Positions 1-64,000 of a DNA stretch of 64,000 nt are shown here, piece after piece; the first letter of the stretch is position 1, and each line of letters starts with the position of its first letter. Below the pieces are notes generated by a model that was given only the letters and a program-made list of their open reading frames with translations, was not told the origin of the DNA and did not search any database. Source of the stretch: Pseudanabaenaceae cyanobacterium SKYG29 (GTDB lineage: Bacteria; Cyanobacteriota; Cyanobacteriia; Pseudanabaenales; Pseudanabaenaceae); contig JANWWT010000001.1 of the NCBI GenBank assembly GCA_025055675.1, forward strand, positions 496,001 to 560,000. Direction: 5' to 3'. Both the position numbers and the translations under genes were made by a program.

Positions 1-427
1 TGACTACACTCCAGGCCGTACGCCGGGTAGAATGGACATGTAAGTGCACCTGCACAGCGGGATAATGCTGCCGGAATTGACCAATCAAGCGGGGCATCAA
101 ATAGGTTCCCGTCGTTTGGCTAGCCCCAATCACCAGTGTTCCCCCGTGCAAATTCTGTAAGTCTTCAATAGCGCGGCAGGTTTCCTGACAGAGATTCAAA
201 ATCCGTTCCCCATAGTCAATCAATAATTTCCCTGCCTCTGTCAACTGGGCCCGGCGTCCGCCGCGGTCGAAAAGTGGTACATTTAATTGACGTTCCAGAT
301 GTTGCACCTGCAAACTGACTGCCGGTTGTGACACAAATAAACTGTCCGCTGCCCGCTTAAAGCTGCCTTCTACAGCGATGGCTTTCAAAATACGCAGTTG
401 GTCAAGGGTAAAAGGAATGTCAGTCAT
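1..427 (-). CDS. rbcR: LysR-type regulator RbcR, N-terminal part (runs off the left edge)
   Basis: I read this on the minus strand from the ATG at 425-427; 142 codons are in the window and the gene continues past base 1. The protein begins [17 protein letters not shown] and has the N-terminal winged helix of LysR regulators ([17 protein letters not shown], about residues 23-39), followed by the start of the effector-binding domain ([18 protein letters not shown]). Word for word this resembles cyanobacterial and plastid RbcR (Ycf30), which controls RuBisCO and CO2-responsive genes; that role is family knowledge. The related regulators CmpR and NdhR/CcmR are the alternatives, but the [15 protein letters not shown] start and the [14 protein letters not shown] stretch favour RbcR. 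Its start codon overlaps that of the divergent small gene in a shared CATG. Confidence 0.88.
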
Positions 428-737
428 GGACTTCAACCAAATCGTAAAAGAACTCACTGCTAGGGGTGTTTTACTAATGGCTAGGCGCTGCCCCCCGCGC
501 AGTTGCGGTTTGTTTCACCAGCTTAGCCCCTCCCAAAGGGAGAAGCTGCGTCAAAAGTGTATAGAGTTTGCCAATCCTCTATCCCACTACGATACCCTGG
601 AATTTCACTATGGTGATCAAAATTTCATTCTATACAAAATTCCCATGAACCTCCTAGTTTTGACTAGCAATACCCCCAAACTGCCCCCCCAGCTACTAGA
701 AACCCTTCTGCCCACCTTACAAAATTTCCTCTCCTAG
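426..737 (+). CDS. Small conserved hypothetical protein
   Basis: This is a 103-residue frame starting [15 protein letters not shown] do not recognise the family. It has an N-terminal amphipathic stretch, a basic Cys/Pro patch ([10 protein letters not shown]) and a C-terminal half alternating beta-like and helical segments ([16 protein letters not shown], then [14 protein letters not shown]). The ATG at 426 would share CATG with the divergent rbcR start, leaving no room for a promoter between them. A start at the ATG at 477 ([11 protein letters not shown]) is the other reasonable choice. The stop lies 36 bp before an RsbW-like/STAS pair on the same strand, so it may belong to that signalling operon. 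The frame is probably real because it fills the space without conflict, but its function is unknown. Confidence 0.55.
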
Positions 738-773
738 GTATGCTATATTTAGCCCAGCAACCATGATTAGGGC

Positions 774-1211
774 ATGGCAGATACTTCTATTAAGATGCAG
801 ATTTCTATCCCCCCCATCGAGGGGGCGGAGGATATACCTGTTGCTGCTGTGCAAGCCCTAGCGACTAAAATGGGATTTAGCCCCGATCGGGTACAAGACA
901 TTGCCCAAGCCCTGACGGAAGCCTGTGTCAACGCCATAATTTACAGCGATTCCGATGCTGATGTAGAAATTGTGATATTGGCGTGCCAAAATAGTCTAAT
1001 ATTAGAGGTCAGGGACAAAGGTCCTGGCTTTGAACCCGATGCCGTACCCCCTCCCAATTTTGAGTTAATCTCAGAAATGGGGGTAAAAAATGGTGGGTTT
1101 GGTATCCACATGATCAAAGCCCTAGTTGACAAACTAGAGATCGAGTCCTCTAATAAGGGCACAGTAGTCCGTATGAGTACCTTCTTGTCCAAGGCAGATA
1201 ACCAATCATGA
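774..1211 (+). CDS. RsbW-like anti-sigma factor kinase (GHKL ATPase)
   Basis: This 145-residue protein is a single HATPase_c domain of the RsbW/SpoIIAB type. The N-box is visible as EACVNAIIYS (about residues 49-58), the G1 region as DKGPGFEPDA, and the G2 region as NGGFGIHMIKALVDKLE. In this family the protein binds a sigma factor or other partner and phosphorylates a STAS-domain antagonist, so output depends on which partner is held. The STAS protein is encoded directly downstream with a 4-bp ATGA overlap, so the two are translationally coupled and almost certainly form a partner-switching pair. No sigma factor or PP2C phosphatase gene is in this neighbourhood, so the target is unknown. Confidence 0.85.
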   Translation: MADTSIKMQISIPPIEGAEDIPVAAVQALATKMGFSPDRVQDIAQALTEACVNAIIYSDSDADVEIVILACQNSLILEVRDKGPGFEPDAVPPPNFELISEMGVKNGGFGIHMIKALVDKLEIESSNKGTVVRMSTFLSKADNQS

Positions 1212-1558
1212 CTCACTCCTCCTTTTTACAAGACGAGTTAAAAATTTCCTCCAAGGAAGAAGACAACAAAGTTACCCTCAAGTTAGAGGGTGCTCTGAGT
1301 GCTACCACGGTGCCCTACTTTCGCCAAACGGTGCAGCCTTACCTCGATCGTCCTGTGGCTGAAATTATCCTGGACTTTTCTGGGGTGACCAAGGTAGTGA
1401 GTCGGGGTGTGGGAGCAGCGATCGATATAGCTGTACAGATTAAGAAAATTGGCGGTAGGATGCGGGTGGAGAATATAGGCAAGTTTAGCCGTTCCCTCTA
1501 CATCCAGGGGGTACACCTAGTAGCCGATGTGCCTGAGTTAGAGGGCTTTGAGCCCTAG
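1208..1558 (+). CDS. STAS-domain anti-sigma factor antagonist
   Basis: This 116-residue protein has a SpoIIAA/RsbV-like STAS fold: LEGALSATTVPYFRQTVQPYL, then ILDFSGVTKVVSRGVGAAIDIAVQI. In SpoIIAA the phosphorylated serine lies in a D-S-S-G-L-G motif. Here the aligned sequence is V-V-S-R-G-V-G, so the first serine is kept but the aspartate and second serine are replaced. Phosphorylation by the upstream RsbW-like kinase is therefore plausible but not certain. Its ATG overlaps the kinase stop (ATGA). Its stop ends at 1558, exactly where the convergent ABC permease stop begins, so there is no intergenic base. Confidence 0.83.
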   Translation: MTHSSFLQDELKISSKEEDNKVTLKLEGALSATTVPYFRQTVQPYLDRPVAEIILDFSGVTKVVSRGVGAAIDIAVQIKKIGGRMRVENIGKFSRSLYIQGVHLVADVPELEGFEP

Positions 1559-2326
1559 TTACTCCTGCTGGTGGGAGAACTGGTAAGCCCCCAGCCATCC
1601 TAAGAAGACAGACAACCCCAACAGAACCACAAATGTATTCCAGGGTGGGATGCTACCCGCCAAGACTGCCCGTAGACCTATACTGGCATGGGTAAGCGGT
1701 AAAAGATAAACGATCGGTTTCAAGACCAGAGGGAGCTGAGTGGGTTCAAAGAAGGTAGCACCCAGAAAGGACATGGGCACAATTAAGAAGTTGTTATAGA
1801 GACCGACTGCCTCCAGGGAACGCACCTTCAATCCCACGATCACCCCCAAACCGGAAAACACCATGGAATTGGCAAATACCACGAACAAAAATAGGGGATG
1901 GAGAAAATACCAATTGCCAGACACTAGCAAGCCTACAATGGCAAGGGAAATAGCTGTAATGCCGCCCCTAGTTACCCCCGCCAACATTTTACCTAGATAC
2001 AGAGAGAGGGGATGAACAGGTGCAATCAATAACTCCTCAAAGGTCTTACTGTAGAGTCGATCGCCACAAACCGAAAAGGTCGTACCGCCAAAGCTGATAG
2101 TCATAGAAGAGAGGGCGACCATCCCCGGCAAAATAAAGAAGAGATAGTTGCCCCCTGTCACTTTGATGTCTATCGTGTTTCCTAAGCCAAAGCCAAAGGC
2201 AATGATGTAAATCATCGGGGAAATTAGACCAGAAGCAATTACCTGGGGTAACCGCACCCGTAAATCCAGCCAATCTCCCCACCAAATTGTTAAACTGTCC
2301 TGCAGGATGTAACTAAGCATTAACAA
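1559..2326 (-). CDS. ABC-2 type transporter permease
   Basis: This 255-residue integral membrane protein has about six hydrophobic segments and an ABC-2 membrane-domain signature: SLEAVGLYNNFLIVPMSFLGATFFEP, followed by LPLTHASIGLRAVLAG near the C terminus. Such permeases pair with a separate ATPase to export lipids, polysaccharides or drugs. The ATPase is not adjacent, so the substrate is unknown. The first codons (MLMLSYI) offer two close starts. The gene overlaps the end of a small upstream frame (2320-2505) by 7 bp, which suggests coupling if that frame is real. A second ABC-2 permease without an ATPase lies at 31.7 kb. Confidence 0.85.
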   Translation of the reverse strand: MLMLSYILQDSLTIWWGDWLDLRVRLPQVIASGLISPMIYIIAFGFGLGNTIDIKVTGGNYLFFILPGMVALSSMTISFGGTTFSVCGDRLYSKTFEELLIAPVHPLSLYLGKMLAGVTRGGITAISLAIVGLLVSGNWYFLHPLFLFVVFANSMVFSGLGVIVGLKVRSLEAVGLYNNFLIVPMSFLGATFFEPTQLPLVLKPIVYLLPLTHASIGLRAVLAGSIPPWNTFVVLLGLSVFLGWLGAYQFSHQQE

Positions 2327-2505
2327 CGGGAAGCCCAGCGCTCAAACTCTGCCTGGGTTGATTGTAACATCTGCTTACGGCTGTCTTGACAACTGCTAAT
2401 AGTCAGAGAAGGAACGAGGTTGCGGGCTTGCAGAGCCATATGCAGCTGCAGATTTGCTACATAGTCACTGAGCGCTTCTTTCTGGGTTAGGTGCATATTC
2501 CTCAT
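2320..2505 (-). CDS. Possible small protein upstream of the ABC-2 permease
   Basis: This is a 61-residue frame starting MRNMHLTQKEALSDYV with two cysteines near the C terminus (SSCQDSRKQ and WASRC). AGGAT about 8 bases before the ATG is a fair ribosome binding site. The 7-bp overlap with the following permease gene is typical of a co-transcribed pair in this compact genome. The predicted protein is mostly helical and soluble. I do not recognise it, and its short length means chance is not excluded. Confidence 0.4.
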   Translation of the reverse strand: MRNMHLTQKEALSDYVANLQLHMALQARNLVPSLTISSCQDSRKQMLQSTQAEFERWASRC

Positions 2506-2598
2506 CTATCCTAGGTTGTAAAAATAAGTATAAAGCACCTAAACCTTTAACTCAGATAAATGCAACAAACCTTTACAAGGAGGTATACCCCCTGCCAA

Positions 2599-4071
2599 CT
2601 ACTCGATCGTTTCCAGGGCAAAGCCACTGTAGGCTTCCATGCCGTGTTCTCCCACATCCAAGCCTTTTAGTTCCTCTTCTTTATCTACCCTTATCCCACC
2701 TGTGACAGCAGCAATTGCTAACCAGGCAGCAAAGCTAAAGATAGTAGTGAAGGCTCCCACCGTCAAGACACCGATGATTTGGGGAATGAGACCATCTAAA
2801 CCACCACCTAAAAGTAGTCCCTTAGCTGGTCCAGCAGTGTAGAGAATGAAGTTGTTGCCAATATCGGTGTTGGGCCCAACAGAGAATAATCCCACGGCTA
2901 AGGTACCCCAGATACCACAGACCAAGTGCACAGAAGTTGCTCCCACGGGGTCATCAAACTGTAGCTTGTCAAAGAAGCCTACCGCAAATACAACCAGAAT
3001 CCCGCCAATGATTCCAATCAGAGCTGCTGCTGGCAGAGTGACAAAGGCACAAGGGGCAGTAATTGCCACCAATCCGGCTAGAATACCGTTGATGATCATG
3101 GACAAATCCGGTTTACCCAAAACCAGCCAAGCTGTAACTGTAGCTGCCAGTCCCCCCGTTGCTGCCGCTAAGTTAGTTGTCAGAGCAATATGAGTAATCA
3201 ATCTGCCGTCTAATGCCATTGTCGAGCCAGGATTGAAGCCGAACCATCCCAACCAGAGAATTAAACAGCCCAGAGTAGCGGAAGTCATATTGTGTCCAGG
3301 CAGTGCCCGCACAGTCCCATCTTCGCCATAGCGACCTATGCGGGGTCCTAGCAAACCCGCCCCTACCAGCGCTGCCCAACCCCCTACCGAGTGGACAACC
3401 GTAGAACCAGCAAAGTCCCAAAAGCCAATTTTCGATAGCCAGCCACCACCCCAGACCCAGTGACCTGTAATAGCGTAGGAAATCGCCACTAAGAGGAAAC
3501 TAAAAATTAGAAACGCCACAAATTTGATTCGCTCTGCTACTGCCCCAGAAACGATCGTGGCAGCTGTGCCGGCAAAGACTAACTGGAACAAAAACTTCGC
3601 CTGGAGGGGTATGCCCGTCCAGCTGAGGGAACTAAAAACACCTTCGTAGGCATCCCCTGTGGCTGGACTGTTATCTTTCCCCGTCAAAAAGAAACCATTG
3701 AGACCAACAAAGTCATTCCCATCCCCAAACATCAAGCCAAAGCCCACTACCCAGAAGGCAACGGTAGCAATAGCAAACACAATTAGGTTTTTTGCCAAAA
3801 TATTGACCGCATTCTTACGGCGACAAAAGCCTGATTCCACCAGACCGAAACCAGCATTCATAAAAAATACCAGGAAGGAAGCCACAGCTACCCACAGGGT
3901 ATCTAAGCCTACTTTCAGGTCCGCGGCCATCTGCTCGGGCGTGGGGCTATTCTGGGCACTAGCGGCATACACCCAAAACACCCCAATCAAAGCAGCAAAG
4001 GGTAAACACACCCGCCAGTTGACTTTAGTGCGTTGCTGCTGTCTGCGCCTAAACGATCGTGCTGCTAACAC
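2599..4071 (-). CDS. amt1: Ammonium transporter (Amt/MEP/Rh family)
   Basis: This 490-residue protein carries ammonium across the cytoplasmic membrane. A signal-like N terminus ends near AASAQ (about residue 40), then about 11 membrane segments follow. Family landmarks are [22 protein letters not shown], the pore region [29 protein letters not shown], and the twin-histidine positions H (TVVHSVGG) and H ([13 protein letters not shown]). The start taken is a GTG at 4071; no ATG lies upstream in frame. The gene is divergent from ppc. A perfect GTA-N8-TAC palindrome lies 61 bp upstream of the start, consistent with NtcA control known for cyanobacterial amt genes, although no well-spaced -10 box is seen. 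The exact paralogue (amt1, amt2 or amtB) is not certain. Confidence 0.93.
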
Positions 4072-4131
4072 CTCTAAAACCTCTTGAATCTGATCATTGT
4101 CCTATCTCAACAAACCTGAGGGCAGTTATTT

Positions 4132-4145
4132 GTATTTGATGTTAC
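4132..4145. promoter_or_regulatory. NtcA-type binding site between amt and ppc
   Basis: The palindrome GTA-TTTGATGT-TAC matches the NtcA consensus GTA-N8-TAC exactly. It lies between the divergent ammonium transporter and PEP carboxylase genes. The expected TAN3T box at 20-24 bases is not clear on either strand: toward amt the best I see at 22 bases is TGAGAT. Regulation of amt is the more likely reading because NtcA controls amt in other cyanobacteria; ppc has its own -10-like TATATT about 30 bp before its ATG. Confidence 0.6.
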
Positions 4146-4240
4146 AAGCCTTGCCAGATTCTTAAGGGATTTCGTTAAATCTGTCACATTAGTAACTTGG
4201 CAACCTAGTATATTGATCACTATTGTCTGCTCTGTCCCCT

Positions 4241-7051
4241 ATGATTGCTGTTTCGCCCCACTTGCTCTTAAATACTGAAAATGGGACTTTCGTGCGCTCC
4301 CCGCGCCTGCACCACCGCTTGCAGTTGGTCGAGGAGTTGCTAGATGAAGTTTTGGCAGAGACCTGTGGAGCGGAAATCGTCGCTTTGTTGCAGCAACTGC
4401 GCCACCACTACGCCCAGTACCCCTCCGCAACGATCGTGGAGAATTTGGACTTGGAAAAGGCGATTATCGCTACCCGTGCCTTCGCCCTCTATTTTCAGTT
4501 GATTAACATCATCGAGCAGCAGAATGAACAGGAGGAAGCCCTCGATGCCACAGAACACCAACCGATCGGTACCTTTGCCTGGCTTTTTCCTGAATTAAAA
4601 CGGCAAAATGTGCCCTTTGCCCACATTCAAAGACTGTTACAGCGCTTGGATATAAGACTGGTATTTACTGCCCACCCTACGGAAATTGTGCGCCAAACGA
4701 TTCGGGAAAGACAGAGGCGGATTGCCTGTTTGTTGAATCAATGGGAGATGGCTCCCGTCAATGATCGTCCTATCCTGCTAGAGCAAGTGCGGGAGGAGAT
4801 TAAGCTTTGGTGGTACACAGACGAATTAAATCAAGACAAGCCCACGGTGTTAGATGAGGCGGAATACACGCTCCACTACTTTGAGGAGGTGCTATTTGAT
4901 GCCATTCCCATCCTTTATGAGAAATTAGTGAGGGCAATTAAGCAGACTTTTCCCACTTTGGAGCCCCCTGCTCCCAGTTTTTGTACCTTTGGCTCCTGGG
5001 TGGGCTCCGATCGGGATGGCAATCCGGCGGTTACTCCTGCTGTAACATGGCAGACTGCTTGCTATCAACGGGAGTTGGTATTAAACAAATACATCAAATC
5101 AGTTAAACAACTGGTACAGAGGCTATCCCTGTCCCAAAGCATAGCGGATTTTGCAGACGAATTGACCCACAGCCTCAGTCAAGACCAGGTAATTTTCCCC
5201 AAGGTTTATGAACGTTTGTCAGTGCGCTATCGCCGCGAACCCCTGCGCATGAAGTTGTCCTATATTCTGGCGCGCTTGGAGAACACTTTAGCCTTTACTA
5301 CTAAACTCAAACATAGCCCTTGGCAGACTGTTGATCCTGCCCCAGCGACGGAAAGGGACAGATATGACAACGCCGATCAGTTTCTGGCGGAATTAAATCT
5401 AATTAAGGAAACTCTGGCAAAGTTAAATATCACCTGTCAGGAGTTGGAGCGCTTAATTATTCAAGTGGAGGTCTATCGTTTTCACCTCGCCCATTTGGAC
5501 ATTCGCCAGGAAAGTAGTAAACACGAACAGGCAATTACGGAGATTGCAGAACGGTTGCGGCTGTTGCCCGTGCCCTATGACAGTTTGACAGAAGCGGAAA
5601 AACAGGCATGGCTCGTGCAGGAGTTGGGTAACCCCAGACCGATCGTCTCTAGTCGTCTACGCTTTTCGGAGGGGACGGAAAATATTTTACAAACTTTGCA
5701 GGTAGTACAGAAACTGCAGACAGTGTTTTCTCCCTACATTTGCCACACTTATATTATCAGCATGAATCACAGTGTCAGCGATGTTTTAGAAGTTCTGTTG
5801 CTGGCTAAGGAAGCAGGATTATATGACCCTGATACGGGGGCAGGGACGTTGTGCATTGTACCCCTGTTTGAGACTGTAGAAGACCTGAGGGCAGCACCGC
5901 AGGTATTGGAAGCTTTGTTGTCTCTGCCCCTCTATCGACAACTGCTAACTAGACAAAACAATCTACAGGAAGTGATGTTGGGTTACTCTGATAGCAACAA
6001 AGATTCGGGGTTTTTGAGTAGTAACTGGGCAATCTATAAAGCACAACAAGCGCTTAATCAGGTAGCCAAGCAGTTTGGGGTAGAGTTACGCATCTTTCAC
6101 GGGCGGGGTGGCTCCGTGGGGCGTGGGGGGGGACCTACCTATGAGGCAATCCTAGCGCAACCTGCCTACAGCGTGGATGGGAGAATTAAAATTACGGAGC
6201 AGGGGGAGGTCTTAGCCTCTAAATATAACCTGCCTAATTTAGCCCTCTACAATTTGGAAAAAGTGGCAACAGCAGTGATTCAGGCGGGTTTGCTGCCCAA
6301 TAGCTTGGATACCCTGGAGTGCTGGCGGGATATTATAGAAGCTCTGGCAAACCGATCGCGGCAGGTCTATCGCGGTTTGATCTATGACAACCCCCATTTT
6401 GTCGAGTTTTTCCATCAGGTAACTCCCATAGAAGAAATCAGTCAATTGCAGATTAGTTCGCGACCGGCGCGGCGGGCGGGTAAAAAAGACTTGAGCAGTT
6501 TACGAGCGATTCCCTGGGTGTTTGGTTGGACACAGAGCCGCTTTTTATTGCCAGCTTGGTTTGGTCTGGGTACAGCTTTTAGCGAGTTTTTGGCGGAAAA
6601 TCCCGAGCACTTGAATTTAGCCCAGTTCCTCTACCAAAAGTGGGCTTTTTTCAAGATGATTATTTCCAAGGTGGAGATGACTCTGGCTAAAACTGACCTG
6701 CAGATGGCTGCTCAGTATGTCAACGAACTAACTCTGCCGGATTTCCGCGAACATTCCCAGTTCTTCTTTGACCAGATTGTGGCAGAGTATCAACGTACCT
6801 GCGAGGTGGTGTTGAAAATTACTAACCATAAGCGTCTCCTAGATGGGGATAAAGAGCTACAGCGATCGGTGGCTCTACGCAATTACTCCATCGTTCCCTT
6901 GGGGTTTATTCAGGTGTCTTTACTCAAGCGTCTGCGCCAGTTCAGCAGTCAGCGGGTTGATCTGCGCTCTCCCTATTCTAAGAATGAACTACTGCGCGGT
7001 GCCCTGTTAACAGTAAATGGCATTGCGGCGGGGATGCGTAACACAGGTTGA
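4241..7051 (+). CDS. ppc: Phosphoenolpyruvate carboxylase
   Basis: The 936-residue enzyme adds bicarbonate to PEP to make oxaloacetate, supplying carbon skeletons for nitrogen assimilation. The visible catalytic motifs are [14 protein letters not shown] (active-site His), [32 protein letters not shown], the glycine-rich loop [15 protein letters not shown], and the conserved C terminus ending MRNTG. Length is near that of cyanobacterial ppc. I chose the ATG at 4241 over an in-frame TTG at 4223; neither has a good Shine-Dalgarno sequence. The plant-type N-terminal phosphorylation serine motif is not seen. Being divergent from amt with an NtcA-type site between them fits its anaplerotic role in ammonium assimilation. 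Confidence 0.97.
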
Positions 7052-7110
7052 GAAAAATGAGCTTGTGTAGGCAGTGCCGATCGTGATTAAATTTATCTTA
7101 GCGCTGAACT

Positions 7111-7536
7111 ATGCCTGTGATCACTGTCAATCTCTTGCACCCCTCGAACATGTCTGTTGTGCAAAGTTGGAGTTTCCCCTCTGAATCGGTAGTTCGGATT
7201 GGACGCTCCGCCGACAATGAGGTGGTGCTGTATAGTTCCGTCGTTTCTCGCTATCACCTGGAATTGCACTACGTCAACAACCACTGGGAATTGCATAATA
7301 AAGGCGCAAATGGTACATTTTGGGATGAGAAGCCGATTAGCAAGCAAAAGGTAGTAGATGGTATGGTAATTCGTCTGGCTTCTTCGGGACCAAAGTTGCA
7401 AATATGTCTGGATGACCGCCCACCCCTGCCCACTCCCAAATCTGCCAAAACCAGACCGCAGCGGGGCTTTACTGATGACACAACCCAAACGATCGGGGAG
7501 GACGTGCAAAGGCTAACGGGTGATGATCCCCAGTAG
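7111..7536 (+). CDS. FHA-domain protein
   Basis: The 141-residue protein is an FHA domain with a short Pro/Lys/Thr-rich tail. The phosphothreonine-binding motifs are VRIGRSADNEVVL (GR), VVSRYHLEL (S-x-x-H) and NKGANGTFWDEKPI (NG). FHA domains bind phosphothreonine peptides made by Ser/Thr kinases, and a Ser/Thr kinase gene lies two genes downstream on the same strand, so a functional link is plausible. The tail (TDDTTQTIGEDVQRLTGDD) has several threonines that could themselves be phosphorylated. Only 10 bp separate it from the DUF3611 gene. Confidence 0.85.
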   Translation: MPVITVNLLHPSNMSVVQSWSFPSESVVRIGRSADNEVVLYSSVVSRYHLELHYVNNHWELHNKGANGTFWDEKPISKQKVVDGMVIRLASSGPKLQICLDDRPPLPTPKSAKTRPQRGFTDDTTQTIGEDVQRLTGDDPQ

Positions 7537-7546
7537 CTAGCAAGCT

Positions 7547-8095
7547 ATGACTCTTTCTCCTCGTTTAGTCAAAACAATTCAGGCATTCCGCTTTTATGGT
7601 TTAGTAGGGCTATGGACTCATGGGGTACCAGGAGTAATTGCGGGGGTATTACTCCTATTTGCTGGCATTCGCGGGAATGAGGGTGCTAGTAACAATCCAG
7701 GGACTCTGCCGGGGGTGGCGGCGGCGTGGCTTGCCTGGGCGTTGGTAGTAGGTGGGTTTATTTGGAGTTATCTTTACATTCGCTGGGCTAAACAGTTGGC
7801 AGATATCCAGCGCCCCACTAAAGCGCAAACTTTGATGCAGTTAAAAATCGGATTGGGGATTAGCTTGGGGGGACAGTTTACGGCTCTGGTGGCAGCCTTT
7901 GCTATTGTTGGTACCTTGGCGCAGCGGGCACTATTCCGTACCCAGGGTGTGATTGTCGATGACCCCAGCCGCTTTGTGGAACCGATCGATTTATTTGTCG
8001 TACAAGCAAGTTTACTGATCATCCTCGCCCATTTTTTGGGTACCCTTATATCTCTGTGGCTACTCGATCGGGTGACTCGCCCTGCTGACGTATAG
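7547..8095 (+). CDS. DUF3611 family membrane protein
   Basis: The 182-residue protein has four hydrophobic segments (about residues 22-42, 60-82, 105-128 and 152-172). Its sequence resembles the cyanobacterial and plastid DUF3611 family, including FRFYGLVGLWTHGVPGV near the N terminus and FVVQASLLIILAHFLG near the C terminus. Function is not established. It follows the FHA gene by 10 bp and precedes the GUN4-tailed kinase by about 70 bp on the same strand, so all three may be co-transcribed. Confidence 0.8.
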   Translation: MTLSPRLVKTIQAFRFYGLVGLWTHGVPGVIAGVLLLFAGIRGNEGASNNPGTLPGVAAAWLAWALVVGGFIWSYLYIRWAKQLADIQRPTKAQTLMQLKIGLGISLGGQFTALVAAFAIVGTLAQRALFRTQGVIVDDPSRFVEPIDLFVVQASLLIILAHFLGTLISLWLLDRVTRPADV

Positions 8096-8167
8096 GAGAT
8101 GGGAAGGAAAAGAACAATTTTCTGGAGCATATGAGCTATCCTGTAGATATGGGGAATAGTGGTACCA

Positions 8168-9580
8168 ATGAGTTATTGTTTTAATCCTGCCTGCCCACAG
8201 CCCGTCAACCCCAACAAGGTGACTCACTGCCAAGCCTGTGGTAGTCCTTTACTCCTGCGCAATCGCTATGTGGCAATCAAAATGCTAGGGAAAGGAGGGT
8301 TTGGGCGTACCTTTTTGGCAGTGGATATAGATATGCCCTCACGCCCAAAAGTAGTAATCAAGCAATTTTTGCCTGGCAACCTCCCCCCTGAAATGCTGCA
8401 GAAAAGCCTGGAAATGTTTCAACGGGAGGCGGTGTTACTAGAAAAACTGGGCAGTCATCCCCAAATCCCCACCCTTTATGCCTACTTTACTATGCGCAAC
8501 CAGTACTACCTGGTGATGGAATTCATTGATGGCAAGGACCTCCTCAAGGAGCTGGAAACGGAGGGTCCCTTCAATCAGGAAAAAGCGATCGATTTTTTGA
8601 AGGGTTTATTACCGGTAATTGACTTTCTGCATCAGCACAACGTTATTCACCGCGACATCAAACCAGCTAACATCATTCGCAATAGCAAAGGGGAGCTAGT
8701 GTTGGTAGATTTTGGGGCAGCGAAGGAGATTAACCGCTGGGCAGAGGCAGCGGCAGCCCCAGGAACGATGATTGGCAGTATGGAATATGTCCCCCCGGAA
8801 CAGGTGGTGGGCAACGCCGTACCTGCTAGTGACCTCTACAGCTTGGGAGCAACCTGTGTCCATTTAATTACGGGCAAAAAACCCTCCCTCGTGAGGGATT
8901 TGCTGACAGATACTTGGCCCTGGCGGAAACATCTACCCCCAGGGGTGGAAATTCCTGATTTTTTGGGCAATGTCTTGGACAAGTTACTGCAGGGGGCTGT
9001 CCTCGATCGCTATAAGTCTGGTGGAGAAGCCCTCAAGGACCTGGAGGTTGGTTTACTGCGGGAGCAGTCCAAGAGTATGATTAGCCTTTACCCATCGCGC
9101 TTGGACTATGCCCAGCTGGAATACTTTTTATCGATCGGGGACTTAAAGGCAGCGGACATAGAAACCTGGAACTTGCTCTGTCGTGCCCTGGGTCGTCCAA
9201 CAGGGAGTAAGTTTGCCGAGCGGGACATAGCTCGTATCCCCTGTAATGAGTTGCTCAACCTGGATATACTGTGGCTGCGCTACAGCAATAATCGCTTCGG
9301 CTTCAGTGTTAAGTGTGATATTTATGAGGCGGAGGGGCAAAACTATCGCAACTTCTGTGAAAAGATCGGTTATCGGGTCAAGCGGGCAGGGTCAATGGCA
9401 TGGATTAACGGTACCCGCATTAACTACAGCCACGAAGCCCCTAGGGGGCACTTACCCTGGATACCTGGCTTTTATGAAGCAGATACACCCCTGGGTAAAG
9501 ATGAGTTGATGCGCCAGTTATTTATGTCAGTGCGCAGTTGCCAACGGAAGTTATCTCCCTTTACTGCTGTCCCTCGGTGA
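8168..9580 (+). CDS. Ser/Thr protein kinase with N-terminal zinc ribbon and C-terminal GUN4 domain
   Basis: The 470-residue protein has three parts. An N-terminal four-cysteine ribbon (CFNPACP and CQACG, about residues 4-27) is typical of cyanobacterial kinases. A kinase domain (about 35-300) shows the glycine loop GKGGFGRTF, VVIKQF, IHRDIKPANIIRN (catalytic Asp163) and VDFGAAKEI. A GUN4 domain (about 318-460) includes ILWLRYSNNRFGFSVK. GUN4 binds Mg-protoporphyrin and stimulates Mg-chelatase in chlorophyll synthesis, so the fusion may link a tetrapyrrole signal to phosphorylation; that is inference. I chose the ATG at 8168; an in-frame GTG at 8159 is possible. The stop overlaps the next ATG (TGATG), coupling it to an M23 peptidase. 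Confidence 0.92.
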   Translation: MSYCFNPACPQPVNPNKVTHCQACGSPLLLRNRYVAIKMLGKGGFGRTFLAVDIDMPSRPKVVIKQFLPGNLPPEMLQKSLEMFQREAVLLEKLGSHPQIPTLYAYFTMRNQYYLVMEFIDGKDLLKELETEGPFNQEKAIDFLKGLLPVIDFLHQHNVIHRDIKPANIIRNSKGELVLVDFGAAKEINRWAEAAAAPGTMIGSMEYVPPEQVVGNAVPASDLYSLGATCVHLITGKKPSLVRDLLTDTWPWRKHLPPGVEIPDFLGNVLDKLLQGAVLDRYKSGGEALKDLEVGLLREQSKSMISLYPSRLDYAQLEYFLSIGDLKAADIETWNLLCRALGRPTGSKFAERDIARIPCNELLNLDILWLRYSNNRFGFSVKCDIYEAEGQNYRNFCEKIGYRVKRAGSMAWINGTRINYSHEAPRGHLPWIPGFYEADTPLGKDELMRQLFMSVRSCQRKLSPFTAVPR

Positions 9581-10482
9581 TGGTGCCTCTCCTACTAGCT
9601 CTCGCTCTGGCTTCCCCCTGTACTGAGTGCTTTGTGTTGCTCTACCCCGATCGGGATACTTCTCCTGGATTTAAGGACTACCGCTGCGGGGATTTGAGCT
9701 ATGACGGGCATAGGGGCACGGATTTTGCCATAGCTGATGAGGGGCGGATGGCAATGGGGGTAAAGGTAGTGGCAGTAGCGGCGGGCAGAGTGCTGCGGGT
9801 GCGAGATGGGGTACCCGACAGGAAAGTGAGCAATCCCGACTCAGTGAAGGGGCAGGAGTGCGGTAATGGTGTGGTCATTGACCATGGGGAGGGTTGGGAA
9901 ACGCAATATTGCCATTTACGGCAGGGGTCAGTGCGGGTGCGCCCAGGGCAACGGGTAGAGCAGGGGACAGTACTGGGCTTGGTTGGGCAGTCTGGCTTAG
10001 CTTCCTTTCCCCATGTACACCTAGAGGTACGGTATCAGGGGCAACCGATCGACCCCCATGGGGGGGTAGAACTAGCTAGGGATTGTCAAGCTAATAGAAC
10101 TGGTCTTTGGCAGCAACCCATCCCCTACGTGCCGACGGGTCTAATTCATGCTGGCTTCAGTCCCCAGGCACCAACCATGGCAGAGCTGGAACAGGGCAAG
10201 TGGGAAGGAGTAGAGATTACCACAAAGGACAAAGCGCTGGTATTTTGGACACGCTCCTATGGTGTGAAGAGAGGTGACCAGTTGTCCATGATCATTGTCA
10301 ATCCAGCCCAACAAAAAGTAGTAGACTATCGCACTACCCTAGAGAAAGACAATCGCTTGTTTATGTTGTTCACAGGAACGCGACGGCTTAGCCCTGGGGT
10401 GTGGACAGCCACTTTTCGATTAGAGCGCAACAGGGAACGACTGATTGATGTTACTCGCACTGTAAATGTCCGACAAAACTAA
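9580..10482 (+). CDS. Exported M23/LytM-type peptidase
   Basis: The 300-residue protein begins with a signal-like stretch (MVPLLLALALASPCTECF), so it probably acts in the periplasm. The M23 zinc-peptidase landmarks are HRGTDFAIADEG (His and Asp ligands), GNGVVIDHGEGWETQYCHL and FPHVHLEVRY (H-x-H). The C-terminal 120 residues form a beta-rich extension (AELEQGKWEGVEI onward). Family members cut peptidoglycan cross-links or are adaptors; here the metal ligands look intact. I chose the ATG at 9580, which overlaps the kinase stop as TGATG, rather than an upstream TTG at 9538 inside the kinase. Confidence 0.88.
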   Translation: MVPLLLALALASPCTECFVLLYPDRDTSPGFKDYRCGDLSYDGHRGTDFAIADEGRMAMGVKVVAVAAGRVLRVRDGVPDRKVSNPDSVKGQECGNGVVIDHGEGWETQYCHLRQGSVRVRPGQRVEQGTVLGLVGQSGLASFPHVHLEVRYQGQPIDPHGGVELARDCQANRTGLWQQPIPYVPTGLIHAGFSPQAPTMAELEQGKWEGVEITTKDKALVFWTRSYGVKRGDQLSMIIVNPAQQKVVDYRTTLEKDNRLFMLFTGTRRLSPGVWTATFRLERNRERLIDVTRTVNVRQN

Positions 10483-10548
10483 TTGCCCGATCGGTCAAAT
10501 TTCCTAGGGTATAGGTAGAATAAAAGCCGTGGTTTTCCTGGTAGTGGA

Positions 10549-12270
10549 TTGCGTAGCTCTTACTTTGCTCTTTTACCTTACATTAAAACCCAATGGTGGT
10601 TATTAACTAAAGCGATTGCCTGCACGATCGTTTACATCGGTGGTATGCCCATTCTAGCAATGATATTTGGGCTGGTTTCGGAGGCGGTAGGGGAAGGAAG
10701 TATTAGCAAAATTACCACAGTGTCAGGTTACACAGTTTTGTTATTCACTGTGCAGGGTTTTTGTCAGTATGGACAGGATGTGATGATGGCGGAGGCAGCC
10801 CTGCAGGTAACAAAGGAGTTACGAGTAGATGCTTTCTCCCACTTACAATCTTTAGATTTGAGCTATTTTGCCGAGGCAAGGGCAGGGGATTTATCCTACC
10901 GCTTAACAGAGGACATCGATCGGATTGGGGAAGTGATGGGCAAGTTTTTCTATCAGTTTCTTCCCTCACTGTTACAGTTAATTTTGATCTTGGGGTATAT
11001 GTTTTACCTCAACTGGATTCTAACTCTGACTGTCCTGATTGTGGCTCCTTTGTTAGCGGTGATTGTGGCCTGGTTTGGCGATCGGATGTTGAATTTAGCC
11101 CGTAGGAGTCAAGACCAAGTATCTAGTTTATCGGCATTCCTGGCGGAGATTTTTAGTGGTATTCGTCTGGTGAGAGCCTTTGGGGCAGAAGCATTTGAAA
11201 CTAGCCGATTTCAGCAAGCGGCGGAACTACACAGACAAAGTAAATATGCCACCGATCGGATTCGTTCCATCCAATATCCGGTGGTCAGTTTATTGCAGGC
11301 ATTGGCAATTATTATTCTGATTTGGATTGCTGTATGGCAGATTGCCCAGGGGGTGCTAGCAGTGAAAAATTTTGTCTCCTTTTGTGCCGCTGTTGCTCTC
11401 TTGATTGACCCGATTAGAAATGTTACCAATAATTACAATGAATTGAAACAGGTGCAGGCATCCACCGATCGAGTTTTTGAATTATTCCAACTGCAACCAG
11501 CTGTTACGGAGCATCCCGCAGCAATTACTTTAGGTACAATTCAGGGAAAAATTGAATTTAGGGGCGTTTATTTCAAGTATCCTGACCAGACGGATTGGGT
11601 ACTAAAAAACATCAACACTACTATCTATCCAGGGGAAATTGTCGCTCTCGTGGGGGCATCAGGGGCAGGCAAAAGTACCTTCATGAATTTGTTACTGCGT
11701 TTCTACGACCCCCAGCAGGGCAAAGTATTAATTGATGACCAGGATATTAGTAAAGTTACCCTCCGCAGCCTGCGTCAGCAAATCGCTATTGTGCCCCAAG
11801 AAACTATCCTTTTTTCCGGTACAGTAGCCGCTAACATTGCCTTTGGCAAGACAAATATCGATCGGGCAGAAATTGAAAAAGCAGCAAAAGTTGCTAATGC
11901 TCACGACTTCATTATGGCACTCCCCCAACAATACGACACTTGGGTAGGGGAACGGGGAGTAAATCTGTCGGGTGGACAGCGCCAGCGAATAGCAATTGCC
12001 AGAGCCGTGTTACATAATCCCAAAATTCTCCTCTTAGACGAAGCTACTTCTGCTTTGGATAGTGAATCAGAAGCCCTAGTGCAAGAAGCACTGCAAAGAT
12101 TAATGTACGACCGCACCGTATTAATTGTTGCTCACCGCTTGGCAACCGTGAGGAACTGCGATCGGATTTTTGTCCTCGATAAGGGTCAGATCATCGAATC
12201 GGGTAGCCATCAAGAGTTACTAGCCCTTAACGGTCGCTATAGCCAACTCCATGCCCGTCAGTTTTCCTAG
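10549..12270 (+). CDS. ABC exporter, fused membrane and ATPase domains (MsbA-like half transporter)
   Basis: The 573-residue protein has an N-terminal six-helix ABC membrane domain (about residues 20-310) and a C-terminal ATPase with Walker A GASGAGKST, Q-loop VPQETILFSG, signature LSGGQRQRIAIARA, Walker B ILLLDEATSALDS and the H-loop AHRLATV. Such half transporters act as dimers exporting lipids or hydrophobic compounds; the substrate cannot be told. The frame has no ATG near the 5' end. The start is a TTG at 10549 (reading MRSSYFALLPYIKTQ), which fits the N terminus of cyanobacterial relatives. Its 3' end overlaps the convergent DedA gene by 44 bp. Confidence 0.92.
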   Translation: MRSSYFALLPYIKTQWWLLTKAIACTIVYIGGMPILAMIFGLVSEAVGEGSISKITTVSGYTVLLFTVQGFCQYGQDVMMAEAALQVTKELRVDAFSHLQSLDLSYFAEARAGDLSYRLTEDIDRIGEVMGKFFYQFLPSLLQLILILGYMFYLNWILTLTVLIVAPLLAVIVAWFGDRMLNLARRSQDQVSSLSAFLAEIFSGIRLVRAFGAEAFETSRFQQAAELHRQSKYATDRIRSIQYPVVSLLQALAIIILIWIAVWQIAQGVLAVKNFVSFCAAVALLIDPIRNVTNNYNELKQVQASTDRVFELFQLQPAVTEHPAAITLGTIQGKIEFRGVYFKYPDQTDWVLKNINTTIYPGEIVALVGASGAGKSTFMNLLLRFYDPQQGKVLIDDQDISKVTLRSLRQQIAIVPQETILFSGTVAANIAFGKTNIDRAEIEKAAKVANAHDFIMALPQQYDTWVGERGVNLSGGQRQRIAIARAVLHNPKILLLDEATSALDSESEALVQEALQRLMYDRTVLIVAHRLATVRNCDRIFVLDKGQIIESGSHQELLALNGRYSQLHARQFS

Positions 12271-12904
12271 GGCGAGCATCAGACCGCCATAGCCAAATTA
12301 CCAACACCAATAGAGCCAGAACAGCAAACCGTAAAACATAGCTCACTAAATCCGAGAGAGATATATACTGACCGCAAAAGTAAGCTATGGAAGTCATCGT
12401 CGCCCCCCAAGTAATTGCCCCCAAACTGTTAAAAATTAAAAAACGGGGATAACTCATACCCGCAATACCTGCCAACGGACCAGCAAAAATGCGTAAAAGG
12501 GCGACGAATCTGCCCAGGAACACTGCCCGATCGGCATTAGCGTTAAATTTTTCCTGCGCCCGTTCTATGTGTTCATGGGGGATCGCAAATACATGGGCAA
12601 TCCTTTCTACCAATACCAAGCCACCCCAGCGCCCCAACCAGTAGCCACAGCTATCGCCAATGATGGCACCCCCAATCGCGCTTATCAGTACCCCTGGGTA
12701 ACTCAACTCGCCATTCCCTGCCAAAAAACCGCCAATCAAAGTCAAAGTCTCCCCTGGCAAAGGGATACCTGCATTTTCTAGCAAAATTCCTGCAAAAATC
12801 ACCCCATAGCCGTAACGGTGGGCTAACTGCAACAGCGTATCTAAGTTGAAGATTTCAGCCACAGCTACATCGCCTAACCTTGCGTCCTCATTATAGTCAG
12901 CCAC
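12227..12904 (-). CDS. DedA family membrane protein
   Basis: The 225-residue protein shows the DedA/SNARE-associated (VTT) domain: [40 protein letters not shown], and [22 protein letters not shown]. Four to five hydrophobic segments are visible. Members are thought to be lipid scramblases or flippases and affect membrane homeostasis. The last 44 bp overlap the convergent ABC exporter gene, so the C-terminal basic tail ([13 protein letters not shown]) is encoded opposite the exporter's C terminus. Confidence 0.9.
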
Positions 12905-12960
12905 CTCTTCGGTACTCCTACCCCCTCTGGTACAATCAGTACTGCCGCAGCAATCGAACT

Positions 12961-13299
12961 ATGCAGCTCTCACAACTGTTAGATACCCTCAAATTCAATG
13001 ACCAGGGCTTGATTCCTGTAATTACCCAGGATTACCGCGATAATACCGTCTTGATGATGGCGTGGATGAATGCGGCAGCGATCGTTAAGACCTTGGAGAC
13101 AGGGGAAGTCCATTACTGGAGCCGATCGCGACAGGAGTTATGGCACAAGGGGGCAACCTCAGGGCATATTCAAAAACTAAAGCAATTCTTCTACGACTGT
13201 GATGCTGACACTCTACTAGTCAAGGTGGAGCAAATAGGAGGTATAGCCTGTCATACAGGTGCTCGCAGCTGTTTTTTCACAGAGGTACAGCTGGATTAA
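12961..13299 (+). CDS. hisI: Phosphoribosyl-AMP cyclohydrolase
   Basis: The 112-residue enzyme opens the adenine ring of PR-AMP in histidine synthesis. The visible motifs are [34 protein letters not shown], and the metal-binding cysteines in [27 protein letters not shown]. It is the cyclohydrolase alone: no HisE pyrophosphohydrolase domain follows, so hisE must be elsewhere. The ATG at 12961 gives the family-standard N terminus; a longer in-frame start at 12880 is unlikely. The stop overlaps the convergent GNAT stop by 4 bp in a shared TTAA. Confidence 0.95.
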
Positions 13300-13796
13300 T
13301 TGTACCAAAACATCCCTTTAATCCCTTCGGGGTCGGGGCAAAAACCAAGGCGCTTGTAGAATTCCACCACATGGGCATCGGCAAAGAGACTGATATTACT
13401 GATGTCTGCCCGCCGCAGCTCATTGATTAACTCCAGCATCAACGCTCTGCCCAATCCCCGATTCTGAAATTCTGGATGAATCGCCACATCCCATATCGTT
13501 GCATTAAAAGCGTGGTCGGACGTAGCCCTAGCAAAACCAATCAATCTTTGGTAAGAACCACGAAAATACCACAGGGAAGCTACCACAAAGCTATATTGCA
13601 AAGCTCTTTTTACCTTGTGCAGAGGACGACGGGACCAACCCACTGCATCACAGAGTTCTTCTAGTTCGTAGAGGTCAATATTTTTGTCTGTACTGAAGTA
13701 TATCTGTTCCGTGTAGCCTGGCAACCGCCGCATCTTGGCTTTCTTTGCCGCTTCGGGAACTTCCGTGGTACTAAACAGGCTCTTCCAAAACACCAT
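13296..13796 (-). CDS. GNAT acetyltransferase related to plastid NSI/Ycf52
   Basis: The 166-residue protein contains a GNAT domain with the acetyl-CoA loop [14 protein letters not shown] and the strand [11 protein letters not shown]. Blocks such as [33 protein letters not shown] and [13 protein letters not shown] match plant NSI/GNAT1 and algal Ycf52, which acetylate chloroplast proteins and affect state transitions. A role in protein acetylation here is inference from that relationship. The start is the ATG at 13796. The gene is convergent with hisI and overlaps it by 4 bp. Confidence 0.88.
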
Positions 13797-13825
13797 GATT
13801 GCCCAGTCTCTATGGATTGAGTGTA

Positions 13826-15040
13826 CTACGTCTGGTTGGTAATTGCGTACTTATCCTTACCCCGTCCCAAGGCGAATTTTACTGACTCTGCCACATTGTC
13901 ACTACAGGTTACGACAAATACAACCAAGGCAAGGAGGGAGAGCAAGCTAGCTATCCAAAATACTGTTACAAGGGGTACGCTGGGCGGCAGGAGCTGCATC
14001 ACCCATCCCACCATACTGGCAGCAGTGGCAATCCCTACGTCAAAACCTAACCAGGCAGTCCCCATGACTGTCCCCCTCTCCTGGGGCGATGTGCGGTCTG
14101 CTAGCCAAGCAATGACAGTAGGGATCGCTGTCCCCGCTGCTACCCCGTCGAGGATGGCACCCATCACGATCGCTTCCGCCGAGTTAGCCGTAGCGACAAT
14201 AACCATGGACAGGGCATAACAGACTAGGGAGAAGGTGACAAATATGCCGCGTCCGTAACGGTCTCCCAGGCTAGCCACAGGCATCCGAAAGATAAATTGC
14301 GCCATAGAGGCAGCGGCGTAAAACGTACCAGCTCCCACCCCTAGGTTCAACTCATCCATCAGTTTGGGTAAGTAGGTACTGACAATGCCGAATACCATAC
14401 CCACTGCCAGGAGGACAAAGGCAGGCGATCGCACTTTAGCCGTGGTGACCAGTTTCCAGATGGGTAAGTATTTTTGCTTGTGGTAAAGGCGAGGCTCGTA
14501 GTTGTCCTGGACAAACAAGGTGCACAATAGCCCAATCATGGCAAAGGTGGAAGCCATGGCAAAGGCCGCCCCGTAGCCCAGAGCAGCCCTCAGGGTATCC
14601 CCCGCCCAAGGACCCAGTCCCAAGCCCAAAGGGTTAACCAGACTCAAGAAACCAATTACCTGTCCCCTTTTGCCTGGAGGAGCTATATCTCCCATCAGGG
14701 CAGCATAACCCGTAGCAAATGACCCCACCGCCAAAGCATGAACTGGACGGAGAGCAATCACCACAGGTACATGGGGCAAGAGATGATAAAGGAGGGGAAT
14801 TGTCCCCGCAATGATCAAACCCATCTGCATCGATCGTCTCCGTCCCCAGCGATCGGTCAAGCGCCCCAGGGCACCGCGAAACAGGATTAAGCCCGTAGCA
14901 AAGGTAGCCATCACCAAGCCCACGTAGGCTTCTCCCTTTAACTCCTCTCCCACATAGAGGGGCATAATCGGTAAATTACACCCCATGCTCGACCAAAAAC
15001 TTAAACCCGCAACAAAAGCAAAGATGGCAGAAACAGACAT
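13826..15040 (-). CDS. Major facilitator superfamily transporter
   Basis: The protein is about 404 residues with 12 hydrophobic segments. MFS motif A is visible as [13 protein letters not shown] in the first half, with a repeat, [11 protein letters not shown], in the second half, plus [19 protein letters not shown] in helix 5. The substrate is unknown; an efflux role is common for this group. I prefer the ATG at 15040 ([16 protein letters not shown]). A GTG at 15046 would share TAGTG with the stop of the upstream helicase gene. The tight spacing suggests co-transcription with that helicase. Confidence 0.88.
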
Positions 15041-15045
15041 GAGCA

Positions 15046-16443
15046 CTAACGTTTAGGACTACTGACAACCCGCTGGCTAGAATTGTGCTGACGGCGAAGG
15101 GGTTTAGGGGGCTGTTTTGCCAAAATTTCCATCACCGCCTTTTCCGCCCGGTCGGATTGCATCTGGGAGTATGCCAACTGCAAAGCGGCTGCCGCTACTG
15201 CCTGGGGGTCATAAATTTCCGTCAGCTGGGAGACCAAAGGGAGAAACGAAGCTAATCTTTCCCCAGTGAGGGCATTGTGAATCTGGGTGGTAAAGCGGGC
15301 GATCCAACAAGCCTGGAGTTGTTGTAGGGTAGGCATCTCACAGATTTTGATCGGTTGTCCTGTCAGCTTCTCCAACTGTTTGAGGCGGTACTTTTCCTTG
15401 GCGGTGATCAGAGAAATAGCCTTGCCTGTCCTGCCTGCCCTGCCTGTACGCCCAATGCGGTGGATATAGCGATCGGGGTCGTCGGGCAAATCTAGGTTAA
15501 ACACATGGGTTAGCCCATCAATGTCTAAGCCCCTGGCGGCAATATCAGTAGCCACAATCCACTTAACCTGCTGGCTGCGAAACCTGCGGATAAGCATTTC
15601 TCGCTGGGACTGGGAGAGATTGCCGTGGTATTCATCTACCGAGTGTCCTGCTTCCTGCAAAAGTGTGTTCAGACGGCTGGCCGTCTCTTTGGTACGGACG
15701 AAAATAATCGCCGACTCGGGGGACTCCAACTCCAAAATTGGCAGTAAAGCCTCTTCCTTCGTGAGGTGGGCAGGGACAAAATAAGCCTGCTGTTCAATCT
15801 GTTTTTTGGTGACAGCATCAGTTTTGATCTGGACGGTGACAGGGTTTTTGAGATAGCGTTGCACCAGTTTCTGGACAGGGATCGGCATCGTGGCGGAGAA
15901 GAACGCCGACTGTTTGTCCTTGGGGGTAGCACTGAGAATCCTCTCCACATCCTCGATAAATCCCATATTCAACATTTCATCCGCCTCATCCAGCACAAAA
16001 TGGCGAACCTGTTGCAAGTCCAGTACCCCCCGCTCCAGCAAATCAATCACCCGTCCTGGCGTACCCACGACAATCTGTACCCCCTGCTCCAGTTGCTTAA
16101 TCTGCCGCTCGATCGCTTGTCCGCCATAGACACAGGTAATTCGTGCTCCCCCTGGTTTGAGGTTGAAACTTTTAACCGCCTGCATCACCTGCAACGCCAA
16201 TTCCCGTGTGGGAGTGAGGATAATCCCCTGCAGCAGGGGACTGGCTGGGTCAATTAACTCCAGCAGAGGCAGCGCAAAAGCCGCGGTTTTACCCGTCCCC
16301 GTCTGTGCCAGTCCCAAAACATCCCTGCCCATGAGCAAATGGGGAATCGCCTGGGCTTGAATAGGAGTGGGATGGACAAAACCTAAAGTCTGCAACAGTT
16401 CTACACGCTGTACCGAAATACCAAGGTCAAGAAAAGTGGGCAT
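15046..16443 (-). CDS. crhR: DEAD-box RNA helicase (CrhR-like)
   Basis: The 465-residue protein has the complete helicase core: Q motif (GFVHPTPIQAQAIP), I (AQTGTGKTA), Ia (PTRELA), Ib (GTPGR), II (DEAD), III (SAT), V (ATDIAARGLDID) and VI (HRIGRTGRAGRTG). The C-terminal extension (LTGERLASFLPLVSQL, then ALQLAYSQMQSDRAEKAV) resembles that of cyanobacterial CrhR, a redox- and cold-responsive RNA helicase, more than E. coli DeaD/CsdA. The assignment to CrhR is moderate because cyanobacteria can have several DEAD-box genes. The tail is basic (PPKPLRRQHNSSQ), fitting RNA binding. The MFS transporter gene follows closely. Confidence 0.9.
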   Translation of the reverse strand: MPTFLDLGISVQRVELLQTLGFVHPTPIQAQAIPHLLMGRDVLGLAQTGTGKTAAFALPLLELIDPASPLLQGIILTPTRELALQVMQAVKSFNLKPGGARITCVYGGQAIERQIKQLEQGVQIVVGTPGRVIDLLERGVLDLQQVRHFVLDEADEMLNMGFIEDVERILSATPKDKQSAFFSATMPIPVQKLVQRYLKNPVTVQIKTDAVTKKQIEQQAYFVPAHLTKEEALLPILELESPESAIIFVRTKETASRLNTLLQEAGHSVDEYHGNLSQSQREMLIRRFRSQQVKWIVATDIAARGLDIDGLTHVFNLDLPDDPDRYIHRIGRTGRAGRTGKAISLITAKEKYRLKQLEKLTGQPIKICEMPTLQQLQACWIARFTTQIHNALTGERLASFLPLVSQLTEIYDPQAVAAAALQLAYSQMQSDRAEKAVMEILAKQPPKPLRRQHNSSQRVVSSPKR

Positions 16444-16577
16444 AGTTGCTCCTAGCTATGTGTACCGTTGCCCAGCCCTTCCTCAATCAGTAGCTAAACT
16501 GCCGCAGGTAGAACGGGCAAGCATCTTATCATACCCCATCATAGCCGAATTTGTTAAGTTCTGTGAAGACCGCCGCA

Positions 16578-16619
16578 GTAAACTTGCTTACAAATAACTG
16601 GGATGTAAGACAGTAAAAT
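16578..16619 (+). promoter_or_regulatory. NtcA-activated promoter of carB (site plus -10 box)
   Basis: GTA-AACTTGCT-TAC at 16578-16591 matches the NtcA palindrome GTA-N8-TAC. Exactly 22 bases further on is TAAAAT (16614-16619), fitting the TAN3T -10 box at the 20-24 base spacing of canonical NtcA-activated promoters. The start would be near 16626, about 24 bases before the carB ATG at 16650. All three elements are directly visible; binding itself is inference from the known consensus. Confidence 0.75.
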
Positions 16620-16649
16620 AATCGACTGATTGTAAACAGTAATTTCTCC

Positions 16650-19600
16650 ATGCCCCGGCGTAACGACATCCATAAAATTCTGCTCATCGGTGCGGGTCCG
16701 ATCGTCATTGGTCAAGCCTGCGAATTTGACTATTCAGGCACCCAGGCGTGCAAAGTCCTCAAGGAAGAGGGCTACGAAGTGGTATTAGTCAACTCCAACC
16801 CCGCTACGATCATGACTGACCCCCGTACTGCCGATCGGACTTACATTGAGCCTATCACACCGGAGATTGTGGAGCAGATCATTGCTAAGGAGCGCCCTGA
16901 TGCGCTGTTACCCACTATGGGGGGACAAACTGCTCTCAATACCGCTGTGGCTTTGGCAGAGGGGGGTGTGTTAGACAAGTATGGTGTAGAGCTGATCGGG
17001 GCAAAGTTAGAGGCGATCAAAAAGGCAGAAGACCGCAAATTGTTCAAGGAGACGATGCAGCAGATAGGCATCAAGGTCTGTCCGTCGGGGTTGGCGACCA
17101 CCATGGCAGAAGCGCGGGCAGTGGCGCAGAGTATTGGCAGTTATCCCTTGATTATTCGTCCCAGTTACACCCTGGGGGGCACAGGCGGTGGCATTGCCTA
17201 CAACCAAGAAGAGTTTGAACAGATTGCCAGTGGTGGGTTAGAGGCTTCCCCACGGTCCCAAATTTTGATTGAACAGTCCCTCTTGGGCTGGAAGGAGTAT
17301 GAACTAGAGGTGATGCGGGATATTGCCGACAATGTGGTGATCATTTGTAGTATTGAAAATGTCGACCCGATGGGCGTACATACAGGGGATTCAATTACCG
17401 TCGCTCCTGCCCAAACCTTGACCGATAAAGAGTATCAACGGCTACGGGACTATGCCATCAAAGTGATGCGTGCCATCGGTGTGGAAACTGGTGGTTCTAA
17501 TGTGCAGTTTGCCGTCAACCCAGAGGACGGAGAAGTAATCATTATTGAGATGAATCCCCGTGTGTCCCGCAGTTCCGCCCTGGCTTCCAAGGCGACGGGT
17601 TTCCCCATTGCTAAAATGGCAGCGAAGTTAGCGGTGGGCTATACCCTCAACGAAATTCCCAACGACATCACCAAAAAGACACCCGCCAGTTTTGAACCTA
17701 CCATCGACTACGTTGTCACCAAAATTCCGCGCTTTGCTTTTGAGAAATTCCCTGGTTCTGACCCCACCCTGACCACGCAAATGAAGTCGGTGGGAGAGGT
17801 GATGGCGATCGGGCGGACATTCCAGGAGTCAGTGCAAAAAGCGATTCGCTCGTTAGAGACGGGCAGGTTTGGCTTTGGTGCCGACCGCGAAGACCCCGTT
17901 TACTCCCTAGAGCAAATTAAGGCGAGTTTGCGCACCCCCAATCCCGATCGGTTATTGATGATTCGCCAGGCATTTTTAGCGGGGTTGACAGTGGAAACAG
18001 TGGCTAATTTAAGCAAGATTGACCCCTGGTTTATCCAAAAATTGCGGGAAATCACTGACCAAGAATTGGCAATCAAGGGCAAAGCTCTGGCGGAAATTGC
18101 ACCAGAGGAAATGCTCCAACTAAAACGAATGGGCTTTAGCGATCGGCAAATTGCCTTTTTGACCAGAACTAGCGAAGACGATGTACGAGAATATCGCCAG
18201 CAATTGGGGATAGTTCCTGTCTATAAAACCGTAGATACTTGTGCTGCTGAATTTGAGGCGTTTACTCCCTATCACTACTCCACCTACGAAACAGAAACGG
18301 AAATTAGACCAACAGAGAAGCCCAAGGTGATGATTCTAGGGGGCGGTCCCAACCGCATTGGGCAAGGGATTGAGTTTGACTACTGTTGTTGCCATGCTAG
18401 CTACGCTCTGCAGGAGTTGGGTTATGAAACGATCATGGTCAACTCTAACCCCGAAACAGTTTCCACCGACTACGACACTAGCGATCGTCTCTATTTTGAA
18501 CCCCTAACCCGCGAAGATGTATTGAATATAATTGAGGCGGAAAAACCGATCGGTATTATCATTCAATTTGGGGGACAGACGCCCCTCAAGTTAGCTATTC
18601 CCCTGCAAAAGTATCTGCAAGCCCATCCAGAATTGCCAACAAAAATCTGGGGGACATCGCCTGACTCGATTGACATTGCTGAAGACCGGGAGCGGTTTGA
18701 AAAAATCTGTGAAGAGTTGGGTATCCGTCAGCCTGCCAATGGCATTGCGCGGTCATTTCCGGAAGCTCTAGAAGTAGCGCGTCGCGTTGGCTATCCCGTG
18801 GTAGTCCGTCCCAGCTACGTTTTGGGGGGGCGGGGGATGGAAGTCGTCTACACCGATAGCGAACTAGAAAACTACATGCTGCGGGCAGTTTTAATTGAAC
18901 CGGAGCACCCTGTATTGATTGACCATTTTCTGGAGGGGGCGATCGAAGTTGACGTAGATGCCATTGCCGACAGTCAGGGGAACGTAGTGATTGGGGGGAT
19001 CATGGAACACATAGAGGAAGCGGGGATTCACTCTGGGGATTCCGCCTGTGCTATTCCCACTTTCTCCCTCAGCAAAGCCACCCTCGATACCATCAGAGAA
19101 TGGACAATCGCTCTGGCTAAGCGTCTGCAGGTGGTTGGTTTAATGAACGTACAATACGCAGTGCAAGTAGAGCGCAATGGCTATCAGAAAGAGCAGGTGT
19201 TCATCCTAGAAGCCAATCCCAGAGCGTCACGCACGGTGCCCTATGTTAGCAAAGCGATCGGTGTGCCCCTGGTCAACCTGGCAACTAAGGTGATGGCGGG
19301 CTACTCACTGCCTGAATTGGGATTTACAAGGGAAGTATTCCCCGATCGGATATCCATCAAGGAAGCTGTCTTACCCTTTGCCAAATTCCCTGGCACAGAT
19401 ACGATTTTGGGACCAGAAATGCGATCGACGGGGGAAGTAATGGGCATTGATACAGACTTTGGGCGCGCCTATGCTAAATCCCAGATTGCAGCGGGGCAGA
19501 ATTTACCCCTAAGTGGGACTGTATTTATTTCAGTCAATGAAAGAGACAAACGCAGCGTTACCAGTGTTGCCGAAGGCTTTGCCGAGTTAGGTTTTAGAAT

Positions 19601-19916
19601 CATTGCTACAGAAGGGACCTATAGGATTTTGCAGCGCAATGGCATTCCCTGTCAGCAAGTCCTAAAACTCCACGAAGGTAGACCCCACATCGGGGATGCG
19701 ATCAAAAATGGGCAGGTACAACTAATTGTGAACACCCCCTCCGGCAGTGAAGCCCAGACCGATGCCCAAATGATCCGCCGGGCTGCTCTTCTGTACAAAA
19801 TTCCTGTTATCACCACTATTGCGGGAGCTAAAGCCACGATCGCTGCCATTCGTGCCCTTAAGGAAGCCCCCCTCTCGGTTCAGGCAATTCAGGAATTTCA
19901 CCAGGCAGTGCGTTAG
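16650..19916 (+). CDS. carB: Carbamoyl-phosphate synthase large subunit
   Basis: The 1088-residue protein makes carbamoyl phosphate for arginine and pyrimidine synthesis from bicarbonate, ATP and ammonia passed from CarA. Its two ATP-grasp halves begin [22 protein letters not shown] and [20 protein letters not shown], each with a conserved RPSYxLGG loop ([12 protein letters not shown] and [12 protein letters not shown]). The C-terminal allosteric MGS domain follows (about residue 940 on: [24 protein letters not shown]). Length is typical. carA is not adjacent. The gene has its own upstream NtcA-type promoter, suggesting induction when nitrogen is scarce. Confidence 0.97.
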
Positions 19917-20311
19917 CTGTTTTCTAAACTCTACGGACCACGCTGTGTGAATTGCAACTTTGCTCTTAGTGTATTGAGTAGGGGAGGCGGCACCCATTTG
20001 GGCTGCTGTTGCTTCTGTCTATCCAAAACTACAGGGGTACTGTATTTGCTGCCCCAAGCTAAGTCTCAATTTAACCTGTTGCTAAACTATGGCGGTGAAA
20101 AAGGTATTGTAAATCTTGTCCCTGCGCATTTCTGACGGAAGTAGATAGAAAACAGGTTGCGGAAAGGAAAGCTGTAATTCTTCTATTTATTTGACCAATG
20201 AAAATTCCGTCACTGCGGGCTACTATCTGAAGGCGGAAGAGCTATTAAACCATTCCCCAATGCTACAAACGATCGTTGCTCACCCTACTATCTCTTAAAG
20301 CAAGTCTCTGA
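19917..20311. other. 395-bp gap between carB and the FkbM methyltransferase
   Basis: I see no convincing gene here on either strand. A 62-codon frame starting with GTG at 19947 has an odd composition (a CCCFC run) and no ribosome binding site or family match. Other frames are shorter than 20 codons. The nonamer CTACTATCT occurs twice (near 20220 and 20285). No terminator with a T-run is obvious. In a window where convergent genes usually overlap, this is the largest empty stretch. A small RNA or a degraded gene is possible but unsupported. Confidence 0.5.
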
Positions 20312-21148
20312 CTAGCTCTTGTGCAAGTCTGTATGTATAGAAAATAAAACATTGAATAAACCTTGCTGCCAGTTACTGTTAGGCAAAAGCGGCAATAACC
20401 GATCGGTAATGACGTAGCTATGGTAGCCCAAATCGTAAAAGAAATGCCGCACAGACATTTGGCTATAGCCCATTTGTTGTAACCCAAACTCATTAATTTC
20501 ACATATAACAAATGGAGGCTTGAGGCGATCGATCGTATTCCTACCACCTTTTAGTACTAGGGGTTCAGCTCCTTCTACATCAATTTTAATGAGTTTAATT
20601 TTCGCAACCTCATATTCCTGGGTAATTGCATCCAAGGTACGCATAATTACTTTTTCCTGCTGGCGCTGTTTGGCACTGTTTTGGTTGTAGGGATGATTGC
20701 CCACATTCCACAGAGCATGTCCGCCATCGTTATCAAGATTGACAAAGAAGCTAACTTCGCGGCATTGATCACCCACTGCCCCTGCCACTATACTTATGTT
20801 GCTGGCATTGTTGATTTGACAGTGGTAAAGTAACCGCAGTAAATTAGCCTTGGACATTTCACAGGCAATTACTTTCCCTGGGGCACCCACCAAAACAGAG
20901 GCAAGCAGGGAATAGTAACCAACATGAGCACCGACATCAATTACAGTGTCACCTTCTGTCAGAAACTCTAAAAACAAGCGAGAAATCTCTGGCTCGTAGG
21001 GAACACCCCTAGCAAAGTTAGATAAGATCAACCTTTGGGTATATTCATTTTCGTCTAAAAATAGTTGCAGAGATACCTGCCGTCCTCGAATGGTAGGAAA
21101 AACTACCCCAAAGTACCTACCCTTGATGATGTCCGTCATCAATTTCAA
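20312..21148 (-). CDS. FkbM family methyltransferase
   Basis: The 278-residue protein has a class I SAM-dependent fold with motif I VIDVGAHVGYYSLLA, motif II (KVIACEMSKAN) and the FkbM-type block LIKIDVEGAEPLVLKGG, about residues 180-196. These enzymes O-methylate sugars or other small substrates, often in surface glycan or natural-product synthesis. No such cluster surrounds it, so the substrate is unknown. The ATG at 21148 (MKLMTDIIKGRYFG) is the natural start. Pnp lies divergently 130 bp away. Confidence 0.87.
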   Translation of the reverse strand: MKLMTDIIKGRYFGVVFPTIRGRQVSLQLFLDENEYTQRLILSNFARGVPYEPEISRLFLEFLTEGDTVIDVGAHVGYYSLLASVLVGAPGKVIACEMSKANLLRLLYHCQINNASNISIVAGAVGDQCREVSFFVNLDNDGGHALWNVGNHPYNQNSAKQRQQEKVIMRTLDAITQEYEVAKIKLIKIDVEGAEPLVLKGGRNTIDRLKPPFVICEINEFGLQQMGYSQMSVRHFFYDLGYHSYVITDRLLPLLPNSNWQQGLFNVLFSIHTDLHKS

Positions 21149-21277
21149 CTAGCGTCAATTTAATAAGCTATAGCACCCACCACCACTCTGTGAAAAAGTT
21201 CTGACAAAAATGCCCCACTTATAGCTAAGGATGCTAGGATGAGCCTAGGAATGACATAGAGAGCAAAGCAAAGCGCA

Positions 21278-23416
21278 ATGAGTGCTATAGAAAAAACTAT
21301 CCCCTTTTTTGGCAGAGAGATCAAGCTGTTTATTAACAAATTTGCTCCCCAGGCAGGAGGTTGTGTCCTGATTCAGTGTGGTGATACAGCAGTACTGGTG
21401 ACGGCAACCAAAGGTGAGGCGCGGGAAGGTATTGATTTTGTCCCCCTGGTAGTGGACTACGAAGAACGGCTCTATGCTGCAGGACGGATTCCTGGTGGGT
21501 TCTTGAAGCGGGAAGGTAAACCCCCCGAAAAAGCAATTCTGACCTGCCGCTTGATTGACCGCCCCTTACGTCCCCTCTTTCCCAACTGGATTAGGGAGGA
21601 AATTCAAGTAGTGGCTACTACCCTCTCCTTAGATGAAAAGGTGCCAGCGGATGTCCTAGCAGTAACGGGAGCTTCGGTGGCTTGCTGGTTGGCAAAGTTG
21701 CCCTTCAAGGGACCGATGGCGGGGGTGCGTGTGGGTCTGCATCAGGATGAGTTCATTATCAACCCCACTTTTGCGGAAATTGAATCCGGTGACCTGGATT
21801 TGGTAGTAGCGGGCACGCCTGAGGGGGTAGTGATGGTGGAGGCAGGAGCAAATCAACTCCCCGAACAGGACATGCTGGAAGCGATCGAGTTTGGCTATGA
21901 AGCAGTAGAGGAACTGGTAAAGGCGCAACAGCGCATCATGGGGGAATTGGGTATTGAGCCTCCTGATCTAACTCCTCCCCCCAACGAATATGTGGAGTTT
22001 GAACAGTTTGTGGCAGAAAAAGCCACCGATCGGGTGCAGGAGGTAATTGCCAGTTGCGAGAAGGAAAAAGCTGTTAGGGATGCTAAGTTAGATGCCATTA
22101 AGGAAGATGTAAAAGCAGCGATCGAGGCGTTGCCGGAGGACCATCCATTCCGTGCAGTCAGTAGTGATGTGTTCAATGCTACCTTCAAGGAACTAACTAA
22201 GAAGTTGATGCGGCGGCAGGTGATTGAGCAGAATATCCGCATTGACGGGCGCAAGTTGGATGAAATTCGTCCCATTTCCTGTGAGGTAGGGGTATTGCCC
22301 AGGGTGCATGGCAGTGCCTTGTTTAATCGAGGTTTGACCCAGGTACTATCAGTGGCAACCTTGGGTACAAGTGAAGATGCCCAGGATATGTCCGATGAAC
22401 TCTACGTGGAAGAGAAAAAACGCTATCTCCATCACTACAATATGCCCCCCTATTCCGTGGGAGAAGTAAAACCCCTCCGATCGCCAGGTCGCCGGGAGGT
22501 GGGGCACGGAGCGCTAGCGGAAAGGGCTTTGGTGCCAGTGATTCCTTCGGAGAAGGATTTTCCCTATGTGCTGCGGGTAGTGTCAGAGGTACTCTCTTCC
22601 AATGGCTCCACTTCTATGGGGTCGGTGTGTGCTTCTACCCTAGCGCTGATGGATGCGGGGGTACCTCTGTTGAAGCCTGTCTCTGGTGTGGCGATGGGTT
22701 TGGTGCAAGAAGGGGATGAGGTACGCATCCTGACAGATATTCAGGGCATTGAGGACTTCTTGGGGGATATGGACTTCAAGGTGGCAGGGACGGATACAGG
22801 AATTACGGCTCTGCAGATGGATATGAAGATTACTAACATTTCTCTGAAGACCTTGAGGGAAGCGATTTACCAAGCGCGGGCGGGGCGGTTATTTATCCTG
22901 GATAAGATGTTGCAGACTCTGCCCAAACCCCGTCCTGAGTTATCTCCCTATGCACCCCGTCTGACCACTATGAAGATCAACCCCGATCAAATTGGTTTGG
23001 TGATTGGTCCTGGGGGCAAGAACATCAAGGGCATCATTGAGGAAACGGGGGCAAAAATTGATATTAGTGATGATGGCACTGTCACGATCGCTTCTACTAG
23101 CCGTGAGGGGGCACGCCGCGCCCAATTGATGATCGAGTCCATGACCCGTAAGATTGCGGTAGGGGATGTGTTCCTGGGCAAAGTAACCAGGATTATCCCG
23201 ATCGGGGCATTTGTGGAGTTTTTACCTGGCAAGGAGGGGATGGTACATATTTCCCAGCTGTCGGAGAATCGGGTAGCGCGGGTAGAGGATGTGATTGATG
23301 TGGGGGACAACATTGTGGTCAAGGTGCGGGAGATTGACCAGAAGGGTAGGTTTAATCTCACCCGTTTAGGTATCCATCCAGAAGAGGCGGCTCAGGCTCA
23401 AGCTAATGCCCTCTAG
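21278..23416 (+). CDS. pnp: Polynucleotide phosphorylase
   Basis: The 712-residue exoribonuclease degrades RNA phosphorolytically and can add 3' tails. It has two RNase PH domains (the first from [20 protein letters not shown], the second from [15 protein letters not shown] with the phosphate-binding region [14 protein letters not shown]), then a KH domain ([16 protein letters not shown]-like, about residues 570-620) and an S1 domain ([20 protein letters not shown]). Length and order are standard. The stop codon TAG shares its last G with the GTG start of the next gene, so the two are coupled. Confidence 0.97.
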
Positions 23417-24498
23417 TGATTCGGGTTGTCAGTGGTGGTGGTCGGGCGCGGGAGTGGCTAGCTAGATATAGGGGGCTTAAACCTGCCTTTGTCCTGGTAC
23501 TGGGCTTTACTGATACTTGCCTGATTGAGGGGATTTCAGCGGCGGGAGCTACCCCTGCCAGTCGTAAAACCACAGCGATCGCTGATGCGGAGTTCCTTTA
23601 CTGGGGCAGGAATGTCTATTTCCCCCTTCCCCCTCTCATAGCTGGGGCTTCTCCTGTTGTAATCAGCAGGGCAGTGGTGCAAGAGTTAGGTTTGCCCCTC
23701 TATATCTTTGACAGTGGGTTACCCCAGCCTCCCACTGTACCCACGATCGGGTTGGGCGGTGCTCCGTCTAGGTGTTTAAGTACAGGGAGGGCACAGGATT
23801 GGGCAACCGTAGACCACCTGTTTCAGAAAGGGTTGGAATGGGGCAAGAAGTTAGCTGCTGCTCATCCTTACCTGGTGCTCAGTGAATGTGTGGCAGGGGG
23901 GACAACTACGGCTCTTGCTGTCCTCACCGCCTTGGGGATTGATGCTCATAGCAAAGTCAGTAGTTCCCATCCCATCTGTAATCATCAGCAAAAGTGGGCA
24001 GTGGTACAACAGGGGTTAGCCCGATCGGTGAACCTTAGAACCCGTGACCCTTCAACAATTGTTGCCGCCGTGGGTGACCCCATGCAGCCTGTAATAGCAG
24101 GTATGACGATCGGGGCAAGTAGCTATGGGGGAGTACTGTTGGGGGGAGGCAGCCAGATGGTAGCGGTGTATGTCTTGGCACAGAAATTAGCAGAGTATTA
24201 CGGATTGCCCTGGCAACCCGATCGGGTTGTGGTGGGTACGACCCGTTGGGTAGTGGATGACCCCAGTTGTCAATTGGCAGAGTTAGCCACAGAGTTAGAC
24301 ATACCCCTGGTTTGTAGCGAGTTACATTTTCGTGATGCCCGTTATCCCCAGTTGCAATGTTATGAACAGGGGTTTGTGAAGGAGGGAGTGGGAGCAGGTG
24401 CTAGTGCCATTGTCAGTCATCTTTATGCCCAGTGGAGTCAGGCAAAACTAGTGCAGGAAATTGAAACCACATTCGCCCAAGGTGTGCTCAAGGATTGA
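23416..24498 (+). CDS. cobT: CobT-like nicotinate-nucleotide phosphoribosyltransferase family protein
   Basis: The 360-residue protein resembles the cyanobacterial/archaeal nicotinate mononucleotide-dependent phosphoribosyltransferase family (TIGR00303). The visible landmarks are the Gly-rich block VLSECVAGGTTTALAVLTALG, the central GDPMQPVIAGMTIGASSYGGVLLGGG and GTTRWVVDDPS. In B12 synthesis CobT activates the lower-ligand base; in cyanobacteria, which mostly make pseudocobalamin, the natural base is probably adenine. The GTG start at 23416 overlaps the pnp stop by one base. Assignment rests on family resemblance; the distance from classical CobT makes the exact reaction less certain. Confidence 0.8.
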   Translation: MIRVVSGGGRAREWLARYRGLKPAFVLVLGFTDTCLIEGISAAGATPASRKTTAIADAEFLYWGRNVYFPLPPLIAGASPVVISRAVVQELGLPLYIFDSGLPQPPTVPTIGLGGAPSRCLSTGRAQDWATVDHLFQKGLEWGKKLAAAHPYLVLSECVAGGTTTALAVLTALGIDAHSKVSSSHPICNHQQKWAVVQQGLARSVNLRTRDPSTIVAAVGDPMQPVIAGMTIGASSYGGVLLGGGSQMVAVYVLAQKLAEYYGLPWQPDRVVVGTTRWVVDDPSCQLAELATELDIPLVCSELHFRDARYPQLQCYEQGFVKEGVGAGASAIVSHLYAQWSQAKLVQEIETTFAQGVLKD

Positions 24499-24540
24499 AC
24501 TAATCTCGCTATACTGAATGGGACTTCATCAACTGCACCT

Positions 24541-26580
24541 ATGGGAAGACTGCCGCTGGCTTTAACGATCGGGACAGTAGTGGCTTTTACTTGTCTTGCC
24601 CGCCCCCTTTTGGCTAACACCATCCGCAAAGCCCAGCTAAAAGTGACAGAAACCGCCCTGGAAGTAGTTTTGGAAACCCAGGTAACACAGCTACCCAGAA
24701 TTAGCACCACTCAACGGGGTAAAAATTGGGTTGTGGAAATTAGCGATACTGCTCTGCAACTACCCGAAGGCAATACCTTCTTTCGTGCCAATCCTGCCCC
24801 AGGGATTAGTGCGGTCACCATTTTGCCCTTAGACGATCGGACTGTCCAAGTCATCTTTACACCTACCCAGCCCGGCAATCGCGTGGAAGTAGGGCAGAAC
24901 CTGAATGGCATTGTCCTCAAGTTTCCCATTGCGGCGGCAAAAAACACGGATAAAGGTCGGCTTGTCCCTCCTGCCGAACCAGCAGTACAGCCACCAGAAC
25001 CACCCTTTACCCCCTTTGTGCCCAAGGCGATCGTGCCCCCCGCGGGAGACATAGCTATTAGTTCTTTACCCTTTACCCCTTTGCGCATCAGTCTAGGTTC
25101 CAATGAGCGTATTCCTACCTTGGTTTTGAAGTCTGCACCAGTGGAAGATGTACTGTCTGTTTTAGCGATGACTGTAGGCTTGAACACTGTATTTGTGGAA
25201 ACTTCAGAAGGAGATAAGAAAGGGGTAAGCACCACTGTATCTATGGAAGTCAAGAATGAGACAGTAGAGAATGTTTTCAACTACATTTTGCAAGTCAGTA
25301 ATTTACAAGCTACTAGAGTGGGGAACACAATTTTGATTGGCAAAGAATTGCCCCTGAGTGCTAGGGGTTTAGTAGTTAAAACTGTACGGTTAAATCAAAT
25401 CAAAGCGAGCCTGCCAGAGGTGAGAATTACTAGTACTACTAATAGTGCTTCCAGTATTTCTAGTGGTGGCGGCACAGTGGGAGCAGGACAAACTAATGTC
25501 ACTACCAGTCAACTCAGTCGCACTACAACGTTACAACGCCAAATTCCCATTAAAGGTGCCCAACAACTCCTAGAGGCCCTCGGCGCTAATGGCGGTGGTA
25601 CTCAACCCCGTACGCCTCAGCCGCAACGTCCCCCCGCTGCCCAAATTTTTGATGGCTTACAAGTCACAGCCGATAATCGTACAAATTCTGTCACTTTGAT
25701 TGGTACTCCCAATTTGGTGGAAGCAGCGATTGATTATTTGAAACAAGTGGATGTCCGTAGCCGCCAAGTCTCTGTGAATGTGAAAATTGTGGAAGTTACT
25801 CTCGATGACCAGGAAAATTTTGGCAGTAGTTTTTCCTTCGGTGTGGATGATAGTTTCTTCAGCAACAGTCAGGGCTTAATTACGGGCAACTTTGGCAATA
25901 TCAATCCCACCTTTGTACCTCCTGTTCCCGCTCCTGACGGCTCCCAAGGACCTTCCAGTTTGTTCAGCCCCCCCACGATTAATAGCACTAATGTTCCCCA
26001 ACCAGGACAGCCTAACACTTTCCAATTTCCCACAAAATTCCTGGCTAATCTCCAAGCTAGGATTAGAAATAACAAAGCCAAAATTCTCACTGACCCGACC
26101 TTAATCGTTCAAGAAGGGAGTGCTTCCCAAGTTAACTTGACTACCCAAGTGTTTGCCGGACTGAGGACGATTTCTGAAACTGGTCCTGGTAATCAACCCC
26201 GCACTATTTCTGACCCCAGAGAACCGATCGATGTCGGTGTAATTTTGAATATCGCCGTGGAACAAATTGATGACAATGGCTTTATTACTCTCTCTGTTTC
26301 CCCCGAGGTTAGTTCCCCTGGAGAACCAATCCGCGGTCCAGACCAGGTTTTAATTCAACAGTTAGTTAATCGCCGCCGCCTCGACACAGGCAATATCCGC
26401 CTACGGGACGGACAAACTCTCTTTCTAGCAGGGATTATTCAGGAAATCGATCGACAGAATGTGTTCAAAACTCCCCTTCTCGGTGATATTCCGTTGATTG
26501 GTAGTTTATTCCGATCGACTACTACAGCCAAGGAAAGAAGGGAGGTAGTTGTGTTGATTACCCCCAAAATCATTGACTAG
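24541..26580 (+). CDS. pilQ: Type IV pilus secretin PilQ
   Basis: The 679-residue protein starts with a signal peptide (about residues 1-26) and an AMIN domain (about 30-120) that anchors to peptidoglycan. A Pro-rich linker (about 140-165), an STN-like domain (LVLKSAPVEDVLSVLA), secretin N repeats (QVTADNRTNSVTLIGTPNLV) and the C-terminal secretin domain (about 490-679, ending EVVVLITPKIID) follow. It forms the outer-membrane pore for type IV pili used in motility and DNA uptake. A Gly/Ser/Thr-rich insert lies near 300-330. Cyanobacterial pilQ usually follows pilMNO; here the upstream neighbour is the cobT-like gene, so it has been separated from that operon. The end overlaps the convergent AhpD-like gene by 11 bp. 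Confidence 0.93.
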   Translation: MGRLPLALTIGTVVAFTCLARPLLANTIRKAQLKVTETALEVVLETQVTQLPRISTTQRGKNWVVEISDTALQLPEGNTFFRANPAPGISAVTILPLDDRTVQVIFTPTQPGNRVEVGQNLNGIVLKFPIAAAKNTDKGRLVPPAEPAVQPPEPPFTPFVPKAIVPPAGDIAISSLPFTPLRISLGSNERIPTLVLKSAPVEDVLSVLAMTVGLNTVFVETSEGDKKGVSTTVSMEVKNETVENVFNYILQVSNLQATRVGNTILIGKELPLSARGLVVKTVRLNQIKASLPEVRITSTTNSASSISSGGGTVGAGQTNVTTSQLSRTTTLQRQIPIKGAQQLLEALGANGGGTQPRTPQPQRPPAAQIFDGLQVTADNRTNSVTLIGTPNLVEAAIDYLKQVDVRSRQVSVNVKIVEVTLDDQENFGSSFSFGVDDSFFSNSQGLITGNFGNINPTFVPPVPAPDGSQGPSSLFSPPTINSTNVPQPGQPNTFQFPTKFLANLQARIRNNKAKILTDPTLIVQEGSASQVNLTTQVFAGLRTISETGPGNQPRTISDPREPIDVGVILNIAVEQIDDNGFITLSVSPEVSSPGEPIRGPDQVLIQQLVNRRRLDTGNIRLRDGQTLFLAGIIQEIDRQNVFKTPLLGDIPLIGSLFRSTTTAKERREVVVLITPKIID

Positions 26581-26911
26581 ATTGGCACTCCTCCATTGCT
26601 TCAATAACGTGAGCGGCATACATTAGAGAAGGCCCTCCCCCCATAAACACAGCAATTGCCAAGGTTTCCATGATCTCTTCTTTGGATGCGCCCTCCTGCA
26701 AAACCGCCTGGGTGTGAAAAGCGATGCAATCATCACAACGACTGCCAACAGCTAGGGCGAGGGCAATCAATTCTTTAGTTTTTGTATCCAAGGCACCCCT
26801 GGCACTAGCACTTTTGTTGAGAGCATAAAATGATTTCATTACCTCAGGCAATGCCTCTTGGATTTTGGCAGTGTGCTGGCGAATCCGCTGGGTGCGTTCT
26901 TTGTATGTCAC
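26570..26911 (-). CDS. Carboxymuconolactone decarboxylase/AhpD-like protein
   Basis: The 113-residue protein has the AhpD-like core with the redox pair in GSRCDDCIAFHTQAVLQEGASKEEI (CxxC then His, about residues 57-63). This CxxCxxxH signature indicates a thiol peroxidase or reductase-type activity rather than a true lactone decarboxylase. The C-terminal GGGPSLMYAAHVIEAMEE is family-typical. It may help with peroxide detoxification. It lies 31 bp after the end of the glutamate synthase gene on the same coordinate axis, and overlaps the pilQ end by 11 bp. Confidence 0.87.
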   Translation of the reverse strand: MTYKERTQRIRQHTAKIQEALPEVMKSFYALNKSASARGALDTKTKELIALALAVGSRCDDCIAFHTQAVLQEGASKEEIMETLAIAVFMGGGPSLMYAAHVIEAMEECQSSQ

Positions 26912-26942
26912 GGTCTCTACCTCTAGATTTTGCGATGGGTGT

Positions 26943-29900
26943 TCACTGGGGTAAGGAGAGCTTCAACGATCGGGTTTGCTGTTCTACCACAGAATCCAAA
27001 GCAACGGCATCAGTGGCTTCAGGTGTATTCAGTTCCGAAGGGGGAACCACTTGCCAGAATCGAGGTAAATAGTCTTCCCAGCGATCGAGAATTAACTTCA
27101 CCTTGTGGCTGCCCGTTGCTGCTAAACTCATCTGCAGCAAATCCTGCAGTTGGGCAATTCCTGCCTGGGTTTTCACCCTTTGCACCGTCAGAGTTTCCTT
27201 ACTCAAGCGCGCCTTGAAGCGACCGTCCTCATCTAGGAAGTAGGCAATGCCCCCTGTCATACCGGCACCGACATTCCGCCCCGTTGTCCCCAGAACAACC
27301 ACTACACCCCCCGTCATGTATTCGCAACAGTGATCCCCTGCGCCTTCAATTACTGCCTTAGCACCAGAGTTACGCACAGCAAACCGTTCCCCTGCCCTGC
27401 CATAGGCAAATAGATACCCCCCTGTGGCTCCATATAGACAGGTATTACCTACGATCGAGTTCTCCGAGGGGTCATAAGTATAGCCCGCCGGGGGAGTGAT
27501 GCTGATCATGCCGCCCCGCATCCCCTTGCCTACGTAGTCGTTGGCTTCCCCAATCAGATGGAGATGCATCCCGTCGATATTGAAGGCACCGAAGCTCTGC
27601 CCCGCTGCCCCCCGAAACTCCAACCGCAGCCGACTCGCTAAACCACTATCGCCATACTTCTTGGCAATCACTCCAGCTATGCGCGCCCCCACCGCCCGAT
27701 CGGTATTAACAATTGTTAGCTGCAGGTTTAGGTCTTGCTGTTCCTCGATCGCTCTTTGCACGTCCGCCCGCGCCAAAATGGCATCATCCAGGACAGTACC
27801 GTTACTATGAGCTGTAGTTGGGTGAGCAAGCCAAGCACGATCGGTTTTCACCTCAGGCAACCGCAGTAGGCAGTCTAGGTCGATCTGATTAACATCCAGT
27901 TTGGTCAACTCCACATCCTGCCGTCGCCGCAACAGGTCAGACCGCCCAATGATTTCCTGGAGCGACCGATAGCCCAACTGCGCCAAGATGTGACGGACTT
28001 CCTCTGCCACAAATAGGAAGAAATTGACTACATGGTCAGGCACTCCAGGGAAACGTTTACGGTACTGCTCCAACTGGGACGTGACCCCCACGGGGCACTT
28101 GTTGGTATGACAGACTCGCGCCATAATGCAGCCCTCTGCAATCATTGCGGCTGTGCCAAAGCCGTATTCCTCACCCCCCAAAAGTGCCGCCATCACTACA
28201 TCCCAGCCCGCCTTGAAGCCACCGTCTACCCGCAGCAACACCCGATCGCGCAGCTGATTTTCCAGCAATACCTGATGTACTTCGGTTAAGCCCAACTCCC
28301 AGGGAACGCCAGCATGTTTAATGGAACTGAGGGGAGAAGCTCCTGTCCCGCCATCGTGTCCAGAGATTTGAATGATGTCTGCGTTAGCCTTGGCTACCCC
28401 TGCTGCTACCGTGCCGATGCCGATTTCCGCCACTAGCTTGACCGAAACTTTGGCACGGGGATTGATTTGGTGCAGGTCATAAATTAACTGGGCAAGGTCT
28501 TCGATCGAATAGATGTCATGGTGGGGGGGTGGGGAGATCAGCTGTACCCCTGGCTTGGAATGGCGGAGCATGGCGATATACTCACTGACCTTTGTCCCTG
28601 GCAGTTGTCCCCCTTCCCCTGGCTTAGCTCCCTGGGCAATCTTGATTTCCAGCTGATCGGAACTGACAAGGTAAGCAGGGGTTACGCCAAATCGCCCCGA
28701 CGCTACCTGTTTGATTGCCGAGTTAGGGGTATCACCATTGCGTAAACCCCGCAGATGGGGAAATGTGGGGGATATACCAGTCTCAGGGTCGACATCGTCG
28801 ATCACCTGGGCCCGGATAGGGTCTTCGCCCCCCTCACCGCAGTTAGATTTGCCCCCCAGCCGATTCATGGCGATTGCCAAGACTTCGTGGGCTTCCCGGG
28901 AGAGCGCCCCTAGAGACATTGCCCCTGTACAAAAACGCTTGACAATATTCTCTGCCGGCTCTACTTCTTCCAAGGGAATCGGCTCCCGATCGGAGTGAAA
29001 TTCCAATAAATCCCGCAGTGCTGTGGGGGGACGGTTTTCCAGATGCTGGCGATAGAGTTCGTAGTGGTTGTAGTCCTTGCCTTCCACTGCCTTGTGGAGT
29101 GCTTTTACCATTTCCGGAGAGTTCATGTGGTATTCCCCACCAGGACGGTATTGCACAAAACCCGCGTTTTCTAACTTTTGTACCTGCAACTCAGGGAAAG
29201 CCTGCTGATGGAAGCTAATTACCTCCCTGGCTAAATCGCGGAAGTTCATGCCCCCTATACGGGAAACTGTCCCCGCAAAACACTTGGCAATCACTGCCTG
29301 CCCCAACCCGATCGCTTCAAATATCTGTGCCCCGTGATAGCTAGATAGCAAGGAAATCCCCATCTTGGAGAGAATCTTCAGTAAGCCCCCCTCCACCGCC
29401 TGGCGATAACTAGCTTGCACCTCCGCCACTGTCATTTGCTTCAACTTGCCCTGTGCCATCAGGGTTTGGGTCTTGGGTTTCTGCCACCACTGCCGCACCG
29501 TTTCCAGCGCCAAATAGGGACATACTGCACTAGCCCCATAGCCAATCAAGCAGGCAAAATGATGGGTACTCCAACATTGGGCTGTTTCCACCACCAAAGA
29601 TACCTGCATGCGCAAGCCTTCCTGGATCAAGCGATGGTGGACCGCTCCCACTGCCAACAGGGGGGGAATAAACGCCCAATTGGCATCCAAGCCCCGATCG
29701 GACAGGACCAAAATTTCACAGCCATTTTTTACCAGCTCCACTGCCCGCTGACATAGGGTGTCAATAGTCTGCTCTAGGGCATCTATGCCATCAGCCAGGG
29801 GGAAGAGAATATGGAGAGATTGTACCGATCGGTTAGTTTCGTAGAGGGCTTCCAGCTCCGCCTCATTCAGGACAGGAGATTGTAAATGCACTAGACGGGC

Positions 29901-31538
29901 TGCTGTGGGGTCGGGATTGAGTAAGTTCCCCTTGCGCCCCAGATACACCTCCAAAGACATCACCATCCCTTCCCGTAAGGGGTCAATGGCGGGATTGGTC
30001 ACTTGGGCAAAACGCTGCTTGAAGTAGTCATATAGGAGTCGCGGGCGCTGGGAGAGCACAGCCAAAGGAATATCGTCCCCCATACAAAAGACCGGTTCCT
30101 TGCCTGACTCCGCCATGGCTTCAATCACCATGTCCACGTCTTCCTGGGTGTAGCCAAAGGCAGTTTGGTAGGCAAGCAGGCGCTTCTCGTCTAGGCTAGT
30201 GTGGTTAGCAAAGGGTTGGGGTAAAAGTTCCAGGCGGTGTTCCCGCACCCACTGACCGTAGGGCTGGCGTTGGGCAATGTCGAGTTTGATGTCCCAATTC
30301 TTGAGAATCTGCTGCTGCTCCAAGTCCACAGCGATCGTCTGCCCCGGTCCCAATCTCCCCTTCTCCAGGACATTCTCTTCCGGGACAGGAACCGTGCCCG
30401 CTTCCGAACTGACAATCACTAGATCGTCCTTGGTAATTAGATAGCGCGCCGGCCGCAGACCATTGCGATCGAGGAGAGCACCCACCACCTTGCCATCACT
30501 AAATGCCAGTAGGGCTGGACCATCCCAGGGTTCTTGAATACCACTGTAGAAATCGTAAAAGTCAACAATTGCTGGTTTATCCTCCAGGTCAGGTTGACTG
30601 CGGTAGGCTTCGGGTACCAGAATCATCAAGGCTTCTAGGGGATTGCGTCCTGTCTCCACCAACAGTTCAAATACATGGTCTAAATTGGCAGAATCGCTCT
30701 CATTCTCCTTCAAAATCGGTCGTATATCTGCTAAACGATCGCCCCAGGTAGGGTGCTCTAAACTCCCCTCCCGCGCCTTAAACCAGTTGATGTTACCCAG
30801 GAGTGTATTGATTTCCCCGTTATGTCCCAGCAACCGCATGGGCTGAGCTAGATGCCATTTGGGCATGGTGTTGGTACTAAATCGCCGATGGTAAACAGCA
30901 AAGGGGGTAACAAAGTCAGGGTCTTGTAAATCCAGGTAGAACCGATCGAGCACCTCTGCCCGTACCATTCCTTTGTAAACAATGGTTTTCTTTGATAGGG
31001 AAGCGATGTAAAATTCCTGATGCCAGTGGGGGTAGTGTTTTTCAATGGCTAACTTGATACGCCGCCTTGTAATGTAGGTAGAGCGGTCATCCGGGGAGAG
31101 AAAAACTGCTTGCTCAATCTGGGGTAGGTTTTCCCGTGCCTGCCTGCCCAACACGTCTTTATTGCAGGGCACTACCCGCCAACCCAATACAGTCAACCCC
31201 TCTTCTTGCGCTACAGTGGCGGTTATCTCTCGACAAATTGTCTGCTTATCTGGGTCTTGGGGTAGGAAGAACATGCCAACTGCACAGGTATTGGGGTCAA
31301 CCCCCACCATTTCCCTCTGAAAAATTTGCCAGGGAATAGCTGTAAGTACGCCAGACCCATCCCCCGAATCCCGATCGGCACTGCAACCGCCGCGGTGTTC
31401 CACGCACTCCAGGGCTTTGAGGGTTAAAGACAGGATTTTATGACTCGATCGCCCTAACCGATCGGCAATGAAGCCAACTCCGCAACTATCCCGTTCTGCC
31501 ACTAACCAAGGTTGTCCTGGAATGCTATACGCCACCAT
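26943..31538 (-). CDS. glsF: Glutamate synthase large subunit, probably ferredoxin-dependent
   Basis: The 1531-residue enzyme converts glutamine plus 2-oxoglutarate to two glutamates. The N-terminal amidotransferase starts at the catalytic Cys in ERDSCGVGF (about residue 19 from the chosen ATG). The FMN/Fe-S synthase domain has [19 protein letters not shown] and the cysteine cluster [15 protein letters not shown]. The beta-helix domain ends with [13 protein letters not shown] and [11 protein letters not shown]. The C terminus (FWQVVPPSE) recalls cyanobacterial GlsF more than NADPH-type GltB, and no gltD neighbour is present. I chose the ATG at 31538; the frame runs 42 codons further upstream but that part is unlike the family. 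Confidence 0.93.
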
Positions 31539-31657
31539 AGCTTTTACTAGATAAAAAGACGTACTGGCTATTTTAACAATACTTTCTGATTGTGACAGCG
31601 GGGCACGGAATTTCTTTAATTTTTCGCAGTATTTGGTAAATTTTGCTACTAGGGAGA

Positions 31658-32536
31658 GTGGCAACCTACAACCCTTGGCTGGTCGTCTATGAATTAGACT
31701 GGATAGGGGAAACGTGGATAAGGGATATGCTAGCTGAGTTTTACCAAGAGACCGTTGCTTTGACTAAGCGTTGGTTCCTTCAGTTGGTGCGTCGTCCTGC
31801 CACATTGATTGTGGGGGTAGTGCAGCCCCTGATGTGGTTATTGCTGTTTGGTGCGTTATTCCGCAATGTACCGACGGAATTTTTGGGGGCAGGGCAGAGC
31901 TACATCCAATTTTTAGCAGCGGGCATCGTTGTTTTTACCGCCTTTAGCGGTGCTTTGAATGCGGGGTTGCCCCTGATGTTTGACCGCGAGTTTGGCTTTT
32001 TGCAACGGATTTTGGTTGCTCCCTTGGCTTCTCGTTTTTCTATTGTTCTAGCCTCGGCGGTCTTCATTTTGAGTCTGAGTTTAATACAATCGGCGGCAAT
32101 TATTCTGGTCAGTGCTTTGATGGGAGCGACGTTACCTAATGCTAGTGGCTTGGCGATACTGGCTTTGGTGGTGGGCTTAGTGGTCATCAACTTCACTATG
32201 TTGAGTTTGGCGGTGGCTTTTGCCCTGCCGGGGCACCAAGAGATGTTAGCGTTAATTTTTTTGGTCAACCTACCTCTTATCTTCTCCAGCACCGCTTTAG
32301 CCCCCCTGTCAGTCATGCCCACTTGGTTGCAATGGCTTGCCAGTCTCAATCCCCTCTCTTTAGCGATCGAGCCAATTCGTTATGTCTATAGTCATCCCCA
32401 ATGGCAGTGGCAAGCAGTGGTGTTAGAGGCACCCTGGGGTGATTTAACTCTGGCTAATTCTCTCCTGATTTTGTTAGGTTTGGGAATATTGATTGCGATT
32501 TCCATCCGTGGCATTCTACGCAAAGGCATTGCATGA
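31658..32536 (+). CDS. ABC-2 type transporter permease
   Basis: The protein is about 292 residues with six hydrophobic segments and the ABC-2 features [24 protein letters not shown] near the N terminus and [25 protein letters not shown] near the C terminus. It resembles DrrB/daunorubicin-type and cyanobacterial ABC-2 permeases; the substrate is unknown. The start is uncertain: TTG 31643, GTG 31658 and ATG 31727 are all in frame. I give the GTG; the ATG would leave only seven residues before the conserved ETVALTKR. The stop overlaps the next ATG as ATGA. No ATPase gene is adjacent. Confidence 0.85.
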
Positions 32537-33222
32537 CTCCCTTCCCCGACAATCTCAGTTACATCAAAGCCGAGATCAGTTGGCTCGATCGGGTGATTAC
32601 CAAAGCAGTGGCACGGCAACGACAAATTACCCATGAAATAAACAAAGTGGCGAAAACGGCAACCGATCGGGCGACTGCCCATTGGTGGTATGGCTTTGTC
32701 ACCCTTGACCCTGCCCAAGGCGGGCGGGAAGTACCCAAGGAACAACCTAGCCCCTGCGTCAGAATTAGCGATCGGATTCAGAAAAGCAAAGAGGCGGGAG
32801 TGTTTCTCGCTCTGCCAGAGTTATGCCAGCATTTTAAGTTGAATGAATTTGAAAAGAATGTCATTTTGCTTGGTCTTGCCCCTGAGATTGCCCGCCGTTA
32901 CGAAAAACTGTTCATGATTTTGAATGAAGACGATACCAACGCCAGATTACCAACAATTGATTTAGCCCTCCGTCTTTTCTCCAAGAACGATAAGGAATGG
33001 CAGGTTAATCGTCTTTCCTTTCTGACAAATGGCAAACTCCTAAAAAAACGCATTATTAAGATACTCAAACGGGAAATGACTATCCCCACCTTTTTGGGAC
33101 AGTGTTACAAAATCGAAGAAAAATACGTACACTTCCTCCTAGGAGAACACAAATCCCTAGCCCCTATCCTACCCAGACCCCGCAAACAAAAAGCAGCTAA
33201 TTCTGGGGACGTGTGCGCTTGA
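32533..33222 (+). CDS. Orphan N-terminal (winged-helix) domain of a cyanobacterial AAA-type ATPase
   Basis: The 229-residue protein resembles the N-terminal region of large cyanobacterial AAA-family ATP-binding proteins. It has a coiled-coil-like start (AEISWLDRVITKAVARQRQ), then ISDRIQKSKEAGVFLALPELCQHFKLNEFEKNVILLGLAPEIARRY and LPTIDLALRLFSKNDKEWQ. In the full-length relatives an AAA ATPase follows; here the frame stops with no Walker A or B motif, and the next gene on the other strand is futB. Either it is a natural stand-alone version or the remnant of a truncated gene. The reading frame is intact and coupled by ATGA to the upstream permease, which argues for a working protein. It overlaps futB by 26 bp. 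Confidence 0.75.
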   Translation: MTPFPDNLSYIKAEISWLDRVITKAVARQRQITHEINKVAKTATDRATAHWWYGFVTLDPAQGGREVPKEQPSPCVRISDRIQKSKEAGVFLALPELCQHFKLNEFEKNVILLGLAPEIARRYEKLFMILNEDDTNARLPTIDLALRLFSKNDKEWQVNRLSFLTNGKLLKKRIIKILKREMTIPTFLGQCYKIEEKYVHFLLGEHKSLAPILPRPRKQKAANSGDVCA

Positions 33223-34819
33223 TTTGCCAACTGAGAATCAACACAGGAATTAATCCCACCAGCAATATCATCAAGGCAGGGGCAGTGGCTTCCATCAGAC
33301 GTTCATCAGAGGCATACTGGTATACTCGTACAGCCAAGGTCTCCCAATTAAAGGGGCGCATAACGATCGTGGCAGGCAATTCTTTCATGACATCGACAAA
33401 CAAAATCAGAGAACTAGTCAAAATGCTGCCCTGGATTAGGGGGGTATGAATTTTCCAGAGATTGGCAAACTGGGGACTGCCTAGACTTTGGGCAGCTTCA
33501 TCTAAGTTGGGTTTCACTTTCTCCAAACTGGCACTAATGGCATTAAAAGGAATCGCCAGAAACCTGACCAGATAGGCAAAAACAAGAGCAAACAGACTGC
33601 CACTTAAAACCAACCCAGGGCGAGTCCCGATCGTATTTTGGCAAAAATCATTCAACCACTGATCTACTGTCCCCAGGGGTACTAGCGTACCCACAGCAAT
33701 CACTGACCCAGGGATGGAATAACCCATAGAAGCCAAATACAAGCCATACTGTACTAGCCTCTCCCGTCCCACTCGCTTGATGTAAGCCAACACCGTACCC
33801 AGGACAGCGCCCAGAAGTGCCGCCACCAGCGCCAGCAGAAAACTATTGCGACTCAGCAGAAAGAAATCCCGACCGATGGATTTATGCTCCCACACCATCT
33901 CGATTAACAGGGCTAGGGGCAAAAAGAAGCCCAGTACCACAGGTAAAGCACAGACCAAAATTGCCCCCCAGGCTCGCCACCCCCTCAACTGATAGCGCAC
34001 AGGGGACTGGTGTAACCTAAAGTCCTGGTAGTAGCGGTTCTGTCTTCTAGTCCATCCTTCTACCAAAATCAGCCACAACACCAGCAGAGTCAATACTGCT
34101 GCCAATTGCATTGCCGTCTGTCGTTCCCCCAAGCCGAACCAAGTGCGAAAAATTCCCGTAGTAAAGGTATCAATACCAAAGTACTGCACCGTGCCATAGT
34201 CATTGAGAGTTTCCATCAATGCCAAGGTAACCCCACTGACAATAGAAGGACGGGCTAGGGGGAGAGCCACCTGCCAGAAACTACGCCAGGGATTTGCCCC
34301 CAAAGACCGACTGGCTTCCATCGTACACACCGATTGCTCCAGGAATGCCACCCGTGCCAGCAGATAGACGTAGGGATAGAGCACCAAAGTCAGCATCAGG
34401 ATGCCGCCCCCTAACGATCGGATATTGGGAAACCAGTAATCTGCCATAGCTTGCCAACCAAACCACTGGCGCAAATGGGTCTGCACAGGACCGTAAAAAG
34501 CTAAAAATTCTGTATAGACATAGGCTAGGATATAGGCAGGGGAAGCCAAAGGCATCAGTAACAGCCATTCCCACCACGATCGGCTGGGAAACCTACACAT
34601 ACTTACTAACCACGCCGTACTGACACCGATGACTACAGTGCCGACGGCCACCCCGATCGATAGATAAATAGAGTTGAGGATATATTCCCAGAGAACTGTT
34701 TGGGCAAGGTGGTGCCAAGTTTCGTGGTTATAGGCAAAAATGCTACCTAAAACAAACAGGATAGGGGAGAGAAAAATCCCCAGGAAAACCACTACACAGA
34801 AGATGAGAGAGTATCGCAC
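33197..34819 (-). CDS. futB: Iron(III) ABC transporter permease (FutB-like)
   Basis: The 540-residue protein is a duplicated binding-protein-dependent permease with about 12 hydrophobic segments. It has two EAA loops: EASRSLGANPWRSFWQVALPLARP (about residues 180-203) and EAAQSLGSPQFANLWKIHTPL (about 445-465). This fused architecture is typical of FbpB/FutB ferric iron permeases. The ATPase and binding protein are not adjacent, as is common in cyanobacteria. The start is a GTG at 34819. Upstream is a GCAATAAT direct repeat (34847-34865) that could be an operator; I do not see a clean Fur box. Other substrates such as sulfate or thiamine are less likely given the two-domain form. Confidence 0.85.
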   Translation of the reverse strand: MRYSLIFCVVVFLGIFLSPILFVLGSIFAYNHETWHHLAQTVLWEYILNSIYLSIGVAVGTVVIGVSTAWLVSMCRFPSRSWWEWLLLMPLASPAYILAYVYTEFLAFYGPVQTHLRQWFGWQAMADYWFPNIRSLGGGILMLTLVLYPYVYLLARVAFLEQSVCTMEASRSLGANPWRSFWQVALPLARPSIVSGVTLALMETLNDYGTVQYFGIDTFTTGIFRTWFGLGERQTAMQLAAVLTLLVLWLILVEGWTRRQNRYYQDFRLHQSPVRYQLRGWRAWGAILVCALPVVLGFFLPLALLIEMVWEHKSIGRDFFLLSRNSFLLALVAALLGAVLGTVLAYIKRVGRERLVQYGLYLASMGYSIPGSVIAVGTLVPLGTVDQWLNDFCQNTIGTRPGLVLSGSLFALVFAYLVRFLAIPFNAISASLEKVKPNLDEAAQSLGSPQFANLWKIHTPLIQGSILTSSLILFVDVMKELPATIVMRPFNWETLAVRVYQYASDERLMEATAPALMILLVGLIPVLILSWQIKRTRPQN

Positions 34820-35039
34820 TGCCTAGCCATAATTTTCTAACCAAATGCAATAATATCGCAATAATCGACTCAGAAGCAAGGAAGTAGAAATTGGGTTAAC
34901 TTGGTACAGCACTTCTCCATAGTTAAGCCTCGGGTATTACCTACCCAAAACCAGAGCTTCATGCTAGTATAGAATTCTTTGCGCTTGAAAGGGGCTGACC
35001 CTGTGCCCTGCCAGCGTTAACTTTAGTTAGGAGCAAGTT
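34820..35039. promoter_or_regulatory. Divergent promoter region of futB and rplU
   Basis: The 220-bp gap holds the futB upstream region on the left and the rplU leader on the right. For rplU a -10-like TATAGAAT lies at 34968-34975 without a clear -35, giving a 5' leader of about 60 bases, and TAGGAG lies 6 bases before the ATG at 35040. For futB the direct repeat GCAATAAT at 34847-34854 and 34858-34865 (11-bp period) lies just before the GTG. No other gene is seen. Confidence 0.5.
34847..34865. repeat. GCAATAAT direct repeat upstream of futB
   Basis: Two perfect copies of GCAATAAT are separated by ATC, giving an 11-bp period, close to one helical turn. They lie 28 bp before the futB GTG. Phased repeats of this sort are often operators for dimeric regulators, but the sequence does not match a Fur box well and I assign no regulator. 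Confidence 0.45.
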
Positions 35040-35384
35040 ATGGGTTACGCAATTATCGAAACAGGTGGCAAACAGTACCAGGTAGAGCCAGGACGCTTTA
35101 TCGATGTCGAATTACTTCATCGAGAAGTAGGGGATAAATTCTCTATTACCAATGTCCTACTGGTCAACCTCGATGGCACGATCGTGGTGGGGCAACCCCA
35201 TGTCCCTAATGCTTGTGTTGATGTGACAGTCCTCAAGCACTACAAAGCCAAAAAAGTGATCGTTTATAAGATGAAACCTAAGAAAAAGACGCGCAAGAAA
35301 CGGGGACATCGGCAGCAACTGACTAGAATTATGGTTGATACCATCCGTTTGGACGCTGCGCCCCAGCCCACTACAGTACAATAG
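35040..35384 (+). CDS. rplU: 50S ribosomal protein L21
   Basis: The 114-residue protein starts [18 protein letters not shown], the L21 signature, and has the basic tail of the family ([15 protein letters not shown]) that contacts 23S rRNA. A good TAGGAG lies just upstream of the ATG. It is followed 24 bp later by rpmA, the usual L21-L27 pair. Confidence 0.97.
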
Positions 35385-35408
35385 GAAGGACGAGGAAGGA
35401 GAAGCAAC

Positions 35409-35675
35409 ATGGCACATAAGAAAGGTTCTGGTAGCACCCGCAACGGTCGGGATTCTAATGCCCAACGGTTAGGGGTAAAGCGCTTTGGTGGTCAAGTAGT
35501 TAGAGCAGGGAACATTCTAGTACGCCAACGGGGCACCAAGTTTCACCCTGGCAAAAATGTCGGCATTGGTGGAGATGACACTCTCTTCGCTCTCATCGAT
35601 GGGGTAGTCAAATTTGAACGCTACGGCAAAACTCGCCAGCGGGTGAGCGTCTATAGCTTAGCGGCTAATCAGTAA
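35409..35675 (+). CDS. rpmA: 50S ribosomal protein L27
   Basis: The 88-residue protein starts [17 protein letters not shown], the canonical L27 N terminus that reaches the peptidyl-transferase centre. There is no cleavable N-terminal extension like that of Firmicutes. AGGAG precedes the ATG. The last 18 bp overlap the convergent VTE6-like gene, so no intrinsic terminator can follow directly. Confidence 0.97.
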
Positions 35676-36392
35676 CCGTAACCCAACAGCGATCGTTGCC
35701 CCCAAGCAGGTATTGATAGCATTGACGATTTCATTAGTCAGCCACTGCCAGCGGGATTGTAGGGTAGCGCCGATCACACTTTCTAGATTAGTGGCAATAA
35801 AAGCCGCTCCCACGCAGAGGAGTAATTCCTGGGGATTGCTAATTAAACCCACAAGCCAGCCTACCAAGGCAAGGACGATCGCTCCCAATATCCCTGCCAG
35901 CGTACCTTCCAGGCTTACTGCTCCTTCTGTGCCTGGGGGCACTAGTTGCAAATTAGTGATCAAATAAGTAGTTCGTCCGTAAGCCTTGCCTACCTCACTC
36001 GCCATGGTATCAGCAAGCTTAGTAGCCACACTGGCAACATAGCCCAATTGCCAGAGGGGATGGGGAAAAAAAACATAGCCCACGGCACAGACCGTTGCCA
36101 CAAAGGCGGACCCCCAGAGATTAGCTGGTCCCCGTGCCCCCGATCGTTTCTCCGCAATTCCCCTGGCTTCCTTGATGTCTTTGCCCACATAAGTTACCCC
36201 TGTCCCTAGCAGAAAATAGGTCATCATCACCAGGTAGCCCTGCCAACCCAGACAGCCCCACAGTAGCACCCCCAATGCAAAGGCATGGAATAGACCCGCT
36301 GTGGTTAGCGCCTTGCGGGGTAGGAATAGACCGATAGTGAGCAACACACCATTGACCAGTGCACCGAGGAGCCAGGGGTTGGAGAGGAACAT
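35658..36392 (-). CDS. DUF92/TIGR00297 membrane protein, probable phytyl-phosphate kinase (VTE6-like)
   Basis: The 244-residue protein has about six hydrophobic segments. It matches the DUF92 family, with the blocks [39 protein letters not shown] and [15 protein letters not shown]. Plant VTE6 and its cyanobacterial homologue phosphorylate phytyl phosphate to the diphosphate, recycling chlorophyll phytol for tocopherol and phylloquinone. The assignment is from family resemblance. It overlaps the rpmA end by 18 bp and starts 4 bp after the stop of the MscS channel upstream gene on the same strand, so those two are likely co-transcribed. Confidence 0.82.
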
Positions 36393-36396
36393 AGGT

Positions 36397-37203
36397 TTAG
36401 CCTTGTTCGATATGCAGATGGTGTTGGGGTACAGGGAACTCGGCTTCCGTGAAGCACTCCCGGATCACGCGGTTAGTATCGAAATACACCTGCCAATAAT
36501 GATCATTATGACAGTAGGGACGCACAGCTAGCACGGTTCCCGCCAGGTTAAATTCTAAAATTTCCAGCTCAGGGGCAGGGTTAGACACTACATTGGGAAT
36601 ATTCACCAGACGTTCCCGCAGTAATCTGATTGCTTCTTGGTGATTGACATTGTGATCTAACTGGGCAACTAAGTCTACGCGGCGATAGGGATTAGCAGAA
36701 AAGTTTCGGATATTATCAGCAAAAATCCTGTTATTACCGACGTAGGTGCGAATATTATCTACCGTGGTAATTGTGGTAACAAACAACCCAATTTCATTGA
36801 CAGTGCCTTCTACTCCCCCTGCCGCAACAAAATCCCCCACTCGGAAGGGCTGGAAAATTACCAGGAATACACCTGCGGCAAAATTTGCTAGTAAGCCACT
36901 CCAGGCTGCCCCGATCGCTACACCAGCTGCTGCTAGTAAAGCGGCAAAAGAAGTGGTTTCAATGCCAAAATAGCCCAGGATTGCTACTACCAAAACTATG
37001 TTGAGTAAGACCCCCAAACTGGAGACAATGTAGCTAGCGAGAGTTGCATCAAATCTTTGTCCCCGCAGTCCCTTGCCCACTAAACTGGTGGCAAAACTGA
37101 TCAGCCGTCTGCCCACAAACCATAAGATTATGGCAACAATAGCCTTCAACACTCCCTCTGTAACAAGATTGAGGGATGTTTTAACTAGTTCATCAACATT
37201 CAT
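36397..37203 (-). CDS. Small-conductance mechanosensitive channel (MscS family)
   Basis: The 268-residue protein has three N-terminal membrane segments. The pore helix is the Gly/Ala-rich FAALLAAAGVAIGAAWSGLLANFAAGVFLVIFQPF (about residues 81-115), followed by the beta domain FRVGDFVAAGGVEGTVNEIGLFVT and the conserved NNRIFADNIRNFS. Such channels release solutes on hypo-osmotic shock. The ATG at 37203 has AGGAG a few bases upstream. The length is that of minimal MscS without extra domains. Confidence 0.93.
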   Translation of the reverse strand: MNVDELVKTSLNLVTEGVLKAIVAIILWFVGRRLISFATSLVGKGLRGQRFDATLASYIVSSLGVLLNIVLVVAILGYFGIETTSFAALLAAAGVAIGAAWSGLLANFAAGVFLVIFQPFRVGDFVAAGGVEGTVNEIGLFVTTITTVDNIRTYVGNNRIFADNIRNFSANPYRRVDLVAQLDHNVNHQEAIRLLRERLVNIPNVVSNPAPELEILEFNLAGTVLAVRPYCHNDHYWQVYFDTNRVIRECFTEAEFPVPQHHLHIEQG

Positions 37204-37345
37204 TTTGTTCTCCTCTTACACTTGTGGTTATTATCTAGGCTAAAATTGGCCAAACAAACGAAAAAACTTACAAAAAATTTACAAAGCCCGCTCTCTAGCC
37301 AGCAACTACACTACCGTGGCTCCTGCTAGTCTGATAGCTTTACTA

Positions 37346-37418
37346 AGCTGCTAACGGGATTTGAACCCGTGACCTCGTCATTACCAATGACGTGCTCTAC
37401 CTACTGAGCTATAGCAGC
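37346..37418 (-). tRNA. tRNA-Thr(GGT)
   Basis: On the minus strand the cloverleaf runs from GCTGCTATAGCTCAG. The acceptor stem GCTGCTA pairs with TAGCAGC, the anticodon stem-loop CATTGGTAATG carries GGT (reads ACC/ACT), and the T arm is CGGGTTCAAATCCCG. CCA is not encoded. It lies 15 bp from tRNA-Tyr on the same strand, so the two are probably co-transcribed. Confidence 0.95.
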
Positions 37419-37432
37419 ACACTCTCCTAAAG

Positions 37433-37518
37433 TGGTGGGCCGGGCTAGATTCGAACTAGCGTAGGCGCAAGCCAGCGGATTTACAGTCCGCCCCCATTAA
37501 CCACTCGGGCACCGACCC
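37433..37518 (-). tRNA. tRNA-Tyr(GTA) with encoded CCA
   Basis: On the minus strand the acceptor GGGTCGG pairs with CCGGCCC (one G-U). The anticodon loop CTGTAAA holds GTA. A long variable arm (TGGCTTGCGCCTACG region) marks it as class II tyrosine. The T arm is GCTAGTTCGAATCTAGC. The CCA end is encoded (37433-37435), unlike the tRNA-Thr gene next to it. Confidence 0.95.
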
Positions 37519-37656
37519 CCAGGGCTTACAGTATACCACAGAAACTCCTGTGCAGGTTAAAACTTTTTCCTCGCCCTCCTAGAGATTAGCCTAACTAATC
37601 CAGAGTGTTTTTTGTCAAAACTAGCTCATGCTATCATAAACTCGTACCATTTAACT

Positions 37657-38043
37657 ATGTCATTCTTTATGGCTAGTCTATCCGCTTTACTCCACTATTA
37701 TCGTTTTGACTGTGGCAATCTTTCCGTGGAAAGGGTACTAGAAGAGTGGGCAGAGTTTGACCCTGAATGGATTAGACTAGCAATTGTAGAAGCTATTTAT
37801 CGTGGACGATATAAAGTTAATTCTGTCACTGACATTCTCAAATTCTGGCAACGGCGTGGTGAACCGTGCTACCGCTTCAGTAAAGAGTTTGAACGATCGA
37901 TTTGTAGCAACGTTATTTTCTCCGTTCCCCCTAGCAGACAAATGCCACTGTCCTTGCCTGTATTCAACTGGCACTACATTAATCCTACTCCCTTTGAATT
38001 GCGCTTGCGGGCACTAGTGTCTACTGCTAATTACTGCTCCTAG
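37657..38043 (+). CDS. Conserved cyanobacterial hypothetical protein
   Basis: The protein is about 128 residues from the ATG at 37657 (MSFFMASLSALLHYYRFD); a TTG at 37612 and an ATG at 37669 are alternatives. It has a helical N-terminal region with the block LSVERVLEEWAEFDPEWIRLAIVEAIYRGRYKVNSVTDILKFWQRRG, which looks like a small helical domain recurring in cyanobacterial proteins, followed by FEREIC-like FERSIC. I recall similar uncharacterised cyanobacterial proteins but know no function. The end overlaps the convergent ABC-3 permease by 30 bp. Confidence 0.7.
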   Translation: MSFFMASLSALLHYYRFDCGNLSVERVLEEWAEFDPEWIRLAIVEAIYRGRYKVNSVTDILKFWQRRGEPCYRFSKEFERSICSNVIFSVPPSRQMPLSLPVFNWHYINPTPFELRLRALVSTANYCS

Positions 38044-38820
38044 AAAGGATAATATCTGCAGCAAAATTATGCAAGGGCCACACGGCAGGTTAAACCAAGC
38101 AGAAGTAACTACACCTGTTACAGCGCTAAGGACACCAATTGTGGCAGATAACATCAGAAATGGGATAAACCTATTACATAGAAGACGGGCAGTAGCAGCA
38201 GGAATAACCAAAAAACCATTTACTAATAAGATACCTGCCGCTCTTAGGGATAAAGCTATTACTGCTGCCAGTAAAATAACGAAACTATACTGATAGGTTA
38301 AAACAGGGATTTTTTTCACCCGGGCTAAATCGATACTAAGACTGATTAAAACTTGCTGGGGCAGTGTAAAGTAGATACCTGTTATCACTACTGCTAACAA
38401 TACTACTAATATCACTAAGTCTGAATTACTAATTGCCAAAATATCGCCGAATAAAACAGCTGTCAGATTGCCGCGGAATCCTCGCACAAATGTAAAGCCA
38501 ATCAATGCCAAAGACACAGACCCCGCTAAAGCTACTCCCAAAATTGTATCTTCCCCCAAGTGCGTACGTTCTGCTAACAAGCGAATAGTAATACCAAAGA
38601 TGACAGCGAACAAGATCAGTGTAGGAGTAGGTGGTAATTCTGTTAAAGCGGCGATTACTACCCCTAAAATGCTAGCGTGACCCAATGTATCCCCAAACAA
38701 AGACAGACCACGTAAAATGACAAAACAGCCTAATAATCCCCCCAAAATTCCTAGAAGAACTCCCCCCCACAAAGCCCGCTGCATAAAAGGTTCTTGTAGG
38801 AGTTCTAGCAGATTTACCAT
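38014..38820 (-). CDS. Metal-ion ABC transporter permease (ABC-3, ZnuB/MntB-like)
   Basis: The 268-residue protein has about eight hydrophobic segments and ABC-3 family blocks: GGLLGCFVILRGLSLFGDTLGHASILGVV and LLVNGFLVIPAATARLL. The family imports zinc, manganese or iron. The ATPase and metal-binding protein are not adjacent: upstream is a 5'-nucleotidase gene with a 4-bp gap, so the metal cannot be told from context. The start is the ATG at 38820. It overlaps the small convergent gene by 30 bp. Confidence 0.86.
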   Translation of the reverse strand: MVNLLELLQEPFMQRALWGGVLLGILGGLLGCFVILRGLSLFGDTLGHASILGVVIAALTELPPTPTLILFAVIFGITIRLLAERTHLGEDTILGVALAGSVSLALIGFTFVRGFRGNLTAVLFGDILAISNSDLVILVVLLAVVITGIYFTLPQQVLISLSIDLARVKKIPVLTYQYSFVILLAAVIALSLRAAGILLVNGFLVIPAATARLLCNRFIPFLMLSATIGVLSAVTGVVTSAWFNLPCGPCIILLQILSFLGAVISSRH

Positions 38821-38824
38821 AGTA

Positions 38825-40723
38825 TCATTGCAACGCTAAATTCTTAATTCTTTGGTCAGCTTGGGCAGCTGTATCCACAAGATTGACAGTGCCAATTTTC
38901 CTCAGATAGGTAGCAAGGGCATATTGTTCACTGCCAGGTGTATCAAACCCGATCGGCTTGGTTGTTGCCAAATCTTTTCTGTCTAAGTTAGGAAACCTAG
39001 GTAGGGGATAATCATCACCACCATCAGCTAAATAATTAAGAGTCACTGCCCGAAAAGTACGGTCGGGATTGCCCTGTAGTTTACCTTCTTTTACTACGAC
39101 ATCCTGACCAACTACTAGAGATTGAATTCTCTGCCCTACTGGCTGCTGCGGATCGAAACTAAAACTAAAACCACTGATTTGGGGAAAGCGACCAGGAGTT
39201 GCCCCAGGAGCTGATTGGGAAACAGCATGTTCCATGGTTTGTTTGAGTTGTGCTGCAGTCAATGTCACCAGGGTCAGACTGTTATTAAAAGCTAGGGCTG
39301 TCTCAATGTCTAACTGGGAAATTGCCCCCGCTGGTTTATTGGCAAATCGATTAGCTAAGGGGGGGATTCTTTGCACTGGTTCACTACCGCCATTACCTGT
39401 AACTGCCCCGATCGGTGCTCTGATGCCACCGCCATTCTTGAAGGAGATGACAGTGGCAGGATCGATTGTTTTAGCATAGTCTAAATTAGCATCAGCAACG
39501 AGATTGCCTAAGTTAGTTTCTTCCGTGCGTACTTCATTGCGTATTCCATTCAAAAATGTTGTCGTCTGACCAAAGATATTTTTCTCTTTTGTCTCAATAA
39601 TGCGGGCAATCTCTGCTACTATTTGACTGACACGGGGATTGGGTTTGCCGTTCACTGCCTTTACCCCTTCTGGGTCTGTAGCGTAGGCACCGCTGACAGG
39701 ATCAATTCTTGTAATGATACCTTTGTCATCGAAAGTAACTACCAGACGACCAACATAACGATAATTTGCCCCCGTGTTAACGATAACGATCGGTTCTCCT
39801 GTGGCTGTAGTTTTTTGGATGGGATAAGTGTCAAAAGGGCGATCAGGGGGGTCTTGTCTTAAACGATCGGTGGGTTTGGCTAATACTTGATGGGAACCAC
39901 CCCCAATAATTACATCCACATCCCGTAGTTGAGATGCTAATTCAATTTCATTCTGTATTTGCTGCAGGTGGGCAAGGAGAATAATGTATTTAATTCCCGC
40001 CTTAGTTAAACTATCAACATATGGTTGGAGAACTTTGCTATCTACTTGGTCAGTGTTATCAACAGAACCTTTGACAACAACATCCTTACCAGGGCTAGAA
40101 ATTTGAGCTAATCTAGTGGTAGTTGCTCCTAATAAACCAATCTTTTTACCATTGACTGTAATGACAGCGGTATGGGCAACTTTATGGGCAATTTGACTAA
40201 CTTCCTCTCCATCAGGAGCTATACTATCAGCATCTATGTCCCCTGGTTGGAAGTCTAAATTGGCACTCAAATAGGGGAAATTAGCACCACTATAGCCCCG
40301 TTTGCTATCTGGTGTTATTAAATCCCGCACTTGCCGTAAACCCTGGTCAAAATCATGATTGCCAAAGGCAGAAGCCTGCAACCCAATGGCATTGGCTATT
40401 TCTATATCAGCTTTGCCTGGAGTAAAATTATACCGTGCCGCTAAACTGGGATCAGTACTGGCATTATAGAAGGGACTAGGTAAGTAGTTATCCCCACTAG
40501 AAACGACAATTGTATTGGCAAAAGTGGGACGCAAGGCATCAACAACGGCGGCAAAATTCGGCGCATCCTTGATAGCATTGAGGGAGGCCTCTAAATCACT
40601 AGCATGGAGAATTTGGAGAGTAAAACTTGAGGAAGAAGTGACAAATCGGTTGATAAAGTAAATACCCCCAATCAGTAGACAAATGGCTAAGCTAACGGTT
40701 ACATACCTAAACAGCTTGTTCAT
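38825..40723 (-). CDS. 5'-nucleotidase/metallophosphatase family protein
   Basis: The 632-residue protein starts with a membrane anchor or signal (about residues 5-25). The calcineurin-like metallophosphatase domain shows LQILHASDLEASLNA, SSGDNYLPSPF, FGNHDFDQG and LLAHLQQIQNE; a 5'-nucleotidase C-terminal domain has SFKNGGGIRAPIG and YLADGGDDYP. The usual first motif D-x-H appears as LHASDLE, H then D in swapped order, which is common in this subgroup. It probably hydrolyses nucleotides in the periplasm to recover phosphate. I chose the ATG at 40723, preceded by TTGAGGGGAATA; a TTG four codons upstream is less likely. The zinc-type permease follows 4 bp downstream. Confidence 0.9.
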   Translation of the reverse strand: MNKLFRYVTVSLAICLLIGGIYFINRFVTSSSSFTLQILHASDLEASLNAIKDAPNFAAVVDALRPTFANTIVVSSGDNYLPSPFYNASTDPSLAARYNFTPGKADIEIANAIGLQASAFGNHDFDQGLRQVRDLITPDSKRGYSGANFPYLSANLDFQPGDIDADSIAPDGEEVSQIAHKVAHTAVITVNGKKIGLLGATTTRLAQISSPGKDVVVKGSVDNTDQVDSKVLQPYVDSLTKAGIKYIILLAHLQQIQNEIELASQLRDVDVIIGGGSHQVLAKPTDRLRQDPPDRPFDTYPIQKTTATGEPIVIVNTGANYRYVGRLVVTFDDKGIITRIDPVSGAYATDPEGVKAVNGKPNPRVSQIVAEIARIIETKEKNIFGQTTTFLNGIRNEVRTEETNLGNLVADANLDYAKTIDPATVISFKNGGGIRAPIGAVTGNGGSEPVQRIPPLANRFANKPAGAISQLDIETALAFNNSLTLVTLTAAQLKQTMEHAVSQSAPGATPGRFPQISGFSFSFDPQQPVGQRIQSLVVGQDVVVKEGKLQGNPDRTFRAVTLNYLADGGDDYPLPRFPNLDRKDLATTKPIGFDTPGSEQYALATYLRKIGTVNLVDTAAQADQRIKNLALQ

Positions 40724-40836
40724 TATTCCCCTCAAGCCCTCTAATTGAGTTTATTATGTTTAGCTATTAGTGCCAAGGGTTAACAGTAAAATAATGTCAA
40801 GGGCGGGTAAAATTATAGGGGAGTTGGGATTTAGTT

Positions 40837-42900
40837 ATGTCCCTCAGAGTTGCCAAGGAATATCTGCAAAGGAAGCGCTATACGGAGGCGATCGCTCTCT
40901 TGCAAGCCTACTGTCAAGACCACCCCGACCCCCATGCCCCCGATTTTCTCCAAGCCCAGATGTGGTTAGTTACTGCCTGGCATCGATCGGGGCAGTTGGA
41001 CAAAGCTAGAGCACTCTGTGAGAAATTACTCAACTCTGCTGACCTACAAACTCAAGATTGGGCAAAAAAGTATTTACTGAATTTACAAAAGGAATTGGGT
41101 GAGTTTGTTCCTGTGGTGGCGAATGCTCCCCAAACTGAAGCAGTAGTTACTGCCCAAGCTAATCGCTATCGCCGTCGTAACGTAGTTTTATCTCAAAAAA
41201 AGGGCGATCGGTGGATTTGTCTAGGTGCTGCTATCGCTACTTTGCTTGTTTTTGTTAGTCTGATTTTGGGGTTTTATCTGTTTTGGTTGACCAGATTTGT
41301 CTTGGAAATTACCCCTGGTTGGTGGTGGGTTTTAGGGACTGTAACTGTCATTACGTCTGTACTACTTTATTTTATGTCCCCCTGGCTGATTGATATTACG
41401 CAAAAACGCTATCAAAATGTGCAGTGGATCACTTGGGGGGAGTTGGAATTCCGTAGTCCTGAGGCAGTAGAATTGGTGCAATTTTTCTGTGATGTGCGCA
41501 ACTTAGGTATTCCCCGTTTGGGTTGGATTGATGCTCCCCAGCCTGTTGCTTTTTGTTATGGCGTTTTACCGAATTCAGTGCGCATAGTTGTCAGCAGGGG
41601 GCTGTTTGAAGTTTTAGATGAGGATGAAGTTGCCTGTACGATTGCCCATTTGTTGGGTAGAATAGCTAACGGCAGTTGTTTCATTTTAACGTTTGTCAGC
41701 CTTCCAACGCAGCTTTTCTATCTGCTATCTGTACAGTTAGAGCGATGGAGTTTTGTTCTCAAACAGGGAAAATCCAGTAAGGTCAAATGGTATCTGGCAC
41801 GGTTGGCGAAATGGTGTGCTATTGCTGCCCACTTTTTCTTTGACCTCAGTCATTATTTGAGCAGTGGTTTACTCAGGGCAACAACCTATTTGAACGATCG
41901 GTTTGCGGCGGAACTGACGGGTAATCCCAATGGCGTGATGCGGGCGCTGCCCAAAATGGCTAGGGGTTTAGTGGCAGGTATTCCCCAGGAAATGCAGGCA
42001 AGGATTCTAGCATCAACACGGGGATTGGGGGTCTACGACTACCAGAATGTCATCGCAGTTGGTATTGCTTGGGAAATTCTTTACTCACGGCAGTCGGATA
42101 AAAATATTTATGAGGTGTTTTTGTGGGAACTCTTTAACCCCTGGGCAAGTTGGCTGGAGTGGCAATCTACCCATCCCCCCATCGGCAAACGTCTGCGTAG
42201 ATTAACTTTCTATGCCCAACAATTGGGATTAATACCTGAGTATCAGTTCTCTGACTTGCTAAACAGAAAACTCAGTAAGAGACAACTGCGCCATCGGTTT
42301 GGTCGGGATTTCTTAATCCATGTCTCTCCCTGGTTAGCCCCTCTGGTTGGATTGATTGGGGCTGAAGTTCTCAATGTCCTCCTCGATCTGTACAATTCTT
42401 GGCTAACTATTAGTTTTATTTCCCTCGGGTGGGGCTTCGGTTTGATGTTTGTGGGGGCATTGCGCTTTCCTCCCTATCGGCGGGTGCGGGATACAGATTT
42501 AGTCAGTCTCCTCCTTGACCCCTATGCCAGTGCTGTACGGGGAGAACCTGTACAATTGCCAGGGGAACTCCTCAGCTACAGTGCTCAAGACCCCTTGCGC
42601 TATCTGCTAAAACTGGAAGACCAGGGAGGAATCTTGCTCGTCAATGCCCTAGCAGAACCGATCGAGTGGTACCAGGACCGCGTTGCCGTGGTGCAGAGAC
42701 TGGAACAATTGACGGGGGAATCAGTGATCGTGGCGGGTTGGTTTCGCCGCTTCCGTGCTCCTGTGCTTGATCTTGCTACTCTGCGTCCCCTGGTGGGGGA
42801 AAAACAAACTTTTCGCAGTTATCATCAAAGTTGGAATAACGTGTTTAGTACGATCGTTGTCCTGGTAGGTTTGTTTTGTTTACTCCTCAGCGCCCTGTGA
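40837..42900 (+). CDS. M48-family-like membrane protein without HEXXH (probable pseudo-peptidase)
   Basis: The 687-residue protein has an N-terminal TPR-like helical region (AKEYLQRKRYTEAIALLQAY, about residues 5-90). Two membrane segments (about 128-152 and 160-180) and a Ste24/HtpX-like domain follow, with further membrane segments near 490-520 and at the C terminus. At the place where the family has A-H-E-L-G-H, it reads AHLLGRI (His at about residue 271): the catalytic Glu is Leu and the second zinc His is Arg. Flanking blocks (VSRGLFEVLDEDEVAC and DRFAAELTGNPN) still align. It is therefore probably proteolytically dead and acts as a scaffold or regulator; that is inference. The stop overlaps the next start as TGATG, coupling it to a sensor kinase. 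Confidence 0.85.
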   Translation: MSLRVAKEYLQRKRYTEAIALLQAYCQDHPDPHAPDFLQAQMWLVTAWHRSGQLDKARALCEKLLNSADLQTQDWAKKYLLNLQKELGEFVPVVANAPQTEAVVTAQANRYRRRNVVLSQKKGDRWICLGAAIATLLVFVSLILGFYLFWLTRFVLEITPGWWWVLGTVTVITSVLLYFMSPWLIDITQKRYQNVQWITWGELEFRSPEAVELVQFFCDVRNLGIPRLGWIDAPQPVAFCYGVLPNSVRIVVSRGLFEVLDEDEVACTIAHLLGRIANGSCFILTFVSLPTQLFYLLSVQLERWSFVLKQGKSSKVKWYLARLAKWCAIAAHFFFDLSHYLSSGLLRATTYLNDRFAAELTGNPNGVMRALPKMARGLVAGIPQEMQARILASTRGLGVYDYQNVIAVGIAWEILYSRQSDKNIYEVFLWELFNPWASWLEWQSTHPPIGKRLRRLTFYAQQLGLIPEYQFSDLLNRKLSKRQLRHRFGRDFLIHVSPWLAPLVGLIGAEVLNVLLDLYNSWLTISFISLGWGFGLMFVGALRFPPYRRVRDTDLVSLLLDPYASAVRGEPVQLPGELLSYSAQDPLRYLLKLEDQGGILLVNALAEPIEWYQDRVAVVQRLEQLTGESVIVAGWFRRFRAPVLDLATLRPLVGEKQTFRSYHQSWNNVFSTIVVLVGLFCLLLSAL

Positions 42901-43949
42901 TGTTTACTGCTAGTCCCGATCTGGAAGCGATCGTGCAAGCCCAATTGCTCTTGGCGGTGCAGAGTCTGGGTTTACTGTCGGCAGTGCTTTATCTAGCCCA
43001 AACTACTCCTGAGGGAACATCCCAGTGGGTGGAATTAGCTTCTTATCCCCAGGACAAACCAGCTTTACCACCCGATCGGGACTCCCACTTGTCCCAAGGA
43101 CGTCTGATTGTGCCCCTGGTCTATGAAGAGGGGATATTGGGGTTACTGGTGTCAGAAAAGGAAAAGGGCTGGACAGCGGCAGAACAACAACAAATAGAGG
43201 CAATTGGTCGTACCCTGGCGATTGCCTGTGCCCTAGACCAGCGGTATCAGTGGCTGTTGCAGCAACAAAAACAGGAACGGGACTTGTTAGCTAATCTTCT
43301 CCACCAACTGAAAAATCCTGTTACTGCTATTCGTACCTTTGCCCAACTACTGGTGAAACGGATTTTACCTAGCGACCCCAATCATTCCCTTGCTAAGGGC
43401 ATTGTGCGGGAAACTGTTCACCTGCAGGAATTGTTAGGGGAAGTCAAGCAAACACCCCTGCTCTCCCCTGCTGCTACTTCCCTGTTGCTACCCCCTGCTC
43501 CTATTAACCTGACGGAGGTACTGGAACCGATCGCCACATCCTTTGCCAGCCTAGCCCACAGTAAGGGTCTCCAGTTTACTACCCTCCTGCCCAAAGACCC
43601 TGTCTTGGTCAAAGCTCACCCCAGTGCCTTACGGGAAGCAATCGGTAACATTCTGGACAACGCCATCAAGTATACACCCCCTGGTGGCAATGTTACTCTC
43701 ACAGTGGCTGTAACCAACCATCACTGCCAAATTGTAGTAGAAGACACAGGCATAGGCATTTCTACTGCAGACTTACCCCACGTTTTTCAACGCCACTTCC
43801 GCAGTGACAAGGTAAATAAGGAGATCGAAGGTAGTGGTCTTGGTCTAGCCATTGCTAAACAACTCCTGGAACAGATAGGAGGCACGATCGGAATCGATAG
43901 TACCGAAGGAGTGGGTACCCAGGTGACAATCCAATTACCTAAGGCTTAG
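42900..43949 (+). CDS. GAF-domain sensor histidine kinase (Hik2/CSK-like)
   Basis: The 349-residue kinase has an N-terminal GAF-like domain (about residues 8-110; LIVPLVYEEGILGLLVSEKE). A dimerisation box LLHQLKNPVTAIRTFAQLLVKRI holds phospho-His135. The ATPase domain has ILDNAIKYTPPG, EDTGIGIS and GSGLGLAIAKQLLEQIGG. The H-box and its LxHQLxxPxTAxRTF pattern resemble Hik2 and the plastid kinase CSK, which sense redox and salt; this is resemblance only. There is no transmembrane segment, so it is soluble. I chose the ATG at 42900, which overlaps the upstream stop (TGATG). The end overlaps the convergent DRTGG gene by 11 bp. Confidence 0.87.
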   Translation: MFTASPDLEAIVQAQLLLAVQSLGLLSAVLYLAQTTPEGTSQWVELASYPQDKPALPPDRDSHLSQGRLIVPLVYEEGILGLLVSEKEKGWTAAEQQQIEAIGRTLAIACALDQRYQWLLQQQKQERDLLANLLHQLKNPVTAIRTFAQLLVKRILPSDPNHSLAKGIVRETVHLQELLGEVKQTPLLSPAATSLLLPPAPINLTEVLEPIATSFASLAHSKGLQFTTLLPKDPVLVKAHPSALREAIGNILDNAIKYTPPGGNVTLTVAVTNHHCQIVVEDTGIGISTADLPHVFQRHFRSDKVNKEIEGSGLGLAIAKQLLEQIGGTIGIDSTEGVGTQVTIQLPKA

Positions 43950-45081
43950 CTGCAGCCACCGGTAGTTCCATCAGACGATAGAAGCGGGGGAAGTCAAAGT
44001 GGTCGCTCAGTAAATCCACAATACATTTCACTTTTAGCCCTTCCTGTAACCGCACTTGCCCCAAGCACTCCCGAATGATCTCTACTGTTGTCAGAGTGTC
44101 CTTGTTAACAGCTAGGATGGGCACTTCAAATTCCGCTGCCCGCTGCCGTACCTCTGGTGTCACATGGGGGGTACCCGTCAAAATTAGACAAACTGTGGAT
44201 GTTTCCAGGGCTGCCAGTTGCAAATCTACTCTGCTGCTACCTGTTACCACTGCTTTTTGGGGAGCGCTGCGGAAAAACACCTGGGCAGAATTGACATCCA
44301 TAGCCCCAATTTTCAAGTCCTCAATCAGAATCTCTGTCAACGGCAAAGTGTCAGGGGCATAGAGTATCTCTGCTTCCAACTCCTCCACCAAGGCAGCTAC
44401 ACTGATACTGCGCAAAATCCGACTTTCGGGCATCACCGCCAACACCGCAATTCCCCGCTCTTCTAAAAAAGGAGTCAAAACCGATCGGGCAAACTCCATG
44501 GACTGGGGGGGAATGTCATTGATTACTACCCCCATTAAGTAGCCCCCCATGCGCTCTTTTGCCACTAGGAGGTGATCTGCCACCAGCAAATCGCTGTGCC
44601 GTACCACTAACAAAATGGGAGCTGCCAGGGCTTCAGCCATTTGTCGCAAGGACAGTCCGAAAATTGCTCCTTCTGCTGTATTGGCTGGGGCTTCCACTAG
44701 TACCAAATCCCCCTCACTGTAGGCGTGATACTGACGTAGCTGGGAACTGTAATCCTGGGGAGCACGCAATTGCTGCTCTAAGGAACGACGATCGAGGTAC
44801 AGCAACGTAGGGCGAATCAAACTGGGGGGCAACCCCAAAGCTTGGGTAATAAACTTGACATCCACCTCCAGTGGGTAGGCATCCTGGGGTAACTCCTTAG
44901 AAGTAAATGTACCTAAGGGCTTACCATACCCTACCGCTAGCCCACGCTTTTGCAGGTGCAACCCCAAACCTAAGATAACCGCTGACTTACCACTCCCTCC
45001 CCGCGTTGAACCAACCAGTAAATGTTTTGCCACAGACTTGCCCCTCTCCCGCTCTGTCCAATTATTTTGCCACACTGACAT
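43939..45081 (-). CDS. DRTGG-domain/BioD-like P-loop protein
   Basis: The 380-residue protein has an N-terminal BioD/CobB-like P-loop domain with Walker A GSTRGGSGKSA (about residues 24-34), then a C-terminal DRTGG-type domain (AQVFFRSAPQKAVVTGSSRVDLQ, about 260-345). It belongs with proteins often named phosphotransacetylase family or cobyrinic acid synthase-like, but it lacks the phosphotransacetylase catalytic domain. The function is not known. The start is the ATG at 45081; a GTG 15 codons on (VAKHLLVGSTR) is an alternative closer to relatives. It is convergent with the GAF kinase and overlaps it by 11 bp. Confidence 0.78.
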   Translation of the reverse strand: MSVWQNNWTERERGKSVAKHLLVGSTRGGSGKSAVILGLGLHLQKRGLAVGYGKPLGTFTSKELPQDAYPLEVDVKFITQALGLPPSLIRPTLLYLDRRSLEQQLRAPQDYSSQLRQYHAYSEGDLVLVEAPANTAEGAIFGLSLRQMAEALAAPILLVVRHSDLLVADHLLVAKERMGGYLMGVVINDIPPQSMEFARSVLTPFLEERGIAVLAVMPESRILRSISVAALVEELEAEILYAPDTLPLTEILIEDLKIGAMDVNSAQVFFRSAPQKAVVTGSSRVDLQLAALETSTVCLILTGTPHVTPEVRQRAAEFEVPILAVNKDTLTTVEIIRECLGQVRLQEGLKVKCIVDLLSDHFDFPRFYRLMELPVAAAKP

Positions 45082-45330
45082 TAGCTTGCCCTTCCTTCAA
45101 GATGTATAAGCACTTATACCGATCGATACCAGAAATATTAAAAAATTATTAAATTATCCTACAACAGCGATGTAACAAATTGCCAGAAGACTTGAGGCGC
45201 AACTACTCCTGGAGGTGGTGTTCTGGATAACGTTAAGATGTGTTAAGCTGAGAGCAATTGTAGTTAGGCTAGAATTCTTAACACAAGGTTCTAGCTCTAC
45301 ACTCGTTAACAAATCACTGGGTTTAACGCG
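45082..45330 (+). promoter_or_regulatory. Upstream region and leader of psbD
   Basis: The 249-bp region before psbD is AT-rich at its left end (AAAAAATTATTAAATTAT). A -10-like TAGAAT lies at 45270-45275, which would give a leader of roughly 50 bases, but no good -35 is present. Just upstream is a direct repeat GTTAAG (45232-45237 and 45242-45247) with a 10-bp period. This is the spacing used by OmpR-type regulators such as RpaB, whose HLR1 consensus is (G/T)TTACA repeated; here two of six bases in each half differ. No gene is seen. Confidence 0.5.
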
Positions 45331-46392
45331 ATGACTATAGCAATTGGTAGATCACAACAGGTAGAGCGGGGATGGTTTGATGTCCTCGATGACTGGCTCA
45401 AGCGCGATCGGTTTGTCTTCATCGGCTGGAGCGGTCTCTTGCTCTTCCCCTGTGCTTTTCTCGCTATTGGTGGCTTCTTCACTGGCATCACCTTCGTTAC
45501 CTCTTGGTATACCCACGGTTTAGCTTCCAGCTTCCTGGAAGGGTGCAACTTTCTGACTGCTGCTGTTTCCACTCCCTCTTTGAGCATGGGGCACTCTTTG
45601 CTCTTGCTCTGGGGTCCTGAAGCCCAAGGGGACTTTACCCGTTGGTGCCAAATTGGCGGTCTGTGGACGTTTACCGCTTTGCATGGTGCCTTTGGTCTGA
45701 TTGGGTTTATGCTCCGTCAGTTTGAGATTGCCCGTCTGGTCGGTATCCGTCCCTACAACGCAATTGCCTTCTCTGCTCCCATTGCGGTATATGTGTCTGT
45801 CTTCTTGCTCTATCCCTTGGGGCAAGCAGGTTGGTTCTTTGCACCTAGCTTCGGTGTTGCGGGTATTTTCCGTTTTATTCTCTTCTTCCAAGGTTTCCAC
45901 AACTGGACTCTCAATCCCTTCCACATGATGGGGGTAGCTGGTGTCTTGGGTGGTGCTCTGCTTTGCGCCATTCACGGTGCTACCGTAGAGAACACCCTCT
46001 ACAAGGATGGGGAGTATGCTAACACCTTCGTTGCTTTCAATCCCACCCAGTCGGAGGAAACCTACTCCATGGTGACCGCTAACCGCTACTGGAGCCAAAT
46101 CTTCGGGATTGCTTTCTCTAACAAGCGGTGGCTACACTTCTTCATGCTGTTTGTGCCTGTTACTGGTTTGTGGATGGCAAGTATTGGTGTGGTAGGTCTA
46201 GCTTTGAACCTCCGTGCCTATGACTTTGTGTCCCAGGAGTTGCGGGCGGCAGAAGACCCCGAATTTGAAACCTTCTACACTAAGAACCTGCTGTTGAACG
46301 AAGGTATCCGGGCCTGGATGGCTCCCCAAGACCAGCCGGCTGAACGGTTTGTCTTCCCTGAAGAAGTGCTGCCTCGCGGTAACGCTCTCTAA
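45331..46392 (+). CDS. psbD: Photosystem II D2 protein
   Basis: The 353-residue protein forms the PSII reaction centre with D1, binding P680 chlorophylls, pheophytin, the QA quinone and the non-heme iron. Sequence from [17 protein letters not shown] to LPRGNAL is canonical: [19 protein letters not shown] (chlorophyll His), [19 protein letters not shown] (iron/QA His), and [12 protein letters not shown] near the C terminus. Five membrane helices are visible. It is followed by psbC on the same strand, but not overlapped by it. Length is normal (352 in most species). Confidence 0.99.
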
Positions 46393-46409
46393 TTTCTCTT
46401 ACCAGTCCG

Positions 46410-46439
46410 ATCGGCTATCTACTACTGTAGGTAGCTGGT
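46410..46439 (+). promoter_or_regulatory. Stem-loop between psbD and psbC
   Basis: GCTATCTAC (46414-46422) pairs with GTAGGTAGC (46427-46435) around a TACT loop with one G-U. Four more pairs (two G-U) extend the stem to 46410-46439, giving about 13 bp. It lies 17 bases after the psbD stop and is not followed by a T-run, so it is not a standard terminator. It could slow RNase, set the psbD:psbC ratio or be a processing site. Confidence 0.6.
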
Positions 46440-46481
46440 CTTTGCATAATAGATGACTAGTTTTCATGGAGTTTTACAGTC

Positions 46482-47885
46482 GTGACTACGACCATTAACT
46501 TTAATAGCCTGGGTGTAGGCGGACGCAGTTTGGAAACCAGTGGTTTTGCCTGGTGGTCTGGGAATGCGCGCCTAATTAACCTCTCTGGTAAGCTGTTGGG
46601 TGCTCATGTTGCCCATGCTGGTTTGATTGTGTTCTGGGCAGGGGCTATGACTCTGTTTGAGCTAGCTCACTTCACCCCCGATAAGCCCATGTATGAGCAG
46701 GGTCTAATCCTTTTGCCCCACTTGGCAACCCAGGGTTGGGGTGTTGGTCCTGGTGGGGAAGTGATTGATACCTATCCCTACTTCGTGATTGGCGTATTGC
46801 ACTTGATTTCCTCTGCCGTGTTGGGTCTGGGTGGTATTTACCACGCCATTCGTGGCCCTGAAATTCTGGAGAACTACTCCCAGTTCTTCGGCTATGACTG
46901 GAAGGATAAGAACAAGATGACCACGATCATTGGTATCCACCTGATCCTGTTGGGTCTGGGAGCTTGGCTACTGGTGATCAAGGCAATGTTCCTGGGTGGT
47001 CTCTATGATACTTGGGCGCCGGGTGGCGGCGACGTGCGGGTAGTAACTAACCCCACCCTTGACCCCACAATTATTTTTGGCTATCTGTTCAAGGCTCCCT
47101 TCGGCGGTGAGGGTAATATTATCAGTGTTGACAACCTAGAAGACGTGGTGGGTGGTCACATCTGGATTGGCTTTATCTGCATTGCCGGTGGTATCTGGCA
47201 CATTGTTACCAAGCCTTTTGGTTGGGCACGCCGTGCTTTCATCTGGTCGGGGGAAGCTTATCTCTCCTACAGCTTGGGTGCCCTCTCTCTGATGGCATTC
47301 ATCGCTACCTGCTACGTTTGGTTCAATAACACTGTCTACCCCAGTGAGTTCTACGGTCCCACTAGCTCTGAGGCTTCCCAAGCCCAAGCTTTTACCTTCC
47401 TAGTGCGGGACCAAAAGTTGGGGGCTAACATTGCTACTTCCCAAGGTCCGACTGGGTTAGGTAAGTATCTGATGCGTTCGCCCACGGGGGAAATTATCTT
47501 TGGTGGGGAAACGATGCGCTTCTGGGATTTCCGTGGTCCTTGGTTGGAGCCTCTCCGTGGTCCCAATGGTTTGGACATCGATAAGCTCAAGAATGACGTA
47601 CAACCCTGGCAAATCCGCCGTGCAGCTGAATACATGACCCATGCCCCCCTAGGTTCTCTCAACTCTGTGGGTGGTGTAATCACGGAAATTAATGCCGTGA
47701 ACTATGTGTCTCCCCGCTCTTGGCTGGCTACTTCCCACTTCTGCCTGTTCTTCTTCTTCTTGGTGGGACACCTCTGGCACGCAGGGAGAGCGAGAGCAGC
47801 TGCTGCTGGCTTTGAAAAGGGTATCGATCGCAAGAAAGAACCTGTACTGGAAATGGCTCCTATTGACCCTGTAGCTAAGGAGTAG
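46482..47885 (+). CDS. psbC: Photosystem II CP43 chlorophyll protein
   Basis: The 467-residue inner antenna protein of PSII has six helices. Canonical blocks are [28 protein letters not shown] after a short variable N terminus, and [34 protein letters not shown] near the C terminus. The large lumenal loop with the Mn-cluster ligand region ([20 protein letters not shown]) is intact. The start is the GTG at 46482 with GGAG ten bases before it. An in-frame TAG at 46458 bars any longer reading, so the gene begins 89 bp after psbD ends instead of inside it. A T-run terminator follows. Confidence 0.98.
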
Positions 47886-47908
47886 TTCCTAGCTATTCCT
47901 GAGTAGAT

Positions 47909-47939
47909 ACCGATCGGTCTAGTGCTGATCGGTTTTTTT
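47909..47939 (+). terminator. Intrinsic terminator after psbC
   Basis: ACCGATC (47909-47915) pairs with GATCGGT (47927-47933), followed by seven T. It lies 24 bases after the psbC stop and fits a rho-independent terminator for the psbDC transcript. The stem is built around CGATCG-type sequence common in this genome. Confidence 0.8.
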
Positions 47940-47940
47940 A

Positions 47941-48588
47941 TTAGTCAATCAAGCCTTCTTCCCGTGCTCGTTTACCAGTCTGGACGCGAATGTTTTTGCC
48001 TGGTTCGGGATAGACACCGAGGGCATCCTGCATCTTACTCCAGTAGTTACGCACCGTGCGCTCGGAAACATTCATTACCTCAGCAATAGCTTTGTCAGTC
48101 AGGGACTCATTGAACGCTAGGTGTAAGACTTCTAACCATTCTGGACGGACTTCTACGCCCGTTCGGATTTCTCTGGGGGTGTAGTTCAGACCTTGAACTG
48201 CCCATTCCACCCTGGTCACCATCTCCTGAATGGTCATGGCTTTGTTGGCAACGGTAAATCCCCCTTCGTGGGCATCAATGGCTGGACGTAGGCGCACTAG
48301 GGGCATGGGGTCAATGCTGTGGACAACAATGTTGAGTTGCTTGTATTTGTCCATAATATTGCGCAGGAGTTTAATGCCTGCTTCACTTTGGGGAGGAGCA
48401 CCGGCTTCCTCAGGCATAGATAAATCCATGATCAATAGGTCAGGTTTGTAGCGATCGACCTTTTCCCAACCCGATCGGGCATTGTGAGCAGTCAAAAACT
48501 CCGCCTCTGGGTAGTGGGGCTTAAGGGCGTTAATTGTCCCCTGTAGCGCAGTTTCCTGGTCATCGATAATGACGATCCGCTTTACCAT
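47941..48588 (-). CDS. NarL/FixJ-type response regulator
   Basis: The 215-residue protein has a receiver domain (KRIVIIDDQETALQG, phospho-Asp in LLIMDLSMPEE, about residues 1-125) and a C-terminal LuxR-type helix-turn-helix (LTDKAIAEVMNVSERTVRNYWSKMQDALGVY, about 165-195). The receiver carries an acidic insertion after the phospho-Asp (EEAGAPPQSEAG), unusual in length. It is an orphan regulator here: no kinase gene is adjacent. It sits between psbDC (convergent) and apcABC (divergent, 231 bp away), so it could influence the antenna genes, but that is guesswork. The partner kinase is unknown. Confidence 0.9.
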   Translation of the reverse strand: MVKRIVIIDDQETALQGTINALKPHYPEAEFLTAHNARSGWEKVDRYKPDLLIMDLSMPEEAGAPPQSEAGIKLLRNIMDKYKQLNIVVHSIDPMPLVRLRPAIDAHEGGFTVANKAMTIQEMVTRVEWAVQGLNYTPREIRTGVEVRPEWLEVLHLAFNESLTDKAIAEVMNVSERTVRNYWSKMQDALGVYPEPGKNIRVQTGKRAREEGLID

Positions 48589-48819
48589 AGGCTTTTTCTG
48601 GGCACCGAGAATTGTTAAGAAGTGTGTGGGAATGTCTGAGAGTTACCTCAGTGTATAAAAATATGTTATGTCCCTTGATACTCCTTTTTGCCGAGGAATT
48701 GGGGTCAATCCTAAAACTGGGGCAAAATTTTCGTCCGAAAGGACTAGGAGTGTCAGAAATCTCATTATAATCAGAAGTGGGCATAAAGCCTTTTAGATTC
48801 TTGTGGAGGAAAAACTTAA
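48589..48819 (+). promoter_or_regulatory. Upstream region of apcABC with -10 box
   Basis: The 231-bp gap between the divergent regulator gene and apcA contains a perfect TATAAT at 48766-48771. The hexamer 17 bases upstream (ACTAGG) is a poor -35, which is common for cyanobacterial promoters. TTGTGGAGGA lies about 11 bases before the apcA ATG and supplies a strong ribosome binding site. No coding frame is supported in this gap. Confidence 0.6.
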
Positions 48820-49305
48820 ATGAGTGTAATCACGAAGTCGATCGTGAACGCGGACGCTGAAGCACGCTACCTCAGTCCTGGGGAGCTAGACCGCATTCGT
48901 AGCTTTGTCAGCTCTGGTGAGCGCCGTCTGCGGATTGCCCAAACGTTAACAGAGTCCCGTGAGCGGATTATCAAGCAAGCTGGTGACCAGTTGTTCCAAA
49001 AGCGCCCTGACATTGTTTCCCCCGGGGGCAACGCCTACGGTGAAGAAATGACTGCCACCTGCCTGCGGGATATGGATTATTATCTCCGTTTGATTACTTA
49101 CGGGATCGTGTCTGGGGACGTTACTCCCATTGAGGAAATCGGCTTAGTGGGCGTAAAGGAAATGTATAACTCCCTGGGTACACCTATTCCCGCGGTAGCA
49201 GAGGCAATTCGGTGCATGAAGAATGTTGCTTCTTCCTTGCTTTCTCCCGAAGATGCCGCTGAAGCTGGTTTCTACTTCGACTATGTTGTCAGCGCTATGC
49301 AGTAA
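48820..49305 (+). CDS. apcA: Allophycocyanin alpha subunit
   Basis: The 161-residue protein is a phycobilisome-core subunit. It starts [18 protein letters not shown] and has the chromophore-binding Cys in [16 protein letters not shown] (about residue 81, phycocyanobilin attachment). Length and sequence are standard. GGAGGA precedes the start. apcB follows after 50 bp. The core-membrane linker apcE, often found just upstream, is not here: the upstream neighbour is a response regulator. Confidence 0.99.
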
Positions 49306-49355
49306 CCCTGCATTTTTTAGTTTTCAGTGCAAACCCCTATAAGAGAATATCGACA

Positions 49356-49841
49356 ATGCAAGACGCTATTACTGCTGTTATCAATTCCTCTGACGTTCAA
49401 GGTAAATACCTGGATGTAGCTGCTTTAGAAAAGCTCAAAGCCTTCTTTGCCACTGGGGAACTGCGGGTACGCGCCGCTAACACGATCGCTGCCAATGCTG
49501 CTAGCATCGTTAAGGAGGCGGTGGCTAAGTCTCTACTCTACTCTGATGTCACTCGTCCTGGCGGCAACATGTACACTACCCGTCGCTATGCTGCTTGTAT
49601 CCGTGACCTGGACTACTACTTGCGCTATGCCACCTACGCTATGCTGGCAGGGGATGCCTCTATCCTCGATGAGCGGGTGTTGAACGGTCTCAAGGAAACC
49701 TATAACTCCTTGGGGGTACCGATCGTTTCCACTATCCAAGCTATCCAAGCGATGAAGGAAGTTACGGCTGCCCTAGTTGGTCCTGAGGCGGGCAAGGAAA
49801 TGGGCGTGTACTTTGACTACATCTGCTCTGGTTTGAGTTAA
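49356..49841 (+). CDS. apcB: Allophycocyanin beta subunit
   Basis: The 161-residue partner of ApcA starts [20 protein letters not shown]. The chromophore Cys is in [17 protein letters not shown] (about residue 81). The Asn that is methylated in many beta subunits is seen in the block [11 protein letters not shown] (about residue 71). It is co-transcribed with apcA and apcC. Together they form the (alpha-beta)3 discs that pass light energy from phycocyanin to PSII chlorophyll. Confidence 0.99.
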
Positions 49842-49890
49842 ATACTGCTGGGGGGTCATCCCCCTCCTACCACTTAGAGGAGAACCGATT

Positions 49891-50094
49891 ATGCGGATGT
49901 TTAAGATCACAGCCTGTGTGCCCAGTCAAACGCGGATTCGGACACAGCGGGAGTTACAAAATACCTTTTTCACTAAGCTCGTACCCTACGACAACTGGTT
50001 CCAAGAACAGCAGCGCATCCAGAAGATGGGTGGCAAAATTCTCAAGGTTGAACTAGCGGCAGGTAAGCCCGGTCGCAATACTGGTCTAGCCTAG
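49891..50094 (+). CDS. apcC: Phycobilisome core linker protein Lc 7.8
   Basis: The 67-residue linker starts MRMFKITACVPSQTRIRTQRELQN and is a CpcD-type small linker that caps allophycocyanin discs. Its high pI and length are typical. AGAGGAG lies 8 bases before the ATG. It is last in the apcABC operon, followed within 10 bp by a strong terminator. Confidence 0.98.
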   Translation: MRMFKITACVPSQTRIRTQRELQNTFFTKLVPYDNWFQEQQRIQKMGGKILKVELAAGKPGRNTGLA

Positions 50095-50102
50095 ATAGAG
50101 TT

Positions 50103-50123
50103 ACCCCCAGTTGGGGGTTTTTT
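50103..50123 (+). terminator. Intrinsic terminator after apcC
   Basis: ACCCCC (50103-50108) pairs with GGGGGT (50113-50118) around AGTT, then six T. This GC-rich hairpin with T-run lies 8 bases after the apcC stop and ends the apcABC transcript. The prfB stop lies 2 bp beyond on the other strand. Confidence 0.9.
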
Positions 50124-50124
50124 A

Positions 50125-51232
50125 TTAGTTTTTTTGTGGTAGGGAGCGCAGTTGAGCTTGAATGAAGGGTTCTAAGTCACCGTCCATAACCGCTTGAATG
50201 TCAGTAGTTTCTATGCCTGTGCGCAGGTCTTTCACCAGTTGGTAGGGGTGAAATACGTAGTTGCGGATTTGATTGCCCCAGGCAGCTTCTACCATGTCCC
50301 CTCTGATGTCGGCGATCGCCTGTGCTCGCTGTTCCTGAGCGATAATTAAGAGTTTGGCTTTCAATAGCTGTAAGGCTTTCTCTTTGTTTTGTAACTGGGA
50401 GCGTTCCTGACTGCAACGCACGGAAATACCTGTAGGGATGTGGGTAACTCTCACCGCTGTTTCCACTTTGTTGACGTTTTGCCCGCCTTTGCCCCCCGAT
50501 CGGCTGGTGGTAATCTCCAATTCCTTGGGGTCTAGCTCTAGTTGCACTTCTTCGTCTAAAAGGGGCATGACTTCTACACCGGCAAAGCTGGTCTGCCGCT
50601 TACCGTTGGCATTGAAGGGGGAGATACGTACTAAGCGGTGGGTACCTTTTTCCCCTGCGAGATAACCGTAGGCATAGCGCCCGTAGACTACTAGGGTTGC
50701 CGACTTGATCCCTGCCTCCTCTCCCTCTGATAGGTCAGATAGCTCCACTTTGTAACCCCTAGCTTCGCAGTAGCGCGTGTACATTCGCAGGAGCATTTCC
50801 GCCCAGTCCTGGGCATCTGTTCCGCCCGCCCCCGCGTTAATCGTCAGAACGGCATCATTTTGGTCGTAGGGACCTGCGAGGAGACGCTCTAGTTCCCACC
50901 GATCGAGCTCCTGCTGCAATGTTCGGAGCCGCTCCGCTGCCTCTTGGCTGAGGCTATGGTCTTCTCCCTCTGTCAATAGCTCCAGGATGGTCTGCAGGTC
51001 TTCGAGGTGCTTCTGCCAGGACTGCCACTGCTGGAGTGTACCTTTAATACTATCCAGTTCCTTGAGCACTTTTTGGGCTTTTTGCCCGTTATCCCAAAAG
51101 TCGGGTGTAGTAGATTGCCTCTCTAGGTCATAGAGATGGGCTTGTAAATGGGGTAAGTCAAAGATAGTCCTGGGCTTGCCCCAGGCGTAAAGTCAACTGT
51201 TCAATCTGACGCTTTAGGTCTAACAGCTCCAT
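50125..51232 (-). CDS. prfB: Peptide chain release factor 2, expressed by programmed +1 frameshift
   Basis: RF2 recognises UGA/UAA and frees the peptide. The full gene starts at the ATG at 51232 ([19 protein letters not shown]) and reads 24 codons to TATCTTTGA; the frame then shifts +1 (CTT TGA C) to continue [15 protein letters not shown]. The remaining frame ends at 50125 and has GGQ in the peptidyl-transferase loop ([11 protein letters not shown]) and RF2's tripeptide region ([13 protein letters not shown]). The shift is the autoregulatory mechanism known from E. coli; the CTTTGAC core and an upstream AGGA are present. Annotation as a single frame would miss the first 24 codons. Confidence 0.95.
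51158..51163 (-). other. Programmed +1 frameshift site of prfB (CTTTGA)
   Basis: On the minus strand the bases are CTT (51163-51161) TGA (51160-51158), followed by C. CTT in the P site slips by one on the UGA stop when RF2 is scarce. AGGA lies 4 to 8 bases upstream (CCCAGGACTATCTTTGA), a weaker Shine-Dalgarno-like element than the E. coli AGGGGG but at the same place. Confidence 0.9.
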
Positions 51233-51306
51233 AGATCAGGGTGTGATAAACTAGAGTAACAGCTCGCTGCTATTATATTAAATAATTTTAGCTACCGTCT
51301 GCCGCC

Positions 51307-51750
51307 ATGAAAGAGCCTGAGACCCAACATACGTTACTCATATCGGATACGCGGGGCAAGCGTAAGGTTGTACTGGGGGCATCACGCTACACAATCGGTA
51401 GGCAAACCGATAACACAATCCAGATTTACTCTAAATTTGTCTCGAAATATCATGCCGCATTGCTACGCATTCCCAAAGGGGAGGGGGGTAAGTATATTTA
51501 CCGCATCCTGGATGGCAGTATAGATGGTAAGCCCAGTGTTAATGGTGTCACTATCAACAAGCAAACCAAAGTTAGTTCTTATGACCTGCAGCACGGTGAC
51601 ATTATCACCCTTGCTCCCGATGTGGAGATGAAGTATTTGGTGCTCACTCCTGATACTTTAGAAGAGGATGAGTGGATTGGTTTTGAATCCCTCCAGGAGT
51701 TCTCTCCCTCTAGTAACACTTCTTCCTCCAATACTGCCGTTTCTCCCTAA
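51307..51750 (+). CDS. FHA-domain protein
   Basis: The 147-residue protein is one FHA domain (about residues 8-115) with the motifs RYTIGRQTDNTIQI (GR), VSKYHAALLR (S-x-x-H) and the NG position in KPSVNGVTINKQTK. The C-terminal tail is Ser/Thr-rich and acidic (EFSPSSNTSSSNT), a possible phosphorylation site. FHA domains bind phosphothreonine. It is divergent from prfB across 74 bp and precedes ldpA by 46 bp. It is distinct from the FHA protein at 7.1 kb. Confidence 0.85.
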   Translation: MKEPETQHTLLISDTRGKRKVVLGASRYTIGRQTDNTIQIYSKFVSKYHAALLRIPKGEGGKYIYRILDGSIDGKPSVNGVTINKQTKVSSYDLQHGDIITLAPDVEMKYLVLTPDTLEEDEWIGFESLQEFSPSSNTSSSNTAVSP

Positions 51751-51796
51751 AAATTGCCTTGCCTATTGCCAATTTCTGCCTTAGTATGAGGGGCAA

Positions 51797-52780
51797 ATGC
51801 CTGAGACCTCGCCTGTGAACGCCCTCCGATCGGGTCAGTGGTTCAAACTTATCTGCGGTGCTAGCTACCAACACCTACCCACCGTGCGGAATCTCTGTTT
51901 TATCTATGCGAAGGCGGGAGCTGATTGTATTGATGTGGCGGCTGACCCCAGTGTGGTACGCGTGGCGAGGGAGGGCATAGAGGCAGCAGGGGGCAAACCC
52001 TGGTTGATGGTCAGTATCAGCAATGGGGAGGACTTACATTTTCGCAAGGCCCAGTTTGATCACCAACTCTGTCCCCAGGATTGTAGTGCTCCCTGTCAGC
52101 GGGTCTGCCCTACCCAAGCAATTAGTTGGTCGGGGGTGAGTACCGATCGCTGCTATGGCTGTGGTAGATGTTTGCCTGTCTGTCCCCTGGGTATCATCAC
52201 TACGCGGGAACAGCACTACGACTGGCGGGACTTGGTGGATTTGCCGATTGATGCGCTGGAAATTCATACTACGAGCGATCGGATAGCCGCCTTTGGGCAA
52301 TTGTGGCGAGAGTTAGCCCCTTGGTTAGGGCGGCTAAAATTAGTAGCAGTGAGTTTTCCTGACCATCCTAACCTGGAGGCCAATTTGAGGGCATTGTTGA
52401 CTACGATGCAGCCCCCCCCTGCTCTGCTACTGTGGCAAACTGACGGCAAACCGATGAGTGGTGATATTGGGGCAGGTACTACCCATCAAGCTATTCGGCT
52501 GGGGCAGAAAGTGCTAGCAATGAATCTCCCAGGCTTTGTGCAGCTGGCGGGGGGGACAAATGGGACAACGGTGGCGCACCTAAAAGGCTTGCCTGTCCAC
52601 GGGGTTGCCTACGGCAGTTATGCCCGCGCCTTGGTGGCAGACCTCCTCGATCGGTTACCTGTGGGGGCAAGGATTGAAGATTTTCCCTTAATATTGGAGC
52701 AAGCCCTCACACGGGTAGCCCCTTTTGTTAACTCCCTGAAACAACGATCGCTGCAAGCCTATGTCGGACATTCTGCGTAG
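51797..52780 (+). CDS. ldpA: Circadian-clock iron-sulfur protein LdpA
   Basis: The 327-residue protein has two 4Fe-4S motifs, CPQDCSAPCQRVCPTQAI and CYGCGRCLPVCPLGII (about residues 93-140). It begins with the LdpA signature WFKLICGASYQHLPTVRNL and AGADCIDVAADPSVV. LdpA relays redox state to the clock period in Synechococcus PCC 7942. It overlaps the next gene (ycf45-like) by 20 bp, an adjacency seen in other cyanobacteria, so both are likely co-expressed. Confidence 0.92.
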   Translation: MPETSPVNALRSGQWFKLICGASYQHLPTVRNLCFIYAKAGADCIDVAADPSVVRVAREGIEAAGGKPWLMVSISNGEDLHFRKAQFDHQLCPQDCSAPCQRVCPTQAISWSGVSTDRCYGCGRCLPVCPLGIITTREQHYDWRDLVDLPIDALEIHTTSDRIAAFGQLWRELAPWLGRLKLVAVSFPDHPNLEANLRALLTTMQPPPALLLWQTDGKPMSGDIGAGTTHQAIRLGQKVLAMNLPGFVQLAGGTNGTTVAHLKGLPVHGVAYGSYARALVADLLDRLPVGARIEDFPLILEQALTRVAPFVNSLKQRSLQAYVGHSA

Positions 52781-54395
52781 ACAGGTCACTGATAACATTG
52801 AGGAATTGTTGGCAATTTTGCCCGACTCTATCCGTTATCCCCTTACCGCCCTGGGTAACTTTGATCAATTGGTGGAAATAGTCATGGACCTAGGGCGATT
52901 GCCAGAAGCGCGTTACTTTGACACAGTTGCCTATATCTCCAATCAGCCCGTAACTTGGCAGGATTTACAGACAGCGGTGGAACGGGTAGGGGATTTTAGT
53001 AGTGACAATCGCGCTGGTATAGAACGGACTTTACATCGCATCAGTGCTATCCGTAACCGCAAGGGACAGATTATCGGTCTTACCTGTCGCGTGGGCAGGG
53101 CTATCTATGGTAGCAGCGAGTTGATTCGGGATTTGATTGAAACAGGGAAATCGATTCTGCTCCTCGGTAAACCAGGCATGGGCAAGACAACAGCCCTCAG
53201 GGAAATTGCCCGCATCTTGGCAGATGAGATGAATAAACGGGTAGTGATCATTGATACCTCCAACGAGATTGCTGGGGATGGCGATATACCCCACCCCGCC
53301 ATTGGTAAAGCTAGACGCATGCAGGTGGCACAGCCAGAGTTACAACATCGAGTCATGATCGAGGCGGTGGAAAACCATATGCCCCAGGTGATTGTCATTG
53401 ATGAGATTGGCACAGAGTTAGAGGCTTTGGCTGCCCGCACGATCGCGGAAAGGGGGGTGCAACTGATCGGTACAGCCCACGGGAATGAGGTGGCAAATTT
53501 GATCAAAAATCCTACTCTGTCTGACTTAATTGGTGGGATTCAGTCGGTGACTTTGGGGGATGAGGAAGCCCGCCGCCGTGGTACGCAAAAGAGTATCCTA
53601 GAGAGGAAAGCGCCCCCTACTTTTGAAATTGCCGTGGAAATGGTGGAGCGCTATCGCTGGATTGTCCATACGGATGTGGCAGACACGATCGACAATCTGC
53701 TGCGGGGGAGAGAACCTAGCCGCCAAATCCGATCGGTGGACAGTACAGGTAAGGTAACGATTACGCACGAACTGCCCTCTAGCCCTGAATTGATTACTAA
53801 TCCCTATGCTAAGGGTTGGCGATCGACGGGTAAGATGAAGCCCTTACCCCCTGCCTCGGAGGAGGAGGAAACCCATGTCCCAGCCCCAGGGGAGAAGCAG
53901 GGGGAGGTGACCTATGTGTATCTCTACGGGGTGAGTAGGCAGCAGGCGGAACAGGTGGCAAGTACGTTGCAGTTACCGATCGTGTTTTGCAAGGAAATCG
54001 ACCAAGCGGATATGGTGTTAACTTTACGCTCCCACTTCAGGAGTAATGGCAAGCTACGACAGTTAATTGAATCGCGGGATATTCCTGTGCATACGGTCAA
54101 AAGCAATGCCCTACCCCAAATCACGCGGGCGCTGCGGCGGATGCTACACCTAGACGAACCTCTGACGGATTTGTATGACTTTGCCTATGGGGACTCCGAG
54201 GATGAACTAGAGGCTTTGGAAGAAGCCCGCCTAGCGGTGGAACAGATTGTGATTCCCAAAAGACAGGCAGTAGAATTGTTGCCCCGATCGGCGAGTATCC
54301 GCAAGCTGCAGCATGAGTTAGTGGAGCACTATCAACTGCGATCGGATAGTTTTGGGGTAGAGCCAAACCGGCGGTTGCGGATTTATCCGTGGTAG
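52761..54395 (+). CDS. ycf45: R3H-domain AAA ATPase (Ycf45/SpoIIIAA-like)
   Basis: The 544-residue protein has a P-loop ATPase with Walker A LLGKPGMGKTTAL and Walker B VIVIDEIGTELEA (about residues 130-300). The C-terminal R3H domain (about 480-544, YDFAYGDSEDELEALEEARLA then RHELVEHY-like) is expected to bind nucleic acid. The function is not established; plastid Ycf45 has the same core. The ATG at 52761 overlaps the ldpA end by 20 bp. The stop overlaps the start of the HAD gene by 7 bp. Confidence 0.9.
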   Translation: MSDILRRQVTDNIEELLAILPDSIRYPLTALGNFDQLVEIVMDLGRLPEARYFDTVAYISNQPVTWQDLQTAVERVGDFSSDNRAGIERTLHRISAIRNRKGQIIGLTCRVGRAIYGSSELIRDLIETGKSILLLGKPGMGKTTALREIARILADEMNKRVVIIDTSNEIAGDGDIPHPAIGKARRMQVAQPELQHRVMIEAVENHMPQVIVIDEIGTELEALAARTIAERGVQLIGTAHGNEVANLIKNPTLSDLIGGIQSVTLGDEEARRRGTQKSILERKAPPTFEIAVEMVERYRWIVHTDVADTIDNLLRGREPSRQIRSVDSTGKVTITHELPSSPELITNPYAKGWRSTGKMKPLPPASEEEETHVPAPGEKQGEVTYVYLYGVSRQQAEQVASTLQLPIVFCKEIDQADMVLTLRSHFRSNGKLRQLIESRDIPVHTVKSNALPQITRALRRMLHLDEPLTDLYDFAYGDSEDELEALEEARLAVEQIVIPKRQAVELLPRSASIRKLQHELVEHYQLRSDSFGVEPNRRLRIYPW

Positions 54396-55069
54396 AGGTT
54401 ATTTTCTTTGATGCTGTGGGCACTCTGTTTGGGGTGCGGGGCAGTGTGGGGCAGATGTACCAGGTGGTAGCACAGGAGTGGGGCGTAGAGATTGACCCGC
54501 AAGTAACCGATCGGTGTTTTTACCAGGTATTTCAGGCTGCTCCCCCCATGGCGTTTCCTGGCTGTCCCCCTGCTCTAATTCCTGAGAGGGAATACGAATG
54601 GTGGTATCAACGGGCAGTGGAGACGTTTCAAGCAGCGGGTTATTACGGCAAATTTACTGACTTCGATCGCTTTTTCCAGCGTCTATACGACTTTTTTGCC
54701 AAGGCTGACCCCTGGGAAGTTTATCCCGAAACTGCGGAGGTACTAACAGAACTACAAAGGCGCGGTTACCGTTTAGCAGTAATTTCTAACTTTGATTCCC
54801 GTCTTTTTCCAGTCATGGCAGCTCTGGGGCTATCGTCTTTTTTTGCAAGGGTGATTATTTCTACCCAGGTGGGCGGCGCAAAACCCGATCGGCTGATTTT
54901 TCAGACAGCTCTAGCCCAATTGCAAGTTCCAGCTACTCAGGCATTGCATGTGGGGGATAGTCGGCGAGAAGATTACGAAGGAGCGATCGGGGCAGGGTTG
55001 CAGGCTTTTTGGTTACAGCGTCCCCACCATACTCTGGCAGATGTATTCTCTTGCCTACAGCAAACTTAA
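54389..55069 (+). CDS. HAD-superfamily hydrolase (HDHD3-like)
   Basis: The 226-residue protein shows HAD motif I FFDAVGTLFG, motif II VISNFD, motif III AKPDRLIFQ and motif IV HVGDSRREDYEGA. In motif I the second Asp (general acid-base, D-x-D) is Val, as I recall from cyanobacterial relatives; phosphatase activity may therefore be reduced. The substrate is unknown. The start is a GTG at 54389 within the end of the ycf45-like gene (7-bp overlap), so these genes form one operon with ldpA. Confidence 0.87.
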   Translation: MVEVIFFDAVGTLFGVRGSVGQMYQVVAQEWGVEIDPQVTDRCFYQVFQAAPPMAFPGCPPALIPEREYEWWYQRAVETFQAAGYYGKFTDFDRFFQRLYDFFAKADPWEVYPETAEVLTELQRRGYRLAVISNFDSRLFPVMAALGLSSFFARVIISTQVGGAKPDRLIFQTALAQLQVPATQALHVGDSRREDYEGAIGAGLQAFWLQRPHHTLADVFSCLQQT

Positions 55070-55138
55070 CATTACGCCACATTAGTTGAACTAAGATAGA
55101 AAGTGTTGTAATTCTTACCTAAATTTCACTGGGCATTT

Positions 55139-55891
55139 ATGAAGGCAGGTCTGCGGGAGTTTGTTCATCCCCTGGTGGGGCAGTTAGCCGATCGGATTGA
55201 ATCACTTTGGCAGCAGTATCTGGAACTAGCTCCCTACGACGACATGCCAGCGGATTTGGGCTATGTGGAAGGGGCACTGGAAGGAGAACGCCTGACAATT
55301 GAAAATCGTTGTTACCAAGCTCCCCAGTTTCGCAAGTTGCATTTGGAATTAGCCCATCTTAGTCAAGGCTTGGATATTTTGCACTGCGTCATGTTCCCCC
55401 GATCGGAATATTCTCTACCTATCTTTGGCACAGATTTGGTGGGGAGTAAGACGGGTGTAATTAGTGCTGCTATTGTGGACCTTTCCCCCGTCAATCCCGA
55501 TCGGTCTTTACCTTTGTGTTATCAAAGGAGACTCAGTCAGTTGGCACCTTTAGTGTTGAAAGAACCAAGGGCGTTGCCCGAGTGGGGAGATATTTTCTCC
55601 GATTATTGTTTATTTGCCCGTTTAACCGACCCTGAGGAAGGGCAGAAATTTTTACAAAGAGTGGAAGAGTATTTGGTCATTCACTGTGAAATTGCTATAG
55701 AGACGCAGCCCCTGCAGTCTTTAGAAGAGATAGACCATATTCGTTCCCGCCAACAAAACTACTGCCTCAAACAACAACAAAACGATAAAACTAGGAGGGT
55801 TTTGGAAAAGTCATTCGGCACGGAATGGACAGAACGCTACATGACGACTATGCTGTTTGATGTGCCTGTCACCTCTAGCCTGTCTATGTGA
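55139..55891 (+). CDS. pcyA: Phycocyanobilin:ferredoxin oxidoreductase
   Basis: The 250-residue enzyme reduces biliverdin IXalpha in four electron steps to phycocyanobilin, the chromophore of allophycocyanin (apcAB in this window). The catalytic residues lie in DILHCVMFPRSEYSLPIFGTDLV: the His of HCVMFP and the Asp of FGTDLV. The start is the ATG at 55139 (MKAGLREFVHPLVGQ). It follows the HAD gene by 69 bp and is followed at once by two glycosyltransferase genes. The stop overlaps the next start as TGATG. Confidence 0.95.
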   Translation: MKAGLREFVHPLVGQLADRIESLWQQYLELAPYDDMPADLGYVEGALEGERLTIENRCYQAPQFRKLHLELAHLSQGLDILHCVMFPRSEYSLPIFGTDLVGSKTGVISAAIVDLSPVNPDRSLPLCYQRRLSQLAPLVLKEPRALPEWGDIFSDYCLFARLTDPEEGQKFLQRVEEYLVIHCEIAIETQPLQSLEEIDHIRSRQQNYCLKQQQNDKTRRVLEKSFGTEWTERYMTTMLFDVPVTSSLSM

Positions 55892-56820
55892 TGGAGGTCA
55901 CCATCCTCATTCCTACCTATAACGGGGGACAATTTTTAGGGGAAACCCTCGCCACTGTCCGTCACCAAACCTATCGGAACTTTAACCTAGTAATCAGCGA
56001 TGATGACTCCACGGATGACACCCTGAAGATCATTCGGAGTTTTCGGGCTACTGTTAATTTCCCTGTTTATGTGTTGGAACACGATCGATTAGGTCTAGTC
56101 CCTAATTGGAATTATGGGATTGAGTTTATCCAGCACTATCTACCCCAAACTCAGTACCTAAAATTGCTCTGCCAAGATGATGTTTTGTACTCCGATTGTC
56201 TGGCGGAGATGGTCAATTTTTGTCAGATGCATCCCCAGGTGGGTATGGTATTCAGTCGCCGATCGGTTATTGGTCAACTCCCCCCCCAGTTATCTTGGCT
56301 CAGGGATTTAACTAGTCACTGGCAACAAATTACACCCCTCCAATCTGGTTTAGCTTATTTTTCTGACCCCCACTTTCTAGCTCCCCCCGATAACAAAATT
56401 GGCGAACCAAGTAATGTACTAATTAATATGGCAGTCTTCGATCGTTTAGGGCTGTTTGACCCCCAGTTTCACCAGTACTGCGATTTAGAAATGTGGTTAA
56501 GAATTATGGCTAATTTTCCTGTGGGGTTTATCGATCGGGAATTAAGTAGCTTTCGTGTCCATCCCCACCAAACCACCTGGCAAAATGAAAAAAACGATCG
56601 GGTGTGGGCAGAGATTTATGCCGTTTGGTGCAAGGTATTGAGTCATCCCCACTATCAACAAGTGCCGACAAAAGTGAAAAATAGAATTCTCCTGCATATT
56701 TTTAGTCAACTGGGGAGAGAATGTTTTAGAATTATCAAGCACTGGCGACCCGATCGCTTCCCTGCTGTTTTGTTCTGGTTGGGACAGTCTGTCTATGCGC
56801 GTTTTATTTCTCCATCCTAA
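55891..56820 (+). CDS. Family 2 glycosyltransferase
   Basis: The 309-residue protein has a GT-A fold: EVTILIPTYNGGQFLGETLATV, VISDDDSTDDTL (nucleotide-sugar/metal Asp) and the acceptor-site block LLCQDDVLYSDCLAEM. A conserved DLEMWLRIM follows. It probably transfers a sugar to a surface glycan or glycolipid; the donor is unknown. I chose the ATG at 55891; a GTG one codon earlier is possible. It overlaps the next glycosyltransferase gene by 26 bp. Confidence 0.9.
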   Translation: MEVTILIPTYNGGQFLGETLATVRHQTYRNFNLVISDDDSTDDTLKIIRSFRATVNFPVYVLEHDRLGLVPNWNYGIEFIQHYLPQTQYLKLLCQDDVLYSDCLAEMVNFCQMHPQVGMVFSRRSVIGQLPPQLSWLRDLTSHWQQITPLQSGLAYFSDPHFLAPPDNKIGEPSNVLINMAVFDRLGLFDPQFHQYCDLEMWLRIMANFPVGFIDRELSSFRVHPHQTTWQNEKNDRVWAEIYAVWCKVLSHPHYQQVPTKVKNRILLHIFSQLGRECFRIIKHWRPDRFPAVLFWLGQSVYARFISPS

Positions 56821-58120
56821 CTTTCCGGCTCAGTTTCGGCACGTGGCCACTCTCCTGGGTCGTGACCCCAAAAATCAACTGGTGTTTGGCACTAAGACAG
56901 AAAACAACCTGCAAATCAGCGGGGTACTCAAGGTGATGTACCAGGTAGCGCGGGAACCTAGTCCCCAAACCCATCACTATGTCCGTACTTTGGAAGGGGC
57001 AGTGCTGCAGGGGCAAGGGGTGTATCGCATGTGCGAAGACCTCAAGCGCAAAGGTTTCTACCCCGATTTGGTGTATGCCCACTCTGGTTGGGGTCCCAGT
57101 CTCTACGTCAAAGATATTTTCCCCAAGGCAGCCCACCTCAGCTACTTTGAGTGGTATTACAACGCGCGGGGCGCAGATGCGGATTTTGACCCCAGTGAAC
57201 CCCTCAGTGCCGATGATTACCTGCGCATTCGCACCAAAAACGCTCCCATCCTCATGGATTTAGGTCATTGCGATTGGGGGATTTCTCCCACCTACTGGCA
57301 GCGCAGTCAATTTCCTGAAGTCTTCCATCCCCGAATTACGGTCTTGCACGATGGGGTAGACACAGAGTATTTCAAACCCAAACCAGGGGCGAAGTTAGTC
57401 TTGCCTGATAAAAACCTCGACCTCTCCCATGTGGACGAACTAGTGACTTATGTAGCGCGGGGCATGGAGCCTTATCGTGGGTTCCCCCAGTTCATTGAAA
57501 CTCTGGGCATTCTCTTGGCTCGTCGTCCCTATTGTCATGCGGTGATTGTGGGAGAAAATCGCGTTTGCTACGGCAAGGCAGCTCCTGCGGGCACAACCTA
57601 CAAAGATATGATGCTGGAAAAAGTGCCCCTCGATATGTCCCGTGTGCATTTTACAGGTGGGTTGCCCTACGGTCAGTATTTGCAGGTGATCCAGGCTTCC
57701 AGTGTGCATGTCTACCTTACCCGTCCTTTTGTCCTCTCCTGGTCGATGATTGAGGCTATGTCGGCGGGTTGTTTGGTTTTAGGGTCAGATACTGAGCCAG
57801 TAAGAGAAGTAATAGAGGATGGCAAGAACGGTTTGTTGGTGGATTTCTTCAGCCCAGAAAAGATTGCCGATCGGATAGAAGAAGTGTTAGACCATCCCGA
57901 TCGGTATGCCCAAATCCGGCAAAAAGCTAGAGAGACCGTCCTAGAGCGCTATTCCCATCATCTACTTTTACCTAAGCACATCAAGCTGATGGAAGCAGTG
58001 GCAAATCGGCAATTACCGCCTGACCTGGGTTTAGAAGATCAGATAGTCCAACCAACTACGACAGCTGCTAAAAAGACAAAATCAAAGAAACAAAAGGGTT
58101 TTGCAGAACTGTTGCAATGA
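56795..58120 (+). CDS. Family 4 glycosyltransferase
   Basis: The 441-residue protein has a GT-B fold with the N-terminal Glyco_trans_4 type (MRVLFLHPNFPAQFRHVA, HSGWGPSLYVK) and the C-terminal GT1 domain (VHVYLTRPFVLSWSMIEAMSAGCLVLGSDTEPVREVI, about residues 300-345). The tail is Lys/Thr-rich (AAKKTKSKKQKG). It overlaps the upstream GT2 gene by 26 bp, so both are translated together. The product is probably a surface polysaccharide. Confidence 0.9.
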   Translation: MRVLFLHPNFPAQFRHVATLLGRDPKNQLVFGTKTENNLQISGVLKVMYQVAREPSPQTHHYVRTLEGAVLQGQGVYRMCEDLKRKGFYPDLVYAHSGWGPSLYVKDIFPKAAHLSYFEWYYNARGADADFDPSEPLSADDYLRIRTKNAPILMDLGHCDWGISPTYWQRSQFPEVFHPRITVLHDGVDTEYFKPKPGAKLVLPDKNLDLSHVDELVTYVARGMEPYRGFPQFIETLGILLARRPYCHAVIVGENRVCYGKAAPAGTTYKDMMLEKVPLDMSRVHFTGGLPYGQYLQVIQASSVHVYLTRPFVLSWSMIEAMSAGCLVLGSDTEPVREVIEDGKNGLLVDFFSPEKIADRIEEVLDHPDRYAQIRQKARETVLERYSHHLLLPKHIKLMEAVANRQLPPDLGLEDQIVQPTTTAAKKTKSKKQKGFAELLQ

Positions 58121-58971
58121 AGACGATATGCCTACTGTTGTGTTTGTTAGTGGGTTTAGGGGGTAGGGTTAGCAGTCAGTCCAATACAGAAGAAGCAAGG
58201 GAGTTAGTGGAGCGAGGTAATGGTTTTGTCAAAGTAGGCAATATCCAGCAGGCTATTCCTCTCTATCGTCTTGCCATTGCCAAGGACAGCAGTTTTGTTC
58301 CTGCCCACTACAACCTGGGATTAGCTCTAGCTCAGACTGGCAATTTGGCGGAGGCAACCACAGTCCTACAGACGGTGATTAAACTCAAACCTGATTTTGT
58401 CCCTGCTTACAGTGACCTGGGTGCCGTCTTCCTAGACAGGGGTCAACCCCAAAGGGCTATTCCCTATCTGCAAAAAGCTATAGAACTCGATCGGAATTTT
58501 GCCAATGCCCACTACAACTTAGGACTAGCCCGCAAAGCTATAGGAGATAACAAAGGGGCAATTACTGCTCTGTTGACCGCCCAAAAACTAGACCCCAAAA
58601 AACCCGAAACCTTTTATCATTTAGGCTTACTCTACCAAGAACAGGGGGATTACAACAGTGCCCTTGATGCTTACCAGAAAGCTATCAACCTCAATTCCGG
58701 CTACAGCCAAGCCTACTACAACCTCGGTGCTCTCTTCTTTTTGCAGGGAGATATACCCAGCGCTGTGCAACACCTACAACGATCGATTGCTTTGCAACCC
58801 AACCTAGCTGATGCCCATTTCACCTTGGGCGTAGTCTATAGCCGCACGGGCAGAAAACAGGAAGCCCTCAACTCCCTACAGACCGCTTTGCAGCTCTACC
58901 AAAAACAACAGAACCAAACCTGGATCGATCGGACAGCTCAAACCATCCAAGCGATCCAAAGAAGCAATTAG
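58117..58971 (+). CDS. Exported tetratricopeptide-repeat protein
   Basis: The 284-residue protein starts with a signal-like sequence (MKTICLLLCLLVGLGGRVSS). About seven TPR units follow (for example KVGNIQQAIPLYRLAIAKDSS, NLGLALAQTGNLAEA, YNLGALFFLQGDIPSA). TPR proteins scaffold complexes; the partner is unknown. It overlaps the family 4 glycosyltransferase gene by 4 bp (ATGA) and abuts the convergent glgC stop with no base between. Confidence 0.88.
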   Translation: MKTICLLLCLLVGLGGRVSSQSNTEEARELVERGNGFVKVGNIQQAIPLYRLAIAKDSSFVPAHYNLGLALAQTGNLAEATTVLQTVIKLKPDFVPAYSDLGAVFLDRGQPQRAIPYLQKAIELDRNFANAHYNLGLARKAIGDNKGAITALLTAQKLDPKKPETFYHLGLLYQEQGDYNSALDAYQKAINLNSGYSQAYYNLGALFFLQGDIPSAVQHLQRSIALQPNLADAHFTLGVVYSRTGRKQEALNSLQTALQLYQKQQNQTWIDRTAQTIQAIQRSN

Positions 58972-60261
58972 TTAAATGATGGTGTTATCGGGAATAGTGG
59001 CATTTTTCAGAATGATAACGATACCACCACGAATGCAAAATCCCTTTTCTTCAAAGTCAGCATCTTGCACATGGTCTTTGTTGATAATCTGCACATTTTT
59101 GCCAATCCGCACATTTTTGTCGATAATGGCACGCCGGATAACTGTGTTTTCCCCAATTCCCATCGGCACCCTACCACAGGCAATATCTTGGTCAATTTCT
59201 TCCTTCTTCTGGTAGAAATCACAACCCATGAACAGGGAGTCCTCAATCACGCAACCATTTCTCACGTGCAGACGCAACCCCAACACGGAATGACTGATCC
59301 TAGACCGCTCAATTACACAGCCATCACTGACAATCGAGTCCGTGATTTGACAGTCCACCACCTGGGTAGGGGGTAAATAACGGGGTCTGGTGTAAATAGG
59401 AGCATCTTCCTCGTAGAGCTGGAAAGGTGGATTGGGGTAGCGAGTTAGATTGATGTTGGCGTGATAAAAAGCATCGATCGTACCAATATCTTCCCAATAG
59501 CCATTAAAGAGGTAGGTCTGCACATTGTACTTGTCGATCGCATTGGGGATGACTTCTTTACCAAAATCAATGTGAGAGGGGTTATTACGCAGGGTGTCGA
59601 TTAAAACCTGTTTACGGAAGACATAAATGCCCATAGAAGCAATAAACGGCTTTTGTATAGCCTCTTCTCGACTCAAGCCCAACATAGAAGTGTCAACTCG
59701 CATTTCCTCTAGCTCCAAGCCCTTGGGTTTTTCCTTAAAACCAATTACCCGATTGGTGCTGTCTAACTTCATCAACCCGAAAGCCGAAGCCCGTTTTGAG
59801 TCTACGGGTAAAACTGCCAAAGTAATATCAGCATTGGTCTGCCGATGGCGTTCAATAAATAGCCGATAATCCATACGGTACAAGTGATCCCCAGAGAGAA
59901 TGAGATAATCCCGCACATCCCAGGACTCAAACAGCCACAAATATTGCCGCACCGCATCCGCTGTCCCCTGGAACCAATCCGTATTCTCCGGTGTCTGTTG
60001 AGCAGCTAAGACATCCACAAAACCATCCCCAAAGGAAGAGGGACGGTAGGTCTGATTGATGTGACGGTTGAGGGAGGCAGAATTAAACTGAGTCAAAACA
60101 TAGATTTTGTCAATCCCAGAATTGATGGAGTTACTTACAGGAATGTCAATTAGGCGATACTTTCCTGCCAGGGGCACAGCCGGTTTTGCCCGTAGTTTGG
60201 TTAGGGGATATAGTCTTGTCCCTTGCCCACCGCCTAGGATAATACACAGTACGTCTTTCAT
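58972..60261 (-). CDS. glgC: Glucose-1-phosphate adenylyltransferase
   Basis: The 429-residue enzyme makes ADP-glucose for glycogen. The visible motifs are [21 protein letters not shown], the substrate region [13 protein letters not shown], and [11 protein letters not shown]. The C-terminal beta-helix ends in [13 protein letters not shown]. Length matches cyanobacterial enzymes. The 3-PGA activator site lysine (RAKPAVP region) and C-terminal sites are conserved. It is convergent with the TPR gene, with no gap. Confidence 0.97.
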
Positions 60262-60389
60262 AGTCCACCTTGCTTGCCTTACGCACCTATTGTGTTCCTT
60301 GATGGCAACCTTGGCAAGTTACAAACTCCTTGGTTATACACTCGTACTTCCTAGGGTAGAATAAATACAGCTGAGTTCTGTACCTAGTG

Positions 60390-62057
60390 ATGCCTGCTGC
60401 TCCTATTCCCGACAACGAGTCCGAGCGCGTTCAGGAATTGTATCGCTACCAAATACTGGATACTCCACCAGAACCAGACTTTGATGACATCACTAGGCTA
60501 ACTAAGATGATCTGCGAAACTCCCGCAGCTTTGGTGACACTGATTGACACCGATCGGCAGTGGTTCAAATCTTGCTATGGGTTGGCAGGTTCGGAAACTC
60601 CCAGAGAGCAAGCTTTCTGTGCCTACACTATCCTGTCTGATGAACCCTTTATTGTGGAAGACGCTACTACCCACCCCCTCGTGTGTGATAACCCAGTGGT
60701 TCTCTATCCTCCTTACGTGCGCTTTTATGCAGGCTTTCCACTGATTACTCCCAAGGGTTTCCGTTTGGGTTCACTCTGTGTAGTTGACTTTGTCCCACGC
60801 CAAATTTCCCCCGATCGTATAGAAATGCTCCGTATTTTGGCTAGGCAGGTGGTACACCTACTGGAATCGAGACTGTACCAAATCAAAATCTATGACTATG
60901 CCAAGGCGTTGACAGAGGCGAACCTAGCTAAGTCCAAGTTTGTTGCTACTCTCTCCCATGAAATCCGCACTCCCCTCAATGGTATCATCGGTAGCTTGCA
61001 GTTACTGGGGGAGACGACGCTGGATACGAGTCAAATGGAGTACTACCGCATTGCTCAAACTTCTAGCAAAGCTCTACTGTCTCTAGTCAATGAGGTGCTA
61101 GACCTTGCCAAGATTGAAGCAGGGAAATTAGAACTAATTCCCCAACCCACTAACCTAGAAGAGGTAGTACAAGAAGTTAAAACGATCGTTGTGCCGCAGA
61201 TGCAGGAGAAGCAGCTTACTCTAGTTACTGACTACGATAAGAACATACCTGCCTGCTTGCATTTAGACAGGGATCGCTTACGGCAAATTCTTCTCAACCT
61301 AATCAGCAATGCTGTTAAATTCACACCCCCTGGTAAGTGGATTGTCATGCAATTCTCTTTGGTGAAAATGGTAGAGGATATGGCAACCGTAGCAGTAAGG
61401 GTAACTGACCAGGGGATCGGCATGAGCGAGGAAGAACAACAGCGCATCCTCAGTCCTTTTGCGCAAGCCAACTCCAGAATTAGCAAAACCTATGGTGGTA
61501 CGGGTTTGGGTCTATCGATTAGTAATGAACTGCTCAAGTTGATGGGCAGTCAATTGTCGGTTACCAGTGTCAAGGGTCAAGGAACAACATTTTCTTTTAC
61601 GTTGTCTGCACCGATAGCACTCCCACCACCTGAAATGAACCATTCTGCAAAAAACATGAAGGATGTTTCTAGACCATTGCGAATTCTGTTGGTAGAGGAT
61701 AGTCCTACTAACCGTCTGGTTATCAACCGTCTCCTCACCCGTAAAGGGCATCAAGTTGAGGAAGCCAGTAACGGCGAGGAAGCAGAATTAAAAGCGAGAC
61801 AAGAACAGTTTGATGTCATTGTCATGGACTTGGAAATGCCTCTTATGTCAGGAGAAGAAGCTGCTAGGCTAATCAAGAGTTTTAAACCAAGTTTACCCAT
61901 TGTGATTTTCTCTGCTCATGCCTTTACTGATATACAGGCTAGGGTACAGGAATTTGCGGATGGTTATTTGACAAAACCGATCGATTTTGAGCAACTAGAG
62001 CAGACTCTCCAGAAACTAGTTGCTAGTTCTTCGATACCAGAGTTTCAATTATCCTGA
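60390..62057 (+). CDS. GAF hybrid sensor kinase, copy 1
   Basis: The 555-residue protein has an N-terminal GAF domain (about residues 20-165, starting YQILDTPPEPDFDDITRL). A kinase core follows with FVATLSHEIRTPLNGIIG (phospho-His about 189), an N-box NLISNAVKFTPPG and GGTGLGLSISNELLKLMGS. A C-terminal receiver (about 430-545) has LLVEDSPTNRLVINRLL, phospho-Asp in IVMDLEMPLMSGEEA and the conserved Lys in YLTKPID. There is no membrane segment, and the GAF lacks an obvious bilin Cys, so the signal is unknown. It is the first of a tandem pair 50 bp apart with the same domains. I chose the ATG at 60390 over the GTG at 60387. Confidence 0.93.
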   Translation: MPAAPIPDNESERVQELYRYQILDTPPEPDFDDITRLTKMICETPAALVTLIDTDRQWFKSCYGLAGSETPREQAFCAYTILSDEPFIVEDATTHPLVCDNPVVLYPPYVRFYAGFPLITPKGFRLGSLCVVDFVPRQISPDRIEMLRILARQVVHLLESRLYQIKIYDYAKALTEANLAKSKFVATLSHEIRTPLNGIIGSLQLLGETTLDTSQMEYYRIAQTSSKALLSLVNEVLDLAKIEAGKLELIPQPTNLEEVVQEVKTIVVPQMQEKQLTLVTDYDKNIPACLHLDRDRLRQILLNLISNAVKFTPPGKWIVMQFSLVKMVEDMATVAVRVTDQGIGMSEEEQQRILSPFAQANSRISKTYGGTGLGLSISNELLKLMGSQLSVTSVKGQGTTFSFTLSAPIALPPPEMNHSAKNMKDVSRPLRILLVEDSPTNRLVINRLLTRKGHQVEEASNGEEAELKARQEQFDVIVMDLEMPLMSGEEAARLIKSFKPSLPIVIFSAHAFTDIQARVQEFADGYLTKPIDFEQLEQTLQKLVASSSIPEFQLS

Positions 62058-62107
62058 ATCCCGTGCCCGATTTTGGTAAGATGTAGCAGTACATTCCACA
62101 AAAACCT

Positions 62108-63766
62108 ATGCCTCCAGCTCCACTACCTAGCAACGAGTCTGAGCGTTTGCAGGAACTGTACCGTTACGGCATATTGGATACGCCGCCTGAGCCAGATTTC
62201 GATAAGCTGACTCTCCTAGCTGCAAATATCTGTCAAGCTCCCGTAGCTATGATAAACCTGGTCGATGCCGATCGGGTGTGGGTCAAGTCTTCCTATGGAT
62301 TGCCAGTTTGTGAAGTAGGAAGGCAAGATGCCATGTGCAGTTACACCATCCTTTCCGAGAGCCCCTTTATAGTTGAGGATGCTACTCAGGATGCTCAGGT
62401 AAGCGACAGTCCCCTTGTATGCCAAGTCCCCCATGTTCGCTTTTATTTGGGAGTGCCCCTAATTTCTCCCCGCCGTTTTTCCTTGGGGTCGTTTTGCATC
62501 ATTGATTTTGTACCACGTCAAATTGAGCAGCAGAAAGTACAAATGTTACAGACTTTGGCTGAGCAAGCGGTGCATTTGTTTGAGTCCAAGCTGTATCAGC
62601 AAAAAATCCACCAGTATGCCAAAGCTCTGGCGGAGGCAAATTTAGCCAAGTCACGCTTTGTGGCTACTCTCTCCCACGAGATTCGTACTCCCCTCAATGG
62701 GGTAATCGGTAGTTTGCATCTACTAGGACAAACAAATCTGGAGCCAGCTCAGCAGGAATACTATCACATTGCCTACATTTCCAGCAAAGCAATCCTTGCC
62801 CTCGTCAATGAAGTGCTTGACCTTGCTAAAATTGAAGCGGGGAAATTGGAACTGGTGCCACAACCTACCAACCTAGAGTCTCTTGCCAGGGAGGTGCAAA
62901 CGATCGTTACTCCCCAACTACAGGAAAAGCAAGTAAATTTAATCCTCGATTACGACGACCATATACCAAGTTGGGTAAGTGTAGATGGTGACCGTGTGCG
63001 CCAAGTTCTACTTAACCTGACAGGTAATGCTGTCAAGTTCACGCCTACGGGAAAATCCATCACGTTGAAGTTTGTGTTAGTGGAACGATCGGATGAACAG
63101 GCGGTAGTAGAAGTGCAGGTAAGAGACCAGGGGATTGGGATGACACCCGAGGAACAGCAGAGAATTTTAGCTCCCTTCAGTCAAGCTAATAATCAGGTTA
63201 GTAAGCAGTATGGTGGCACAGGTTTGGGCTTGTCGATTAGTAATGAGTTATTAAAATTGATGGGCAGTCATCTACAACTTACCAGTGCCAAGGGGGAGGG
63301 TACTACCTTTTCATTTGTCCTAACTGTTCCCTTGGCAAGCCCGCCCTCCCCTGAGGAATCTCACCCCGAAATGAAAGATACTCTCCCATCTTTACGGATT
63401 TTGTTGGCAGAAGATAGCCCTACTAATCGTCTGGTTATTGAGCGTATACTTACTCGCAAGGGTCACAGAGTAGTAGCAGTGAGCAACGGACAAGAAGCAG
63501 TGGCGAGGGCAAAGGTAGAGCAGTTTGATGTTGCTATCCTAGACTTGGAAATGCCATTGATGAGTGGGGAAGAAGCAACAAAGGCTATTAAAGACTACAG
63601 ACCATTCCTGCCTGTTCTCATCACCTCTGGTCATGCTCTAAGCGATGTACAAGCTAGAGTGCAAGAGTTTGCCGACGGTTATCTAACCAAACCGATCGAT
63701 GTACAAGAGTTAGACAAACTACTTCGCCTTACCACTTTCCGCTCCCAGCCTGCTCCATGGAGCTAA
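62108..63766 (+). CDS. GAF hybrid sensor kinase, copy 2
   Basis: The 552-residue protein shares the layout of copy 1: GAF (YGILDTPPEPDFDKLTLL), H-box LSHEIRTPLNGVIGSLHLLG (phospho-His about 189), the N-box NLTGNAVKFTPTG, GGTGLGLSISNELLKLMGS, and a receiver (ILLAEDSPTNRLVIERIL, AILDLEMPLMSGEEA, YLTKPID). It starts with MPPAPLPSNESERLQELYRYG. The differences between copies lie mostly in the GAF ligand pocket and H-box flank, suggesting different inputs or output partners. Its stop TAA at 63764-63766 lies inside the tRNA-Ala gene on the opposite strand. Confidence 0.93.
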   Translation: MPPAPLPSNESERLQELYRYGILDTPPEPDFDKLTLLAANICQAPVAMINLVDADRVWVKSSYGLPVCEVGRQDAMCSYTILSESPFIVEDATQDAQVSDSPLVCQVPHVRFYLGVPLISPRRFSLGSFCIIDFVPRQIEQQKVQMLQTLAEQAVHLFESKLYQQKIHQYAKALAEANLAKSRFVATLSHEIRTPLNGVIGSLHLLGQTNLEPAQQEYYHIAYISSKAILALVNEVLDLAKIEAGKLELVPQPTNLESLAREVQTIVTPQLQEKQVNLILDYDDHIPSWVSVDGDRVRQVLLNLTGNAVKFTPTGKSITLKFVLVERSDEQAVVEVQVRDQGIGMTPEEQQRILAPFSQANNQVSKQYGGTGLGLSISNELLKLMGSHLQLTSAKGEGTTFSFVLTVPLASPPSPEESHPEMKDTLPSLRILLAEDSPTNRLVIERILTRKGHRVVAVSNGQEAVARAKVEQFDVAILDLEMPLMSGEEATKAIKDYRPFLPVLITSGHALSDVQARVQEFADGYLTKPIDVQELDKLLRLTTFRSQPAPWS

Positions 63767-63830
63767 CCGGACTCGAACCGGTGACCTTCTCAATGCCATT
63801 GAGACGCGCTACCAACTGCGCCATAGCCCC
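63758..63830 (-). tRNA. tRNA-Ala(GGC)
   Basis: On the minus strand the acceptor GGGGCTA pairs with TAGCTCC, with the discriminator A. The anticodon stem-loop TCTCA-ATGGCAT-TGAGA holds GGC. The T arm is CCGGTTCGAGTCCGG. CCA is not encoded. The 3' end overlaps the last 9 bases of the hybrid-kinase gene on the plus strand. Confidence 0.95.
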
Positions 63831-63903
63831 TTGTAAAAAACCATGATAGCAGATTTACTAGGATTTTAGACTTTCTTCCAGGGGTTTGTGCCTGCTGGCT
63901 TTT

Positions 63904-63909
63904 TATAAT
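63904..63909 (+). promoter_or_regulatory. -10 box upstream of pyk
   Basis: TATAAT lies 36 bp before the pyk ATG. No good -35 is found at 16-18 bases, which is common in cyanobacteria. A ribosome binding site (AGGA) lies 6 to 9 bases before the ATG. It lies just beyond the end of the tRNA-Ala gene. Confidence 0.5.
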
Positions 63910-63945
63910 CAAGCCTTAATCAAGCCCGGAATTGGATAGGAAATT

Positions 63946-64000
63946 ATGCTACCCCAGAGGACGAAGATTGTGGCCACGATCGGGCCTGCCAGCAACAAAC
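63946..64000 (+). CDS. pyk: Pyruvate kinase, N-terminal fragment (runs off the right edge)
   Basis: Only 18 codons are in the window. They read MLPQRTKIVATIGPASNK, which is the hallmark start of pyruvate kinase (TKIVATIGPAS). The enzyme converts PEP and ADP to pyruvate and ATP. The rest is outside the window, so the isozyme cannot be told. AGGAAATT precedes the ATG. Confidence 0.9.
   Translation, partial: MLPQRTKIVATIGPASNK

Follow-up and report, generated by a model that had tools for sequence, protein, structure and literature searches.

In most cyanobacteria and in all plastids, psbC (encoding CP43) begins within the end of psbD (encoding D2), an overlap that has been lost in far-red paralogues (PMC9325196); its conservation across cyanobacteria and plastids has been used as an argument on the origin of photosystem II (PMC8047818). 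Tobacco psbD and psbC are considered only partly coupled, psbC having a transcript and a promoter of its own in addition (PMC8133689). Two copies of psbD are usual in cyanobacteria (PMC6053082, PMC3441193), and these copies convert each other (PMC6053082), whereas Prochlorococcus has a single psbD (PMC3441193). Differential decay of segments within one operon has precedents in pufBALMX, malEFG and papBA, as cited in PMC5927463. No description of overlap loss in the Pseudanabaenaceae, or of repeated losses, was found in the part of the literature that was searched.

The psbD–psbC junction

The junction described here lies in a stretch of 64,000 nucleotides from Pseudanabaenaceae cyanobacterium SKYG29, referred to as the window. 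It shares with the overlapping operons of Synechocystis, Gloeobacter and tobacco the gene order, the common strand, the D2 tail PRGNAL and a psbC GTG start with a Shine–Dalgarno (SD) spacing of 9 nt. Unlike in those operons, where psbC starts within the psbD frame and usually overlaps it by 16–17 nt, a spacer carrying a hairpin separates the two genes (Table 1), and CP43 begins MTTTINFNS rather than MVTLSN or METPFN. The psbD tail reads CGC GGT, compared with CGT GGT in overlap genomes, so the ancestral psbC start is absent, its GTG being replaced by GCG; a longer CP43 start is impossible owing to an in-frame TAG in the spacer.

Table 1 Features of the psbD–psbC locus (window positions)
Feature	Position	Strand	Remarks
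psbD (D2)	45331–46392	+	353 aa; stop TAA at 46390–46392; sole psbD found in the genome
Position of the overlapping psbC GTG in other cyanobacteria	46376–46378	+	GCG here
psbD–psbC spacer	46393–46481	+	exactly 89 nt; from sequence and ORF coordinates
Intercistronic stem-loop	46409–46440	+	14 bp; tetraloop TACT; no T-run
-10-like motif TGCATAATAGA, candidate psbC promoter	46443–46453	+	3′ of the hairpin; spotted by eye
In-frame TAG closing the psbC frame upstream	46458–46460	+	from sequence
GGAG Shine–Dalgarno of psbC	46468–46471	+	aligned spacing to GTG of 9 nt, as in overlap genomes
psbC (CP43)	46482–47885	+	467 aa; GTG start
psbC intrinsic terminator	about 47909–47939	+	ACCGATCGG ... CTGATCGGT, then T7 run; read from sequence

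These coordinates agree with the initial annotation, which had described a psbC detached from psbD by 89 bp, with its own GGAG and GTG and with a stop codon excluding a longer start. Its stem-loop is likewise present and free of a T-run, although the stem is 14 rather than 13 bp long. A sequence error in the interval, which it had raised as a possibility, is ruled out by the identical 89-nt gap in a separately assembled congener (G002) whose DNA is 86% identical here; the gap of G001 is 83 nt.

Distribution and origin of the gap

The overlap is the rule, as the initial annotation had held and as has been reported (PMC8047818, PMC9325196): a strict overlap pattern is matched in 268 of the 390 sampled genomes of the class. 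It is matched in no genome of the Pseudanabaena family (f1), to which the window's genome belongs and in which its closest named relative is the metagenome-assembled genome Cyanobacteria bacterium M5B4. Junctions of genomes outside the pattern were read individually, and several proved to be overlaps that the pattern had missed, including the Prochlorococcus-like L145 and L230. All f1 loci with a readable junction have a gap, of 83–268 nt. Further gaps occur in six genomes of family f5 (137–187 nt), which we take to be the JA-3-3Ab-like clade, in f29 (95 nt), f23 (181–182 nt), f21 (116 nt), f28 (113 nt), f38 (90 nt) and genus g43 of f13 (129–170 nt), and at locus L068 (109 nt), which looks related to f28. 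The gap is therefore not special to the window's genome but belongs to a whole family and to several other lineages.

This sharing counts in part against the initial annotation, which had named a gap common to several lineages as an ancestral state as evidence against its account; overlap nevertheless remains more likely than a gap to be ancestral, since Gloeobacteria and most crown cyanobacteria overlap. In a tree of rpoB, a single gene with weakly supported deep crown nodes, L231 and L232, presumably Gloeobacteria, overlap; next to diverge are f5 with f29 and then f1, all with gaps, followed by a crown that overlaps except in f21, f23, f28, f38 and g43. Parsimony places the overlap at the root, and seven losses are needed if only losses are allowed. 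Six steps suffice on the IQ-TREE topology if the overlap was lost once, early, and later regained. The overlap is thus probably ancestral, but it may have been lost before the crown and re-created within it. The overlap forces CP43 to start METPFN, METRFD or MVTLSN. Starts resembling M.T.F(N/D)S persist in several lineages with a gap; short as these motifs are, they may be a coding fossil, which would support loss of the overlap. Locus L141, which looks like a copy from the paralogous far-red (FaRLiP) cluster, retains METPFN as a remnant of the overlap. The FaRLiP psbD and psbC paralogues resemble the window in having lost the overlap (PMC9325196), but the uncoupled psbC of L141 starts with ATG, in contrast to the GTG of the housekeeping gene.

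Copy number of psbD also distinguishes the family. One psbD, adjoining psbC, is present in the complete or near-complete f1 genomes G003, G004, G006, G014, G023 and G026, and one also in G002 and in the window's own genome, whereas seven genomes from other families each have two that are nearly identical; psbD2 was apparently lost from f1 or never present in it. Copy number was rejected as a full explanation of the gap, and the two are not strictly linked, because there are exceptions both ways: Prochlorococcus keeps the overlap with one psbD, and f5, f29 and f23 have gaps with two. Among other photosystem genes, no full-length psbA was found in the window's genome (G000; partial match at C5:241343–241762) or in G002. 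Several psbA are present in related complete genomes, so the copies probably collapsed as repeats at the ends of contigs. Two adjacent CP43/isiA-like genes (L003, L004) lie at C2:228822–231366 of the window's genome; close to them, the other strand has a match to a cobalamin riboswitch (L003:1016–1157).

Traces of how gaps arose are preserved in some lineages. The g43 gaps hold a second, partial psbD tail, GAAGAGGTACTCCCCCGTGGTAACACTCTCTAA, before psbC, and the 22 nt 5′ of psbC resemble the psbD tail in L068, L122, L124, L134 and L135 (p of 0.000–0.009), with the SD kept. The resemblance is weaker in L137, f23 and f29, is not detectable in f5 or in the window's own genus (p of 0.3–0.7 in the latter), and among the f1 loci listed reaches p = 0.005 in L017 alone. 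Where two psbD copies occur they are homogenised (98–99.7% identical DNA), and in the two-copy genomes read, the copy unlinked to psbC ends CGC GGT, as in the window, and lacks the psbC start. Given this ending and the known gene conversion between psbD copies, recombination between copies is a plausible source of the gap, its trace presumably eroded in f1. Direct copying of the 3′ flank that psbD2 has today was rejected as the source, as no similarity beyond chance was found in two-copy genomes.

These relics fit a historical accident, in which the end of the psbD next to psbC was overwritten by that of another psbD copy together with its 3′ flank, leaving the spacer as a by-product of recombination and the hairpin as a decayed, now (nearly) neutral 3′-UTR structure. 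Such an event would account for the origin of the gap, but not for the covariation maintaining the stems described below; the relic is not consistently detectable in f1, and the gaps share no homology with the 3′ flanks of present-day psbD2 genes. We consider it a somewhat unlikely explanation of the arrangement. Within the g43 gap of L135 (genome G102) lies a 44-codon open frame (L135:2884–3056, - strand) whose product, without a Pfam match, would consist of a hydrophobic helix and, after it, another complete D2 tail.

Intercistronic hairpins

The stem of the window's hairpin includes three G–U pairs and is closed by the loop TACT, and following it is TTTGCATAAT. The 89-nt gap has a minimum free energy of -23.9 kcal/mol (z of -2.0 to -2.3), equalled in 5 of 200 shuffles; seven other same-strand gaps in the window have z-scores of -0.5 to 0.6, bar one at -2.0. 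Although the hairpin is the joint strongest perfect hairpin of the window, Markov-shuffled windows contain zero to three stems of 13 bp or more, and one such hairpin on its own is therefore not significant. With a z-score of about -2 the fold is weakly beyond chance, and it is conservation that makes the hairpin credible: three congeneric species preserve all 14 pairs, two of which show compensatory and two wobble changes. This conservation is suggestive of a selected hairpin; 55 of 500 shuffles of the three sequences perform equally.

Stronger covariation is found in Pseudanabaena, where 25 gaps show 97.6% of cells paired, compared with 31–43% for slid structures, and 13 pairs with double-sided changes, 11 of them in a T-run hairpin; none of 500 shuffles reaches such values, which is strong evidence from sequence comparison for selection on paired structure. 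The first of two hairpins in these gaps consists of an A-tract, a stem and a T-tract and is terminator-like, and the second is a long stem, itself conserved, whose apical part hardly varies. Fold z-scores range from -4.4 to -8.9 in Pseudanabaena, from -2 to -3.5 in the window's genus and from -2 to -4.8 in most other genera, with g6 at just -0.8. Gaps in other families usually fold better than shuffles as well; that of f21 shows no excess folding. Outside Pseudanabaena, a covariance model of its second hairpin (R1) failed to recover the element.

The extra Pseudanabaena hairpin, with its tracts and 11 compensated pairs, thus resembles an intrinsic terminator or attenuator. The hairpin of the window does not: it lacks the T run that directly follows the GC-rich hairpin of such a terminator and was not scored as terminator-like, whereas the same operon ends, after psbC, in a classical terminator with a T7 run. 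Its anatomy is that of an intercistronic stabiliser, a stable stem-loop without a T-run between two cistrons, conserved here in three species. In this it is like the decay-barrier hairpin of Rhodobacter pufBA–pufLM and like malEFG and papBA, in which a strong hairpin lacking a T-run lies between cistrons of one operon. The puf hairpin, as cited in PMC5927463, is the nearest working analogue; puf, like psbDC, encodes photosystem proteins that may be required in unequal quantities. The likeness is one of anatomy alone, between unrelated sequences.

Dispersed elements offer a different origin, in which the hairpin would be an inserted palindromic or heptamer repeat, such as the cyanobacterial short repeat TAGCTAT. 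Dispersed heptamers of the TAGCTAT/CAGCTAT type are present in G006 and in Pseudanabaena genomes, with an excess over the control in some f1 genomes (26 versus 1 in G006, 15 versus 3 in G023), and the covariance model has weak matches elsewhere in Pseudanabaena. Its strong matches, however, lie at psbDC alone, and the position of the gap element does not differ between genera. The TAGCTAT-type repeat is rare in the window's genome (four matches within two mismatches) and the hairpin is single-copy there, on which ground a dispersed palindromic repeat of REP, MITE or STRR type was rejected for it. Insertion is accordingly a very improbable origin.

The gap might instead act on psbC, as a 5′ leader that carries the gene's own promoter, TGCATAATAGA, or a regulatory structure tuning CP43 translation. 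The -10-like motif lies 3′ of the hairpin, is kept within the genus, and by eye has similar counterparts in genera g2 and g6 and a comparable place in g1, g2 and g6; the almost invariant tip of the second Pseudanabaena hairpin and the promoter of tobacco psbC (PMC8133689) also favour such a role. Against it, a promoter scan found no full sigma70 consensus promoter, and a promoter 3′ of the hairpin would leave the hairpin outside the psbC mRNA. Nor does the gap match known riboswitch families: no Rfam family matched it above the gathering score, with one sub-threshold match 5′ of psbD. We regard a leader acting on psbC as unlikely. Within psbC, the Rfam model of IsrR, the isiA antisense RNA, scores 160 bits (46899–47085, - strand); it matches every psbC and isiA tested, so the match reflects coding homology and is not evidence of an antisense RNA, and IsrR was rejected as part of the locus's regulation.

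The psbC start site and D2:CP43 output

All 37 distinct gap leaders start psbC with GTG, and an SD at an aligned spacing of 9 was scored in 33 of them, or 34 with L135, which also has GAGG at 9; being related by descent, these leaders stand for about seven independent lineages. The same spacing is found in 38 of 39 distinct leaders of overlap genomes, and the window's psbC, too, has the GUG with an SD at 9. Where the genes overlap, the D2 codons for EEVLPRG impose this geometry; in gap genomes D2 requires nothing of it, and three quarters of the window's ORFs have no SD core. Since GUG and spacing are kept although D2 no longer requires them, psbC initiation appears, on these sequence comparisons, to be under selection of its own.

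The initial annotation had concluded that the D2:CP43 ratio must be set by means other than translational coupling. Termination–reinitiation of the overlap type is indeed unlikely across 89 nt and a hairpin of -22 kcal/mol, but ‘must’ is too strong, given the same GUG and 9-nt SD spacing in overlap and gap genomes; the start-site part of psbC control may be unchanged between them.

Our preferred reading, to which we assign a probability of roughly 0.4, is that psbC initiates independently and that the hairpin determines where the psbD mRNA ends or how stable it is, yielding extra D2 from a single psbD. The sequences show the architecture, from which the mechanism is inferred. In the Pseudanabaenaceae, psbC, physically separated from psbD, would also be uncoupled from it translationally, with ribosomes loading directly at its own GGAG-N10-GUG site, in which the geometry of the ancestral overlapping site is retained. 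Located just 3′ of psbD, the stem-loop would mark the 3′ boundary of the psbD mRNA segment, serving in the window's genus as a barrier to decay or processing; Pseudanabaena has an additional, intrinsic-terminator-like hairpin. The D2 and CP43 mRNAs would thereby be made or kept in unequal amounts, and the arrangement would take over the job of the monocistronic psbD2 present in other cyanobacteria and missing in f1. A more specific proposal, that the start site itself is the selected set-point of CP43 synthesis, with the f1 hairpin making the only psbD the source of the extra D2 mRNA that replaces psbD2, is doubtful but worth entertaining.

With the overlap absent from a whole early-branching family and from several further lineages, psbC can readily be compared in its coupled and uncoupled forms. 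This makes it testable what sets D2 and CP43 output: the overlap, a GUG with long SD spacing, or the stability of mRNA segments. On the set-point proposal, about seven releases from the overlap would constitute a natural experiment on the psbC start site. That the start signal has outlived the overlap suggests that selection maintains the signal and not the overlap itself.
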